Translations under genes and position numbers: made by a program | Notes under the pieces: model-generated | Database searches by the model: none | Told to the model about the DNA's origin: nothing | What the model saw: only the letters and a program-made list of their open reading frames with translations | Shown: positions 1-64,000 of the stretch, piece after piece | Layout: every line of letters begins with the position of its first letter | How positions within the stretch are numbered: the first letter of the stretch is position 1 | Assembly (NCBI GenBank): GCA_902557645.1 | Contig: CACEAP010000001.1 | Coordinates: 1 to 64,000, forward strand | Direction: 5' to 3' | From: an uncultured SAR86 cluster bacterium | Lineage (GTDB): Bacteria; Pseudomonadota; Gammaproteobacteria; Magnimaribacterales; D2472 | Length of the DNA: 64,000 nucleotides

Positions 1-388
1 TGTGGCTTTTAAATAAGAATAATTCTTCCATTATCCTATTTTTCCAATCCTTCACCATATCAGGCAACATTATTTGCTCTTGCAACATAATATTTTTTAG
101 CCACTCTTGCTTTCTTTCATTGGGGATATTATCAGATGGAATTTCAGAAAATGCTTTGCAAGCAATAACATCTTTATTATAAAACTTAGCTAAAGGCTGT
201 GATGTTTCAAGAGCTCTTCTTTTAGGACTTGAAATAAAATTATATTTATTGAGATCATCTTTAGCGAAATAATCTATTAAAGCATGAGCTTGATTTTGTC
301 CTTTTTCGCTTAACCCCGGGTCATCCTGATCTCCCCAAGATGCACTTGCTTCTCCGTGCCTAACTAAAAGTAAAGTATGAATAGTCAT
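1..388 (-). CDS. Histidine phosphatase family protein (SixA/phosphoglycerate-mutase-like), C-terminus cut by window edge
   Basis: Reverse-strand translation from ATG at 388: MTIHTLLLVRHGEASASWGDQDDPGLSEKGQNQAHALIDYF...SSPKRRALETSQPLA; RHGE motif and SSPKRRALET second motif of the family. Not in the ORF track because it is open at the window edge. Confidence 0.8.
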   Translation of the reverse strand, partial: MTIHTLLLVRHGEASASWGDQDDPGLSEKGQNQAHALIDYFAKDDLNKYNFISSPKRRALETSQPLAKFYNKDVIACKAFSEIPSDNIPNERKQEWLKNIMLQEQIMLPDMVKDWKNRIMEELFLFKSH

Positions 389-421
389 TTATAGAATTTT
401 AATAGTTATTATAATGATATT

Positions 422-1165
422 GTGAAAACTCATAGAATGTATTTAAAAAATTTAGCAGATACCGCATCAGTGTATGAGCTTGATGCAATGCAATCCTCAC
501 ACATTACTAAAGTTCTGAGGATGAAAGAGGGACAAGAGATCGAGTTATTTAACGGCTCTGGACTCTCTTATAAAGCTAGAATTCTTAGCAGCACAAATAA
601 ATACACGAGAGTAGAGACCCTTTCTGACTCTATGTTTGTTGAGACCTTATCAGAAAGAATTATTGCGGTAGTACCATTTATTAAAAAAGAGAACCTTTTT
701 TTTATGACACAAAAATTAACAGAAATAGGTGTCACTGACTTGATGTATTATAGACCTGATAAATTAGATCAAAGCTTGCTTAAAAAAGATTTATTTAAAT
801 TAAATAAGAAACTTGAAGATATTGTTATTGGTGGATGTAAACAATCAGGGATAAATTTCTTACCTAGTATTAAGTGTTTTAAAGACCTTGAAACTTGTTT
901 GAATGATATTCCCATACAAACTTCTAACAATTTTGTCTGTTTTTTTGATCTTGATGCATCTGAGAGGTTGGCTGAAGCAGATTTTAGTGATGCGAATGAA
1001 TATATTTTTATTACTGGGGCAGAATCTGGTTTTTCTGATAGAGAAAGGTTTAATATGGAAGAGAAAAATATTGCAGTGCGCTCATTAGGAAAAAATATCC
1101 TAAGAGCAGAAACAGCTCCAATTGCTGGCATAACTTTATTTCAATCTCATATAGGTAATATATAA
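422..1165 (+). CDS. rsmE: 16S rRNA (uracil1498-N3)-methyltransferase RsmE
   Basis: C-terminal FITGAESGFSDRERF...LGKNILRAETAPIAGI is typical of the RsmE/SPOUT family; lies directly upstream of gshB. GTG start. Confidence 0.9.
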   Translation: MKTHRMYLKNLADTASVYELDAMQSSHITKVLRMKEGQEIELFNGSGLSYKARILSSTNKYTRVETLSDSMFVETLSERIIAVVPFIKKENLFFMTQKLTEIGVTDLMYYRPDKLDQSLLKKDLFKLNKKLEDIVIGGCKQSGINFLPSIKCFKDLETCLNDIPIQTSNNFVCFFDLDASERLAEADFSDANEYIFITGAESGFSDRERFNMEEKNIAVRSLGKNILRAETAPIAGITLFQSHIGNI

Positions 1166-1167
1166 AA

Positions 1168-2094
1168 ATGAACAAAAGAATTTTATTTATAACCGATCCA
1201 GTTGAAACACTTAGTGTTAAAAAAGATACATCATTATTTATGATAGAGCATGCTCAAAGCATTGGTATTAGATCCTATCAATGTGAAATGCTAGATATTT
1301 TGTTTAATAATAACTCTGTTAATGCAGATGCGAGAGAGATAACATTTTTTGAACAAAAAATTGTTTTAGCAGATTCATCCTTAAATATAAAACTTCAAGA
1401 CTTTGATTATGTGTTTATGCGTAAAGATCCACCAGTGGATCAAGACTATATGAACACGCTACATTTATTAGACTTAGCAAAGGCCGATGGCGCCAAGGTT
1501 ATTAATGATCCATCAGCAATAAAGAAATTCAATGAAAAGGTTTTTGCTTTATATTTCAAGGAGCATATTCCTAACACTCTAGTTAGTACAAAAATATCTG
1601 AGATTGAAAATTTCTTAGCTGCATTTAAAGAGATTGTAATTAAACCACTTGATGGAATGGGCGGCGAATCAATCTATAAAATAAATAAGATTAATAAGGC
1701 AGAAAAAAGCATTATTGAGCAATTAACACAACAAGGGATGACTGCTATTGTTGCACAAGAATTTATACCAGAAATATATGAAGGTGATTTTAGAATACTT
1801 ATAATTAATGGAATCCCTTTTCATAAAACTTTAGCTAGGATTCCACAAGGTAAAAGTTTTAAGGGTAATCTTGCTGCAGGGGGTAAAGGTGTTGCTGCAG
1901 ATCTAACCCAACATCAGAAAGTTGTTGCTAATGAAATTGGTAAAGTCTTGGTTGCAAATGGCATCATCTTTGCAGGACTTGATATGATAGGCCAAAAAGT
2001 GACTGAGATTAATATTACAAGTCCGACCTGCGCAAGACAAATTTTTGAGCAAACTGGTGAAGACCCGATTAAAACTTTGTTTAGTTCTTTATGA
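1168..2094 (+). CDS. gshB: Glutathione synthetase
   Basis: ATP-grasp signature VFMRKDPPVDQDYMNTLHLLD, KPLDGMGGESIYK, NITSPTCARQIFEQTG. Confidence 0.95.
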   Translation: MNKRILFITDPVETLSVKKDTSLFMIEHAQSIGIRSYQCEMLDILFNNNSVNADAREITFFEQKIVLADSSLNIKLQDFDYVFMRKDPPVDQDYMNTLHLLDLAKADGAKVINDPSAIKKFNEKVFALYFKEHIPNTLVSTKISEIENFLAAFKEIVIKPLDGMGGESIYKINKINKAEKSIIEQLTQQGMTAIVAQEFIPEIYEGDFRILIINGIPFHKTLARIPQGKSFKGNLAAGGKGVAADLTQHQKVVANEIGKVLVANGIIFAGLDMIGQKVTEINITSPTCARQIFEQTGEDPIKTLFSSL

Positions 2095-2711
2095 ATTCAG
2101 CAATACTTAAAACTAATAAAGTTACAAGGCGCTTGGATATTCGTAAATCTACATCTATCTCTATAGCTATACATCTCTTATTAATTTTTGGAATAACTTT
2201 TGCAAATGTATACGAACTACCTGCATTTAAAGAGTCACCAATTATCAACATAAAGCTTGCTAATTCAAATGTAGAGCAAGATGGTTTTTTAGATATGAAT
2301 GAGGAAACAATGGAAACATTTATCCCTGAAACTGCAGAAATGCTTTCAAAAAGACAAGACATGAGAGCAGAAAGTTATAAAGTAAAAAGACTTGAAGCAA
2401 ATTCAGAAGTTAATTCTTCAGAAGCTTTTTATTTAAACTCTTGGCAAAGAAAGGTAGAAACTATCGGACAAGGCTTAATAAATTCTTCAGATTATAATGC
2501 ATCCAATCAAACGGTAAGATTAATGGCAACAGTGGATTCATTTGGGAACCTATTAAAGTCTGAGATACTGATTTCCTCTGGTGATAGCGCAACAGATCAA
2601 TTAGCTATAAAGATTTTACAAGAATCTGCACCCTTCAAACCTTTTAATGAGGATATGCAAAAAGGTTATAGAATCCTTGAGATAGTTAGAGACTGGAATT
2701 TTGGCGGATAA
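2091..2711 (+). CDS. TonB-family energy transducer (C-terminal TonB domain)
   Basis: N-terminal membrane anchor plus TonB-type C-terminus; position between gshB and ruvX matches the common gammaproteobacterial order. Confidence 0.65.
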   Translation: MNSAILKTNKVTRRLDIRKSTSISIAIHLLLIFGITFANVYELPAFKESPIINIKLANSNVEQDGFLDMNEETMETFIPETAEMLSKRQDMRAESYKVKRLEANSEVNSSEAFYLNSWQRKVETIGQGLINSSDYNASNQTVRLMATVDSFGNLLKSEILISSGDSATDQLAIKILQESAPFKPFNEDMQKGYRILEIVRDWNFGG

Positions 2712-2717
2712 AATATA

Positions 2718-3119
2718 ATGCAAATATTAGCTTTTGATTTTGGTACTAAAAAGATTGGAGTTGCTGTTGGACAAACCATAACAAGGAGTTCTTCACCATT
2801 AACTATTATTTTTAATTCTAAAAATAAGATTAATTGGCCGGCAATAGAAACGGTGATCGATGAATGGAAGCCAGAATTAATAATTGTTGGTAAACCCTTG
2901 AATATGGATGGCACAGAAAGTGATATTATGAAAAGAGTAAACAATTTTGTTAAAAAATTAAAAAAGATATCAGGAACTGAATGTGAATATGTTGATGAGC
3001 GTCTTACTAGTTTTGAGGCAAGAGAAAAGGTAGCTGATTCTGGCTCTAGTTTAGTAGACGCCCATGCAGCTAAAATTATTTTAGATAACTGGTTTGATAA
3101 AAATGTCGATACCCTCTAG
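2718..3119 (+). CDS. ruvX: Holliday junction resolvase-like protein RuvX/YqgF
   Basis: LAFDFGTKKIGVAVG, IIVGKPLNMDGTESD, YVDERLTSFEA, VDAHAAKIIL motifs. Confidence 0.92.
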   Translation: MQILAFDFGTKKIGVAVGQTITRSSSPLTIIFNSKNKINWPAIETVIDEWKPELIIVGKPLNMDGTESDIMKRVNNFVKKLKKISGTECEYVDERLTSFEAREKVADSGSSLVDAHAAKIILDNWFDKNVDTL

Positions 3120-4875
3120 TTTTATAGATCAAATTCTTGAGCAATCCGATATAGTTGATATTGTTGGTAGAAGAATACAGCTTACTAAAAAGGGGCAGAA
3201 TTTTTGGTGCTTATGTCCTTTCCATGATGATAACAAGCCCTCAATGGCTGTGAACCAAGACAAACAGTTTTTTTATTGCTTTGTTTGTAATGCATCGGGC
3301 AACTCTATTCATTTTTTAAGACGTTATGAGAATCTTGATTTTGTAGATGCTGTTGAAACTATTGCCTCTAGTGTTGGTTTAGAAGTTCCATATACAAAAC
3401 AGATTGCTGAAGAAACAAAAGCTAAAGAAATCAATGATGAAGCGAATACTATTTATAAAAATTGTTTAAAGTCTGCTGATGGCAAAAAAGCAGTTGAATA
3501 TTTAAAGAGTAGAGGTATTTCTGGGGAAACAGCGGCATTTTTCAATCTTGGCTATGCTAAGGATGGTTGGACAAATCTTTTTGATAAAGTAGCTTCAAAG
3601 TATTCGAAGGCAGACATTACCGAGTCCGGCTTGTTTAGCATCAAAGATAAAAAATCTTTTGATTTTTTTCGAGCTCGCTTAATGTTTCCTATAAGAAATA
3701 TTCGGGGTCAATGTGTGGCATTTGGCGGCAGGATAATAGGTGATGGCGAACCAAAATATTTAAACTCACCAGAAACCAAGACCTACAGCAAATCTAATGA
3801 ACTCTTTGGGCTTTATGAAGCAAGGAGTCTCGACAAAAACCTTGATTCATTAATTGTAGTAGAAGGTTATATGGATGTTATAGCGCTTCATCAAAATGGT
3901 GTAAAAAATGCTGTAGCTTCACTTGGTACAGCAATAACGGGAAAGCATGTTTCAAAACTCATGCGCTATGCTAAAAAAATATATGTTGCTTTCGATGGCG
4001 ACTTGGCAGGAAGAAAAGCTGCTTGGAAGGCAGTTGAGAATGCTTTACCTATATTAAGAGAGGATGTAAAAATGGGTTTTGTTTTCTTGGAAGAGGGACA
4101 TGATCCTGATAGTTATATTAATGAAAAAGGTAAAGATGCTTTTATTAAGTTATTAGATAACAGTATTTCATTTTCTAAATTTTTTCTCTCAAAGATTAAG
4201 GAAGTTGATGATCTTGAATCGATTGAGGGAAGATCCAATGCAGCTAAATTTGCTATACCTTTGGTAAATAGTATCAATAATGAAACTTTGAAACAGGCAT
4301 ATATTGAAGAAATTGCTTCAATTTGCAGACTTGATTTTGCTGCTTTACTTTCATCAGGCATACAAAAACCAAGAAGTATTCCAGCTGCAGATCCGCCCCC
4401 TAATAGACAAGAAAGTAGTGGTTCTTTGTTAGCCAGAAAAGCTATTGTGAGTATTTTTACTGCACTTATTCAATATCCAGCACTTGCTAAAGATAAAACC
4501 TTTGAAGCAATTCACAATAATGAGAAATTTTTATTCTTATTAGAAGTTCAAAATAAATATATTGATAATCCTGAAATTAATCCATCTATTGTATTTGAGC
4601 AAATTCAGTCAGAGCAGATTAAGCGACTATTTGGCGAGGCTTTGATGAGTGAAATTGATCTTACCGAAGAGAATGCCTTGAGCATGCTTCAAGATTGTTT
4701 GCATAGTTTTGTAAAAAATCAAAAAGATAGAGAGGAAATCTTAAAAGAAAAGTATAATATGCAGCAGATTTCATCTGCTGAAAGAAGAGAGCTTCAACAG
4801 TTCATTCTTAAAAAGGCTGAATTAAGTGAAGAAGATAGAGTTTTATTGAAAAATTTAAGCTCAAAAAGAGATTGA
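3103..4875 (+). CDS. dnaG: DNA primase
   Basis: CHC2-type zinc finger (FWCLCPFHDDNKPSMAVNQDKQFFYCFVC), TOPRIM VVEGYMDVIAL. ATG at 3103 preferred over the 3094 TTG of the ORF track. Confidence 0.95.
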   Translation: MSIPSSFIDQILEQSDIVDIVGRRIQLTKKGQNFWCLCPFHDDNKPSMAVNQDKQFFYCFVCNASGNSIHFLRRYENLDFVDAVETIASSVGLEVPYTKQIAEETKAKEINDEANTIYKNCLKSADGKKAVEYLKSRGISGETAAFFNLGYAKDGWTNLFDKVASKYSKADITESGLFSIKDKKSFDFFRARLMFPIRNIRGQCVAFGGRIIGDGEPKYLNSPETKTYSKSNELFGLYEARSLDKNLDSLIVVEGYMDVIALHQNGVKNAVASLGTAITGKHVSKLMRYAKKIYVAFDGDLAGRKAAWKAVENALPILREDVKMGFVFLEEGHDPDSYINEKGKDAFIKLLDNSISFSKFFLSKIKEVDDLESIEGRSNAAKFAIPLVNSINNETLKQAYIEEIASICRLDFAALLSSGIQKPRSIPAADPPPNRQESSGSLLARKAIVSIFTALIQYPALAKDKTFEAIHNNEKFLFLLEVQNKYIDNPEINPSIVFEQIQSEQIKRLFGEALMSEIDLTEENALSMLQDCLHSFVKNQKDREEILKEKYNMQQISSAERRELQQFILKKAELSEEDRVLLKNLSSKRD

Positions 4876-4927
4876 AAATTAGTAATTTATCCCAACATAG
4901 ATAAGACTAAATTTATACGGAGATTAA

Positions 4928-6727
4928 GTGGACAAACTTAGTAAAAAAGGTTCAAAGATATCTGAACTGATTGAGAAGGGAAGAGAACAAGGCTATTTAA
5001 CATATGCAGATGTTAATGATCACTTGCCTGATGATATTTCAGATCCTGATCAGGTAGAAGAAATTATTGGCATGATCAATGATCTAGGTCTTCAAGTTCA
5101 CGAGACTGCTCCGGATGCTGATACTTTAATGTTGGCTGAATCAGAAGACTCAGATGATGTTGCCCTAGAACAAGCCGCTGCTGCACTTGCTGCAGTTGAA
5201 AATGAAACTGGCAGAACAACCGATCCTGTAAGAATGTATATGCGTGAGATGGGAACAGTTGATTTATTAACTCGTGAGGGCGAGATTGAGATCGCAAAAA
5301 GGATTGAAGAGGGTATGCGCGACCTTTTAAATGCTAGTGTTGCATATCCAACGACAGTTTCGCATGTGCTTGAATTTTTCCAAATGGTTAAAGATGGCGA
5401 TAAAAAAATTAATGATCTATTAACTGGTTTCTTAGAAGAGATGGAAGAAGTTCCTTCTGCTGGGCCTGGAAGTGAAAGAGCAAAAGCTGAAGAAGAAGAT
5501 GATGAAAAGCCTACCGGCCCTGATATGGACGAAGTCCAAAGAAGGATGACAAATTTAAAAAGGCAATATAACAAGACATTAAAAGTAATAGATAGTAAAG
5601 GTAAGAACTCTAAAGAGGCTAAGGCTGAATATGAAAAGCTTGGACTTATTTTTCAATTCTTAAAATTTAGCCCAAAGATGTTTGAAGAACTTGCATCTAT
5701 AGCAAGAGCTGGCCTTAACGAAATTCGATCAAGAGAAAGAGCTATCCAAATGTTGGTAGTTCGCAAGGCTAGAATGCCTAGAAAAGATTTCTTAAAAACC
5801 TTTCCAGATAATTTAACAAAAGTTAAATGGATCAGCTCTTTACAAAAAGAAAAAAAATATAAGAAGGATCTTTTAGAGGTAATTAAACAAGATGTTGTCA
5901 TTGCACAAAAAGAAATTATTGCTTTAGAAAAAGAAGTTGGCCTGAGCGTTAAAGAGATAAAAGAAATTAACAGAAGCATGTCTATGGGTGAAACCAAAAT
6001 GCGCAGAGCTAAAAAAGACATGGTTGAAGCTAACCTTAGATTGGTTATTTCTATTGCAAAAAAATATACCAACAGAGGCTTACAATTCTTAGACCTTATT
6101 CAAGAAGGCAATATAGGTTTAATGAAGGCAGTTGATAAATTTGAATATAGAAGAGGCTATAAGTTTTCTACTTATGCTACTTGGTGGATTCGCCAGGCTA
6201 TAACTAGATCTATTGCTGACCAAGCCAGAACTATTAGAATCCCTGTTCACATGATTGAGACTATTAACAAACTTAATAGAGTATCAAGACAAATGATGCA
6301 GGATATTGGCAGAGAACCTACTCCAGATGAGCTTAGTAAAGAGCTAGATATGCCTGAAGATAAAGTTAGAAAAGTTTTAAAAATTGCTAAAGAGCCTATT
6401 TCAACTGAAACTCCAATTGGTGACGATGAAGATTCAAGTCTAGGTGATTTTATCGAAGATACTGTTATAGAGTCGCCACTTCAAAATGCTACTGAAGACA
6501 GTCTGCATTTTGCAACAGATGATGTTTTATCTTCTCTTACAGCAAGAGAAGCAAAAGTTTTAAGAATGCGATTTGGTATCGGGATGAATACTGATCACAC
6601 CTTAGAAGAAGTTGGTAAGCAATTTGATGTAACTAGAGAGCGTATAAGGCAGATAGAGGCTAAAGCGCTGAGAAAATTGCGTCACCCTAGTCGTTCAAGT
6701 CATTTAAAAAGTTTCTTAGACGAATAA
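4928..6727 (+). CDS. rpoD: RNA polymerase sigma factor RpoD (sigma70)
   Basis: Region 2 [32 protein letters not shown] and region 4 [34 protein letters not shown]; follows dnaG. Confidence 0.97.
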
Positions 6728-6732
6728 TCTTA

Positions 6733-6809
6733 GGGCCTGTAGCTCAGTTGGTTAGAGCAGTGGACTCATAATCCATTGGTCGGAGGTTCGAGTCCTCCCG
6801 GGCCCACCA
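6733..6809 (+). tRNA. tRNA with CAT anticodon, probably tRNA-Ile2 (lysidine-modified k2CAU)
   Basis: 77-nt cloverleaf GGGCCTGTAGCTCAGTTGG...GGACTCATAATCC...GGTTCGAGTCC...GGGCCCACCA; CAT anticodon, encoded CCA; position downstream of rpoD as in other gammaproteobacteria. Ile2 rather than Met is inferred from resemblance to known tRNA-Ile2. Confidence 0.9.
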
Positions 6810-7001
6810 TTAATCTTTATTAATCTCTTCTTGGTATTTCTCTAAGTCTTCCCAGTCATGGGGTGTACCAGCATTGAGTTTTATATCTTTTTGTCTAGCC
6901 CTATATAAACTTTGTGTTCTTAACTTACCTTTATCTTGCTCTTTACCAAAAAGTTTATTCCAGCCTTCTTTAAAATGTTCTCTTAGGTTTCGTTTAGCCA
7001 T
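6810..7001 (-). CDS. Small hypothetical protein
   Basis: 63 aa, charged, ATG start; abuts the tRNA. Confidence 0.5.
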   Translation of the reverse strand: MAKRNLREHFKEGWNKLFGKEQDKGKLRTQSLYRARQKDIKLNAGTPHDWEDLEKYQEEINKD

Positions 7002-7019
7002 CCTAAAAGTATTTTAGCA

Positions 7020-8234
7020 TTATTGAATTTCTTCCCAAGCAGGGAATGGGTCATTTAACGTTGTCCAAAACTCTTCTCCTTTATTCATATCATCTTCAGT
7101 GACCAAACAATCATCAAGAGCATCAATCATTGCTACCTCGTCAAGCCCTTGGCCAATGAATATTAATTCTTGGCGCATATCTCCAAAAGGCTCTTCCCAA
7201 TTTGCCATAATTGCATCTATAGCATCCTTGTCCTCTGGCCAATTTGGTTTAGGAACTGATCTCCAAAACATACCGGCATATCCATAATGCGCAATACCAC
7301 CTGCTTGACTCCATTGTCCAGCATATTCAAGGCGTGATCCAAGCCAAAAAAAACCTTTAGATCTAATTAATTTGCCATACTCCTTTGTATTGTGGAGAAA
7401 GTTATAAAATTTTTCTGGATAAAAAGGACGTCTAGCCGAATAACTAAAACTACTGATCCCATACTCTTCGGTCTCAGGTATATGCTCACCTCTCATTTCT
7501 TTAAGCCAACCTGGAGCCTGCTTAGCTTTTTCAAAATCAAATAGGTTAGTATTGAGCACCTTGTCAATCTCAATATTACCTTGAGAAATAGGAATTATTT
7601 CAGCTATTGTGTTTAAAGTTTTTAAAATAGCTTTGAGTTTTGCAATATCTGTATCAGTAACCAAATCAGTTTTACTTAAAAGAATTACGTCAGCAAATTC
7701 TATTTGATCTACTAATAAATCTGCTACGCTACGTTCATCATCTTCACCTAGAGATTCGCCAGATTCTTGTAAATATTTTGCCTCTTCATAATCTTTAATA
7801 AAATTTACAGCATCAACAACAGTCACCATAGTGTCGAGTTTTGCAGCTTTGGAGAGTGAAACACCTTCTTCATCTTCAAAAGTGAAAGTTTCAGCAACAG
7901 GCAATGGCTCTGAAATTCCAGTTGACTCAATAACAAGATAATCAAATTTTCTTTCTTTAGCTAACTTATTAACCTCAAGCAAGAGATCTTCTCGAAGAGT
8001 ACAACAGATACAGCCATTGCTCATTTCAACAAGCTTTTCTTCACTTCTATTCAACGACACTTCCTTATTTACTAGGGAAGCATCAATATTTATTTCACTC
8101 ATGTCATTAACAATAACCGCGACTTTTTTATCCTCGCGGTTATTTAATATATGACTTAATACTGTTGTTTTTCCTGCGCCTAAAAAACCTGATAGCACGG
8201 TCACAGGCAATCTATTAGATAGTGCATCTTGCAT
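7020..8234 (-). CDS. CobW/COG0523-family GTPase metallochaperone
   Basis: Walker [10 protein letters not shown], CxCC motif [10 protein letters not shown], and STGISEP; CobW_C-like C-terminus. Confidence 0.9.
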
Positions 8235-8298
8235 TATTAAATCCTTAAAAAGTGTGTTTCATTTAAGATAACACACTTGTCAATAGGCTATTTAATAC

Positions 8299-8619
8299 TT
8301 AGTTTTTGCTAACGCACTTTTCAAAATATAATTTATTAAGATGATTGATTCTTTTATTTATAGAATCTGTATTTCTTCCAGCCTGCCTTTCATTAAATAT
8401 AATGCCAGGCCAATAGAAGATACCTAAAGCTACATTTTTTCCTGTAAATCCTGACTCAGCATCTGCCTCTTCAAACATAACCCCAAGGCTACTAAGCTCA
8501 TCTTTTAATTGATCACAAGTTAATTCATAATCTTCAGTTTTAACAGTGGGCATAGTGGCATTTGAGACACATGCAGACATAAAAACTAAACCAAAAATTG
8601 CTACTAAATAATTTCTCAC
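8299..8619 (-). CDS. Hypothetical lipoprotein
   Basis: N-terminal lipobox-like MRNYLVAIFGLVFMSACVS. Confidence 0.6.
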   Translation of the reverse strand: MRNYLVAIFGLVFMSACVSNATMPTVKTEDYELTCDQLKDELSSLGVMFEEADAESGFTGKNVALGIFYWPGIIFNERQAGRNTDSINKRINHLNKLYFEKCVSKN

Positions 8620-8707
8620 ATCCCCCCAATAAGAACTAAATTAATTCTCATGAAATAACCCTAAACAATAGGTTTAACTTATACAAATGATTATGTATTA
8701 TGCATTT

Positions 8708-10054
8708 ATGGATCACTCTAAAAGAAAATTCTTAAAATTATCAGGACAATCATCAGTAATGTTGATTTTGTATGCATGTAGTGGAGGTAGCGGAATTGCT
8801 TCCAACAACATCTCAAAACTCAAGTGGAACGGTGCTTTATTAAAAGATCCAAATGCATTATTTGATTTACCTCAAGGCTTTTCTTATAAGATCATAATGT
8901 CATCTGGTAATAAAATGTCAGATGGAATTCCTTATGGAAGAAATCCAGATGGCATGGGTGCATTTGCTCTTAATGATGGTTCGGTGGCGCTAGTTGTTAA
9001 TCATGAAACAGAAAATACAGACAAAAATTTAAATCAAGCAACAGCATATGATGAGTCAAGAGGCGTGCCTTTTTCTGGTGGCACTAGCACGATAATCCTT
9101 GATCCTGATGGACAAAATGTAAAAACTGCACATCGAAGCCTAACTGGAACTATTGATAATTGTGCTGGCGGCTCCACGCCATGGAATACTTGGATTTCAT
9201 GCGAGGAAACTTATGATGATAATCATGGCTATGCATTTGAAGTGGATCCACAGGAAGGCTCACTTCAAGGCTTTAAAAGATTAACTAATATGGGTAGGTT
9301 TCGCAGAGAAGCAGTAGCTATTGATCTTAATGATGCAAAAGGAACTGTGTATCAAACTGAAGATGATTATAGTGGATTATTTTATAAATTTATTCCAGCC
9401 AAAAAGGAGGACCTTGGGGGTAAGGGAGATTTATATGCATTAAAGATTCCAGGCTTTAAGAGTACAAAAAATATCAATGGTGCAATTCCTGTTGGAGCAG
9501 CATACAAAGTGGAATGGGTTCCTATAAAAGATCCAATGGCAACTAACCAGAAAACAAAACAACAAGGCAAGCAATTAGGTGCTTCAATTTTTAGCGGCGG
9601 TGAGGGGATTATTTGTACTAATAATGCTAATGCACAAAGTGAAATATTTTTTACTTGCAAATCTGGAGGGCCGGCAAAACTTGGTCAAATGTGGAAGTAT
9701 TCTCCCAGCACAGAATCAATAAGTCTTTTTTATGAATCAACTAGTTCAGAAGATTTTTGGAATGGTGACAATATTAATATTACTCCTTGGGGTGATTTAA
9801 TAATATGTGAAGATAATAAGAGTAATGCATGTAGACTTATTGGGTGTACTCCAAGTGGAGCACTATATCCGCTTGGAAAAGTGGCGGGTAATAATAGTTC
9901 TGAAATAGCAGGGATCTGTTTTTCTCCTGATGGAAAAAATATGTACTTAAATATCCAGCAGAGAGGGAAAACTATTGTAATTAATGGAGATTGGAACAAG
10001 ATTAAGGAATACAGAGACGCACTCGATTCGCAAATCATCCATCACAATATCTAA
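8708..10054 (+). CDS. PhoX-like (DUF839) putative phosphatase
   Basis: Motifs typical of DUF839/PhoX: GRNPDGMGAF, VVNHETEN, NCAGGSTPWNTWISCEET, EDDYSGLFYKF, WNGDNINITPWGDLIICED; ATG at 8708 preceding KRKFLKLSG signal. Confidence 0.8.
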   Translation: MDHSKRKFLKLSGQSSVMLILYACSGGSGIASNNISKLKWNGALLKDPNALFDLPQGFSYKIIMSSGNKMSDGIPYGRNPDGMGAFALNDGSVALVVNHETENTDKNLNQATAYDESRGVPFSGGTSTIILDPDGQNVKTAHRSLTGTIDNCAGGSTPWNTWISCEETYDDNHGYAFEVDPQEGSLQGFKRLTNMGRFRREAVAIDLNDAKGTVYQTEDDYSGLFYKFIPAKKEDLGGKGDLYALKIPGFKSTKNINGAIPVGAAYKVEWVPIKDPMATNQKTKQQGKQLGASIFSGGEGIICTNNANAQSEIFFTCKSGGPAKLGQMWKYSPSTESISLFYESTSSEDFWNGDNINITPWGDLIICEDNKSNACRLIGCTPSGALYPLGKVAGNNSSEIAGICFSPDGKNMYLNIQQRGKTIVINGDWNKIKEYRDALDSQIIHHNI

Positions 10055-10230
10055 TCAGATAAAACTTATTTTTTAAAAAAAATATAGATTTAACTGCCCG
10101 TTTTAAAAAATTAAATAAGAGCATTTTTTGATGCAAAATTTTGATTTACAAAATGAAAAAAAAGGCGTAAATTTATTCAAAGCTTCTTATTAATAAGTAT
10201 AAAAAGCAGATATAAATTCAGGGGGCAATT

Positions 10231-11535
10231 ATGACAAATCCAAATCATCCAAGTGTCGATCAAAGTGATCGAGTAGTACCATATAATCTTAGGCAAAGTG
10301 GACGCACGCCAGTTGAAATGCTAATTTCAACAAGAGTTAGAAAATCACCTTTTTGGCATCTATCTCATGAAGCAGGTTGCTGGAGGGCAACTGTTTATAA
10401 CCGTATTTATCATCCAAGAGGATATATCAAGCCTGAAGATGGTGGAGCCATGGTTGAATATGATGCTCTAGTTAATCGGGTGACTATGTGGAATGTTGCT
10501 GTTGAAAGACAAATCAGAGTAAAAGGCCCAGATGCAGAAGCTTTCACAAATTATGTAATCACAAGAGACGCTACAAAAATTGAGCCTGGTAATGGTAAAT
10601 ATGCAATTCTATGTAATGAAAAAGGAGGAGTACTCAATGACCCTGTATTACTAAGATTAGCTGAAGATGAATTTTGGTTCTCTATTTCAGATAGCGACCT
10701 TTTGCTTTGGCTACAAGGTGTAAATGTTAGTAAAAAATACGATGTCATAATTGACGAAATTGATGTTTGCCCAGTTCAAATTCAAGGACCACTTTCTGAA
10801 GATCTTATGGCAAAACTTGCTGGAGAAGAGCTCCGAGAAATTCCTTATTACGGCCTGATGGAAACTAAAATTGGCGGTGCTGATGTAGTTATCAGTCAAA
10901 CTGGTTTTACTGGAGAAAAAGGTTATGAAATATATGTGCGTGATGCACATGAAAATGCTGAGCTAGTTTGGAATGGTGTGCTTGAGGCTGGAGAAGAGTT
11001 TGGTTTAATGGTTATAGCGCCTGCTCATCATCGTAGAATTGCAGCTGGTATTTTATCTTGGGGTCAGGATTTAGATCATGAAACTTCACCATTTCAAGTG
11101 AATCTAAGTTACCAGGTACCAAGAAATAAAGAAGCTGATTATATTGGTAAAGAAGAGCTAGAGCGGCAGCGTGCTGTAATTGATGCTGGTGAGTTTCCAT
11201 TTAAAATGCGTATGGTCGGATTGACTCTTGGCGGAAAAGAAATAACCGATTATGCACCTGATTTTTGGCTCGTAGCTGATATGGATGGCAATGATGTTGG
11301 ATATATCACTTCTCCTTGGTGGTCTCCAGAACTTAATACCAATATTGCCCTTGGATGGGTACCATGGTCTGCGTCTGAGATTGGGACTAAATATCAAGTT
11401 AGATTGCCAGATGAATATTCAGAATCGTCAGGGGTTGCAGTTGATGCTCAGATTGTTGATGTGCCTTTTAGAGAGTCGGTAACTCCAAATATTCGTGAAG
11501 TTAAAAAAGAAGAAGGGCTTGATTACGCGGACTAA
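10231..11535 (+). CDS. GcvT/DmdA-like tetrahydrofolate-dependent aminomethyltransferase or demethylase
   Basis: DmdA/GcvT-like blocks: MWNVAVERQIRVKGPDAEAFTNYVITRDATKIEPGNGKYAILCNEKGGVLNDPVLLRL; VQIQGPLSEDLMAK; TGFTGEKGYEIYV; RRIAAGILSWGQDLD. Confidence 0.75.
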   Translation: MTNPNHPSVDQSDRVVPYNLRQSGRTPVEMLISTRVRKSPFWHLSHEAGCWRATVYNRIYHPRGYIKPEDGGAMVEYDALVNRVTMWNVAVERQIRVKGPDAEAFTNYVITRDATKIEPGNGKYAILCNEKGGVLNDPVLLRLAEDEFWFSISDSDLLLWLQGVNVSKKYDVIIDEIDVCPVQIQGPLSEDLMAKLAGEELREIPYYGLMETKIGGADVVISQTGFTGEKGYEIYVRDAHENAELVWNGVLEAGEEFGLMVIAPAHHRRIAAGILSWGQDLDHETSPFQVNLSYQVPRNKEADYIGKEELERQRAVIDAGEFPFKMRMVGLTLGGKEITDYAPDFWLVADMDGNDVGYITSPWWSPELNTNIALGWVPWSASEIGTKYQVRLPDEYSESSGVAVDAQIVDVPFRESVTPNIREVKKEEGLDYAD

Positions 11536-11555
11536 TAACCCGTGATCTAAATATT

Positions 11556-14162
11556 ATGACTGACAATACTACTTCTAAATTCCCAAAAGAAGCTGAGGTA
11601 GTAATTGTTGGTGTAGGAGGTATTGTAGGATCAATGCTTGCCTACTGGCTAACAGAGCTTGGTCAAAAAAATATAGTAGGCTTAGAAAAATCTACCATAA
11701 TCCCTTCAGACATAGCTTCTACCGCGCACGCTTCGGATTTTGTATACAACACGACTCATGACAAATTGGGCTGTTGGACAACTGATTTCAGTAGAAAATT
11801 TTATGAAGACAATGGCTTCTTTTTAAAAAAAGGTGGTTTAGAAATCTGTCGTAAGGGTGATGATGCGCGCTGGGAAGAACTTAAGCGTAAGGTAGAATCA
11901 GGTAAAGCTTTTGGGACTAATGTAAGACTAATATCTGCTGCTGAAGCTAAGGAAAAATTTCCTTTATTGGATGAAGACTCCATTTGCGGTGCTATGTGGG
12001 ATCCAGATGCTGGTCTTGTAACTCCTCGCTCTCAAGATGTTGTAAATTTTGCTGTAGAGGATGCCAAAGAGAAAGGTGCTTTAAGGACTTTTACTGATAC
12101 TCCAGCAAAGGGTTTTGAAATTGAGAATGGTCGTGTTGTTGGTGTAAAAACAGATAAAGGAACTATTAAAGCTAATAAGGTTGTGATCGCATCTGGAATT
12201 TGGGGGCCATTAATGGGCGATATGGCAGGGGTTCCAGTTCCATTAATGCCAGTAGAGCACCCCTTATTATTTTTTGGACCACTTCCAGAAATACAAGGAA
12301 CAGATGAATTACTTGTTTATCCATTACTAAGAGATCAAGGAAATTCAGCTTATGTCAGAGATACAGGTAGGCTGCATGGAGGTATGCTTGAATGGGGATA
12401 CTATGAGGATAAAGAGCCTCGAATGGTTGACCCAGATGATATAGGTAATCCAGATAAAACTATGACCTCTGATTCAATGAGATTTTTAAGTCTTGAAGAA
12501 ATAGCTGAACCCTTAGAAAAAGCTTTTGAAACTACACCCATTCTTGCTGAATTAGGCTGGGATGAAAGAAGTTCATTTAATGGTCTTTTGTCTGTAACCC
12601 CTGATGCTGGCTCATTAATTGGGGAAAGTCCAGAAGTTAGAGGCTTCTGGTTGTGTGAAGCTGTCTGGGTTAAAGATGGCCCAGGATGTGCGAGACTATG
12701 TGCCGAAGCTATGATAAATGGTAAAACTCAGGTGGATATGCACTCATTTAATATTGATAGGTTTTATCCCGCACAAAAAGAAAAAGATTTTGTAAAAACT
12801 CGATCGTTTGAAAATGCACAAACTATTTATACTCCAGCAGTCCATCCTAGAGAGCCTTATATTTCCAATAGAGAAATATTTGTAAGCCCTTTTTATGAAA
12901 GAGAAAAAGAGCTTGGAGGATTCTTTGATAATGAAGTTGCTTGTTGGGAAAGAGCTTTAGCTTATAAAAGCAATGAACAAAAACTAGAGAGTTATCTTGA
13001 CAAGGTTCCAGTGCGAGAAAATGAATGGGATCGTCGCCATGTACCATATGAAATTGCGAATGCAGAACATTTAGCAATGAGTGATTCAGCTGGAATGATT
13101 AATTTATCTCACTTTGCAATCATGGATATTAAAGGTAAAGATGCAGAGCGTATGTTGGAATACCACTCTGTAGCTAAAGTTGGTGAAGATACCCCTGAAG
13201 GACGTATGATTTACACCAATTTTCTAGATGATGATGGAGGAGTTCATGCTGATCTTACTATTTCTCGCTTAGGTCCAGATAGTTATAGAGTTGTTACAGG
13301 TGGTGCTGATGGTAATCGTGATTGGGTAACCTTGCGAAATTATCGTGATGATAAAGGTTTAGATGCAGACATTAATATTCGGACTCATGATATAGCAACA
13401 TTGGGATTATGGGGGCCTGAAGCAAGAAATGCTCTGGGTAATTTTGTTGATCCAAGTGAAATAAGTATTGAGAATTTTCCTTTTGTTACCGCAAAAAATT
13501 TAACACTAAATTTATCTGGTGGAAAGAAGGTTGATGTTTGGGCTGCCCGCATTTCTTATGTTGGAGAGAGTGGCTGGGAACTATACTTAAACAATGATAG
13601 CGAAGATGGCTTAGTGCTTTATGATTCTTTACTTGAGGTTGGTGTAGTACCAGTTGGTATCGAAACTTATGCTAATAGTAGACGTTTAGAAAAAAGCTTC
13701 CGACTGCAAGGCGCAGATCTAGAGACTAACTATAATGCTTGTGAATCTGCTATTGAGCGGCGTTTAGTTAAAGCAGCTGATTTTCATGGGAAAGCAGCTC
13801 ATCTTGCTCATAGAGAAGAAGAGCCTAGTGCAATTTTATGCACCATGACCCTCGATAATCTTAATGTAGCTGGGAATGGGGCACGCTATCCAGTTGGAAT
13901 TTCACCGATTATTGATCCTGCAACTGGAGAAGTGCCGGTTGATAGTAAAGGTCGAAGATCTTATACCACCAGTATGTCTTATTGCCCATCAATCAAAAAA
14001 CATGTAGTTATGGGCTACTTACCAAAAAATATTGCTGTCAAAGGTAAAGCATTATTACTTGAACATTTTAATGAGAATGGTGATGGTATTTATCCTATGA
14101 CCGTACAGATAGTTGGTAAGGGTTCTTTATATGACCCTAAAAATGAAAGAGTTCGCTCCTAA
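11556..14162 (+). CDS. FAD-dependent oxidoreductase fused to GcvT domain (sarcosine/dimethylglycine dehydrogenase family)
   Basis: N-terminal dinucleotide-binding fold (EVVIVGVGGIVGSMLAYWL), long two-domain protein with C-terminal GcvT-like region (ISYVGESGWELYL, VGIETYANSRRLEKSFRLQGAD). Confidence 0.8.
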   Translation: MTDNTTSKFPKEAEVVIVGVGGIVGSMLAYWLTELGQKNIVGLEKSTIIPSDIASTAHASDFVYNTTHDKLGCWTTDFSRKFYEDNGFFLKKGGLEICRKGDDARWEELKRKVESGKAFGTNVRLISAAEAKEKFPLLDEDSICGAMWDPDAGLVTPRSQDVVNFAVEDAKEKGALRTFTDTPAKGFEIENGRVVGVKTDKGTIKANKVVIASGIWGPLMGDMAGVPVPLMPVEHPLLFFGPLPEIQGTDELLVYPLLRDQGNSAYVRDTGRLHGGMLEWGYYEDKEPRMVDPDDIGNPDKTMTSDSMRFLSLEEIAEPLEKAFETTPILAELGWDERSSFNGLLSVTPDAGSLIGESPEVRGFWLCEAVWVKDGPGCARLCAEAMINGKTQVDMHSFNIDRFYPAQKEKDFVKTRSFENAQTIYTPAVHPREPYISNREIFVSPFYEREKELGGFFDNEVACWERALAYKSNEQKLESYLDKVPVRENEWDRRHVPYEIANAEHLAMSDSAGMINLSHFAIMDIKGKDAERMLEYHSVAKVGEDTPEGRMIYTNFLDDDGGVHADLTISRLGPDSYRVVTGGADGNRDWVTLRNYRDDKGLDADINIRTHDIATLGLWGPEARNALGNFVDPSEISIENFPFVTAKNLTLNLSGGKKVDVWAARISYVGESGWELYLNNDSEDGLVLYDSLLEVGVVPVGIETYANSRRLEKSFRLQGADLETNYNACESAIERRLVKAADFHGKAAHLAHREEEPSAILCTMTLDNLNVAGNGARYPVGISPIIDPATGEVPVDSKGRRSYTTSMSYCPSIKKHVVMGYLPKNIAVKGKALLLEHFNENGDGIYPMTVQIVGKGSLYDPKNERVRS

Positions 14163-14209
14163 CTAATTACAATTAAGTTACAATTTAAAGTTACTTAATA
14201 GGAAGCGTT

Positions 14210-16150
14210 ATGAATTCAACTAGAATATTTTTTATCCTTGCATGTTTATCCTTTAACTTAAGTGGGCAAGTCACATCTTCAACAAAAAATAATGGAAATC
14301 TCATTCTTGAGGATATTCCGCCTATTCCAGATGAAATAGTAAAAGAATTAAATAGATTTCAAAATGTAAGATCTGGATCTTTTAGAGGTTTTACAAATTC
14401 AGGTAGTGAATTATTTATTTCAACTAGGTTTGGCAATGTAAGCCAACTACATTTAGTCAAGACGCCTGGTGGCGCTAGAAAACAAATAACATATTTTGAT
14501 GAGCCTATTGGATCGGTAACTCATCAACCTGATGGTGAACTAATTGCTTTTACTATGGACTCAGGCGGTAGTGAAAATGCACAAATCTTTAAACTTAATC
14601 CAAATAATGGTTCTTATAAACTACTTACTGACGGCAAATCAAGAAACGGCAGTCCTACATGGAACAAAACTGGCAATCAGATAGCCTTTAGAAGCAATAA
14701 GAGAAATGGCGCATCCAATGATGTTTGGGTGATGTCAATTAATGATCCAAATTCTGCAGAGATGATTCTTGCAGCTCCAGACGGAACATCTTGGGGAGCA
14801 ATAGATTGGTCAAAGGACAGCAAAAAGGTTTTAATCCAAAATTATGTTTCTATTACTGACTCTAAAGTTTATTTAGTTGATGTTGAGACAAAAGAGCGCC
14901 AGCTTGTTTTAGGTAATCCAAATAAAAAATCTGTTAATGCTGGCTTAAGCTTTGATAACAAGAATGAAGGTATTTTTTATATTACTGATGAGTTCAATGA
15001 ATTTAAAAATCTTGCTTATAAAAATTTAACTACAGGAGAAATTAATCTTATTACTGCAGATATTAAATGGGATGTTGATGGTTTTGCTATAGCAAAAGAT
15101 GGAAGAAGAGCTGCTTTTACTGTTAATGAAAATGGTTTTAGTTCTTTATATCTCCTGGATACAAATACCTATAAATATAAAAAGGTTTCAAATATACCTA
15201 TTGGATTAATTGGAGGTATTAATTTTAATGAGAAGGCAAGCATGCTGGGTTTCTCTTTAAATACATACCAAAATCCATCAGATAGTTTCACTCTTGAGTT
15301 AAGAAGAAGCCCTTTAATTTATGGCAAATTAATTCAATGGACTGAATCAGAAGTAGGTGGTTTGGATACATCTAATTTTATAAGTCCAAAGCTTATAACT
15401 TATAAATCTTTTGATAACTTAGAAGTTCCAGCATTTTTATATGCAAAAGAAAGTAAAAAGCCTTTGCCAGTAATTATATATATTCATGGTGGTCCCGAGA
15501 GTCAATCTCGACCAAGTTTTAGTAGTACATTTCAACTATGGATTGATCAATTAGGTGCTGCTGTTATAGCCCCAAATGTTAGAGGCAGTAATGGGTATGG
15601 TAAAACATATGTTGGACTTGATAATGGTTTTAACAGAGAAAACTCTGTTAAGGATATTGGAGCCTTATTAGATTGGATTGAACAACAGCCAAACCTAGAT
15701 TCATCTAGAGTTGTTGTATATGGAGGCTCATATGGTGGATACATGGTGTTAGCAAGCGCTGTTCATTATAGTGATAGATTAAAAGCTGCAGTAGATATAG
15801 TTGGCATTTCAAACTTTGTTACATTCTTAACCAATACTCAAGACTATAGAAGAGATCTTAGAAGGGTTGAATATGGTGATGAGAGAGATCCAAAGATGCG
15901 GGAATTCCTTGAGCAAATTAGTCCGAATAATAATGTTGAAAAAATAGCTGTTCCTATGTTTGTTGTGCAAGGTCAAAATGATCCAAGAGTCCCTGTTACT
16001 GAGGCTGAGCAAATAGTTGCATCACTTAGAGATGCAAATAAAACAGTATGGTATATGAATGCTCTAAATGAAGGGCATGGCTATAGAAAAAAAGAAAATA
16101 GAGATATATACCAGCAAGCAGTCATTTTGTTTCTAAAAGAGCATTTATAA
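14210..16150 (+). CDS. S9-family prolyl oligopeptidase-like peptidase with beta-propeller
   Basis: Serine hydrolase VVYGGSYGGYM, IYIHGGPESQSRP, C-terminal NEGHGY; N-terminal PD40-like repeats; signal peptide. Confidence 0.88.
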   Translation: MNSTRIFFILACLSFNLSGQVTSSTKNNGNLILEDIPPIPDEIVKELNRFQNVRSGSFRGFTNSGSELFISTRFGNVSQLHLVKTPGGARKQITYFDEPIGSVTHQPDGELIAFTMDSGGSENAQIFKLNPNNGSYKLLTDGKSRNGSPTWNKTGNQIAFRSNKRNGASNDVWVMSINDPNSAEMILAAPDGTSWGAIDWSKDSKKVLIQNYVSITDSKVYLVDVETKERQLVLGNPNKKSVNAGLSFDNKNEGIFYITDEFNEFKNLAYKNLTTGEINLITADIKWDVDGFAIAKDGRRAAFTVNENGFSSLYLLDTNTYKYKKVSNIPIGLIGGINFNEKASMLGFSLNTYQNPSDSFTLELRRSPLIYGKLIQWTESEVGGLDTSNFISPKLITYKSFDNLEVPAFLYAKESKKPLPVIIYIHGGPESQSRPSFSSTFQLWIDQLGAAVIAPNVRGSNGYGKTYVGLDNGFNRENSVKDIGALLDWIEQQPNLDSSRVVVYGGSYGGYMVLASAVHYSDRLKAAVDIVGISNFVTFLTNTQDYRRDLRRVEYGDERDPKMREFLEQISPNNNVEKIAVPMFVVQGQNDPRVPVTEAEQIVASLRDANKTVWYMNALNEGHGYRKKENRDIYQQAVILFLKEHL

Positions 16151-16199
16151 GATTTATTATTGAATTTTTTTGATCTACTTATGCTATAAAAATATACAT

Positions 16200-17402
16200 A
16201 TGAAAAATTTTGTCCTATGTTTATGTCTTCTTCTTGTTACAGCGTGTGGCGGTGGAGGAGGTTCAGCTTTAGAACCAGATCCAATCCAAACTATATCTGT
16301 AAACCTTTCATCTAGTAATCTAGAGGCAGAAGTCGGAACAACAATCACCTTAACTTGGTCATCAACAAATGCTGAAACCTGCTCCGCATCAGTTGACTGG
16401 TCTGGAATAAAAACAACCTCAGGTAATGAGGATGTTGTTATAAATTCTGGAACTAATTTATATAATCTTTCTTGCTCTGGGAGTTCAGCTATTTCAGGCA
16501 GTGCATCTATCCAAGTTAATGGAGTTATAAGTAGAATAAACATTACTAATGATATCTTTTCAAATAGAAGTTCTGATTGTGGTGATTATGATGAGAATTA
16601 TGAATCCAAAGTTAGAGATATAACTAGGGTTATTGATTTTGAGGGTTATGTAGATATTGAGGCTGGAGATCAATCTTGTAATTTATATAGTGATAATATT
16701 CCGAATCATGATTTCAATGATGCATCAGCAAATTTTAGAACTGACGCTATTGAAAAAGATAGAGTATTTATAATTAGTAGATCGCCTCAACAAGCTTCAC
16801 AGAATACTCAAATTAGTCGACAAACATGGGATGCGGTCATGCTTAATGGAGTTGTTGTGGATGTTAAAAGTGGCGGTTGTTATTATCCTTCAGAATCAAG
16901 AGCTGATGCTGATGGTAATACTGAAGCTGGCTGTCCCCAAAATGCACAATGGCGCTTAGTGCCTTTAGAATACTCAACTAAATTTGGAGCCGATATTCAT
17001 AATGCCCATGTCCAACCTGATGGAACATATCATTATCATGGCGATCCAAATGCTATGTTTGATGATAACCCTGCCGGTAACGGTTCACCTGTTATTGGAT
17101 TTGCTGCAGATGGATTCCCTGTATATGGTTCATACATTTTAGATGCAACAACAGGAGCTTATCGAAAAGTATTATCTGGATATACTTTAAAAGAAGGAAC
17201 ACGTGGAACAAAAACTGATACCAATCCAGGTGGCGAGTACTCAGGCATCTATGAAGAGGATTGGGAGTGGACTAATTCTGGTGATTTAGATGAATGTAAT
17301 GGGATGATCTATGAAAATCAATATGGTTATTATGTTACCGATAGCTATCCCTTCATACTTAATTGTTTTAAAGGTGCTGTAGATTCATCATTCCAGAAAT
17401 AA
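16200..17402 (+). CDS. YHYH-domain lipoprotein
   Basis: Lipobox CLLLVTACGGGG; GTYHYHGDPNAM and VIGFAADGFPVYGSY motifs. Start moved to ATG 16200. Confidence 0.8.
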   Translation: MKNFVLCLCLLLVTACGGGGGSALEPDPIQTISVNLSSSNLEAEVGTTITLTWSSTNAETCSASVDWSGIKTTSGNEDVVINSGTNLYNLSCSGSSAISGSASIQVNGVISRINITNDIFSNRSSDCGDYDENYESKVRDITRVIDFEGYVDIEAGDQSCNLYSDNIPNHDFNDASANFRTDAIEKDRVFIISRSPQQASQNTQISRQTWDAVMLNGVVVDVKSGGCYYPSESRADADGNTEAGCPQNAQWRLVPLEYSTKFGADIHNAHVQPDGTYHYHGDPNAMFDDNPAGNGSPVIGFAADGFPVYGSYILDATTGAYRKVLSGYTLKEGTRGTKTDTNPGGEYSGIYEEDWEWTNSGDLDECNGMIYENQYGYYVTDSYPFILNCFKGAVDSSFQK

Positions 17403-17407
17403 ATAAT

Positions 17408-17662
17408 CTACTTATTTTTCCTACCAACTTTTTTATTATCAAAATAGCCTTTAAAAGCAATATAGGTCTGAATTAGATTCGCTATTACGAATGCTGGTAA
17501 ATCAACTAATAGAAATATAAGAGCTCCACCAAATCTACTTATGCCGGTAAAAATATAACCAGTTAAACGTTTTTCATGCTTAACAGAACTGACAAGATAT
17601 AAGCTATAAATGCTTAAAACCAACACAATCCATTGCCCATATTGTAAAATATTTTCTATCAT
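17408..17662 (-). CDS. Small membrane hypothetical protein
   Basis: 84 aa with hydrophobic segments; convergent with the YHYH gene. Confidence 0.5.
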   Translation of the reverse strand: MIENILQYGQWIVLVLSIYSLYLVSSVKHEKRLTGYIFTGISRFGGALIFLLVDLPAFVIANLIQTYIAFKGYFDNKKVGRKNK

Positions 17663-17754
17663 AAGCTCATCTTAACAAAGCAGAAAACACTAGCAATATA
17701 TTTTATTTATAGAAAATGATATGGCATTATTAAAACTTATTTGGGAGACGAGAT

Positions 17755-18060
17755 ATGAAGAAATATGACAACTTTAAGGATTTTTATCCTTACTATCTTA
17801 GTGAGCATGATCACAAGTACACAAAACTTTTACATTTTATAGGAACTTCGATAGCTATATTTTTTTATATTAGATTCTTTATGACCTTTGATTTTATGTT
17901 TTTGCTTTATTCTTTATTATCTGGATATGGTTTTGCTTGGGTAGCTCATTTTTTTATTGAACATAATAAACCTGCAACTTTTACATACCCCTTTTATAGT
18001 TTTATAGGTGATCATCTTATGTATCTCGAAATATTAAAAGGTAAGCACAAAATCTTTTAG
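17755..18060 (+). CDS. Mpo1-like/DUF962 membrane protein
   Basis: FYPYYLSEHDHKYTKLLHFIGTSIAI ... HFFIEHNKPATFTYPFYSFIGDHLMY typical of DUF962/YGL010w-like. Confidence 0.85.
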   Translation: MKKYDNFKDFYPYYLSEHDHKYTKLLHFIGTSIAIFFYIRFFMTFDFMFLLYSLLSGYGFAWVAHFFIEHNKPATFTYPFYSFIGDHLMYLEILKGKHKIF

Positions 18061-18066
18061 AAATTT

Positions 18067-18972
18067 CTACTGCTTGAGGTGTGTTAGTAAGTCTTCTTTA
18101 AATTGATCTAATATTTCTTCTTCTATCAGATGCCTCATATTAGGAATGATTTTTAATTTACTTTGAGGAATTAATTTTTTCATTTTATAGGCATTTTTTA
18201 CATTAATAATAGGATCTTGTTCTCCATGAATAATAAGAGTAGGAGCTTTTATAGCTTTAACCCTCTTGATTCTATTTTTTGATGCCAATATTGCAAGAAG
18301 TTGCCTTGCATATCCATAACCATCAGCTTTATCTTTTGCTCGATTATAATTAGCTATAACTTCTTCACGGAATTCATCAGTTTCTAAATCTCTGCCTTCC
18401 ATACCAATTAAGGAAACCCATTTAATTTCTCTTTGATAAACATCCTCAAGTGTCGGATTAGTCATTTTAGATCTTTGCAGCATAACATCCTGAACCTCTC
18501 TTGTAGGGCCATTGAATGGCCCAGGTACTGATGCAGTTGATGCAACAAGAGTGAATGATTTAACCCTATCAGCAAACATTGAACAAATAATTTGTGCAAT
18601 CATGCCACCCATTGAGGTACCAAAAATATGCGCTTTTTTAATATCTAGAGTATTCAAAACTGCAATAGCATCTTTAGACATATCTTTTAAAGTATATTCT
18701 GAGCTCATTGGCAACCTTAAATAGTACTTTAGATAATCTAAGGTAAAAGAGGGCTTAGCTGAAAATCTTGATGAAAGACCGGCATCTCTATTATCAAAGG
18801 TAATAGGACGATAATTATTTTCAATTAAAAAATTAATTAAATGATCTGGCCAATGAACAAGTTGAGCTCCAAGTCCATGAACAAGAAGTATTGGTTCAGC
18901 ATCATCTGGCCCATAATCACGATAAGCTATTTTTACATTATTTTCTTCAGCAAAACCTTCTTTAAAACTCAT
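18067..18972 (-). CDS. Alpha/beta hydrolase
   Basis: LLVHGLGAQLVHWP, nucleophile elbow GTSMGGMIAQ, IIHGEQDPII, C-terminal RH motif. Confidence 0.87.
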   Translation of the reverse strand: MSFKEGFAEENNVKIAYRDYGPDDAEPILLVHGLGAQLVHWPDHLINFLIENNYRPITFDNRDAGLSSRFSAKPSFTLDYLKYYLRLPMSSEYTLKDMSKDAIAVLNTLDIKKAHIFGTSMGGMIAQIICSMFADRVKSFTLVASTASVPGPFNGPTREVQDVMLQRSKMTNPTLEDVYQREIKWVSLIGMEGRDLETDEFREEVIANYNRAKDKADGYGYARQLLAILASKNRIKRVKAIKAPTLIIHGEQDPIINVKNAYKMKKLIPQSKLKIIPNMRHLIEEEILDQFKEDLLTHLKQ

Positions 18973-19055
18973 AGCTCATAGTCTTACATATTTTCGACAT
19001 GCAACGTAGTTGTTTTTGATATACATTATGTATAGAAATAACTACCAAACATAAT

Positions 19056-20408
19056 ATGAATACTAATATAGTCAGTAATCAAACTAGGGCAGCTTATGGC
19101 ATTGGTGATTATGCAATCTGTCTTTATTGGAGCGGAGTTGGTTTATACCTTCTTTATTTTTATACAGATGTTGTTGGTATTTCACCTTTATTAGCTGGTT
19201 GGATTTATGCCTTAGGTATTGCTTGGGATGCAATTACAGATCCATTTATGGGTTATATAGCTGAACGAACTCGAACCAAAATGGGAAGCTATAGACCATA
19301 TATTTTCTATGGATCAATACCACTAGCTTTATCTTTTATTCTATTACTTTGGGTTCCACCATTTGAAGGATCATTTTTATTTATTTTTCTGTTAGTTGTA
19401 AATCTAGTTCATAGAACATGCTTCACTATCGTTAGCGTCCCATATTCATCTCTTACTGCTCGTATCACTGATGATAGTGATGAAAGAACTAAATTAACTA
19501 CTGCTCGTATGTTAGCTGCTTCTTTTGGCACTTTAACAGTTTCTGCTTTTGGCTTTCCTATTGTACTTTGGTTTGGAGGCGGAGAAGAGGCTCTTGGGTT
19601 TGTATATCTTGGTTTAATAGCAGGCTTAATAGCTGTGTTAATTCTAAGTATCACTGTTTATTTTGTAAAAGAAAGAAATTTTGAATTTGATAAATCACAA
19701 TTACCAAGTTTTAAAAAAGTATCTCAATCTGTAGCTAATAATTATCCTTTTTGGATTGTTTTTGGTTCGATACTAATTCTAGGATCAACAACACTAATGT
19801 TTAACAATAATTTAATCTATTTTGCTAAATATTATTTAGACCTTCATGAGTACCAAGGTCTAATCCTTGGTGTTAGTAGTGGTGTTTCATTTGCAGTTAT
19901 ACCTTTGTGGGCTTTTGCTGCCTTAAAAATAGGTAAGAAAAATGCTTGGATGATTTCAATGATATTCTTACTTATTGGATTTTTAACATTTTATTTTTAT
20001 CCTATTAGGAATTTAAATGAATTACTTTTAATACTAGGCTTGATTGGTATTGGTAATGGCGCAACAGGAATACTTTTCTGGTCTATGCTTCCAGATACGA
20101 TTGAATATGGTGAATGGAAGTCTGGCATTAGAACAGAATCTTCATTATATGGTTTTATGACTTTTGCTCAAAAAGGGGCTATAGCATTTGCTGCTGTTAT
20201 CTTAGGTATGGCTTTAACATCAATTGGCTTTGAGCCTAATCAAATTCAAACTCAAGAAACTTTAGATGGTTTAAAATCTTTGATGACTTGGATTCCCTTA
20301 GCAGGTGTATGCATTAGTTTTGCTTTGGTCTATTTCTATCCTATTGATAAAGCTTTTCATAAAAAACTTATTCAAGAGATTAAAAATAGGAAACTATCTA
20401 ATGCCTAA
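19056..20408 (+). CDS. MFS transporter of the GPH (glycoside-pentoside-hexuronide:cation symporter) family
   Basis: AYGIGDYAICLYWSGVGLYLLYFYTDVVG...WDAITDPFMGYIAERTRTKMGSYRPYIFYGSIPLALSF. Confidence 0.88.
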   Translation: MNTNIVSNQTRAAYGIGDYAICLYWSGVGLYLLYFYTDVVGISPLLAGWIYALGIAWDAITDPFMGYIAERTRTKMGSYRPYIFYGSIPLALSFILLLWVPPFEGSFLFIFLLVVNLVHRTCFTIVSVPYSSLTARITDDSDERTKLTTARMLAASFGTLTVSAFGFPIVLWFGGGEEALGFVYLGLIAGLIAVLILSITVYFVKERNFEFDKSQLPSFKKVSQSVANNYPFWIVFGSILILGSTTLMFNNNLIYFAKYYLDLHEYQGLILGVSSGVSFAVIPLWAFAALKIGKKNAWMISMIFLLIGFLTFYFYPIRNLNELLLILGLIGIGNGATGILFWSMLPDTIEYGEWKSGIRTESSLYGFMTFAQKGAIAFAAVILGMALTSIGFEPNQIQTQETLDGLKSLMTWIPLAGVCISFALVYFYPIDKAFHKKLIQEIKNRKLSNA

Positions 20409-22404
20409 TATTAATTGGGGCATTATTGGACCAGGTAACATTGCCAATGCATTTGCACATTCAATTAAATACTGTAAAAAATCAAACCTGATTAGTGTCT
20501 TTGGTAGAAATGAAGAAAAGGTTAATAATTTCGCAGATAAATTTAATATAAAACCTTATGCAAAATTCGAAGACTTTATTAGCTCTAAAGAAATAGATGC
20601 AGTTTATATAGCCACTCCTCATAATTCACATTACTTTTTTTCTTTAGAGGCCATCAAAAATAAAAAACATATTTTGTGTGAAAAGCCTTTAACCATGAAT
20701 CATTTAGAAAGCATGGTTTTATTGAATTTAGCTAAAGAGGCTAAATTATTCCTGATGGAAGCATATATGTATCGCACTCATCCTCAAACTTTTAATATTT
20801 TAGATAACTTAAAGCTGTTAAAGAAAACGGGTAAAAAAATTACAATTACAAGCTCATTTGGATTTGCGGCAGAGCTACCAAAAGAGCATCGCCTAAGAAA
20901 TCCATTATTAGGTGGCGGAGCTATCTTAGATGTTGGTTGTTACCCTTTATCTATGAGTAAGTTAATAGCAGGAGCTATAAAAGATATACCTTATGCTGAT
21001 CCGATAAGCATCAATGCTAGAGGACAAATAGATGAAACTGGTGTTGATCTTCAATCTCATGCAGAGCTAATTTTTTCAGATGATATAGAAGCACAAATCA
21101 GCTGTGCAATTAATGAAAATTTTATCAATGATTTAAGAATATCGGCTGGAGCTATTGAAATGGTTGTTTCCCAACCTTGGCATTGTGGACAATTTCAAGA
21201 AGGAGAATCATCTATTAAGATATTTAATTCTAGTAATTTAATAGAGGAGATTGCTTACAAGGATAATGTTGGTTTGTTTACTCGTGAAATAGATCATGCA
21301 TCTCAATGTATTCAAGAAAATAAATTTGAATCTGAATTAATATCTCATGGAGATACTCAAAGCAATATGCTATGGCTTGATCAATGGAGAAATAAATTAG
21401 GTATAGATTGCCCTTTAAATGCTATCGATAATTCGCCTATTCCAGAATCGAAATTTTTTAGTTTTCAAAAAACACAACTTGAAAATAGAACATTGCCTGG
21501 ATTAGATAAAGTAGCATCAAGACTAGCACTAGGTTGTGACAATCAAACTTCGAGTCTTCATGCTTATACTATGTTCGATCATTTTTATGGCGCTGGCGGT
21601 AGAATTTTTGATACAGCATATATTTATAATAATGGTAACGGAGATAAATATCTTGGGGACTGGATTAATTCAAGGGGAGTTGAAGAGAATGTTATTGTCT
21701 TGGGTAAAGGGGCACATACACCACAGTGCGAGCCTCAATATATTAGACCACAGATAATAGAGTCGCTCGAGAGATTAAATATTAAGCAATTAGATATTTT
21801 TTGTTTACATAGAGATAACACAGAAATACCAGTTGCAGAATTTATAGATGCCTTAGATGAAATAGCAAATGAAGGTTTAATTAACTTAATTGGAGCATCT
21901 AATTGGGGGTTAGATCGTTTTGCAGAGGCTCGGAATTATTCACATACTCATGACAAGGTATCTTTTTCAGTTTTAAGTAATAATTTTAGCTTAGCTGAGA
22001 TGGTAGACCCTGTGTGGCCTGGGTGTGTAGGCATGAATGATATTTTTATGGATTATATTAATGAAAATGGCATCATGTTATTTCCTTGGTCAAGTCAGGC
22101 TAGAGGATTTTTTATTAAGAAAAAAGAAATAACTTCTAATGAGCATTTTTCTAATCCATCTTTAGAAGAAGAGATAAGAGTTTGGCATAATGAAAAAAAC
22201 CTAAAAAGACGCTCTAAATGTTTTGAATTAGCTATTAAGAAGAATGTTGAACCAATTCAAATTGCTCTTGCTTATGTAGTGCAGAAATCTTCATTAATAT
22301 TTCCTCTAGTTGGCCCTAGAACTATTTTTGAAACTAATAGCTCTATTAAGGCAAGCCAGATTCAACTTACTAATGAAGAAATGAGCGAATTAACTATAGG
22401 TTAA
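20401..22404 (+). CDS. Gfo/Idh/MocA oxidoreductase fused to aldo/keto reductase
   Basis: N-terminal NWGIIGPGNIANAFA, CEKPLTMNH, EAYMYRTHPQ (Gfo/Idh/MocA); C-terminal LALGCDN, FDTAYIY, LGKGAHT, DIFCLHRDN, GASNWG (AKR). Start at ATG 20401, not the ORF-track 20305. Confidence 0.87.
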   Translation: MPNINWGIIGPGNIANAFAHSIKYCKKSNLISVFGRNEEKVNNFADKFNIKPYAKFEDFISSKEIDAVYIATPHNSHYFFSLEAIKNKKHILCEKPLTMNHLESMVLLNLAKEAKLFLMEAYMYRTHPQTFNILDNLKLLKKTGKKITITSSFGFAAELPKEHRLRNPLLGGGAILDVGCYPLSMSKLIAGAIKDIPYADPISINARGQIDETGVDLQSHAELIFSDDIEAQISCAINENFINDLRISAGAIEMVVSQPWHCGQFQEGESSIKIFNSSNLIEEIAYKDNVGLFTREIDHASQCIQENKFESELISHGDTQSNMLWLDQWRNKLGIDCPLNAIDNSPIPESKFFSFQKTQLENRTLPGLDKVASRLALGCDNQTSSLHAYTMFDHFYGAGGRIFDTAYIYNNGNGDKYLGDWINSRGVEENVIVLGKGAHTPQCEPQYIRPQIIESLERLNIKQLDIFCLHRDNTEIPVAEFIDALDEIANEGLINLIGASNWGLDRFAEARNYSHTHDKVSFSVLSNNFSLAEMVDPVWPGCVGMNDIFMDYINENGIMLFPWSSQARGFFIKKKEITSNEHFSNPSLEEEIRVWHNEKNLKRRSKCFELAIKKNVEPIQIALAYVVQKSSLIFPLVGPRTIFETNSSIKASQIQLTNEEMSELTIG

Positions 22405-24820
22405 TAGTTGTTTGTAAATGAATGTCTTCTGCAGAAGAGCCAATACTTATTTCATAAACTCCTGGCCTAACTTGCCAATCTTTTGTATCTACATTCCAAG
22501 TTGCAAAATTTCTTGAGCTTAGACTAATTTCAATTTGGTTTTTTTGCCCTACCTCAAGTTCATTTTTTTGAAAACCTTGAAGAGTCTTTAAAGGCTCTGA
22601 TAAATCTTCTTCTACATAACTTACATAACATTGCATAGTCTCAGATCCTATGACTTCTCCAATATTTTGAATAAAAAATGTACACATGACTGCATTATCT
22701 TCATTTACATTCACATTAAGATCAGAGTATTTAAATTGAGTATACGAAAGGCCATGGCCAAAAGTGAAGAGGGGCTTAATATTTTTTCTTTCATACCATT
22801 TATAGCCAACTAATCGCCTTTCATCATAATTCATTTGTAAATCATCACCTGGATAACATTTAAAGGCCGGAGTATCCTCTAACTCTTTAGGAAATGATGT
22901 AGGCAATTTGCCAGAAGGATTGGTTGCACCTGTAAGAATATCAGTTAATGCATTGCCAAATTCTTGACCAGCAAACCATGTCTGAAGAATGGTTGAAGCT
23001 TTATCAACCCAGGGCATTCTTATTGGTGATCCGGTATTTAAGACAATAATAGTGTTTGAATTAACTTTTAAAATTTCTTCAATGAGATGATTTTGGTTCA
23101 TAGGTAGATTGAAGTCACTTCTATCATTTCCTTCAGTTTCCCAATCAGAGTTAGTGCCAACAATTAATATAACTTGATCAGCATCATTTGCTGCATTAAT
23201 AGCTTCTGCAAAGAGATTTACCTCATCTGGAGCTTGGCAGCCAATATAAATTGCAGGGAAATTACCTTCAAATTTATACTGTATTTCAATTTTATAAGCC
23301 TCATCTTTTTTAAGATTTATTTTGCCTTTTCTAGACTCAGAACTAAAAGAGAAAAAGGCTTCTCCAGGAGAAGTCTCTGTCCAATTATCAATAATCTCCT
23401 CTCCATTTATTAAAAGTCGAGCTTTACCAATTCCAAAAATTTCAAATTCATGATCGCCTGTAATATTGGGTATGTAATCACATGAAAATCTTACTGAAAT
23501 ATCTGGTCTTTCTAGCTTAGCAATAACATCTTTAGCAAAACCTTCAAATACCCAAAATTTATTACCTACAAGATATTCACTTACTAATAGATTTTCATCA
23601 AATGTTGAGCCTTCGAAATACTCAACTAAAAATCCTTGTTTATTAACCATAAGACTTTCTTCAATTTTTGGTAAATATTTATGTGTATGACAGCCTTTTG
23701 CATAGGTGATATTAGTTTGCTCGCTGAGTCTATTTTTTATAGCTTCTAATGGTTGAGATTGATAATAAGGTTTTAGGCTTGCGCTTCCACCTCCTATAAT
23801 TTGTGCTTCTTTTGCATTTGGGCCTATTACAGCAAGATTTTTTATTGTTGGATCTAATGGAAGAAGACTATCATTTTTTAACAAAACCATACCATCAGCA
23901 GCAGCTTTTCTTAATAATTGTCTTTGCTCTTTATTATCATCGCTTTCTTCTGCTTTAATGCCAGGTTTTTCAAACCTTTTAGAAAATGAAGCAACAGTTA
24001 AGATTCTTCTAACTTTATCATTGATAAGCTCTTCATCTACTTTTCTGGAACGCACCGCATTACATAATTGCTCGCCCCAAACATTCCCAGGCCCAGGCAT
24101 TTCTAGATCTAAACCACCATTGGCATTTTCTTCTGTTTCTAGTGCTGCACCCCAATCACTTACTACATAACCATCAAAACCCCATTCATTTTTTAAAATA
24201 TCAATTAAAAGCTCTTTATGTGAACTGCAATAGATATTATTTAATTTGTTGTAACCACTCATGACAACTTTTGCATTTCCTTCTTTAATGCCCATCTCAA
24301 AGGGAACAAGATAAATCTCTCTTAAAGTTTTTTCATCAATATTTGAACTTACTAAATGTCTTTCAAATTCAGTATCATTACCAATAAAATGCTTTAAACA
24401 GGCTGCTACATCTTGAGATTGAACACCTTGAACATACTCAGTAGCAATTTTTCCACTTAAAAATGGATCTTCTGAAAAACTTTCAAAATGCCTGCCACCC
24501 AAAGGGTGTCTGTGAATATTAATTGTAGGACCCAAAAGCACATCAACATCTTTAATTTTAGCTTCTTCACCTAATGCAACTCCTAACCTACGAATTAGAT
24601 TCATATCCCAAGTCGATCCAATTGAAATAGCACACGGAAAGCAAGCAGAAGACTTTCCGGAGGTTGAATCACCTCTAACGCCATTAGGACCATCTGACAT
24701 TTTTATACTAGGAATTCCTAATCTATCTATTTTATTTGTATACCATGAATTAAATCCGCTTAACAAAGTGACTTTTTCTTCTAAAGTTAAATCTTGAATT
24801 AATTTTTCTATATTTGGCAT
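22394..24820 (-). CDS. GH3-family beta-glucosidase-like glycoside hydrolase with PA14-type insert and Fn3-like C-terminus
   Basis: KMSDGPNGVRGD, GRHFESFSEDPFLSG, KHFIGNDTEFER, YVVSDWGA; mid-protein PA14-like block; C-terminal Fn3-like block. Confidence 0.9.
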   Translation of the reverse strand: MPNIEKLIQDLTLEEKVTLLSGFNSWYTNKIDRLGIPSIKMSDGPNGVRGDSTSGKSSACFPCAISIGSTWDMNLIRRLGVALGEEAKIKDVDVLLGPTINIHRHPLGGRHFESFSEDPFLSGKIATEYVQGVQSQDVAACLKHFIGNDTEFERHLVSSNIDEKTLREIYLVPFEMGIKEGNAKVVMSGYNKLNNIYCSSHKELLIDILKNEWGFDGYVVSDWGAALETEENANGGLDLEMPGPGNVWGEQLCNAVRSRKVDEELINDKVRRILTVASFSKRFEKPGIKAEESDDNKEQRQLLRKAAADGMVLLKNDSLLPLDPTIKNLAVIGPNAKEAQIIGGGSASLKPYYQSQPLEAIKNRLSEQTNITYAKGCHTHKYLPKIEESLMVNKQGFLVEYFEGSTFDENLLVSEYLVGNKFWVFEGFAKDVIAKLERPDISVRFSCDYIPNITGDHEFEIFGIGKARLLINGEEIIDNWTETSPGEAFFSFSSESRKGKINLKKDEAYKIEIQYKFEGNFPAIYIGCQAPDEVNLFAEAINAANDADQVILIVGTNSDWETEGNDRSDFNLPMNQNHLIEEILKVNSNTIIVLNTGSPIRMPWVDKASTILQTWFAGQEFGNALTDILTGATNPSGKLPTSFPKELEDTPAFKCYPGDDLQMNYDERRLVGYKWYERKNIKPLFTFGHGLSYTQFKYSDLNVNVNEDNAVMCTFFIQNIGEVIGSETMQCYVSYVEEDLSEPLKTLQGFQKNELEVGQKNQIEISLSSRNFATWNVDTKDWQVRPGVYEISIGSSAEDIHLQTTINL

Positions 24821-24990
24821 AGATTAATATTAAATCTTTTTGCGCTAAAAATCCTAGAAATATAAAGGTTTCAAAATTTGCATTATTGGCTGATTAGCGA
24901 TAGATTCATATATATAAATTATTAATAAATAGTATTTATAATATTTGTTTTAATAATATTAGACAAAATTCATTATCGAAGGGGGATATT

Positions 24991-27900
24991 ATGAATTCAT
25001 TCTTATATAGAAACTTATTAAGTTTTTCTTTTCTAGCAATTGGTGTTCTAAGCTTTTCTTCTGTTATAGCAGAAGAGAGTGAGTCAGCGGTTCTTGAAGA
25101 AATTGTAGTTACATCTCAGAGAACTGAGGAAAGTCTTCAAGATGTTCCTATAGCTGTTACAGCTTTAAGCGCTGCAATGTTAGATGATCAGCAAATTGAG
25201 GGTGGTTCAGATCTTCAGCTAGTCACACCTAGTTTAAGTTTTCGAACCTCAGATTCAGCTGGCGGATCTTTTAATATTAGAGGTATAACTAATTTAGCTG
25301 TTTCAGCAACTGCTGAGAGTGGAGTTGAGACTCATATTAATGATCTTCCCGTAGGCTCTTATTCACTTCAAGAAGGAGATTTCTTTGATTTAGAGCGTAT
25401 TGAAGTATTAAGAGGACCTCAAGGAACTCTATATGGTAAAAATTCAGTAGGTGGAGCTATCAATATAATCACTGCAAGACCAGTAATGGGTGAAATGTTA
25501 GGCAGAGTTAAGCTTGAAAATGGAAGTTTTAATTTAAGAAAAATGCAAACTATGTTTAATTTACCTCTTGGAGACAAAATGGCTGTTAGAGTTGCAACTT
25601 CTAGCACTACTAGAGATGGCGATATTAAAAATATTTATTCTAAATCTACAGTTAGTCATATTAACAATAGAGACCATGAATCATGGAGAGTATCTTTTGC
25701 ATGGGATGTAAATGACAAAACCGATATTACCCTAATTCATGATGCTTTTGATGAAGACTCAATGCGACATATGGTTAATAATAGCTATTGTCAAAGAGAC
25801 CCTTCATTAGTATTTGGCTGTACCCCAGGCGGAGATCAAATTTTTGAATTAACCCACCCGATGGCTACATATGTTGAAAACTTAGCTGTGTTAACTGGAA
25901 TTTTAGACTTTACACCTTTTACTGATATGTCAGGAGCTCCCCAAGGCTTTTGGGAAGCTAATGTTAGAGGTCTTCCAAGACATATTCGTGATTTAGATGT
26001 ATCTCAATTCATTGTTAACCATGAGCTAAACGATAACTGGGATGCTACTTTTTCTGCTATGAGAAAAGATATGATGTATGACAGAACCAATACCTATGTT
26101 TCTGAGGAGATGGATGCATTACGTTTTAAAGATAGTGTATTTTTCCCAGGTGGATATATTCCAATGAGTGGATATGGACCTAATTGTAATATTGATGATG
26201 GAACATTTGGTGTATATGGAGGCTGTATTACAGATACCTTAAATTATCCTGATGGTTTTGAAAGACAGCAAAATCCTAAGACAGAAAGAGAAGTATTTGA
26301 GGCAAGAATTCGATCAAACTATGATGGCGATATGAATTACCTTTTAGGGGCTATTCATACTTCTTCAAGCAATCTTAGTGTTTATGATATTGCTGCTAAT
26401 GGTTTAGATGCTTTAGCTTTAGTTCCACCACCAGTTTTAACTGGCGGATTACCTCAAGGTGCTGTGCAATTATATGCGCCTTTATTTAGGTCAAGCAGTA
26501 TCTCAGCTACTAGAAGTACAGCAATATTTGGAGAAGTTTATTATCAGGCCTCTGATAGAACAACTTATACTTTAGGTTTAAGGCATACCCAAGACTATAA
26601 AGAACAATATGGTCGTTCTCCATTTCTAAGTGTTATAGGTTTTGGATCAATAGGCGGAGGCTTTACCGCTTTACCAACTATTCCAAACAACACTATTCCT
26701 GAATTTGGTGATTCTTGGTATGGAGCAGGTGCTGTAGGAGATCCAGAAGTTAGTTTTGAAAATACTACAGGTAGATTTGTTGTAGACCACATACTTGATG
26801 AGAATACATTGGTTTATGCTAGTGTATCTCAAGGTTTTAAAGGAGGAGGTTTTAACGGACCTCTTGATCCAGAGCTATATCCAGATTCTCCTCAAGTTTT
26901 CCCATCAACTGATTTATTAGCTTTTGAAGTTGGTATCAAAAAAGAAATACCAGCAAAAGGAATGCGACTCAATGCTTCTGCATATATGTATGATGCAACT
27001 GATTATCAGGTTACAAAAATTAAAAATAAAACCAGAGTTAATGAAGGTATTGATGTAACCATGAGTGGAGTAGAAGCAGAATTTTTATGGATTCCGCCAA
27101 TGGCTCCTGAGTGGAAAATAAATGCTAGTATGAGTTATGAAACATCAGAAGTTGCTGATGGTACTATGATTTTAAACCCAGTGAATGCTGATTTATGTCT
27201 AACATCAGGATGTGGTGATTGGCATATGATGAAAGATGCAGCTGATTCAGAAGTCTTTGTCGTAAGAAAAGATGTTGCAGCTGCAATATGGCAAACATGG
27301 TTGGCTGGCGGATGGGCACCTTTTGGTCTTCAGAGTGGAGTTCTTATTCCTGCTGAATTCCATGGAGATAGAGTTTCAGGACAACCAACTCCTGTAAGTT
27401 TCCTTCAAACAGGCGTTGCTCCTGGTCACTTACCTTCTTTAGCTGTTAGGCAGTATTATGAAATCATGGCATCAATTGTCTGTGCTCAACTAGGTTGTAG
27501 TGTGAGTGACATAATTATGGATGGCAGAATGTCTGATATAGGTGGTAATCAACTTACTCATCCTGAACTTATGGCTAATGTAGGAGTGCAATATACTCTA
27601 AATACATCTGACTATAATGTTGATTTCAGATTGGATGCATATACACAAGGAGAAAGGTATACATCATTATTTAATTTAGCATTTGATAAAGTTGAGTCTT
27701 GGACTGAGCTTAATGCTCTTATTTCTATAACTCCAGTTGAAGAAGATTCAAATTGGCGTATAGATATCTATGGTCAAAACATTACTGATGAAATTAATGT
27801 TATGCATATAGGTGAAGCAACAGCTCCTTTAGGTTTTGCAAAACAAATATTTGCTAGACCTCAAGCTACTTATGGCATAAGACTTTCTTATGACTTTTAG
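24991..27900 (+). CDS. TonB-dependent outer membrane receptor
   Basis: TonB box EEIVVTSQRTEESLQDVPIAVTAL, plug EVLRGPQGTLYGKNSVGGAINI, C-terminal aromatic YDF; signal peptide. Confidence 0.93.
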   Translation: MNSFLYRNLLSFSFLAIGVLSFSSVIAEESESAVLEEIVVTSQRTEESLQDVPIAVTALSAAMLDDQQIEGGSDLQLVTPSLSFRTSDSAGGSFNIRGITNLAVSATAESGVETHINDLPVGSYSLQEGDFFDLERIEVLRGPQGTLYGKNSVGGAINIITARPVMGEMLGRVKLENGSFNLRKMQTMFNLPLGDKMAVRVATSSTTRDGDIKNIYSKSTVSHINNRDHESWRVSFAWDVNDKTDITLIHDAFDEDSMRHMVNNSYCQRDPSLVFGCTPGGDQIFELTHPMATYVENLAVLTGILDFTPFTDMSGAPQGFWEANVRGLPRHIRDLDVSQFIVNHELNDNWDATFSAMRKDMMYDRTNTYVSEEMDALRFKDSVFFPGGYIPMSGYGPNCNIDDGTFGVYGGCITDTLNYPDGFERQQNPKTEREVFEARIRSNYDGDMNYLLGAIHTSSSNLSVYDIAANGLDALALVPPPVLTGGLPQGAVQLYAPLFRSSSISATRSTAIFGEVYYQASDRTTYTLGLRHTQDYKEQYGRSPFLSVIGFGSIGGGFTALPTIPNNTIPEFGDSWYGAGAVGDPEVSFENTTGRFVVDHILDENTLVYASVSQGFKGGGFNGPLDPELYPDSPQVFPSTDLLAFEVGIKKEIPAKGMRLNASAYMYDATDYQVTKIKNKTRVNEGIDVTMSGVEAEFLWIPPMAPEWKINASMSYETSEVADGTMILNPVNADLCLTSGCGDWHMMKDAADSEVFVVRKDVAAAIWQTWLAGGWAPFGLQSGVLIPAEFHGDRVSGQPTPVSFLQTGVAPGHLPSLAVRQYYEIMASIVCAQLGCSVSDIIMDGRMSDIGGNQLTHPELMANVGVQYTLNTSDYNVDFRLDAYTQGERYTSLFNLAFDKVESWTELNALISITPVEEDSNWRIDIYGQNITDEINVMHIGEATAPLGFAKQIFARPQATYGIRLSYDF

Positions 27901-27915
27901 TATTAAGTAAAATCT

Positions 27916-27944
27916 AAAAACCCCGCAATTGCGGGGTTTTTTTT
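27916..27944 (+). terminator. Rho-independent terminator
   Basis: Perfect stem CCCCGCAATTGCGGGG (27921-27936) followed by T8. Confidence 0.93.
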
Positions 27945-27964
27945 ATTTAGAGTAGAATAAAAAA

Positions 27965-28879
27965 ATGAAATTAGTCTTTGGCTTTTTATTAGCAGCTTTA
28001 GTTATCTGGAGCGGATCTGCTATTTCAGCAATTTTTATAGGGATTTCTTACTCTTTGATACTTAATCTTCCAGATGCATTTTTAACTAAATTAATTGGAC
28101 CAAGGTTGCTTCAAATTGGAATAGTTATATTAGGCTTATCAATATCTGTTAATTCTGCATTAAAAATTATTTCACTTCATTTGCCCTATATTTCTATTTT
28201 AGTTTTATGTACATTTATTTTAGGAGTTTTAATAGGCAGGCTTCTGGGTATTGATAAAAAACTAGCATTGCTGATCGCCTCAGGAACTGCTATTTGCGGA
28301 GGAACAGCTATGGCTGCTGTTGCCCCAATAATAAAAGCTAAACCTCAAGATTTATTAACTTGCATAACAATAATGTTTCTTTTAAATGCTATAGCTATAA
28401 TTGTCTTTCCTGTGGCAGGTATTTACTTTAATCTTACGCAAGAAGAATTTGGAGCTTGGGCAGCTATGGCAATTCATGACACAAGCTCAGTGGTTGGAGC
28501 TGCAATGATTTATGGTGAGGATGCGGTTGAGTCAGCTGCAACTTTAAAACTAGGAAGAACACTATGGCTCATCCCACTTATTTTATTTTTATCTTATAAA
28601 TATCAAATTAAAGAATCTAAAGGATTTCAGTTTCCAGTTTTTGTTTTTTTGTTTTTATTAGCAATCCTTTTAGGTACTTATATTAACTTTGATTCTCAAA
28701 GTTTAAGCTGCATAAAATTTATTAGTCAATCTTTCTTACTATGTGGTTTATTTTGTATAGGATCACAAATTGATAAAGAGGCTCTTAGTAATATTTCAAT
28801 AAAACCGCTTCAATTAGCTTTAATTTTGTGGGTTATTATCATCCCATCATCGTATTTGCTAATACAGGCTATTATTTAA
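27965..28879 (+). CDS. YeiH/UPF0324-family membrane protein (putative sulfate exporter family)
   Basis: IVILGLSISVNSALK, SGTAICGGTAMAAVAPIIKA, AIHDTSSVVGAAMIYGEDAVESAATLKLGRTLW. Confidence 0.88.
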   Translation: MKLVFGFLLAALVIWSGSAISAIFIGISYSLILNLPDAFLTKLIGPRLLQIGIVILGLSISVNSALKIISLHLPYISILVLCTFILGVLIGRLLGIDKKLALLIASGTAICGGTAMAAVAPIIKAKPQDLLTCITIMFLLNAIAIIVFPVAGIYFNLTQEEFGAWAAMAIHDTSSVVGAAMIYGEDAVESAATLKLGRTLWLIPLILFLSYKYQIKESKGFQFPVFVFLFLLAILLGTYINFDSQSLSCIKFISQSFLLCGLFCIGSQIDKEALSNISIKPLQLALILWVIIIPSSYLLIQAII

Positions 28880-29400
28880 TTATCTGATACAGCCTTGATA
28901 ATATTTTCAGCAACAGTATTTATATCATAGGTTCCATCTATAATTAAATGGCACCATTTTTTATATAAGATTGTCCTTTGATTAAAAACATCTTGTGGGG
29001 ACTTGCCATTTGGTTCTGCAAAACCTCTATTTGAGTAATCACCAACTCTTTGCATGACTAAACTTATAGGGATATCTAGATAAACAACAATCGAATTATT
29101 ATTTAAATAGCTCATAGCTTTGTCGCTATAGACTGCACTTCCTCCAGTAGCCAAGATTGTATTATCAAGAGAGCAACTCAATATAATTTCTTCCTCTTTC
29201 AATCTTAGTTCTGCGTGTCCTTCAGAATCTAAGATATTTTGAATAGATTGATCATTTCTTTTTTCTATTAAATGGTCACTATCGATAAATTCAAGATTTA
29301 ATTTTGTAGCTAGTAATTTAGCTATGGTTGTTTTGCCTGCTCCAGGCATACCTATCAGCGAGATGTTTATTTTCTTTTTATCCAAAACTATATCTCCCAC
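28876..29400 (-). CDS. Shikimate kinase family protein
   Basis: P-loop LIGMPGAGKTTIAKLLA, FIDSDHLIE, TGGSAVY, YLDIP. Confidence 0.8.
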   Translation of the reverse strand: MGDIVLDKKKINISLIGMPGAGKTTIAKLLATKLNLEFIDSDHLIEKRNDQSIQNILDSEGHAELRLKEEEIILSCSLDNTILATGGSAVYSDKAMSYLNNNSIVVYLDIPISLVMQRVGDYSNRGFAEPNGKSPQDVFNQRTILYKKWCHLIIDGTYDINTVAENIIKAVSDN

Positions 29401-30548
29401 GATCTAGATATATCTAGACCTCCATCAAGCTCTCCTAGCTCTGCATAAGCACTAAAGAAATCTTTAGCATTTATTGCTCCGCCTTCAGGCGCAAATACCC
29501 CAGATTTATAAATTTTTCCTTGAAGAAAAAGCTTTAAACCTAATGCTAAAGGGTGACCTGTTGCTTCGCCCATACTAGTTTCTCTTGCTAAGTCATTAGT
29601 ATTAAAAGTTACTCCAACTGAAGCGATGTTTCCATTTTTCATTCCATGAGCAAGACCATAAATTGCTGGCAAAACTTCTCTTTTATCTCTAAAACTAGGC
29701 CTATTTGATTTTGTTTCTAACCAATGAAAAAAATTTGCTGCTGTATCAGTTGAAATAATATTTTTTTCTGTAAGCCATAAGAATATTTTTATTATATAGA
29801 TATCTATTTTCTTACTCCCATGAGCCACATTCATTGCATTTTTTATTTTTGGGAAATGATGAGGAAATGATATTGCTTCAGGGTGCCCAAAAATATTTGC
29901 TTGGTAAATACCTTTACCTGGGTAGTTAATATTAATCCTCTTAAGGGATTGAATCATATGAAGCTGGCCATCCTCAAATATTTTTATCTTACCAGTCATT
30001 TGTTGAATACCATGTATCATCGCAGCATTGGTACCTATTTGAGAAGATTCTTCTGCAGGATTAACGCTGCTTAAATCCCAGCCCGTTATAACAGTATCTA
30101 CTGAATCCAATTCTTCCATAGCAACTAGCCCCATCAAATTGGTAATACCAGGACTTGCGCCTAAGCCAATGATTGCTGTAATTTCTGCATCTTTAGCATA
30201 TGAATCAAGCTCAAGCATTTCTTCTGTTGGTTCCCAGTCATCACATATGTCTATGTAATGACAATTATTTTCAATAGCAGCTTTTAGAATAGGGACCCCA
30301 TACATAAAAAATGGACCCGTGGTATTAAGAACTACATCATGATTTTGAAGAGCTTCTACTAATTTTTTATTATCGGTTACATCAAGACCAATTGCTTGAA
30401 CCTTTGCATCAAATGAGTTTGCAAATTCTTCAGCCGCATCTTTATTTAGATCTGCAATTGTAATAGTTTCTAATTCTTCGAAATTAACAATAGCTTTAGT
30501 GGTATATCTGCCCATACCGCCACTGCCACCAAGACATAAAACTTTCAT
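29388..30548 (-). CDS. Saccharopine dehydrogenase-like NAD(P)-binding oxidoreductase
   Basis: VLCLGGSGGMGRYTTKAI, VVLNTTGPFFMYGVPILKAAIENNCHYIDICDDWE, GLGASPGITNLM. Confidence 0.85.
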   Translation of the reverse strand: MKVLCLGGSGGMGRYTTKAIVNFEELETITIADLNKDAAEEFANSFDAKVQAIGLDVTDNKKLVEALQNHDVVLNTTGPFFMYGVPILKAAIENNCHYIDICDDWEPTEEMLELDSYAKDAEITAIIGLGASPGITNLMGLVAMEELDSVDTVITGWDLSSVNPAEESSQIGTNAAMIHGIQQMTGKIKIFEDGQLHMIQSLKRININYPGKGIYQANIFGHPEAISFPHHFPKIKNAMNVAHGSKKIDIYIIKIFLWLTEKNIISTDTAANFFHWLETKSNRPSFRDKREVLPAIYGLAHGMKNGNIASVGVTFNTNDLARETSMGEATGHPLALGLKLFLQGKIYKSGVFAPEGGAINAKDFFSAYAELGELDGGLDISRSWEI

Positions 30549-30613
30549 ATATCAGTAACCACTTATTTAAACGTCCATTAGATAATATATGTACAAAGAT
30601 GTAAAATTTTCAC

Positions 30614-30997
30614 GTGATTACTATTTTAGGATATATATATTTCTTCTGTTCTATTTTTATAGTTATCTTATTATCGTTTAATTACAGCTTTTGTAATTGG
30701 CTTATCCTTCCAAAGAATAAAAATATTTACTTACAGTTTGAATTATTTTTTGTGCTCATCAATGGTTTTGTTGTAATAACTTCAACCCCCTTTAATTGGA
30801 TTATTGGCATTTTAATGATTTTTCATGCATATGGCGCTTATGTTTTATTATTTACATCTGCTGATTTTTATAACTCCATAGAAGAATTTAAAGAAGTAGT
30901 ACCACAAGAAAAGGCCTTAGATCTTTTAGCTGTATTATTTTATGGAATTATTGGATTTATCATTATTTACTCACCTTTTTTAATTGGAGGCTCTTAA
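30614..30997 (+). CDS. Membrane hypothetical protein
   Basis: 127 aa, multiple hydrophobic segments; 1-bp gap to the next gene. Confidence 0.55.
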   Translation: MITILGYIYFFCSIFIVILLSFNYSFCNWLILPKNKNIYLQFELFFVLINGFVVITSTPFNWIIGILMIFHAYGAYVLLFTSADFYNSIEEFKEVVPQEKALDLLAVLFYGIIGFIIIYSPFLIGGS

Positions 30998-31747
30998 ATG
31001 AGCTCTTTTAATATATTTTCGGTTACATGGGTAGCTGTAGCAGTAGTTATTTTCATTTCACTATTTTTTGTGGTTGCTCCATATGGAAGGCATATTCAAG
31101 ATGGCTGGGGCCCAAAGATATCAGCAAGGCTAGGATGGATTTTAATGGAGTCGCCATGTGTCATCCTTATGCTTGCACTGGCAACTGCAGCTTGGGACTC
31201 TCTAAACCAAGTCCATATTATCTTTTTGATAATTTGGCTTACTCATTATGTACACAGGACATTCATTTGGCCCTTTAAAGCAGATATGGCGGGTAAAGAA
31301 ATGCCAATAACTATAGCTCTTTCAGCATTCTTTTTTAATATCATAAATGTTTCAATTCAGGGGTATTGGATATTTTATTTTGCTAGTTACTCAATAGACT
31401 GGCTTCACTCACCGTTCTTTATTCTTGGTATCTTGATTTTTCTTATTGGTATTTTTATTAATATAAAATCTGATTATATTTTAATTAATTTAAGGAAAGA
31501 AAAAGGTCCTGGTTATCATGTAGCAGACACCTTTTTATATAAATATATTTCATCACCTAATTATTTTGGAGAATTATTAGAATGGGTTGGTTGGGCAATT
31601 CTTACTTATAGTCTTTCAGGCTTCATCTTTTTCTTATGGACATTTGCTAATTTGTTCCCAAGAGCTATAGCTAATCACAAATGGTACAAAGAAAAATTTA
31701 AAGAATATCCTCAATCCAGAAAGGCAATAATACCTTGGATTGTTTAA
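30998..31747 (+). CDS. 3-oxo-5-alpha-steroid 4-dehydrogenase-like (SRD5A/DUF1295-like) membrane enzyme
   Basis: HYVHRTFIWPFKAD, GPGYHVADTFLYKYISSPNYFGELLEWVGWAI, NHKWYKEKFKEYPQSRKAIIPWI characteristic of the steroid 5-alpha-reductase C-terminus. Confidence 0.85.
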   Translation: MSSFNIFSVTWVAVAVVIFISLFFVVAPYGRHIQDGWGPKISARLGWILMESPCVILMLALATAAWDSLNQVHIIFLIIWLTHYVHRTFIWPFKADMAGKEMPITIALSAFFFNIINVSIQGYWIFYFASYSIDWLHSPFFILGILIFLIGIFINIKSDYILINLRKEKGPGYHVADTFLYKYISSPNYFGELLEWVGWAILTYSLSGFIFFLWTFANLFPRAIANHKWYKEKFKEYPQSRKAIIPWIV

Positions 31748-31991
31748 AGCTAGCTTTACATATATAGCCCAGATCAAGCTTTTTTCTTTTTAGCTTTTCT
31801 TATTTTTCTATATGTATTTTCCTTATTTTCAGCAACGATTTTCTTAATAGTTTTTCGTCTTTTGCTAGCTTGTTTTGAGTTTTTTAAACGCTCTGCTCTA
31901 TTAATAACGGAACTCCCTAAACATTAAAAATTAATGCCTTATAAATATAATAGCAAAAAATCTAATAAAGGTTCTACAATGTATTTAACAT

Positions 31992-33296
31992 ATGTTTGAG
32001 ATTCCAGTATCAACTCCACAAAAAGCAATAATAGTGCAAATAGAAGTTACCTCACTTCAAAAAGATCAATTGGCAATAAATGCTTTTGCTGAGTTTAAAG
32101 AACTATGTAAGTCTTCCGGTGTTCGGATTCTTGATGAGATTTCTGGCAAACAAGCAACGCCTATAGCTAGTAATTTTTTAAAGAAAGGCAAAATAGAGGA
32201 AATCAAAAGATCTCTTGAAGAGACATGTGCAGAAATTGTGATTTTTAATCATGCACTTTCGCCTTCGCAAGAAAGAAATCTAGAAAATGCTTTTAAAGTT
32301 AGAGTTGTAGATAGAACTGGTCTTATATTAGACATCTTTGCTTCTCGAGCTTCAACTCATATAGGTAAGCTACAAGTTGAATTGGCTCAACTAACTCATC
32401 TATCTACCCGATTAATAAGAGCTTGGACTCATCTAGAAAGACAGAAAGGCGGCATAGGGCTGCGTGGACCCGGTGAGACTCAGTTAGAAACAGATAAAAG
32501 ATTAATTAATAATAGAATAAAAACTATTAAAGCTAGATTAGCTAAAAGCCATAAACAAAAGAGGATAAATCAATATTCCAGAACAAAAAGTCGAAATAAG
32601 CTTGTTGCTCTTGTTGGATACACTAATGCAGGAAAAACAACTCTTTTTAACCGGCTTACAGATAATGAACAATATGCAGCTGATAAGCTATTCGCAACAT
32701 TAGACTCTGTTACTAGAAAAAATATAGATCCAGAATTAAGTTCTATTTTATTTTCTGACACTGTTGGTTTTATATCTGATCTTCCAACTCAACTCATTGA
32801 ATCATTTAAAGGAACACTGGATGAACTTAAGTCTGCTGACTTATTATTGCATGTTGTAGATATATCAGATCCTGACTACAGATTTAAGATTACTCAAGTA
32901 AATCTACTTCTTGAGGAGTTAGAGATATCTAATATTCCACAAATACGTATTAATAATAAAAGTGATTTAAAGAACTATAAAAATTTTCAATCAAAGTCAG
33001 ATATAGCATTAGGAGAGATTTGGATATCTGCTGAAAAGAACCTTGGGCTAGAGGAATTAAGGGAGGCTATTAGTAATAGTCTTTTTGAGGGTATTTACAA
33101 AGGCTGGGTAACTTTAGATGCAACTTTAGGTAATATTAGATCCAAACTCTATAGTATGGGTTGTATTTTAGAGGAAAAGATTAACAACAAAGGCCTTATG
33201 TACTTGAATATCAATATTGGCAATGATGAATTACATAGATTTTTAAATATAAATGGTTTTAATCTAATAGATGACAACATAGACTTTATTAAATAA
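31992..33296 (+). CDS. hflX: GTPase HflX
   Basis: KGGIGLRGPGETQLETDKR and GYTNAGKTTLFNRLT, DTVGFISDLPTQLIESFKGTLDEL. Confidence 0.95.
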   Translation: MFEIPVSTPQKAIIVQIEVTSLQKDQLAINAFAEFKELCKSSGVRILDEISGKQATPIASNFLKKGKIEEIKRSLEETCAEIVIFNHALSPSQERNLENAFKVRVVDRTGLILDIFASRASTHIGKLQVELAQLTHLSTRLIRAWTHLERQKGGIGLRGPGETQLETDKRLINNRIKTIKARLAKSHKQKRINQYSRTKSRNKLVALVGYTNAGKTTLFNRLTDNEQYAADKLFATLDSVTRKNIDPELSSILFSDTVGFISDLPTQLIESFKGTLDELKSADLLLHVVDISDPDYRFKITQVNLLLEELEISNIPQIRINNKSDLKNYKNFQSKSDIALGEIWISAEKNLGLEELREAISNSLFEGIYKGWVTLDATLGNIRSKLYSMGCILEEKINNKGLMYLNINIGNDELHRFLNINGFNLIDDNIDFIK

Positions 33297-33305
33297 ACTT
33301 AGAGT

Positions 33306-33734
33306 ATGGATAGCTTAAATAAAACTTTAGATTCGATTGCAAAACCTTTCCTTGGTATTACACCTTGGTTATTAAGATTATCACTGGGAACTTCTTTTTT
33401 CCTTCATGGATACGGTAAATTGCCTTTACCTCCTCAAAATCTTGTTAAATGGTTTGAGAGTGCAGGTATGCCAGCTCCTGATTTAGTTGCTACAGCTGTA
33501 TCAGTTGGTGAAATGGGTGCAGGTGTAGGAATCATCCTTGGAGGATTCTTCTCAAATACACTTGGTAATTTGCTTACAAGGCTATCAGGCGGGGCAGTGT
33601 GCGTAATAATGATAGGTGCTTTTTATTTAGCTCACGCTGACTGGTTTATTACTGCAAAATTATTTAAGACCGAACAAATCTTTTTGTTCACACTAGGTTT
33701 ATATTTTGCAATAAGAGGCAACTCAAAAGCTTAG
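33306..33734 (+). CDS. DoxX-family membrane protein
   Basis: LLRLSLGTSFFLHGYGKL, WFESAGMPAPDLVATAVSVGEMGAGVGIILG. Confidence 0.82.
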   Translation: MDSLNKTLDSIAKPFLGITPWLLRLSLGTSFFLHGYGKLPLPPQNLVKWFESAGMPAPDLVATAVSVGEMGAGVGIILGGFFSNTLGNLLTRLSGGAVCVIMIGAFYLAHADWFITAKLFKTEQIFLFTLGLYFAIRGNSKA

Positions 33735-33826
33735 ATTCCCAATAAATTAGTCTTTAAACAAAGAATTCATTCATTAATTGCATGTTTCAATGCATCTAAA
33801 ATAATAAAAGAAATACTTGTAAATCT

Positions 33827-33847
33827 AAATGATAATCATTATCATTT
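33827..33847. promoter_or_regulatory. Fur box
   Basis: AAATGATAATCATTATCATTT, a 21-nt palindrome about a central base; matches classical Fur consensus (GATAATGATAATCATTATC core); 33 bp upstream of a TonB receptor. Confidence 0.92.
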
Positions 33848-33880
33848 ACAAAATTTAAATAAATAAGGAAGTATCTAATT

Positions 33881-36052
33881 ATGAGTATTAATATAAAAGT
33901 TTTAAATTCATTCGTATTTTTAGCATTATTTAACCTTAGTGCATATGCTGAGATGGAGATGAATGCCATAGAATCTGTGACTATTGTTGGCTCTAAGGAT
34001 GATTTAGCTGGTGCTGCTTCAGTAGTATCTAATGAAGATTTAGAAAAAATGATCGATACAGATATTCAAAAGATTTTGACAGCTGTTCCTGGTGTTTACA
34101 TGAGAACAGAAGAAGGGTATGGACTTAGACCAAATATTTCTATTAGAGGAACTGCAATAGAAAGATCTGGAAAAGTTACAATCATGGAAGATGGAGTTCT
34201 TGTAGCTCCTTCTCCTTATACTTCATCAGCTGCATATTATTTTCCTACAACTGGAAGAATTCATGCGGTTGAAGTTTTAAAAGGACCAGCTGTAATATCA
34301 CAAGGGCCTCAGACAATTGGAGGTGCAATAAATTTAATTAGTACACCAATTCCAGAAGTAACTTCTGGGAGGATTGTTCAGGAGCTTGGTGACAATGGAA
34401 TGTCTAGAACTCATGCTTATTATGGAGGCACACTAGGTAACTTCGGTGCTTTATTAGAAGTACATGAGCATGCGAGTGATGGTTTTGATTCAATAGCAAA
34501 TGTTGGCGGTGATACGGGTTTCGACAAATCTGATTTACTCTTTAAAGCTAGATACGAATCAGGCAGTCATTCAGTAACATGGAAAATGGTTGATTTAGAT
34601 GAGACCTCCAATCAGTCATATGTTGGTCTAAGTCAAGCTAGCTTTGATGCTAATCCTAGAATGAGATACGGTGCAACTAAATACGATACTATGATGAATG
34701 ATGGTGAACAGTCATCATTAACATATGTTGGCGATTTTGATAATTTTGATGTTGTCTTTACTTCATGGAGTAACGATTACCATAGAGACTGGTTTAAAGT
34801 TAGTGACTTTAATAATAATTCTGATCATGGTGAAAGAGATGACATTAATGAGTTAATTAGTGATGCTAATAATGGCAGCGCTAATGCTCAGGCAATTCTT
34901 GATGGAGAGCTTGCTGTCCAAATCGAGTACAAGCATAACAATAGATTCTATACAAATGAAGGTTATCAATTTAATGTATCAACTGAAGTTGGAATGCATG
35001 CTTTAACTTTTGGATATCGAGATATGGAAGATTCTGAAAGTAGAATTCAAGCATATGAATATGCTGATCAAGCAGCTGATGGGTCACTATCAGCTTTATA
35101 CGGTTATGTTGGTTTAGGTGGAAGTAATAATAGATTAAGAGAATCTAGTGCGACTTCATACTATTTAGAAGATACTATGGATTTCGGCAAGCTAGCTGTA
35201 ACACTTGGGTATAGATCTGAAGAGTATGATCAGCGTCACAGACGCTGGGATGAAGGAGCTGGACCAGGCCTAACTGCTGTTAGAGAAACTATTGTAAGAG
35301 ATACATTTGCTGAAAATGATCACACTACAACTAGTTTTGGAGCCACTTATGACTTCAGTGACAATATTGTTCTTGTTGCTGGTTTTCATGGCGGCATGAC
35401 TCCAATGTTTGGAGCTGATCCAGAAGAAGCAGACAATATGGAGCTAGGTTTTAGATACTCAGATGGTAGTACAAATGTAGAAGCATTCTATTTTTCCAGT
35501 GAATATTCAAATTTAGCGGCTGAATGTACTTTAGTAAGTGGAGCTGCATGTGATGCCAATGAATCTGCTGTATTCAGTGGTGGCGAAGCTGATGTAAATG
35601 GGCTTGAGTTTAGTGGTTCATGGATTCTTGAAGGAGATGGAATAACATATCCAATTGCAGTCACATATACAACCACAGATGCTACTTTTAATAATAGCTC
35701 TAATAGTGACTATTTTGGAACAGTTGCAGCTGGAGACGATTTACCATACATACCAAGTTCAGCTTGGTCGCTAGTTGCTGGCTTTGTAAAGGACAACGGC
35801 CTTAGTGGAAATTTAAGAGTTATAGATATTGGTGGTTCATGCTCAATAGCTGCTTGTGGCACCTATAATAAAATCGATGCTCATAGAATTGTTGATCTTA
35901 ATTTAAGAAAAGCATTAAATGAGTCAATGGATTTATATGCAACTCTTGAAAATGTTATGGATAATGAAGATGTTATATCAAGAGCTCCGTCTGAAGGTGC
36001 TAGATCGCAAAAACCAAGAACAATGAAAGTTGGTTTTTCATACAACTTCTAA
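33881..36052 (+). CDS. TonB-dependent receptor, FecA-like iron uptake
   Basis: ESVTIVGS TonB box, YGLRPNISIRGTAIERSGKVTIMEDGVLVAPSPYTSSAAYYFP, C-terminal GFSYNF; Fur box upstream. Confidence 0.92.
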   Translation: MSINIKVLNSFVFLALFNLSAYAEMEMNAIESVTIVGSKDDLAGAASVVSNEDLEKMIDTDIQKILTAVPGVYMRTEEGYGLRPNISIRGTAIERSGKVTIMEDGVLVAPSPYTSSAAYYFPTTGRIHAVEVLKGPAVISQGPQTIGGAINLISTPIPEVTSGRIVQELGDNGMSRTHAYYGGTLGNFGALLEVHEHASDGFDSIANVGGDTGFDKSDLLFKARYESGSHSVTWKMVDLDETSNQSYVGLSQASFDANPRMRYGATKYDTMMNDGEQSSLTYVGDFDNFDVVFTSWSNDYHRDWFKVSDFNNNSDHGERDDINELISDANNGSANAQAILDGELAVQIEYKHNNRFYTNEGYQFNVSTEVGMHALTFGYRDMEDSESRIQAYEYADQAADGSLSALYGYVGLGGSNNRLRESSATSYYLEDTMDFGKLAVTLGYRSEEYDQRHRRWDEGAGPGLTAVRETIVRDTFAENDHTTTSFGATYDFSDNIVLVAGFHGGMTPMFGADPEEADNMELGFRYSDGSTNVEAFYFSSEYSNLAAECTLVSGAACDANESAVFSGGEADVNGLEFSGSWILEGDGITYPIAVTYTTTDATFNNSSNSDYFGTVAAGDDLPYIPSSAWSLVAGFVKDNGLSGNLRVIDIGGSCSIAACGTYNKIDAHRIVDLNLRKALNESMDLYATLENVMDNEDVISRAPSEGARSQKPRTMKVGFSYNF

Positions 36053-36077
36053 TAAAAGTTAATAGAGGATAAGAAAG

Positions 36078-36109
36078 GAGCTACTTCTTTGAGGTAGCTC
36101 TTTTTTTTT
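36078..36109 (+). terminator. Rho-independent terminator
   Basis: GAGCTAC (36078-36084) / GTAGCTC (36094-36100) stem followed by T9. Confidence 0.9.
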
Positions 36110-36174
36110 GGTTCGAAATTATAATAAGGTGTGCAAGTTAATAATGAATAAAGTACAATTACTGACTTATTTAT

Positions 36175-36250
36175 GGGGCTATAGCTCAGCTGGGAGAGCA
36201 CCTGCTTTGCAAGCAGGGGGTCCGCGGTTCGATCCCGCGTAGCTCCACCA
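36175..36250 (+). tRNA. tRNA-Ala (TGC anticodon)
   Basis: 76-nt cloverleaf GGGGCTATAGCTCAGCTGGGAGAGCACCTGCTTTGCAAGCAGGGGGTCCGCGGTTCGATCCCGCGTAGCTCCACCA. Confidence 0.97.
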
Positions 36251-36302
36251 TCTCCTCATAAACCATTTATTAGCTTTAATAAGCATAGTTAAAATTATTC
36301 TC

Positions 36303-36331
36303 TTGACATAATCCGTAGCCATTGCTACATT
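36303..36331 (+). promoter_or_regulatory. Sigma70-like promoter with overlapping MntR-box-like operator
   Basis: TTGACA (36303-36308), 17-bp spacer, TACATT (36326-36331); GTAGC-CATT-GCTAC inverted repeat (36315-36328) with TAGC-N4-GCTA core as in the E. coli MntR box; mntR is two genes downstream. Confidence 0.6.
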
Positions 36332-36337
36332 TGGTGA

Positions 36338-36883
36338 ATGAAAGACTATTTAAAATATGATGATATAAAAATTTTTAAATATGAAAATCTTTATTTAGCA
36401 ATAATATATACGATTGGACATATATTAGTTGCTATGACATGCAACAGAATAATTACTGGAGCATCTCTTGATATGGCAGCAGCAGATGCATTTGTAGAAC
36501 CTATAATTAATGGATTTTGGTTCTATTTCCTTTTAGTTTATTTAAAAAAAACGTTTATAACTAAAATTGAATCAAGTAATTCAACGTTTATAAGTGTTAA
36601 TCAGATTGGGTTTTTATTAGCATTTTTCTATACGATTGGTCATATTCTTATTGCTATGACTTGCAATAGGTTACTAACAGGCGCACCTTTAAATCTTGCA
36701 GCTATTGATGCTTTTGTTGAGCCGTTAGTAAATGGTTTTTGGTTTTATCTATTATTTGAATATTTTAATAAATATAAGCAGAAGAAGATATTAAGCGGTG
36801 CTGGTAAGTTCAACAATATTTCTCCATCCAGCAGAGTCTCAAGGCTCTCACCAATAAATAATAAAACACATACTGATTTTTAA
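36338..36883 (+). CDS. Membrane protein with two internal DUF2061-like repeats; candidate manganese transporter
   Basis: Internal duplication: YTIGHILVAMTCNRIITGASLDMAAADAFVEPIINGFWFYFLLVYL and YTIGHILIAMTCNRLLTGAPLNLAAIDAFVEPLVNGFWFYLLFEYF; next to mntR. Function is inferred. Confidence 0.7.
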   Translation: MKDYLKYDDIKIFKYENLYLAIIYTIGHILVAMTCNRIITGASLDMAAADAFVEPIINGFWFYFLLVYLKKTFITKIESSNSTFISVNQIGFLLAFFYTIGHILIAMTCNRLLTGAPLNLAAIDAFVEPLVNGFWFYLLFEYFNKYKQKKILSGAGKFNNISPSSRVSRLSPINNKTHTDF

Positions 36884-36919
36884 ACTAAAATCTATTTAGT
36901 TAATAAAAAGGGAAAAGCA

Positions 36920-37330
36920 GTGAAAGACAAAATTAAAGCTCGCTCGGTTCCCTTTTCACAAACTCGTTCACGCCACGCTAGTGAAACTGCTGAAGATTAT
37001 GTTGAAGCAGTCATGGAAATGATCGAGGAAAAAGGTGAGTGCAGGGTGTTAGACCTAGCAAGATATTTTAATGTTAGTCATGTCACTGTTTCTCGAATAG
37101 TTAAACGATTACAAGATGAAAAACTATTGTATTCCAAGCCTTATAGGCCAGTAGCTCTAACTGCTAAAGGTTTTAAACTTGCAAAACAAGTAAAAGAGCG
37201 GCATGAAATTGTTTTAGCTTTCTTAATTGAGCTAGGTGTTGATAAAGCTAATGCACAAATTGACAGTGAGGGTATTGAACATCATGTAGGCTCAAAGACG
37301 CTAGCTGCAATGAAAAGATTCTTAAAATAA
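36920..37330 (+). CDS. mntR: Manganese-responsive DtxR-family regulator MntR
   Basis: RHASETAEDYVEAVMEMIEEKGECRVLDLARYFNVSHVTVSRIVKRLQ ... LIELGVDKANAQIDSEGIEHHV. Confidence 0.9.
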   Translation: MKDKIKARSVPFSQTRSRHASETAEDYVEAVMEMIEEKGECRVLDLARYFNVSHVTVSRIVKRLQDEKLLYSKPYRPVALTAKGFKLAKQVKERHEIVLAFLIELGVDKANAQIDSEGIEHHVGSKTLAAMKRFLK

Positions 37331-37561
37331 TTTAAAAATAACCCTACCGACAACTGTATCTAGATCATGTGTCATTTCATATACTGGGGAATGATATGAT
37401 TTATTGTCTCCTGATATTTTTAATAAATTTCCTGATATAGATCGAACTCTTTTTACTACTTTTCCAAGTTCATTAGTTTCTATGACAATTACATCATCTA
37501 CATTTATATTTTTTGTTTTTAAACAAACAACATAATCATTTGGCTTATAAGCAGGGAGCAT
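37322..37561 (-). CDS. sodX: Nickel-type superoxide dismutase maturation protease (S26/S24-like)
   Basis: Short peptidase-like ORF (MLPAYKPNDYVVC..., VVKRVRSISG) directly downstream of the NiSOD gene, as in known sodN-sodX pairs. Confidence 0.75.
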   Translation of the reverse strand: MLPAYKPNDYVVCLKTKNINVDDVIVIETNELGKVVKRVRSISGNLLKISGDNKSYHSPVYEMTHDLDTVVGRVIFKLF

Positions 37562-37595
37562 ACTGACTCCTGCAATCTTGAATACTCTTACCAGA

Positions 37596-38057
37596 TTACA
37601 ATACCGGTACTACTATTTCTAAATTTGGAGCATAAGGTGAAATTTTCTTTTCAGTTTTGACCTCTTTTGTTGCCCAAAACATTTCAGCAAAATCATTTAT
37701 CTTAGCAAGCATACTTAAACCATCTTCTCTATGAAGTCCTTGCTTACATTTTGAACCATCCATCATAATTCCATGCACCAATTCATGCACTCCTGGACAT
37801 TGTTCTATTTGAGGAGCTTTAAAGTAATCACCCCAAATTATTGTTATTTCATTTTTAGCAATTACAGCATGATCTTCTTTCTGTTGAACTAAACGTGTAA
37901 ATTTAGCTAAATCATCTTTAGAAGACACAGCTTCTGGCATTTCATTTATTAAATCAATAAACCTAATAACACTTAATACTGCATATTGAGCTGCACCGGG
38001 ATCATAAACTCCACAAGGTATATCACAATGAGCACTTACTTTTTCTATCTTAAACAT
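37596..38057 (-). CDS. sodN: Nickel superoxide dismutase
   Basis: N-terminal Ni-hook HCDIPCGVYDP following a short MFKIEKVSA leader. Confidence 0.95.
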   Translation of the reverse strand: MFKIEKVSAHCDIPCGVYDPGAAQYAVLSVIRFIDLINEMPEAVSSKDDLAKFTRLVQQKEDHAVIAKNEITIIWGDYFKAPQIEQCPGVHELVHGIMMDGSKCKQGLHREDGLSMLAKINDFAEMFWATKEVKTEKKISPYAPNLEIVVPVL

Positions 38058-38058
38058 T

Positions 38059-38244
38059 TTACTTCTCCTTAACTGAAATTAATTTGCGTGAAAAATACAT
38101 TGGCAACAATAAGAGGATAGCAAGACTAATTGCAATACTCGCAATAGATTCACCATGAATATGAAGGCTTGAAATTCCTTCTCCATGAGCACTTAAATTA
38201 AGTGACGCGACTGAACAAAATAGTAAAGATGTTAGTTTTTTCAT
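38059..38244 (-). CDS. Small His-containing membrane protein in the NiSOD operon
   Basis: 61 aa; signal-like N-terminus, then HGEGISSLHIHGES, one TM helix; 1-bp gap to sodN. Confidence 0.6.
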   Translation of the reverse strand: MKKLTSLLFCSVASLNLSAHGEGISSLHIHGESIASIAISLAILLLLPMYFSRKLISVKEK

Positions 38245-38363
38245 GTTATTTTCCTTTATTTTAGTTGTAAAATAATTATCAGTTAGTTTATATTTATTAG
38301 CAATAAAGTTTTAGTATAATTTACATAGAAATACTATTTTATTTTATTGTAAAATCATACTAG

Positions 38364-40538
<2,175 letters not shown>

Positions 40539-40561
40539 ATTTATCAAGATTTTTTTTAAAT

Positions 40562-40592
40562 AAAACCTTTTTTTTACTAAAAAGGGTTGTTT
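40562..40592 (+). terminator. Probable katG terminator
   Basis: AACCTTTTTTTTACTAAAAAGGGTT imperfect hairpin followed by a T-rich run. Confidence 0.6.
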
Positions 40593-40618
40593 TATTAAAT
40601 GAGAATGATTATCATTTA
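40587..40618 (+). promoter_or_regulatory. Sigma70-like promoter overlapped by a Fur box
   Basis: TTGTTT (40587-40592), 17-bp spacer, TATCAT (40610-40615); Fur box AAATGAGAATGATTATCATTT (40598-40618) covers the -10. Confidence 0.8.
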
Positions 40619-40620
40619 CA

Positions 40621-40754
40621 CGCTCGTAGGTTATTATATTTAAGGTGTTGAGTTTCCCTTATCTACAAAGAACCTTAAAAGTGTGTTTTGATTGTCTCCT
40701 ATAAGAAATCAAAATAAAGTTTCTCTAAAAATATAACCTACGAGCAATTTTTTT
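40621..40754 (+). ncRNA. Putative Fur-repressed structured small RNA
   Basis: 13-bp closing stem GCTCGTAGGTTAT (40622-40634)/ATAACCTACGAGC (40733-40745); P2 TTTAAGGT (40639-40646)/ACCTTAAA (40672-40679); P3 TTTTGATT (40686-40693)/AATCAAAA (40707-40714); T7 at 40748-40754; no ORF. Confidence 0.7.
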
Positions 40755-42900
40755 ACCTAACTAACACCATCTCATCAATTAGCCTTGTATCTTTTTCGTA
40801 GACTTCAAGCGTCCATAATAGATATCTTGAATCTACATGAATAGTTCTTGTTTGCGGAATAAATTTATAATCAGAAATTATTGTTTCAAGCATTCCATCA
40901 AAAGCTAGGCCCACAAATTCACCTCGAGTATTTAAAGTTGAGGATCCTGAATTACCATTTGTTATATCTAAGTTAGATATGTAATTTACTGGAACACTAC
41001 CAACCTCATTAAATTTATAACTACCATATTCTTTATCACTTATTAATTTTAACTGTTTAACATCAACCTCAAATGGGCTAATACCTGTGTTTTTCTGGCT
41101 TATACCTTCAAGTGTTGTAAATGGTTTGTAATAAACCCCATCATTTAATTCAACCCCCATTACATTTCCAAAAGTAACTCTTAGTGTTCCATTTGCATCA
41201 GGATATATATCCTTATTTAAAGACTTATAAAATTTTCTTAATGATTTTATAAATATGGACTTATTTTTTTGCTGCAGGCTAGAACGTGCTTTATTTTTCT
41301 TTTCACGTTCCATTCCTTCCTCAAAAATCTCTCTAACAAAAACAATAAATGGATCGGATGATTTATTTAAGTCATCAAGAGAAGCATCTAATAACTTAAT
41401 TCTCTTATTTGTATCTAATAGATCTGAAGGATAAGCATACATTTCATCTACTACAGAAACAGTATTTTCATATGGCGCATCTAACTCTAAAAGTCTACTG
41501 TATGATTTTCGTCTATCTTTACTATCAACATCTCTATATCTATTGAGTCTATATAAAAAGATACCTTTATCTACTTCTGCATCAAATCTATATTCCATAC
41601 TTCTCATTCTATTAACCAATCTTTCATAATCTCTTTCTTGATATCCTGGCTCTCTAGCGCTATTTGGCTTTGTTTTTTCATACGCATGTCTATATAAAGT
41701 TGAAGCTGTTCCAATAAGGGTAGAGCCCCCATAATACATATTATTAAGACTCTCACTATTTACTTCATTGGTAATTTCCAACAGATTATCGATTGCATCT
41801 TTTTCAGCAGAAGTACCGCTAGCTTCAATAAACTCAAGGAAGCTATTCCAATTTTGCCTTTCCTGCTTTAACAGATTAAAGTTTTTTGCTCCTTCAATTT
41901 GACCAGATATTTTTTTATAGTAATTCTCATAGCCACTTATACTGCCTCTATATTTAAGTGCTTTTGCCTCATCATTTTCTGTTAGACTTCGCATCACCTC
42001 TATACCTGATTTTAAGAATTCTACATAATTTTCAAATCCAAATTGAACATCAAATCTAATTTCTGGATAAGTTAACAATCTATTAGTTCGGCCAGGATAT
42101 CCAGCAATCATGACAAAATCATTTTCCTTAACACCTTTTTTAGATATTTTTAAGAAATTTTCAGATTGATATGGAACATTATCCTGAGAATATTCTTTAC
42201 TATTATTATCAGGACTAACATATGCTCTCAGAAGAGCAAAATCACCAGTATGACGAGGATACATCCAGTTATCTATTTCCCCACCATATTCGCCGATTGA
42301 TTGAGGCGGGGCATAAACCAACCTTACATCTTTAATAATTAACTTTTTAATTAATTGATAGGTTTCGCCACTATAAAAACCTCTAACTTCACATTGAAAT
42401 TCTTCACTAGTTTCACAATTTTTAATTAAATTTTTTCGGTTTGTCTGAATAATCTGATATCTATCATTTTCAGACTGAGAATCATTAGTACCTTTTAAGA
42501 CTTCATTTGTTACATTGGTGCTTTCTTGGGTTATATAAACTCTAGCTCCAGGTGCAGATGGAGCTTCTTCACTTAAACTTTTTGCTAGGAATCCTGTTTT
42601 AAATAAATCTTTTTCCATTCTCTTTGCATTAAATTGCAAATAAGAACCTTCAATACAATGATAATTTGTAGCTATAAGGCCTGAATTAGAAATAAAGGCT
42701 GCCGAACAACCACCTAAACTAACAATGGCATTTAAAGGATGCTCAAAAAGATTACTAAATTTTTTAATATTACCTTTAAAGCCCGCAGCTCTAATATCTT
42801 TTTCGATATTTGGAAGTTGAGAGGGTTCCCACATACCTTCATCTGCAACAATAAAATTAATAGGAGTTAGTAGTAAGATAAAAAATAAAAATCTATTCAT
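40753..42900 (-). CDS. S46-family dipeptidyl-peptidase (Dpp7/Dpp11-like)
   Basis: DEGMWEPSQLP, SLGGCSAAFISNSGLIATNYHC, ITNGNSGSSTLNTRGEFVGLAFDG. Confidence 0.93.
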   Translation of the reverse strand: MNRFLFFILLLTPINFIVADEGMWEPSQLPNIEKDIRAAGFKGNIKKFSNLFEHPLNAIVSLGGCSAAFISNSGLIATNYHCIEGSYLQFNAKRMEKDLFKTGFLAKSLSEEAPSAPGARVYITQESTNVTNEVLKGTNDSQSENDRYQIIQTNRKNLIKNCETSEEFQCEVRGFYSGETYQLIKKLIIKDVRLVYAPPQSIGEYGGEIDNWMYPRHTGDFALLRAYVSPDNNSKEYSQDNVPYQSENFLKISKKGVKENDFVMIAGYPGRTNRLLTYPEIRFDVQFGFENYVEFLKSGIEVMRSLTENDEAKALKYRGSISGYENYYKKISGQIEGAKNFNLLKQERQNWNSFLEFIEASGTSAEKDAIDNLLEITNEVNSESLNNMYYGGSTLIGTASTLYRHAYEKTKPNSAREPGYQERDYERLVNRMRSMEYRFDAEVDKGIFLYRLNRYRDVDSKDRRKSYSRLLELDAPYENTVSVVDEMYAYPSDLLDTNKRIKLLDASLDDLNKSSDPFIVFVREIFEEGMEREKKNKARSSLQQKNKSIFIKSLRKFYKSLNKDIYPDANGTLRVTFGNVMGVELNDGVYYKPFTTLEGISQKNTGISPFEVDVKQLKLISDKEYGSYKFNEVGSVPVNYISNLDITNGNSGSSTLNTRGEFVGLAFDGMLETIISDYKFIPQTRTIHVDSRYLLWTLEVYEKDTRLIDEMVLVR

Positions 42901-42986
42901 AGAGTCACCTTAAATAATAGTTGAAGTATATTATATCCATCTTTTATATAAATAAAGCATCATAATCTAGTCTATAATCGCTCATT

Positions 42987-43721
42987 ATGGATAGAGAACT
43001 TTGGACAACTATTAAAAATGAGATAGAACTTCGCATCGATGCTGAGCCCAGTCTTGAACCATTCTTAGATTCTTTGATTTCTTCACAAACAGATCTTTTA
43101 GCAGCTGTAGCATCCATACTATCTTCAAAACTTCACTCAGATGCACTCTCAGCTATCGATATTAAGACATTTATATTAGAAGCTTATAGAGATTGCGATC
43201 AAGTTGAACCTGCTTTAGAGCAAGACTTAATTTTTTTTAAAGCAAATGATCCAGCATGTGATTACCTTTCAACTCCTTTACTCTTTTATAAAGGATTTTT
43301 AGGCCTAGCTACTTATAGAGCTGCAAATTGTTTGTGGAAAAATGATAGGCATACGATGGCGCTATTTCTTCAAAATAGAGCCTCTGAAGTATTTGGAGTA
43401 GATATCCATCCTGCTGCAAATATAGCTGGAGCTGTAATGATGGATCATGCAACAGGTATCGTTATAGGCCAGACATGCAATATTGAATCAGAAGTATCAA
43501 TATTCCAAGGTGTAACTTTAGGAGGAACAGGCAATGAATCAGGTAAGAGACATCCTGATGTAAAAAAAGGCGCAACGATCTATGCATCAAGCACTATATT
43601 AGGAAATATTGAGATTGGTGCTGGTTCTACAATTGCAGCAGGAAGTTTGGTTTTAAAAGATGTAAAGCCTGGAATAACTGTCGCTGGAATTCCAGCAAAA
43701 GAATTAACAAAACCTAGTTGA
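42987..43721 (+). CDS. cysE: Serine O-acetyltransferase
   Basis: Hexapeptide-repeat HPAANIAGAVMMDHATGIVIG, GVTLGGTGNESGKRHPDVKKGATIYA. Confidence 0.95.
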   Translation: MDRELWTTIKNEIELRIDAEPSLEPFLDSLISSQTDLLAAVASILSSKLHSDALSAIDIKTFILEAYRDCDQVEPALEQDLIFFKANDPACDYLSTPLLFYKGFLGLATYRAANCLWKNDRHTMALFLQNRASEVFGVDIHPAANIAGAVMMDHATGIVIGQTCNIESEVSIFQGVTLGGTGNESGKRHPDVKKGATIYASSTILGNIEIGAGSTIAAGSLVLKDVKPGITVAGIPAKELTKPS

Positions 43722-44967
43722 TAGATTCTTTCAGGCTATATTTCTGAATAGGTATACCAATTGCGATATATAAGGTATTTATAAGCCCATACCCAATAAG
43801 AAATTGTGATGCCATAAGAGAACTATTTACAACACTATCTGAAAATATAAATAAAATTAAAGCTATTGAAAAAAACAATTGAATATTAAAACTATTTTCT
43901 TTATTTTGAAGAATTAAAGAGATAATAAGGACTGTGAGGACAAAGATTAACCCAAATATAGCTGTTTCTTGATAAGTTTGACTTGCCACGTTAATAGTTA
44001 CTAATGCTGCAAATGCTACTATTGCGAAAATCTGAAAAATTCCAAATATGGACTGTTCTCTGCTAAGAGGTGGATTGAATTTTTCTGCAAATTTTGCAGG
44101 ATCAGGATCAGGATTATTTTCTAATACATCATCAGGTCGCCAACTCGTTGGCCCATACCAGATTTTTAACTTATCACTTAGTTTTTTCGTGTTAATAGTA
44201 TCTTGAATCATTTGGTAAAAAACTTGAAAATTTGCCCAAATAGGATTCCAGCTGTTTAAAGGTTTTACTGTGCCATAAATCGGTTTAATATCTGATCTTT
44301 GTGGAATATAGGTACCAAACATCCTATCCCATATAATAAATACACCACCATAATTAGCATCAATATATTCAGCATTTTTAGCATGATGAACACCGTGGTT
44401 CATTGGAGTAATAAATATTTTTTCTAAGATACCAAGATGGCCAATATGTTTTGTATGAACCCAAAATTGGTAAACTAAATTAATACCAGCAACAGTAACA
44501 AAAACTTCACCAGGCACCCCAACCATTATCATAGGAATATAAAAAACCCATTTCCATAACCAACCAGTGCTCGTTTGTCTTAAGGCTGTAGATAGATTAA
44601 ATTCTTCTCCATGATGATGAACACTATGTGTTGCCCATAAAACCTTTATCTCATGATGCATCCTATGCATCCAATAGTAAGATAAATCATAAAGAATAAA
44701 ACCAACTACCCAGGTTATAGGACTGTCTAATGGTAATAATTTTAAGTTTAAGTATGAACCTACATATACAAATGCAGCTCCTTGAAGACCAATACCCAAC
44801 AGAGGTGGAAATCTGCTCATTAGCCCCAAACCTAAACTAGTAAAAGTATCACTAAGCTTATAATTATTTTTACCTACTTTAAGACCATACAAATATTCAA
44901 TTACAATAAGTAACAGAAATACAGGCACTGCTATAGTAATAATTATTGATTTGTCAGTTATGATCAT
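43714..44967 (-). CDS. Sterol desaturase/fatty acid hydroxylase family protein
   Basis: His-box motifs HRMHH, HSVHHHGEEFN, HGVHHAKN; multiple TM segments. Confidence 0.92.
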   Translation of the reverse strand: MIITDKSIIITIAVPVFLLLIVIEYLYGLKVGKNNYKLSDTFTSLGLGLMSRFPPLLGIGLQGAAFVYVGSYLNLKLLPLDSPITWVVGFILYDLSYYWMHRMHHEIKVLWATHSVHHHGEEFNLSTALRQTSTGWLWKWVFYIPMIMVGVPGEVFVTVAGINLVYQFWVHTKHIGHLGILEKIFITPMNHGVHHAKNAEYIDANYGGVFIIWDRMFGTYIPQRSDIKPIYGTVKPLNSWNPIWANFQVFYQMIQDTINTKKLSDKLKIWYGPTSWRPDDVLENNPDPDPAKFAEKFNPPLSREQSIFGIFQIFAIVAFAALVTINVASQTYQETAIFGLIFVLTVLIISLILQNKENSFNIQLFFSIALILFIFSDSVVNSSLMASQFLIGYGLINTLYIAIGIPIQKYSLKESIN

Positions 44968-45004
44968 TTTAATTTTCCGTGAGACATTATAATTGAAATG
45001 TCCT

Positions 45005-45835
45005 CTATTTTTCTATAGATGCCATAACACCAATAGCATTTCCAAAAGATCTATTATCTGCATAAATACCCTCTACACCTGCTAGTTTTAATCTTTCATC
45101 GATACCATTCTTCACTTCACTTAACATACTAGTTCTTCCAAGAAAATATGCTTTATTGGCTCCTATCAAAAGCGCATTAAGATAAGCCACAGTTCCTATT
45201 ACTTCACCAATCATATTACATAAAGCAGCTGATAAGTTATCTTGTGATTTATCGACTAAAATTTTAGATTTACCAAAATTTGAAGCAGTTATTTGAGCAT
45301 TAAGTTTTCCAATTTCATTCACAGCCTCACCAATCATTACATCTAATCCAGATCTATCTCCATTCTGTGCATATTTATTAAGAATAATTCCACTAGGCTC
45401 GTTCATTATGATGTTTCCAAGCCCCTCAAGCATTCCGCCTCCAACTGAAATACCTCCCAGATGATCAGATCCATCTTGATGAAGATGTACACAAGCTGTT
45501 CCAGTTCCAGCACTCACAACAAGTGCTGAATCTTCCTGGATGTTATATAACGTTTTTGCACCTTTTCCAATTGCATTGATTTCATTAACTTTGATTACAG
45601 GAATATTATTAATTTTATCTGGTAAATTTGCAGACTTTCCTCCAGTTACACCAATACATGTAATATCTTGAGAAGCAATATTAAAATCTTTTAATATTTG
45701 TATTACCTTATCTTCAGAAAGACTGAAGTCGCCATTTTTTTTATCAAAAGGAGAGGTCAGCGTTAAATAATCTGTTGCATCATTCTTAATGATTAGATCA
45801 GTATTTGTAATACCAAAATCGAAAGCTATATACAT
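45005..45835 (-). CDS. Type II pantothenate kinase-like (fumble family) protein
   Basis: FDFGITNTDLIIK, SAGTGTACVHL, GGISVGGGMLEGLGNI, FLGRTSML..NRSFGNAIG resemble type II PanK. Confidence 0.75.
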   Translation of the reverse strand: MYIAFDFGITNTDLIIKNDATDYLTLTSPFDKKNGDFSLSEDKVIQILKDFNIASQDITCIGVTGGKSANLPDKINNIPVIKVNEINAIGKGAKTLYNIQEDSALVVSAGTGTACVHLHQDGSDHLGGISVGGGMLEGLGNIIMNEPSGIILNKYAQNGDRSGLDVMIGEAVNEIGKLNAQITASNFGKSKILVDKSQDNLSAALCNMIGEVIGTVAYLNALLIGANKAYFLGRTSMLSEVKNGIDERLKLAGVEGIYADNRSFGNAIGVMASIEK

Positions 45836-45853
45836 TTCATTTACTTCTAATTT

Positions 45854-48043
45854 TTAAAGCGAGGAGTCTATTGTATCGTTTGGCCAAGTCATTGGAACTT
45901 GTTGTTGAGGATTAAATACTTTTGGCCCTAAGGCTGGGAAAGCCTTAGAAGCTTTAGCAATATCATCTTCATTTAAAAATTTGCTTGGAGTAAGTTTAAA
46001 CACATCAAGTCCTCTAGTTATTTCAGTTCCATATATATAACCATTATAAAAATATGCTGACCAGTAACCACCAGTTATTAGTGTGTCTTTCATAATTGGC
46101 CCACGATCAAAATATGCAATCTCCTCTGGATTAGCTGAGTCTGTAAAATCCATTACAGATATGCCTCCTTGATACCAAGCTTGAACAAATATATCTCTTC
46201 CAGGTACTGGTATTATTGATCCATTATGTGCAACGCAATTTTCTGTCTCTAATTGAGGAGCGGGCATTTTATAATGACTTCTAAATTCAAGCTTATTATC
46301 AACAATATCGTAAATAGCATCAGCACCCCAATCTAGTGGATCCCAAGCACGACATCTAGCTCTTCCTCCGCCACCCCATTCGTCAGTAAAAATAACTTTA
46401 GTTCCATCGTTATTAAATGTTGCAGAGTGCCAATATGCAAAACCAATATCAGTAACAACATCTAATCTTTTTGGATTATAAGGATCAGTTATGTCAAATA
46501 AGATACCATTTCCAGAACAAGCACCTGCTGCTAAATTAGCTGAAGGAAAAACAGTTATATCGTGGCATTGATCAGTTCTTTTAGTATCTTGAGTATCATC
46601 ACCATGATCACCACCAACCCATAAGCCACCTAGAGCTCCAGTATCTGGATCAGCAAAAACAGCTGGACTACTAACAATTCTTGATTTAGAAGGATCTTCT
46701 ATTGGTATTTCAATTATATCTATTCTAAATAAAGCTGTTCTTTCATCACCTGGAATACTGCCAATACATCCTTCCATTTCTTCTTCATCTCTTACACTTC
46801 CTGTACCAGAATTATAGACAATAATTTTTCCTGCATTGATTGAAGTCGACACAACCGAATGAGTGTGTGAACCTCTGCATGTTTGAACAACGCCAACTTG
46901 TTTAGGATTTGTTAAATCAGAAATATCAAATATTCGAATACCTCGAAATCTTTCTGGACTAGCGTCTCTTCCAACTCCTTCAAGCCCGCAATCAATTCGA
47001 CTTCTTATTTGTTCAACAGACATGATTAAAATATCACCCACAATAGATACATCGCCTTGGCCGCCAGGACACACTACTGAAGAAATAAGCATAGGCACAC
47101 CATCTGCTTGAATTTTATACATATTAAAGCCGTGGTAACTTCCTGCTACTAGCAAATCTTCTCTAAATGCCATATCAGTATTAGAAAAACTTAAAATAGG
47201 GGAGCGGAGTGATCTTGATTTTTCTTCAGTAGTTTTAATTTTATCTTTATCATCTTCATTCAGATCTTTCTTCCCTTTTGCAGCAGGATTGTCTGGATCA
47301 AAAAATCCAACAGGTTTCTTTAATGATGTTATTAATTCCATATTTAATATGGCTTCATCAGCAAAATATAATCCGGCAGTTAAGCCTGATCTAGGATCAT
47401 CTGAAAGATTGACTGCAATTATATTCATTCTTTCAATCTCTACACTTTGATCATTAATTAAATCAGAGACAAATTCATTAAAAATAGGATCATTGGCTGA
47501 TCCAGGATATTTTTTCAGCTCTTTTACCATTTCTATAGCTCCGTCATGATGTTTTATCATGAGTTGGAGGAATAATCTGTCAAAGTCAGTACTATCTGAT
47601 TTTCTTAGATTATCTAAGTCTTTTGGCGAAGCCATTCCAACCATATGCATATGCATATGATGCTTTTCTGAATTATTTATTAAAGCAATGTCTCTTTGAG
47701 CTAACCAATTTTCCATAAAGTTAATCTCATCTTCTTGAGATACATCTATCCTTTTTGCAAGATCTAATATGGTTTTGTTATTGGTTCTTTTTGATGCAAA
47801 ACTCGACATTAATATAGCTTGTTCATGATGAACAATCATTCCTTGAAGAAATTTAATATCTGCCTCAACATAGGAGGTGCTAGCTATATTTGAGGCTAAT
47901 TCTGGAGCTAACTTTTTGGATGCTTCTCCAGGAGCTCCAGGTTGGATTATTGGTGGATTTTTATCATTATTATCTGTTAATAAATTATTAGATATAAAAA
48001 TTAAGAAGAAAATTATGACTAGACTTAAAGATAATTTTTGCAT
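45854..48043 (-). CDS. DUF305 domain fused to LVIVD-like beta-propeller repeats, secreted
   Basis: FLQGMIVHHEQAILMSSFAS and FLQLMIKHHDGAIEMVKEL (DUF305); C-terminal repeats IRIFDISDLTNPKQVG, LFDITDPYNPKRL, ISVMDFTDSANPEEIA. Confidence 0.85.
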   Translation of the reverse strand: MQKLSLSLVIIFFLIFISNNLLTDNNDKNPPIIQPGAPGEASKKLAPELASNIASTSYVEADIKFLQGMIVHHEQAILMSSFASKRTNNKTILDLAKRIDVSQEDEINFMENWLAQRDIALINNSEKHHMHMHMVGMASPKDLDNLRKSDSTDFDRLFLQLMIKHHDGAIEMVKELKKYPGSANDPIFNEFVSDLINDQSVEIERMNIIAVNLSDDPRSGLTAGLYFADEAILNMELITSLKKPVGFFDPDNPAAKGKKDLNEDDKDKIKTTEEKSRSLRSPILSFSNTDMAFREDLLVAGSYHGFNMYKIQADGVPMLISSVVCPGGQGDVSIVGDILIMSVEQIRSRIDCGLEGVGRDASPERFRGIRIFDISDLTNPKQVGVVQTCRGSHTHSVVSTSINAGKIIVYNSGTGSVRDEEEMEGCIGSIPGDERTALFRIDIIEIPIEDPSKSRIVSSPAVFADPDTGALGGLWVGGDHGDDTQDTKRTDQCHDITVFPSANLAAGACSGNGILFDITDPYNPKRLDVVTDIGFAYWHSATFNNDGTKVIFTDEWGGGGRARCRAWDPLDWGADAIYDIVDNKLEFRSHYKMPAPQLETENCVAHNGSIIPVPGRDIFVQAWYQGGISVMDFTDSANPEEIAYFDRGPIMKDTLITGGYWSAYFYNGYIYGTEITRGLDVFKLTPSKFLNEDDIAKASKAFPALGPKVFNPQQQVPMTWPNDTIDSSL

Positions 48044-48049
48044 GTTTAA

Positions 48050-48247
48050 TTAATCTTTATCATTTTTAATTTCTTCAGCCTCTCCTTCAATTATTGTAGG
48101 CCTACCTTGAGGTTTTTTTTGACGTCTACCAAAACGATTAATTCTATTATCACGATTCATTTGTTTTTTTGAAGCTTTAACTTTTCCTAAATTACTCAAA
48201 AGAAATAATGAACCGACTATAATCAAGACCCAAAAAAATGTGTTCAT
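48050..48247 (-). CDS. Small hypothetical membrane-anchored protein
   Basis: 65 aa; one N-terminal TM helix, basic C-terminus. Confidence 0.5.
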   Translation of the reverse strand: MNTFFWVLIIVGSLFLLSNLGKVKASKKQMNRDNRINRFGRRQKKPQGRPTIIEGEAEEIKNDKD

Positions 48248-48248
48248 T

Positions 48249-48995
48249 TTATCTTCTACTATTTAATTTTATTAATAATCTTAGGATCTCTAAATACAGC
48301 CAAATCAGAGTAACCATTAATGAGAAGGCTCCATACCACTCCATATATTTTGGCAAGCCTTGTTCAGCACCTTCTTCAATAAAATCAAAATCAAGCACTA
48401 AATTCAATGCTGCAATTGCAACTACAAATAATGAGAATCCAATTCCAAATAAGCCATTAGAATGAATAAAACCTATTGGAGAGCCAAACAAAGACATTAC
48501 AAAGCTTACTATATATAAAATTGCTATACCGCCGGTAGCTGAAAAAATCATCAATCTAAAATTTTCAGTAGGCTTAACGAGACCGCTTTTATATAAAAAT
48601 AATAAACTAGCAGTTATTCCAAATGTTAAACCTAATGCTTGAACAACAATACCTGGAAATTGAGAATTAGCTAGCATGCTAATACCACCCAAACCAACAC
48701 CTTGAGCAAGAGCATACAATGGTGCGGTAGTTCCTGATTTACTAGGATTCCTAAATATAGTAACTAGCGCTAGAACAAGCCCAATAATAAACCCAGGAAT
48801 CATTAATTGCGGCATATTCCAGCCAATGAAAGCCCCACCAAAACATAAAGCAAGCAGTATACTGGTTTTATTTACAGCTCCATCTAATGTCATTCTTTCT
48901 GCTAAAGGAATTGACTCAGTTGTATTTGAAAAATTTCTTGAAAAAGCAGGATTACCCGATCTTCCGAATGTATTTAGTGCCGAATGTTTTGACAT
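48249..48995 (-). CDS. Bax inhibitor-1/YccA-like membrane protein
   Basis: Multiple TM segments; ALNLVLDFDFIEEGAEQGLPKYMEWYGAFSLMVTLIWLYLEILRLL. Confidence 0.88.
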   Translation of the reverse strand: MSKHSALNTFGRSGNPAFSRNFSNTTESIPLAERMTLDGAVNKTSILLALCFGGAFIGWNMPQLMIPGFIIGLVLALVTIFRNPSKSGTTAPLYALAQGVGLGGISMLANSQFPGIVVQALGLTFGITASLLFLYKSGLVKPTENFRLMIFSATGGIAILYIVSFVMSLFGSPIGFIHSNGLFGIGFSLFVVAIAALNLVLDFDFIEEGAEQGLPKYMEWYGAFSLMVTLIWLYLEILRLLIKLNSRR

Positions 48996-49056
48996 ACAAA
49001 TCTCCTATTTTCTATATATTAAATATCTATGGGCTTTTTAACAAATTAAAAGCCTA

Positions 49057-50100
49057 CTATAAGCCTTTAATCCAATTACTGACCAATTCAATAGCTTCTT
49101 TATGCTCTAGAGCTCTTCCTGATTCTGGCATCATAATACCTGGATCTAGAGACTCCATTCTATAAAGTAAAATAGATTCTTCAGGTTTACCAGGAACAAT
49201 AGAATATTTAAGATTATTGCTTGCTCTCCCAGTAGCAATAGGTTTTTTATAATAACCTAAATGTACCTTTCTATTTTCCTGAAAATCAAGATATAGTCCT
49301 GTTGTATCGGCTGAGCCACCATCAATATGACAATGGCCACAATTAATATCCAAATATGCTCTGGCTCTATCATTTACTGAAGCTAGCGTGTCATTCCAGT
49401 CAGCCATAGTTGTAAATTCAAAATCATTTTTGATCCAACCTTCTTGATGCCATCGCATCAATTGATTCATTGAGCCTTCTTGATAGGCTATTGATTTATT
49501 TAAGTTTCTGGGTTTTGGTCCTATAGGCTCAATAACCTTTTGAGATTGATGGCACTCTTTACATTGATTGATATTAGGAACCCTATACCTCACATTTTGT
49601 AGATCACCATAACTATTAACAAATTGTGTAGAAATAGTTTTTCCAGCAATGCTTAAAAGAGCATCAGTCTGTTCAGCATTCCAAACATAACTAACATTCT
49701 TCCATTGACTATCTTTTTTTATTAAAAGCCTTGTCTCAAGAAGCTGTGAATCAAGATTAGAACTTTCATGGTTATTTAAATAAGCAAAAGTTTTAATTAA
49801 TACCGTACCATCAGGAAAATCAAAAACTTTATTTGGCCTATGTTCGGCTATTTGGTTGTTTGGCAAATATATAAATCTTAATTTATCAGCATAATCAGAA
49901 AATAAAGGAGTTATTAATTCATATGGCAAAACTCCTATAGCAGGGTCTTGTGTTGTCATATTTTTGAAGAAACCATAGTCGGAAAGCTTTGGCGCTACTT
50001 TATCATTTAAAATAACTGAATTATTTACTGAGGCTTCAATTTGTAAAAAACTTATTGAGCTTAAGAAAAAAACTAAGAAAAAATATTTAGAGGGATTCAC
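49057..50100 (-). CDS. Diheme c-type cytochrome-like protein (SO2930/TIGR03806-like)
   Basis: CKECH and CGHCH heme-binding motifs; N-terminal LSDYGFFKN...YELITPLFSDYADKLRFIYLP. Confidence 0.85.
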   Translation of the reverse strand: MNPSKYFFLVFFLSSISFLQIEASVNNSVILNDKVAPKLSDYGFFKNMTTQDPAIGVLPYELITPLFSDYADKLRFIYLPNNQIAEHRPNKVFDFPDGTVLIKTFAYLNNHESSNLDSQLLETRLLIKKDSQWKNVSYVWNAEQTDALLSIAGKTISTQFVNSYGDLQNVRYRVPNINQCKECHQSQKVIEPIGPKPRNLNKSIAYQEGSMNQLMRWHQEGWIKNDFEFTTMADWNDTLASVNDRARAYLDINCGHCHIDGGSADTTGLYLDFQENRKVHLGYYKKPIATGRASNNLKYSIVPGKPEESILLYRMESLDPGIMMPESGRALEHKEAIELVSNWIKGL

Positions 50101-51343
50101 TTAGTTGCACTTTTGGAAGTGGAGTTATCTTTCCAACATATTTTTGATAATCTCTTTCAACAGGCTCAAAGAATGGCAACATATACCTTATTGGTCTTAA
50201 TGCTAGAAAAGATGCATTACCGTTATTACCTAAAACAATCTTATCTTCATCAGGTTGACCAAAGATCATTTGTTGAAGAGGTAGAATGCCATCCCAAAAA
50301 ATATCCGGCATATCACCTTCAGAAACATCGAATAAGATCTTAGCTAATTCACCTGTTTCTAAATCAGGGTTATATCCTGATTTTCCGAATCTATTGCCAT
50401 GAATTTGAATTGCACGTGGGTGAGGGTAGTAGTCCTCATCATCTGTTTCATATCCATAGGTAACAATAGCAATATTCACTGTTTCATTGTCACCAATATC
50501 GTTATCAAATATCTCAACAAATGAATTTGCTTGGATAATAATTCCAGTACCTCTTGGAACTTCTCCAACAATATTGCCTTCTGGTGCAAAATTATCAGTA
50601 TTATTATTTATAGATTTATTTCTAAATACTCTCACATGATGCCCACCTTGTTGAGGTATATCAGGAAGATCAAATACTAAAATACCACCAGTGTTATTCT
50701 CAGCATGATTATCAAATACGTCAGCATAGTAAGAGTTTTCTATTTCAATTCCTGCAACATTAAATTCAGCTCTTGAATTTTTAACTATAATATTTTGTGA
50801 TTGCCCAACATAAATACCAGCGTCTGATGCTCCAATAGCAACACAAGAATCAATAAGGACATTTTTGGATTCTACTGGGTAAAGTCCATAAGCTCCATTA
50901 TCTGTACTCACACCACCAGTCCACTCTGTTCTAACTCTTATAAAGCTTATCCCATCAACACCTTTAACTTTTATAGCATCGCCTTTTGCATCCTCTATAG
51001 CAAAATCCTGCAAAATTACATTATTGGATGTGACTGATAGGCCTTGAGCGCCAGATTGTTGATTTTTAAATGATAAGACAGTTTGATCCATACCTTCGCC
51101 TTCAAGCCTTATGCTTTCAACGTCTATAGATAAGCTATCTTCTAACTCATAAGTGCCACTAGTTAATCTAATAATATCACCAGGCTCAGCAAGAATAAGA
51201 GCTTCCTGGATAGCAGAATATGAATCATCAGATGGACTAATAACAGTAATAGCTCCATAGGAGTTAATACTGAAGAGCAGACTAAATAATATTAATTTAG
51301 ATTGCTTCAGGTATTTCGTTAAAATCTTCAAGAGGTTTCTCAA
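50087..51343 (-). CDS. Parallel beta-helix repeat protein (TIGR03805-like)
   Basis: Signal peptide, right-handed beta-helix repeats (NNVILQDFAIEDAKGDAIKVKGVDGI ... DAGIYVGQSQNIIVKNSRAEFNVAGIEIENS). Confidence 0.85.
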   Translation of the reverse strand: MRNLLKILTKYLKQSKLILFSLLFSINSYGAITVISPSDDSYSAIQEALILAEPGDIIRLTSGTYELEDSLSIDVESIRLEGEGMDQTVLSFKNQQSGAQGLSVTSNNVILQDFAIEDAKGDAIKVKGVDGISFIRVRTEWTGGVSTDNGAYGLYPVESKNVLIDSCVAIGASDAGIYVGQSQNIIVKNSRAEFNVAGIEIENSYYADVFDNHAENNTGGILVFDLPDIPQQGGHHVRVFRNKSINNNTDNFAPEGNIVGEVPRGTGIIIQANSFVEIFDNDIGDNETVNIAIVTYGYETDDEDYYPHPRAIQIHGNRFGKSGYNPDLETGELAKILFDVSEGDMPDIFWDGILPLQQMIFGQPDEDKIVLGNNGNASFLALRPIRYMLPFFEPVERDYQKYVGKITPLPKVQLSESL

Positions 51344-52403
51344 GTTCTACCCAGTCAACTTCAAAGTCATCTGGAGCATGCTCATATTCTAATAATCCTA
51401 ATGCTTCAAATTTAGGTCTGACTGAGTCAGTTAACAAACCAATTCTTGATAGATTAGGTATAACTCTTGAAAATAAGAAGTTTCTAAAAGTTGCATTTGC
51501 ACTTGTGCTTAACGAAAATTCTCTGGCTTCCTCTTCAGTCATCTTTAGATATTTCTGCATAGCTTTAGTGTTAATTAGTCGCTCCCTGGAAATTACACAT
51601 GCTTCATATGCAAATTCAGCTCTTTCTTCGATTTCCTCAGGACTTAAAGTTTTAATAAAGTCTTCTAAGTAGTTAATTCCAAATGTGACATGCCTTGCCT
51701 CATCTCTGACAACATAATGAAGTAATTGTTTTAATAGAGGGTCTTTAGAAAGCATTTTTAACATTTGGAAAGCTGCCAAAGCTAAACCTTCTATGATAAT
51801 TTGCATGCCTATAAATTTAAGATCCCATCTTTCATCAGTCAAAATTTTGTCTAATAATGCTTTTAAATTTGGGTTTATTGGGTAATGGATACCTATCTTC
51901 TCTTGAAGGTATCTGTTAAATACCTCAACATGTCTTGCTTCGTCAAAAGTTTGAGAAGCTGCATAAAGTTTTGCATTATATGTTGGTGCACATGAGACTA
52001 GCTGCGACGCAACCAATAAAGCGCCTTGTTCGCCATGAAGAAACTGGCTTAATAGTTCTGCATTATCATGTCTATCAAATTCAATTTTTTCTTCCTCAGT
52101 AAGACTTTCATATGCTTCTAATGTTTCATGCGGAAGCTCTTCATCAGCTTCAGTTAATCTTTCATCAGCTGGATGAGTATAATCCCAATTTAAATCAATA
52201 GAACCATTCCAATTTAACTCTTTTCCAAGTTCATATAATCTCTTAATTCTATTATCTGCAACTGTATAATCCCAGTTATAAGCTCCTGTAAGCGGTGTTT
52301 TAAAAATTTCTGCAACATCCTCAACATCTTTCTTTGATAAATCCATTTCTTCATCAAAATATAATAAATCTTTTGGCGGCCCATCAGTTTTTGTTATCTT
52401 CAT
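51297..52403 (-). CDS. Ferritin-like di-iron oxidase/oxygenase-family protein
   Basis: Two E/DEARH motifs (TFDEARHVEVFNRYL, VRDEARHVTFGINYL) and LHGEQGALLVASQ. Start moved to the ATG at 52403 with an upstream AAGGA. Confidence 0.8.
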   Translation of the reverse strand: MKITKTDGPPKDLLYFDEEMDLSKKDVEDVAEIFKTPLTGAYNWDYTVADNRIKRLYELGKELNWNGSIDLNWDYTHPADERLTEADEELPHETLEAYESLTEEEKIEFDRHDNAELLSQFLHGEQGALLVASQLVSCAPTYNAKLYAASQTFDEARHVEVFNRYLQEKIGIHYPINPNLKALLDKILTDERWDLKFIGMQIIIEGLALAAFQMLKMLSKDPLLKQLLHYVVRDEARHVTFGINYLEDFIKTLSPEEIEERAEFAYEACVISRERLINTKAMQKYLKMTEEEAREFSLSTSANATFRNFLFSRVIPNLSRIGLLTDSVRPKFEALGLLEYEHAPDDFEVDWVELEKPLEDFNEIPEAI

Positions 52404-52470
52404 ATCCCTTATCCTTGTTATCAATAATTACATAGAAAACTGTAATAATTAACTCTCTATTCTATAGGAA

Positions 52471-54240
52471 TTATTGATTTTTAAAAAGCTCAGTTAGCTC
52501 ATTGAGCAAAACTTCACCTAATTCTTCAGCCCTATTAATTGTTATAGCTCTTTTATAATATTTTGACACATCATGCCCAATACCTATTGCTAAAAGCTCA
52601 ACATTATTTTCGCTCTCTATAGAATCAATAATAGTACGCAAATGGTCGTCTAAAAATAAACTATGATTATTAGAAAGTGTTGAGTCATCAACAGGAGCTC
52701 CATCAGATATGACTATAAGTATTTTTCTTTCTTCGGGTCTTTTGATAAGCCTTTGAAAACTCCAAGAAAGAGCTTCTCCATCAATATTTTCTTTTAATAA
52801 ACCCTCTCGCAACATAACTCCAAAATCTTTTCTTGATCTTCTCCAGGAATTATCAGCATTTTTAAAAACAATATGACGTATGTCATTTAATCTGCCTGGG
52901 TTTAATGGACTGCCTTTAGATTGCCACAGTGCTTTTGAATCTCCACCTTTCCAATTCTTTGTTGTAAATCCAAGCACCTCTGTTTTAATAGAGCATCTTT
53001 CTAAAGTACTGCCTATTAAATCTGTACATATGGCAGCTAAGCTTATTGATCTACCTCTCATTGATCCAGAGTTATCTATCAAAAGACTTACCACAGTATC
53101 TTTAAATTCTTTTTTACTTTCTTCTTTAAAACTAAGAGGAGTTCCTGGTTCAGTAACAACTCTACTCAATCTTGCGGTATCAAGAAGCCCTTCTTCTAGA
53201 TTAAAATTCCAGCTAGTATTCTGCTTTGATAGAAGTAATCTTTGAAGCCTATTGGCTAATTTACCAATAGTAGTTAAATGAGGTTTAATTAGATGATCTA
53301 GTTGATTTCTTAGCCTTAAAGCTTCTTCTCTTGTTGTCAGATCCTTAGCTTCAATGACCTCATCAAATTGTGTGGTAAAAATAGAATATGGAATTTGAGT
53401 TTTTTCATGAACCAAATCTTTATAAGCTCCAGAAAGCTCTATTTCTTCTTCAATAGATTTATCATCAATACTTACCGAAGCTTCTTGAAGGAGATCGTCA
53501 TCAATTTCTTCAGCTGGATCTTGGGATTCAGAAACATTTTCAGATTCAATCTCCATACCAGTTTCTGTTAATTCAGCATCATTTTGCTCCATCGATCCTG
53601 GAGATTCTTCATCATTATCATCCATAGCATCATTAGAATGTTCTTTGAGAAGATTCAATTGACGAAGAAGATTCAATGACTCTTTTTCAAAAGTATTCTG
53701 ATTTTCAAGACTCTTTATAAAATTTTCTTGGAGTACTTTATTATCTTCTGGTAAAAATAGATTCTTAAAATTAATAATTATTTTTTTCGCATCTCCAGAA
53801 AACCTATAACCGTTGATATGTTTAAGCCAAAGATTTGCTGCAAAAGGGAGCTGGCTTTGTATTTTTTCATTTATCAACTCTGAACTTTTTTGCTCTAAGT
53901 GGGAAGTAATATTTTTCTTTGCGCCTTTGTATTTATTACCACCAATAATTTCTACTCTTGATAGCTCCAGTTCTTTAAATACCTCTCTAGCATCTTTAGT
54001 CAAAGGCAGATCTTCTAAATCCTTATGATAAAGATTCCAAAATGCCTGAAAATCACCTTCTCCTCTCCAAGCATCTATTTTTGCTGAAGAGCGAGGCGCT
54101 GAAACTAATGATATTTCTCCTATATTAGGTGATCTATTTGAGGGGGAATTTTTTGCAGTCAGTTCTCGCTTTTTTGATATAGCCTTTACAGACGAAATAG
54201 CTGCAATATGTAAGTTCTCTCTATCTTTTACCCAAGCCAT
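52471..54240 (-). CDS. CobT-like cobaltochelatase subunit (VWA domain)
   Basis: MIDAS-like LLIDNSGSMRGRSISLAAICTDLIGSTLERC; acidic central region; RRSRKDFGVMLREGLLKENIDGEAL. Confidence 0.88.
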   Translation of the reverse strand: MAWVKDRENLHIAAISSVKAISKKRELTAKNSPSNRSPNIGEISLVSAPRSSAKIDAWRGEGDFQAFWNLYHKDLEDLPLTKDAREVFKELELSRVEIIGGNKYKGAKKNITSHLEQKSSELINEKIQSQLPFAANLWLKHINGYRFSGDAKKIIINFKNLFLPEDNKVLQENFIKSLENQNTFEKESLNLLRQLNLLKEHSNDAMDDNDEESPGSMEQNDAELTETGMEIESENVSESQDPAEEIDDDLLQEASVSIDDKSIEEEIELSGAYKDLVHEKTQIPYSIFTTQFDEVIEAKDLTTREEALRLRNQLDHLIKPHLTTIGKLANRLQRLLLSKQNTSWNFNLEEGLLDTARLSRVVTEPGTPLSFKEESKKEFKDTVVSLLIDNSGSMRGRSISLAAICTDLIGSTLERCSIKTEVLGFTTKNWKGGDSKALWQSKGSPLNPGRLNDIRHIVFKNADNSWRRSRKDFGVMLREGLLKENIDGEALSWSFQRLIKRPEERKILIVISDGAPVDDSTLSNNHSLFLDDHLRTIIDSIESENNVELLAIGIGHDVSKYYKRAITINRAEELGEVLLNELTELFKNQ

Positions 54241-54242
54241 AC

Positions 54243-55229
54243 TTATTTTGTGTCTGGGTTGTAACTTTCCTCAAGATCTTCGCCAAAACAGCGTTGATAA
54301 TACTCAGCAATGATTGGCTTTTCAGTATCATCACATTTATTCAAAAAAGTCATTGAAAAGGATTTCTTGATATCTTGAAAAATCATCCAGTTTTCTGCCC
54401 AAGATATTACAGTTCTTGGTGACATTAATGTCGAAATATCACCATTTGCAAAGCCCTCTCGAGTTAGATTTGCCAATTGAATCATTTCGGTTAACAGTTT
54501 TTTATTTTTTGCAGACTTAAAACTTTTAATCTTTGAAGCTACAACATTAAACTCTTGTTTTTCTGATAAATAATTTAAAGTAGTTAATATATGCCATCTA
54601 TCCATTTGACCTTGATTTATTTGTTGGGTTCCATGATATAAACCGGTGATATCACCAAGACCTACAGTATTGGTAGTTGCAAATAATCTAAAAGATGGAT
54701 GAGGAGACAAAACTTTATTTTGGTCTAGTAGAGTTAATTTGCCTTCCACTTCCAAAATACGTTGAATAACAAACATAACATCAGGTCTTCCAGCATCATA
54801 TTCATCAAAAACTAAAGCAACTGGATTTTGAATGGACCAAGGTAATAGACCTTCTTTAAAGTCAGTAATTTGCTTATTATCTTTAAGTTTTATTACATCT
54901 TTACCAAGTAAGTCTATCCGTGAGATATGGCTGTCTAGATTAATCCTTAGACAAGGCCAGTTTAATCTAGCTGCAATTTGCTCAATATGTGTTGATTTAC
55001 CTGTTCCGTGAAAACCTTGCACCATAACTCGCCGATTATGTTCAAAGCCTGCAAGAATAGCTAAAGTGGTTTCAGGATCAAAAATATATGATTTATCAAT
55101 CTCAGGCACCCATTGAGTTTTATCTTTATATCCTGATACTGTTAAATCAGATGCAAATCCAAAAATATCTGCAACTTTTAATTTAACGTCAGCTTTATTT
55201 GGTAAGTCTATTTTTTGGTCTACTATCAT
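54243..55229 (-). CDS. CobS-like cobaltochelatase AAA+ ATPase
   Basis: Walker A VQGFHGTGKSTHIEQIAARLNWPCLRINLDSHISRIDLLGKD; VFDEYDAGRPDVMFVIQRILE. Confidence 0.92.
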   Translation of the reverse strand: MIVDQKIDLPNKADVKLKVADIFGFASDLTVSGYKDKTQWVPEIDKSYIFDPETTLAILAGFEHNRRVMVQGFHGTGKSTHIEQIAARLNWPCLRINLDSHISRIDLLGKDVIKLKDNKQITDFKEGLLPWSIQNPVALVFDEYDAGRPDVMFVIQRILEVEGKLTLLDQNKVLSPHPSFRLFATTNTVGLGDITGLYHGTQQINQGQMDRWHILTTLNYLSEKQEFNVVASKIKSFKSAKNKKLLTEMIQLANLTREGFANGDISTLMSPRTVISWAENWMIFQDIKKSFSMTFLNKCDDTEKPIIAEYYQRCFGEDLEESYNPDTK

Positions 55230-55336
55230 ATTTTTTTCTTATTTTGAGGTAGCTATCCTACCTTTTGAGGCAACAAAGTTCTAGTTTTTTGTTAATCATT
55301 GTAAAATTAGCACTAATAAAAAAACCAATATTTAGC

Positions 55337-56236
55337 ATGAATAAAAAATCTGATGAAAATATCTCACTTTTAGAAAGTAGATTAAACTTATTTAAGTTAA
55401 ATAAGATTGATAGGGACATTTATACATGGACAGGGGAGAGTATTGGTTGGGCTAGAATATTTGGCGGCCAAGTTATGGCTCAGACCCTTATTGCTGCATA
55501 TGAAACAATAAAAAAAGAACATTTAGCTCACTCTTTCCATGGTTATTTTTTAAGACCTGGGCTTATGGACAAGCCTATCGTATTTGATGTTGACAGGATT
55601 CGAGATGGTAAAAGTTTTTCAACTAGAAGGGTGCGTGCTATACAAGATGGCGAAGCAATTTTTAATTCTTCCATATCTTTTCAAAAAAGAGAAAAAGGCT
55701 TAGAGCATCAGATAGATATGCCAGATGTGCCTGGCCCAGAAGGATTGCTAAATGAATCCCAGCATAGAAAAAATATTAGCCACAAGATTGATAAGAAATA
55801 TTTACCCATGTTTTTAAGAGAGCGAGAAATTGAGATGAGACCTGTTGAAGAATATGATTTTTTAAATCCAAAAAAAGCACCCCCATATAAAAATACATGG
55901 ATGAAGCCTGATGGAGAAATGCCAAAAGATGAAAGGATTCATCAGGCATTACTTTTATATGCATCTGATATGGGCTTATTAGGTACTGCAAATAATCCAC
56001 ATGGCTTAAACTTTATGTCACCATTATTACAAAGCGCTAGCTTAGATCATGCAACTTGGTTTCATAGTGAGTTAGATTTTAGTGATTGGCTTTTATATCA
56101 TATTGATAGTCCTGTTTCAGGAAATGCTCGAGGCTTTTCTAGAGGATCTATTTATGATAAAAATGGGAAACTTGTTGCTTCATGCGTTCAAGAAGGTTTA
56201 ATGCGGGTATGGGACAAGCCTAAACCAAAAAAATAA
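55337..56236 (+). CDS. tesB: Acyl-CoA thioesterase II
   Basis: RIFGGQVMAQTLIAAYET, HSFHGYFLRPG, SLDHATWFHSELDFSDWLLY; ATG at 55337 (ORF track start 55265 is too far upstream). Confidence 0.92.
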   Translation: MNKKSDENISLLESRLNLFKLNKIDRDIYTWTGESIGWARIFGGQVMAQTLIAAYETIKKEHLAHSFHGYFLRPGLMDKPIVFDVDRIRDGKSFSTRRVRAIQDGEAIFNSSISFQKREKGLEHQIDMPDVPGPEGLLNESQHRKNISHKIDKKYLPMFLREREIEMRPVEEYDFLNPKKAPPYKNTWMKPDGEMPKDERIHQALLLYASDMGLLGTANNPHGLNFMSPLLQSASLDHATWFHSELDFSDWLLYHIDSPVSGNARGFSRGSIYDKNGKLVASCVQEGLMRVWDKPKPKK

Positions 56237-56238
56237 AT

Positions 56239-57275
56239 CTAAAGCTCTCTAATAGAGTCTGTAAGAAATTTAACTTTATCAGGATCAATGTCTGGTGTAA
56301 TACCATGACCAAGATTAAAGATATAGCCAGGATAATTTTCAAATTTCTCTATCATCGTTTTAACTTCTTTATAAATTATTGAATTATCTTCTTTTAAGGT
56401 CATAGGATTTAAGCTGCCTTGAATGGCGGTCTTATTTTTTAGAAGTTTTATTGAGCTATCAATTGACTCATCCCAGAATAAGCTTATACATTCAGGCTTG
56501 CAGTCAGTTAATTGTTCGATGCCACCCTGAGGCTGCCTAGCAAAAATTATTATTGGTATATTTTTAGTTATATCATCAGCCTTAAGTTGTTGTACAAGAT
56601 CATTTATATATTTGAGTGAAAAAGATTCATACTCTTGTTTGTTTAAAAGATTGGCCCAAGAATCGAAAATCTGAATGGCATCAATACCTGCAATAACTTG
56701 CTCTTTTAAATATTCAAAACATGCATCAGTATATTTTTTTAACAATTGCTGAGTTTGTATAGAATTTTCAGAAATAAAACTTCTAGTAAAGGCAAAATCT
56801 TTTGAAGAGCCGCCTTCAAGTGAATAGGCAGCTAGAGTCCATGGACTTCCACAAAAACCTATTAAAGGAATGCTCATTGGCAAAGCTCCCCTAATATTTT
56901 TTACACATTTATAAACATATGAAAGGTCGCTGGGATTAAAAGATGGTAAGTTTTTTATAGCTTTTACATCTTTAATTGGCCTTGTAAAAACAGGGCCTTC
57001 TCCTTCTTTAAATTCCACACCTAAATTAAAAGCATCTGGAATGGTTAAAATATCTGAGAATAAGATGCTAGCATCAAGATCAAACCTTCTAATAGGTTGT
57101 AATGCTAGTTCACAACAAACTTCAGGATCTTTACACATGTCAAGGAAATTTTTAAATTTTGATCTAATTTTTCTATACTCAGGTAGATATCTTCCAGCTT
57201 GACGCATATACCATATAGGAGGGGTAGAGTTAGCTTTTTTATCTAAAGCTCTTAAAAATTTTGGTTGATCTATCA

Positions 57276-57276
<1 letters not shown>
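56239..57276 (-). CDS. hemE: Uroporphyrinogen decarboxylase
   Basis: PPIWYMRQAGRYLPEYR, ASILFSDILTIPDA, GFCGSPWTLAAY, FNLGHGITPD. Confidence 0.97.
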
Positions 57277-58937
<1,661 letters not shown>

Positions 58938-59001
58938 TTAAGTATGACACAGTATGACACTTTCATGTTATAATCAATAGGAACTCCCAATATTTAATTA
59001 A

Positions 59002-62000
59002 ATGCCTGGACTATATAGAGATAATGATTTCAAAGATAACTGCGGTTTTGGTTTAATTACCAATCGTTATGGAGTTAAATCTCATGCAGTGATTACTAAG
59101 TCTATTAGTGCATTAAAAAGTATGACTCATAGAGGGGGTATAGGCGCTGATGGCAAAACAGGAGATGGTTGCGGACTCCTTTTTAACTTAGATCATGAGT
59201 TTTACAGGAATGCTATTAAACTCGAGCAAAAGATAATTCTGCCTTCACATTTTGCAATTACCCAATTATTTATTCAAAAACCTATAAAAGAACTTCTACC
59301 AAGAATTAATACAATCTTAAAAAATGAGAATTTACAATTAGAGGCTGTTCGTTTAGTTCCAGTAGATAAAAAAATATTAGGCACTATTGCATCAGCATGC
59401 TTGCCAGAAATATATCAGTTATTTATATCAGGCATTGATAAAAGCCTTGATATAGATTTATTTGAATCTTCTCTATTGCAAGCGCGAAAGTTTATTGAAG
59501 AAATATATAACGATGATGAAATGCTTTATGTATGTAGCATGTCAAGCCGAACTATTGTCTATAAAGGTTTAATGTTGCCGAATGCTATTGATTTATTTTA
59601 TAAAGATTTACAACAAAAAGATTTCACTGCTTCAATTTGTGTATTCCATCAAAGATTTTCAACAAATACCAGTCCTAAATGGCATCTTGCTCAACCATTT
59701 AGATTATTAGCTCATAATGGAGAAATTAATGCTATTCGTGGAAATAGAAATTGGGCTAAAGCCAGACAATCAATTCTTTCAACCCCCTTATTGCCTAAAC
59801 TTAAGAAGTTTAAATATTTAGTTAATGAAAAGGGTTCAGACTCTTCATCATTAGATAATATGATTGAGATTTTAGTTCAGGGTGGAATAAATATATTTAA
59901 AACCATAAGAATGGTACTTCCTCCAGCCTGGCAAAATGGACAAATTCTTGATGCGGAAGTAAAAGCGTTCCATGAATACAACTCAATGCACATGGAGGCA
60001 TGGGACGGACCAGCAGGGATAGTGATGACCGATGGAAGTTGGGCAATATGTGTGCTTGATAGAAATGGTTTAAGGCCTGCACGTTATCAAATAGATGAAG
60101 AAGGTTTGATAACAATCGCATCAGAAACAGGGGTTAATCCTACCAATGAGGATTTAATTATCAACAAGGGCAGAGTTAAACCTGGCGGCATTTTAGCTAT
60201 AAATACAGAAACAGGCGAACTACATGATGAAAAAAGTATTGATGATATTCTAAAATTACAAAACCCATATAGAGACTGGTTAAGAAATAATGCCACCTAT
60301 ATTGAATCATCTTTGAATGAGTTTGAAGGCCCAGGTTTAAAGAAGATTCCACAAAATGATTTAAGTCTCGCCTCAAGACTTTACCTGTTATTTAAAGAAG
60401 AAAGAAGCTCAATCATAAAACCTCTAGCTGTTGATTCTCAAGAAGGCACTGGCTCAATGGGTGATGATACTGCGCTTGCAGTTATGTCTAAAATGCATAG
60501 ACAGATATACGACTTTTTTAGGCAACAATTTGCCCAAGTAACAAATCCACCTATAGACTCGCTTCGAGAAAAAAGTGTGATGTCACTTGAGACTTGTTTT
60601 GGGCCTGAGTTAAATATTTATGAAGAGACACCAGGACATGCCAAAAGATTAATTACAACCTCACCAATACTTTCTCATAAAAAACTTGCAACTATTATGG
60701 GTAACAAATATTTTAAATCTAAAGAATTTACCCTAAATTTTAATAAATCAATAAGTTTAAAAAAAGCGATAAAAAATTTAAGATCCGATGTAGTAGACGC
60801 AGTGAGATCTGGTTATACCATTATTCATTTAAACGAGAATATTCCTGATAAAGACCATTTACCAATAAATGCTTTACTTGGGTTAGGGGCTGTCCATCAA
60901 GAGCTTGTAAAATTAGGCTTGCGTACGGATGCTAATCTAATTGTTAGCTCAGCTTCTGCACGAGATACTCATCATATTGCATGCTTAATAGGCTTTGGAG
61001 CCACTGCGGTATTTCCCTGGCTCGCATACCAAAGCATTCTAGATCTAACAGAAAAGAATGAATTAAAAGGAGATGCAAATGAGAATTGCGCACGTTATAG
61101 GAAGGGCTTAAATAAAGGCTTATTGAAAATAATTTCTAAGATGGGAATCTCTACTATTTCAAGTTATAGAGGATCTCAGCTTTTTGAAATAGTTGGACTT
61201 AATCATGAGGTTGTAAATATTTGTTTTACAAATACAGCTAGCAGAATAGAAGGTAAAAATTTTAAAGATTTAGAACAATCACTTCGATCGTTAGATGATT
61301 ATGCTAGATCTAATTTATCTGATATGAATGTTGGTGGATTATTAAAATATATTCATGGTGGCGAATATCACACATATAATCCAGAAATTGTAAAAAAACT
61401 GCAAGAAGCAGTATCAGCTGGATCAAGTGATGTTTATAAAGAATATTCAAAACTTGTTGATCAAAGGCCTCCAGCTATGTTGAGAGATTTGTTAGCAGTG
61501 GACAAAACAAAAAAATCAGTTCCATTAGATAAGGTAGAAAAACAAGAATTAATTTTAAAAAGATTTGATTCTGCTGGTATGAGTCTTGGAGCCTTGTCTC
61601 CCGATGCTCATGAGACATTAGCACAAGCTATGAATTCTATCGGAGGCAGATCAAACTCTGGTGAAGGCGGCGAGGCTGTTGAGAGATATGGCACTGACAA
61701 GATGTCCAAAATTAAACAAGTGGCCTCTGGTAGGTTTGGCGTTACCCCACATTATTTAGTGAACGCAGAAGTCTTACAAATAAAAATAGCCCAAGGAGCA
61801 AAGCCGGGTGAGGGCGGTCAGCTTCCAGGCGGTAAGGTAAATAAATTAATTGCAAAATTACGCTATTCCACTCCTGGAGTTACATTAATTTCACCACCAC
61901 CCCATCATGATATTTATTCTATAGAAGATCTTGCTCAAATTATTTTTGATCTTAAACAAGTAAATCCATCTGCATTGGTTTCTGTAAAACTTGTTTCAGA

Positions 62001-63432
62001 GCCAGGAGTTGGAACCATTGCAGCAGGAGTTGCAAAAGCTTATGCAGACTTAATAACTATATCGGGCCATGATGGTGGCACAGGCGCAAGCCCATTATCT
62101 TCTATAAGATATGCTGGTTCTCCATGGGAACTTGGTTTATCAGAAGCACATCAAGCACTTCGCGAAAGCGGCCTTAGAAACAAGATACGCTTGCAGGCTG
62201 ATGGCGGCATGAAAACTGGATTAGATGTTATTAAAGCTGCGATATTAGGAGCAGAATCATTTGGGTTTGGTACTGGTCCGATGATTGCAATGGGATGTAA
62301 GTATTTAAGAATATGTCATCTTAATAATTGCGCAACTGGAGTTGCAACACAAAGAAAAGATATTATTAATCATCACTTTATTGGTGAAAAAGAAAGAGTT
62401 GTAAATTATTTTAAATTTATAGCTGATGATGTAAGACAGCATTTAAGTGAAATGGGAGTATTGAAGCTAGAAGATATTATTGGCCAAACAAATTACTTAA
62501 AAGCCATAGAAGACTTAGAATCACAATATAAGCAAGTCGATCTTAGTGCTATCTTGTATCAAAATAAATCTATTAAAGAGCCATATTTCTGCATGGTAGA
62601 ACAAAATGATCCATGGGATGTGGGCTCTTTGGCAAAAAAAATACTTAGAGATACTAAGGCAGCAATTAAATCAAATAAAACAAAATCATTTAACTATCAT
62701 ATCAATAATACTGATAGATCTATTGGAGCATCCATTTCAGGACACATTGCTAAGGTTTATGGAGAGACTGGTTTAAATAAGCCTATTCAAATTAATTTTA
62801 ACGGTTCTGCAGGGCAAAGCTTTGGATGTTGGAATGCGAATGGATTACATATAGTGCTTAATGGTGATGCTAATGATTATGTTGGTAAAGGTATGAATGG
62901 TGGAAAGATAGTCATCAAAAATACTAGTGATTATGCTCAAAGCAGTGAAACAACATTGATTGGTAATACATGTCTATATGGAGCTACAGGTGGAGAAATA
63001 TATGTTGCTGGTTTAGCTGGAGAAAGATTTGCAGTAAGAAATTCTGGAGCTTATGCAGTTATAGAAGGAGCTGGAGATCATTGTTGTGAATATATGACAG
63101 GTGGCCAAGTTACTGTTTTAGGATCAGTAGGAGCAAATTTTGGCGCTGGAATGACAGGTGGCTTTGCTTATGTATTAGATGAAGATAGAACTTTTTTTGA
63201 TAAATGCAATAGAGGGCTAGTTAATATAGATAGAATTATTAACGAAGAAATGGAGTCCCATAGAAAACATTTAAAAGAGACCATTCTTAAACATTTTGAA
63301 GAAACACAAAGCCCTAGATCAAAAATTATTTATGATGATTTTGATAAATATGAACAGCTTTTTTGGTTAGTTTCCCCTGCAGCATTAAATGTTAAAGATC
63401 TTTTAAAAGCCACTACTGCAAATGCAGCCTAA
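59002..63432 (+). CDS. gltB: Glutamate synthase large subunit
   Basis: NCGFGLI N-terminus, SLGALSPDAHETLAQAMNSIGGRSNSGEGGE, GGTGASPLSSI, C-terminal alpha-helix/GXGXG repeats. Confidence 0.97.
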   Translation: MPGLYRDNDFKDNCGFGLITNRYGVKSHAVITKSISALKSMTHRGGIGADGKTGDGCGLLFNLDHEFYRNAIKLEQKIILPSHFAITQLFIQKPIKELLPRINTILKNENLQLEAVRLVPVDKKILGTIASACLPEIYQLFISGIDKSLDIDLFESSLLQARKFIEEIYNDDEMLYVCSMSSRTIVYKGLMLPNAIDLFYKDLQQKDFTASICVFHQRFSTNTSPKWHLAQPFRLLAHNGEINAIRGNRNWAKARQSILSTPLLPKLKKFKYLVNEKGSDSSSLDNMIEILVQGGINIFKTIRMVLPPAWQNGQILDAEVKAFHEYNSMHMEAWDGPAGIVMTDGSWAICVLDRNGLRPARYQIDEEGLITIASETGVNPTNEDLIINKGRVKPGGILAINTETGELHDEKSIDDILKLQNPYRDWLRNNATYIESSLNEFEGPGLKKIPQNDLSLASRLYLLFKEERSSIIKPLAVDSQEGTGSMGDDTALAVMSKMHRQIYDFFRQQFAQVTNPPIDSLREKSVMSLETCFGPELNIYEETPGHAKRLITTSPILSHKKLATIMGNKYFKSKEFTLNFNKSISLKKAIKNLRSDVVDAVRSGYTIIHLNENIPDKDHLPINALLGLGAVHQELVKLGLRTDANLIVSSASARDTHHIACLIGFGATAVFPWLAYQSILDLTEKNELKGDANENCARYRKGLNKGLLKIISKMGISTISSYRGSQLFEIVGLNHEVVNICFTNTASRIEGKNFKDLEQSLRSLDDYARSNLSDMNVGGLLKYIHGGEYHTYNPEIVKKLQEAVSAGSSDVYKEYSKLVDQRPPAMLRDLLAVDKTKKSVPLDKVEKQELILKRFDSAGMSLGALSPDAHETLAQAMNSIGGRSNSGEGGEAVERYGTDKMSKIKQVASGRFGVTPHYLVNAEVLQIKIAQGAKPGEGGQLPGGKVNKLIAKLRYSTPGVTLISPPPHHDIYSIEDLAQIIFDLKQVNPSALVSVKLVSEPGVGTIAAGVAKAYADLITISGHDGGTGASPLSSIRYAGSPWELGLSEAHQALRESGLRNKIRLQADGGMKTGLDVIKAAILGAESFGFGTGPMIAMGCKYLRICHLNNCATGVATQRKDIINHHFIGEKERVVNYFKFIADDVRQHLSEMGVLKLEDIIGQTNYLKAIEDLESQYKQVDLSAILYQNKSIKEPYFCMVEQNDPWDVGSLAKKILRDTKAAIKSNKTKSFNYHINNTDRSIGASISGHIAKVYGETGLNKPIQINFNGSAGQSFGCWNANGLHIVLNGDANDYVGKGMNGGKIVIKNTSDYAQSSETTLIGNTCLYGATGGEIYVAGLAGERFAVRNSGAYAVIEGAGDHCCEYMTGGQVTVLGSVGANFGAGMTGGFAYVLDEDRTFFDKCNRGLVNIDRIINEEMESHRKHLKETILKHFEETQSPRSKIIYDDFDKYEQLFWLVSPAALNVKDLLKATTANAA

Positions 63433-64000
63433 AGTTTAAATGCTTTTGAAAGATTGGTTTGCTTAAACTTATCTGTTTTAAAAGCAGCACCTACACTTTT
63501 TAATAAAATAAGATTCAATTTACCTTTAGCAACTTTTTTATCATTCATTAAATAAGGCTTTAGATCTGAGTATTTATAATCTTTATAGTTAGTATTTAGC
63601 TCTAAAGCGTTAATTAATTTATTAATTTTTAACAAATCTTTCTTACTGAGTAGGTTTTCTAAGTATGATATTTGTGATGCTATAGCCATCCCCAAGACCA
63701 CAGCTTCTCCATGAGAAATATTTTTATAATTGTTCTTGGCTTCAATAGCATGTCCAAAAGTGTGCCCAAAATTTAGCAGAGCTCTAATCCCACTCTCTTT
63801 CTCATCCTTGGTAACTATTTTTGCTTTAGTTAGGATTGATTCATAGACAATATTTTCTAGAATGTTTACATTTCTAGAAAGAATAAGATTTGAATTTTCT
63901 TTAAGAATTTTAAATAACTTTTTGTTTAAAATGAACGAATATTTTACAACTTCTCCCAATCCGGACTTGTACTCTTTTTCAGAGAGGGTTTTTAGGTAAT
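63429..64000 (-). CDS. aroB: 3-dehydroquinate synthase, partial (5' end outside window)
   Basis: YLKTLSEKEYKSGLGEVVKYSFI...GIRALLNFGHTFGHAIE, GEAVVLGMAIA; frame continues to window end beyond the ORF-track start. Confidence 0.93.
   Translation of the reverse strand, partial: YLKTLSEKEYKSGLGEVVKYSFILNKKLFKILKENSNLILSRNVNILENIVYESILTKAKIVTKDEKESGIRALLNFGHTFGHAIEAKNNYKNISHGEAVVLGMAIASQISYLENLLSKKDLLKINKLINALELNTNYKDYKYSDLKPYLMNDKKVAKGKLNLILLKSVGAAFKTDKFKQTNLSKAFKL

Follow-up and report, generated by a model that had tools for sequence, protein, structure and literature searches.

A candidate Fur-repressed small RNA gene with a closed three-stem fold beside katG in a genus of SAR86 bacteria

Introduction

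In Proteobacteria, iron-sparing small RNAs (sRNAs) have mostly been described as clients of Hfq, and both RyhB and PrrF depend on it. PrrF1 and PrrF2 of Pseudomonas and NrrF of Neisseria are Fur-controlled, iron-responsive sRNAs of Proteobacteria. In Escherichia coli, RyhB pairs with the iscRSUA mRNA, which leads to loss of the iscSUA part of the message (PMC6497325). Farther afield, the iron-starvation sRNA IsaR1 of Synechocystis acts on mRNAs of iron proteins in a lineage whose Hfq has altered RNA binding (PMC6202907), and Caulobacter has both an iron-starvation-induced sRNA, RusT, and an Hfq-independent one, ChvR (PMC11005374).

The element considered here lies in a window, by which we mean the whole stretch of 64,000 nucleotides that was analysed, from an uncultured SAR86 cluster bacterium. 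A preliminary description had taken it for a functional analogue of RyhB and PrrF. Like RyhB, it has a Fur-box promoter, forms a stand-alone gene and is predicted to pair at translation starts of the isc operon. Unlike RyhB, it is closed by a terminal stem (P1), its predicted sites take in iscR and iscU too, its host lineage lacks Hfq as far as profile searches can tell, and it has no match to RyhB in sequence or in Rfam, the RyhB covariance model giving no hit at E values as high as 10. It would stand beside PrrF1, PrrF2 and NrrF in its mode of control, but its architecture differs from theirs, and the PrrF model (RF00444) reached 14.6 bits against a gathering score of 90, and that in the Fur box region only. 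IsaR1, at 68 nt and directed at photosynthesis, is different again, and the element shows no resemblance to it in Rfam; RusT, unlike the present element, needs Hfq, and neither RusT nor ChvR was matched in the Rfam search. More generally, Rfam searched at the gathering threshold and at E up to 10 returned nothing credible, known non-regulatory families included. Matches in phage records were restricted to the Fur box part, viral contigs gave no match to the element, and our literature search found no paper to the point on sRNAs or on Hfq in SAR86.

Hfq (PF17209) was found in none of the 75 SAR86-order genomes that are at least 85% complete, G000 among them, and in none of the five genomes of the genus that carries the element (g1), with E. 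coli and other controls positive, although a profile search could overlook a remote Hfq-like protein. ProQ was likewise found in none of the five congeners by a profile search that detected the E. coli control. Dependence on Hfq, shared by RyhB, PrrF and NrrF, thus does not extend to this order in any detectable form. Of the proposed analogy, the Fur box and the structure stand; the preliminary description overlooked both the missing Hfq and, as set out below, a terminator that is not conserved. The element falls outside RyhB and PrrF by sequence but probably works like them without Hfq.

Results

Locus, promoter and Fur box

The element occupies the intergenic site between katG (38385–40538, + strand; catalase-peroxidase, PF00141, E 2.4e-73), its syntenic upstream flank, and a convergent S46 peptidase gene downstream (40753–42900, - strand; PF10459, E 3.2e-203), with which it shares its final two bases (40753–40754). 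The S46 stop codon (40753–40755) abuts the 3' end of the RNA, and read-through from S46 would yield an antisense of the entire sRNA. Close by are a nickel superoxide dismutase gene, a gene for a DtxR/MntR-type regulator and a TonB receptor gene with its own Fur box. Within the window, the regulator and then the convergent nickel superoxide dismutase fill 36920–38057, a small metal and oxidative-stress cluster beside katG, and a near-perfect Fur box (31.7 bits, 33827–33847) stands 54 bp ahead of the TonB-dependent receptor at 33881. We rejected a leader or riboswitch since S46, the nearest gene downstream, runs on the opposite strand and there is no + strand gene until cysE, 2.2 kb away.

A sigma-70-type promoter on the + strand (40587–40615) consists of a -35 element TTGTTT (40587–40592), a 17-bp spacer and a -10 element TATCAT (40610–40615), and a 21-bp Fur box AAATGAGAATGATTATCATTT (40597–40617, assigned to neither strand) overlies the -10, in agreement with the preliminary description. 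The spacing and the distance to P1 are identical in G001 and G004, and the same genome has a matching -35/Fur arrangement (L002) ahead of an iron-binding-protein-like gene. With a scoring matrix derived from SAR86 Fur boxes we scanned contigs C1–C8, which make up 1.205 of 1.249 Mb, leaving aside C9–C17 and the last ~1 kb of C7. This assembled genome (1.2 Mb) has three Fur sites above 30 bits and none between 17.6 and 31.7, the fourth-best site scoring 17.6. The three are the element's own box, at 32.0 bits the joint top score, one at C2:198177 upstream of a periplasmic-binding-protein-like gene, and that of the TonB receptor at 33827. A weaker Fur-like box (14.3 bits) at G000:C5:81722 lies 75 bp ahead of a gene recognised as bacterioferritin-like by eye alone.

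The Fur box was found in all five congeners, being weaker in G003 (22.4 bits), and a Fur gene in four of them; none was found in G003, whose assembly is 68% complete. The G001 sequence used amounted to 1.23 Mb. Fur-box-like sites also occur in other SAR86 genera, a few in each. All strong intergenic Fur boxes checked, in g1 and in other SAR86 genera, are followed by an open reading frame (ORF) within 250 bp except the element's; in G001, G002 and G004 no ORF follows the element's box in that range. The 32-bit Fur box thus overlaps the promoter of a stand-alone non-coding gene with no ORF behind it, and the earlier remark that the element holds no ORF of note was borne out, the longest frame having at most 19 codons and being interrupted in G003.

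A closed fold maintained on the + strand

The predicted +1 at 40622 is the first base of the 5' arm of P1 (GCTCGTAGGTTAT, 40622–40634, + strand as for all parts of the RNA), which pairs over 13 of 13 bp with the 3' arm (ATAACCTACGAGC, 40733–40745). The perfect inverted repeat already described is therefore real, and it encloses two hairpins. P2 (40639–40679) has the stem 40639–40646/40672–40679 and a loop at 40647–40671 with the conserved GAGUUUCCCUUAUC, and P3 (40684–40716) the stem 40684–40692/40708–40716 and a loop at 40693–40707 with the conserved CUCCUAUAA. The single-stranded linker J3/1 (40717–40732), with the conserved AAGUUUCUCUAAAA, constitutes a third exposed CU-rich segment, and the tail AATTTTTTT (40746–40754), with T7 at 40748–40754, is a possible terminator U-tract. 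Folding 40622–40754, nearly the interval that the preliminary description had advised, gave a stable + strand structure of -35.4 kcal/mol compared with -17.1 ± 3.3 for 200 dinucleotide shuffles (z = -5.5), none of which folded as low.

The element is present once, at the katG/S46 site, in each of the five g1 genomes examined, and was found in none of the 103 other genomes of the family. A covariance model built from the five copies and run on all 108 family genomes, with stricter filters that a diverged relative could escape, found no further copy. A repeat element (REP, MITE) was rejected in view of the one copy in each of the five genomes. Identity among congeners is 77–98% for the element against 70–85% for KatG. 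Conservation is highest in J3/1, J2/3, the P2 stem and the P2 loop and lowest in the tail; within J3/1, 14 of 16 columns are invariant across the five genomes.

The stems, whose loss in relatives would have told against the preliminary reading, are kept in all five congeners, and in a strand-specific manner. Within the 30-pair structure, all eight variable pairs in P2, P3 and positions 2–12 of P1 still pair on the + strand, while seven of them would hold A-C mismatches on the opposite strand. Of the eight, one shows a double change, one a U-A/U-G/C-G series (pair 65-93 in P3), and the other six vary on one side only, gaining or losing a G-U pair. In P1, pair 6-119 shows a compensatory T-A/A-T change, the two arms vary jointly in G000, and two pairs are G-U in relatives, which is possible on the sense strand only; the outermost pair of P1 departs from this, with A-C in three genomes, and the innermost pair is loose. 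Pairs are intact in 97% of cells compared with 31–50% for slid controls. A column-shuffle control (57/500) is weak with five sequences, and the case accordingly rests on the strand asymmetry and the conservation. Since pairs are kept on the + strand and seven of eight would be broken on the other, we conclude from the alignment that it is the + strand RNA that is under selection, that is, the conserved structure lies on the transcribed strand. Judged by its sequence, the element is a genus-restricted, Fur-box-driven gene for a structured sRNA.

Predicted targets

The three exposed segments were screened against start regions orthologous between G000 and G001, 931 in all, and the cost of opening the site was included. 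iscU, iscS and iscR rank 9, 25 and 30 of 931, and iscR-iscS-iscU ranks first of 405 runs of three successive genes on one strand, as it still does without the opening term. This gene-run test was conceived after iscU and iscR had been spotted. With 60 shuffled loop sets iscR-iscS-iscU was never in the top five, although 55 of the 60 gave an equal or better best run elsewhere, so that in size the top run score is unremarkable. The P2 loop is predicted to pair across the start codon of iscR (GUGAAACUCAC), a site that is partly coding sequence, and the P3 loop to cover the Shine-Dalgarno regions of iscS (AGGAGAU) and iscU (UAUAGGAG). The isc sites are retained in G000, G001 and G002 and weaker in G003; the G004 assembly yielded no iscU. 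In genera without the element the isc pairing is mostly weaker, with the exception of G027, where the summed pairing is similar.

The wider set, 19 genes homologous to iron genes of E. coli, was not enriched among the predicted targets (p = 0.16). Across the whole RNA, conserved 8-mer complements occur no more often than they do for shuffles, from which it follows that targeting would rest on particular operons. The RyhB-like iron-sparing role that had been suggested would be in keeping with iscR-iscS-iscU as the top predicted operon, but it gains nothing from the wider iron set. cysE, a strong candidate by raw J3/1 duplex energy, was rejected because it ranks 239th when the accessibility of the site is taken into account. 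These models single out isc as the likeliest target, an assignment that we make tentatively, at a little short of even confidence.

Discussion

On balance we consider it fairly likely that the element specifies a Fur-repressed regulatory RNA of the RyhB-like, iron-sparing kind. In this scheme it would be a gene for a trans-acting small RNA of ~130 nt. When iron is plentiful, Fur-Fe(II) would occupy the box across the -10 and silence the promoter; when iron is low, transcription would start from about 40622. The transcript might adopt a closed three-way fold in which P1 clamps the 5' and 3' ends while P2 and P3 display their CU-rich loops, and this closed fold perhaps would confer stability without Hfq. 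The loops would then pair with ribosome-binding sites and block translation, most likely through the P2 loop at the start of iscR and through the P3 loop at the Shine-Dalgarno sites of iscS and iscU, as predicted above. The outcome would be less iron-sulphur cluster production within an iron-sparing response.

A second scenario, which we regard as unlikely yet the best placed of the alternatives, retains a Fur-repressed + strand sRNA and moves its main targets away from isc, the CU-rich loops serving as general anti-Shine-Dalgarno seeds for mRNAs such as those of TonB receptors, gcvH, acyl carrier protein and quinone oxidoreductases. Many ribosome-binding sites do score well, including those of the TonB-receptor-like g0_819, g0_956 and g0_15, and the lack of enrichment of the iron gene set points the same way. 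Against this, isc is the top operon, with three adjacent genes within the top 30 of 931.

A terminator or 3'-UTR structure between the convergent katG and S46 genes, without any trans role, would fit the site as well as the T7 end in this genome. We find this improbable. The element has its own promoter with one of the three strong Fur boxes, a search for a simple terminator at the element found none, and the U-tract is not conserved whereas the loops are. The T7 end that had been noted is present in this genome, but relatives have CTTTCT or no T-run in its place. The observation that the poly-T occurs in the + orientation only held, and with no T-run on the opposite side a bidirectional terminator was rejected.

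The copy in G003, the most diverged of the five congeners, raises a different question. In it (L007, G003:C8 ~1477–1640) the interior between the P1 arms is reversed, while the katG side, the Fur box and the S46 side are unmoved. Decay or an artefact may lie behind this reversal, less probably a change of orientation that serves as a switch. An extra ORF of 152 codons, lipoprotein-like, stands between katG and the element, and the -35 is altered because this extra gene sits upstream. One could imagine a DNA element in which 12–13-bp inverted repeats border a segment that can invert and the Fur promoter lies beyond them, so that a flip acts as a sense/antisense switch; the joint change of the P1 arms in G000 would agree with this. 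We hold such an element to be very unlikely. The flip is a single case, and the assembly name AG-319-N19 suggests a single-cell genome, a kind in which amplification chimeras occur. Most of the genomes have just two Xer-type recombinases, no Fur box was found on the other side of the element in G003, and pairs outside P1 are kept too, for the + strand RNA alone. Substitutions of G003's own also keep the + strand pairs, by way of G-U, which implies that the flip is recent, reversible, or an artefact of amplification or assembly. In our judgement an artefact or a chance inversion is likelier than a switch, and that the sRNA gene should be an orientation switch, its fixed Fur promoter producing either the regulatory RNA or its antisense for phase-variable iron sparing, seems highly unlikely.

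A small protein gene, in the form of a GTG/TTG frame of 18–19 codons spanning P2 and P3, can practically be dismissed, since the frame, although open in four of the five genomes, is missing in G003, its codon changes replace amino acids, its Shine-Dalgarno spacing is poor, and the stems vary by wobble instead.

Irrespective of the details of targeting, a few aspects of the proposed Fur-repressed sRNA deserve attention. SAR86 is among the most abundant uncultured bacterial groups of the ocean, and iron limits much of the ocean. Since the assembled genome has just three strong Fur boxes, a large share of the whole iron response would fall to the RNA, which would also offer a defined 130-nt probe for SAR86 iron stress in metatranscriptomes. 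An apparently equivalent RNA in an order without detected Hfq would provide a test case for sRNA action without Hfq or ProQ, in which a closed fold may stand in for the chaperone.
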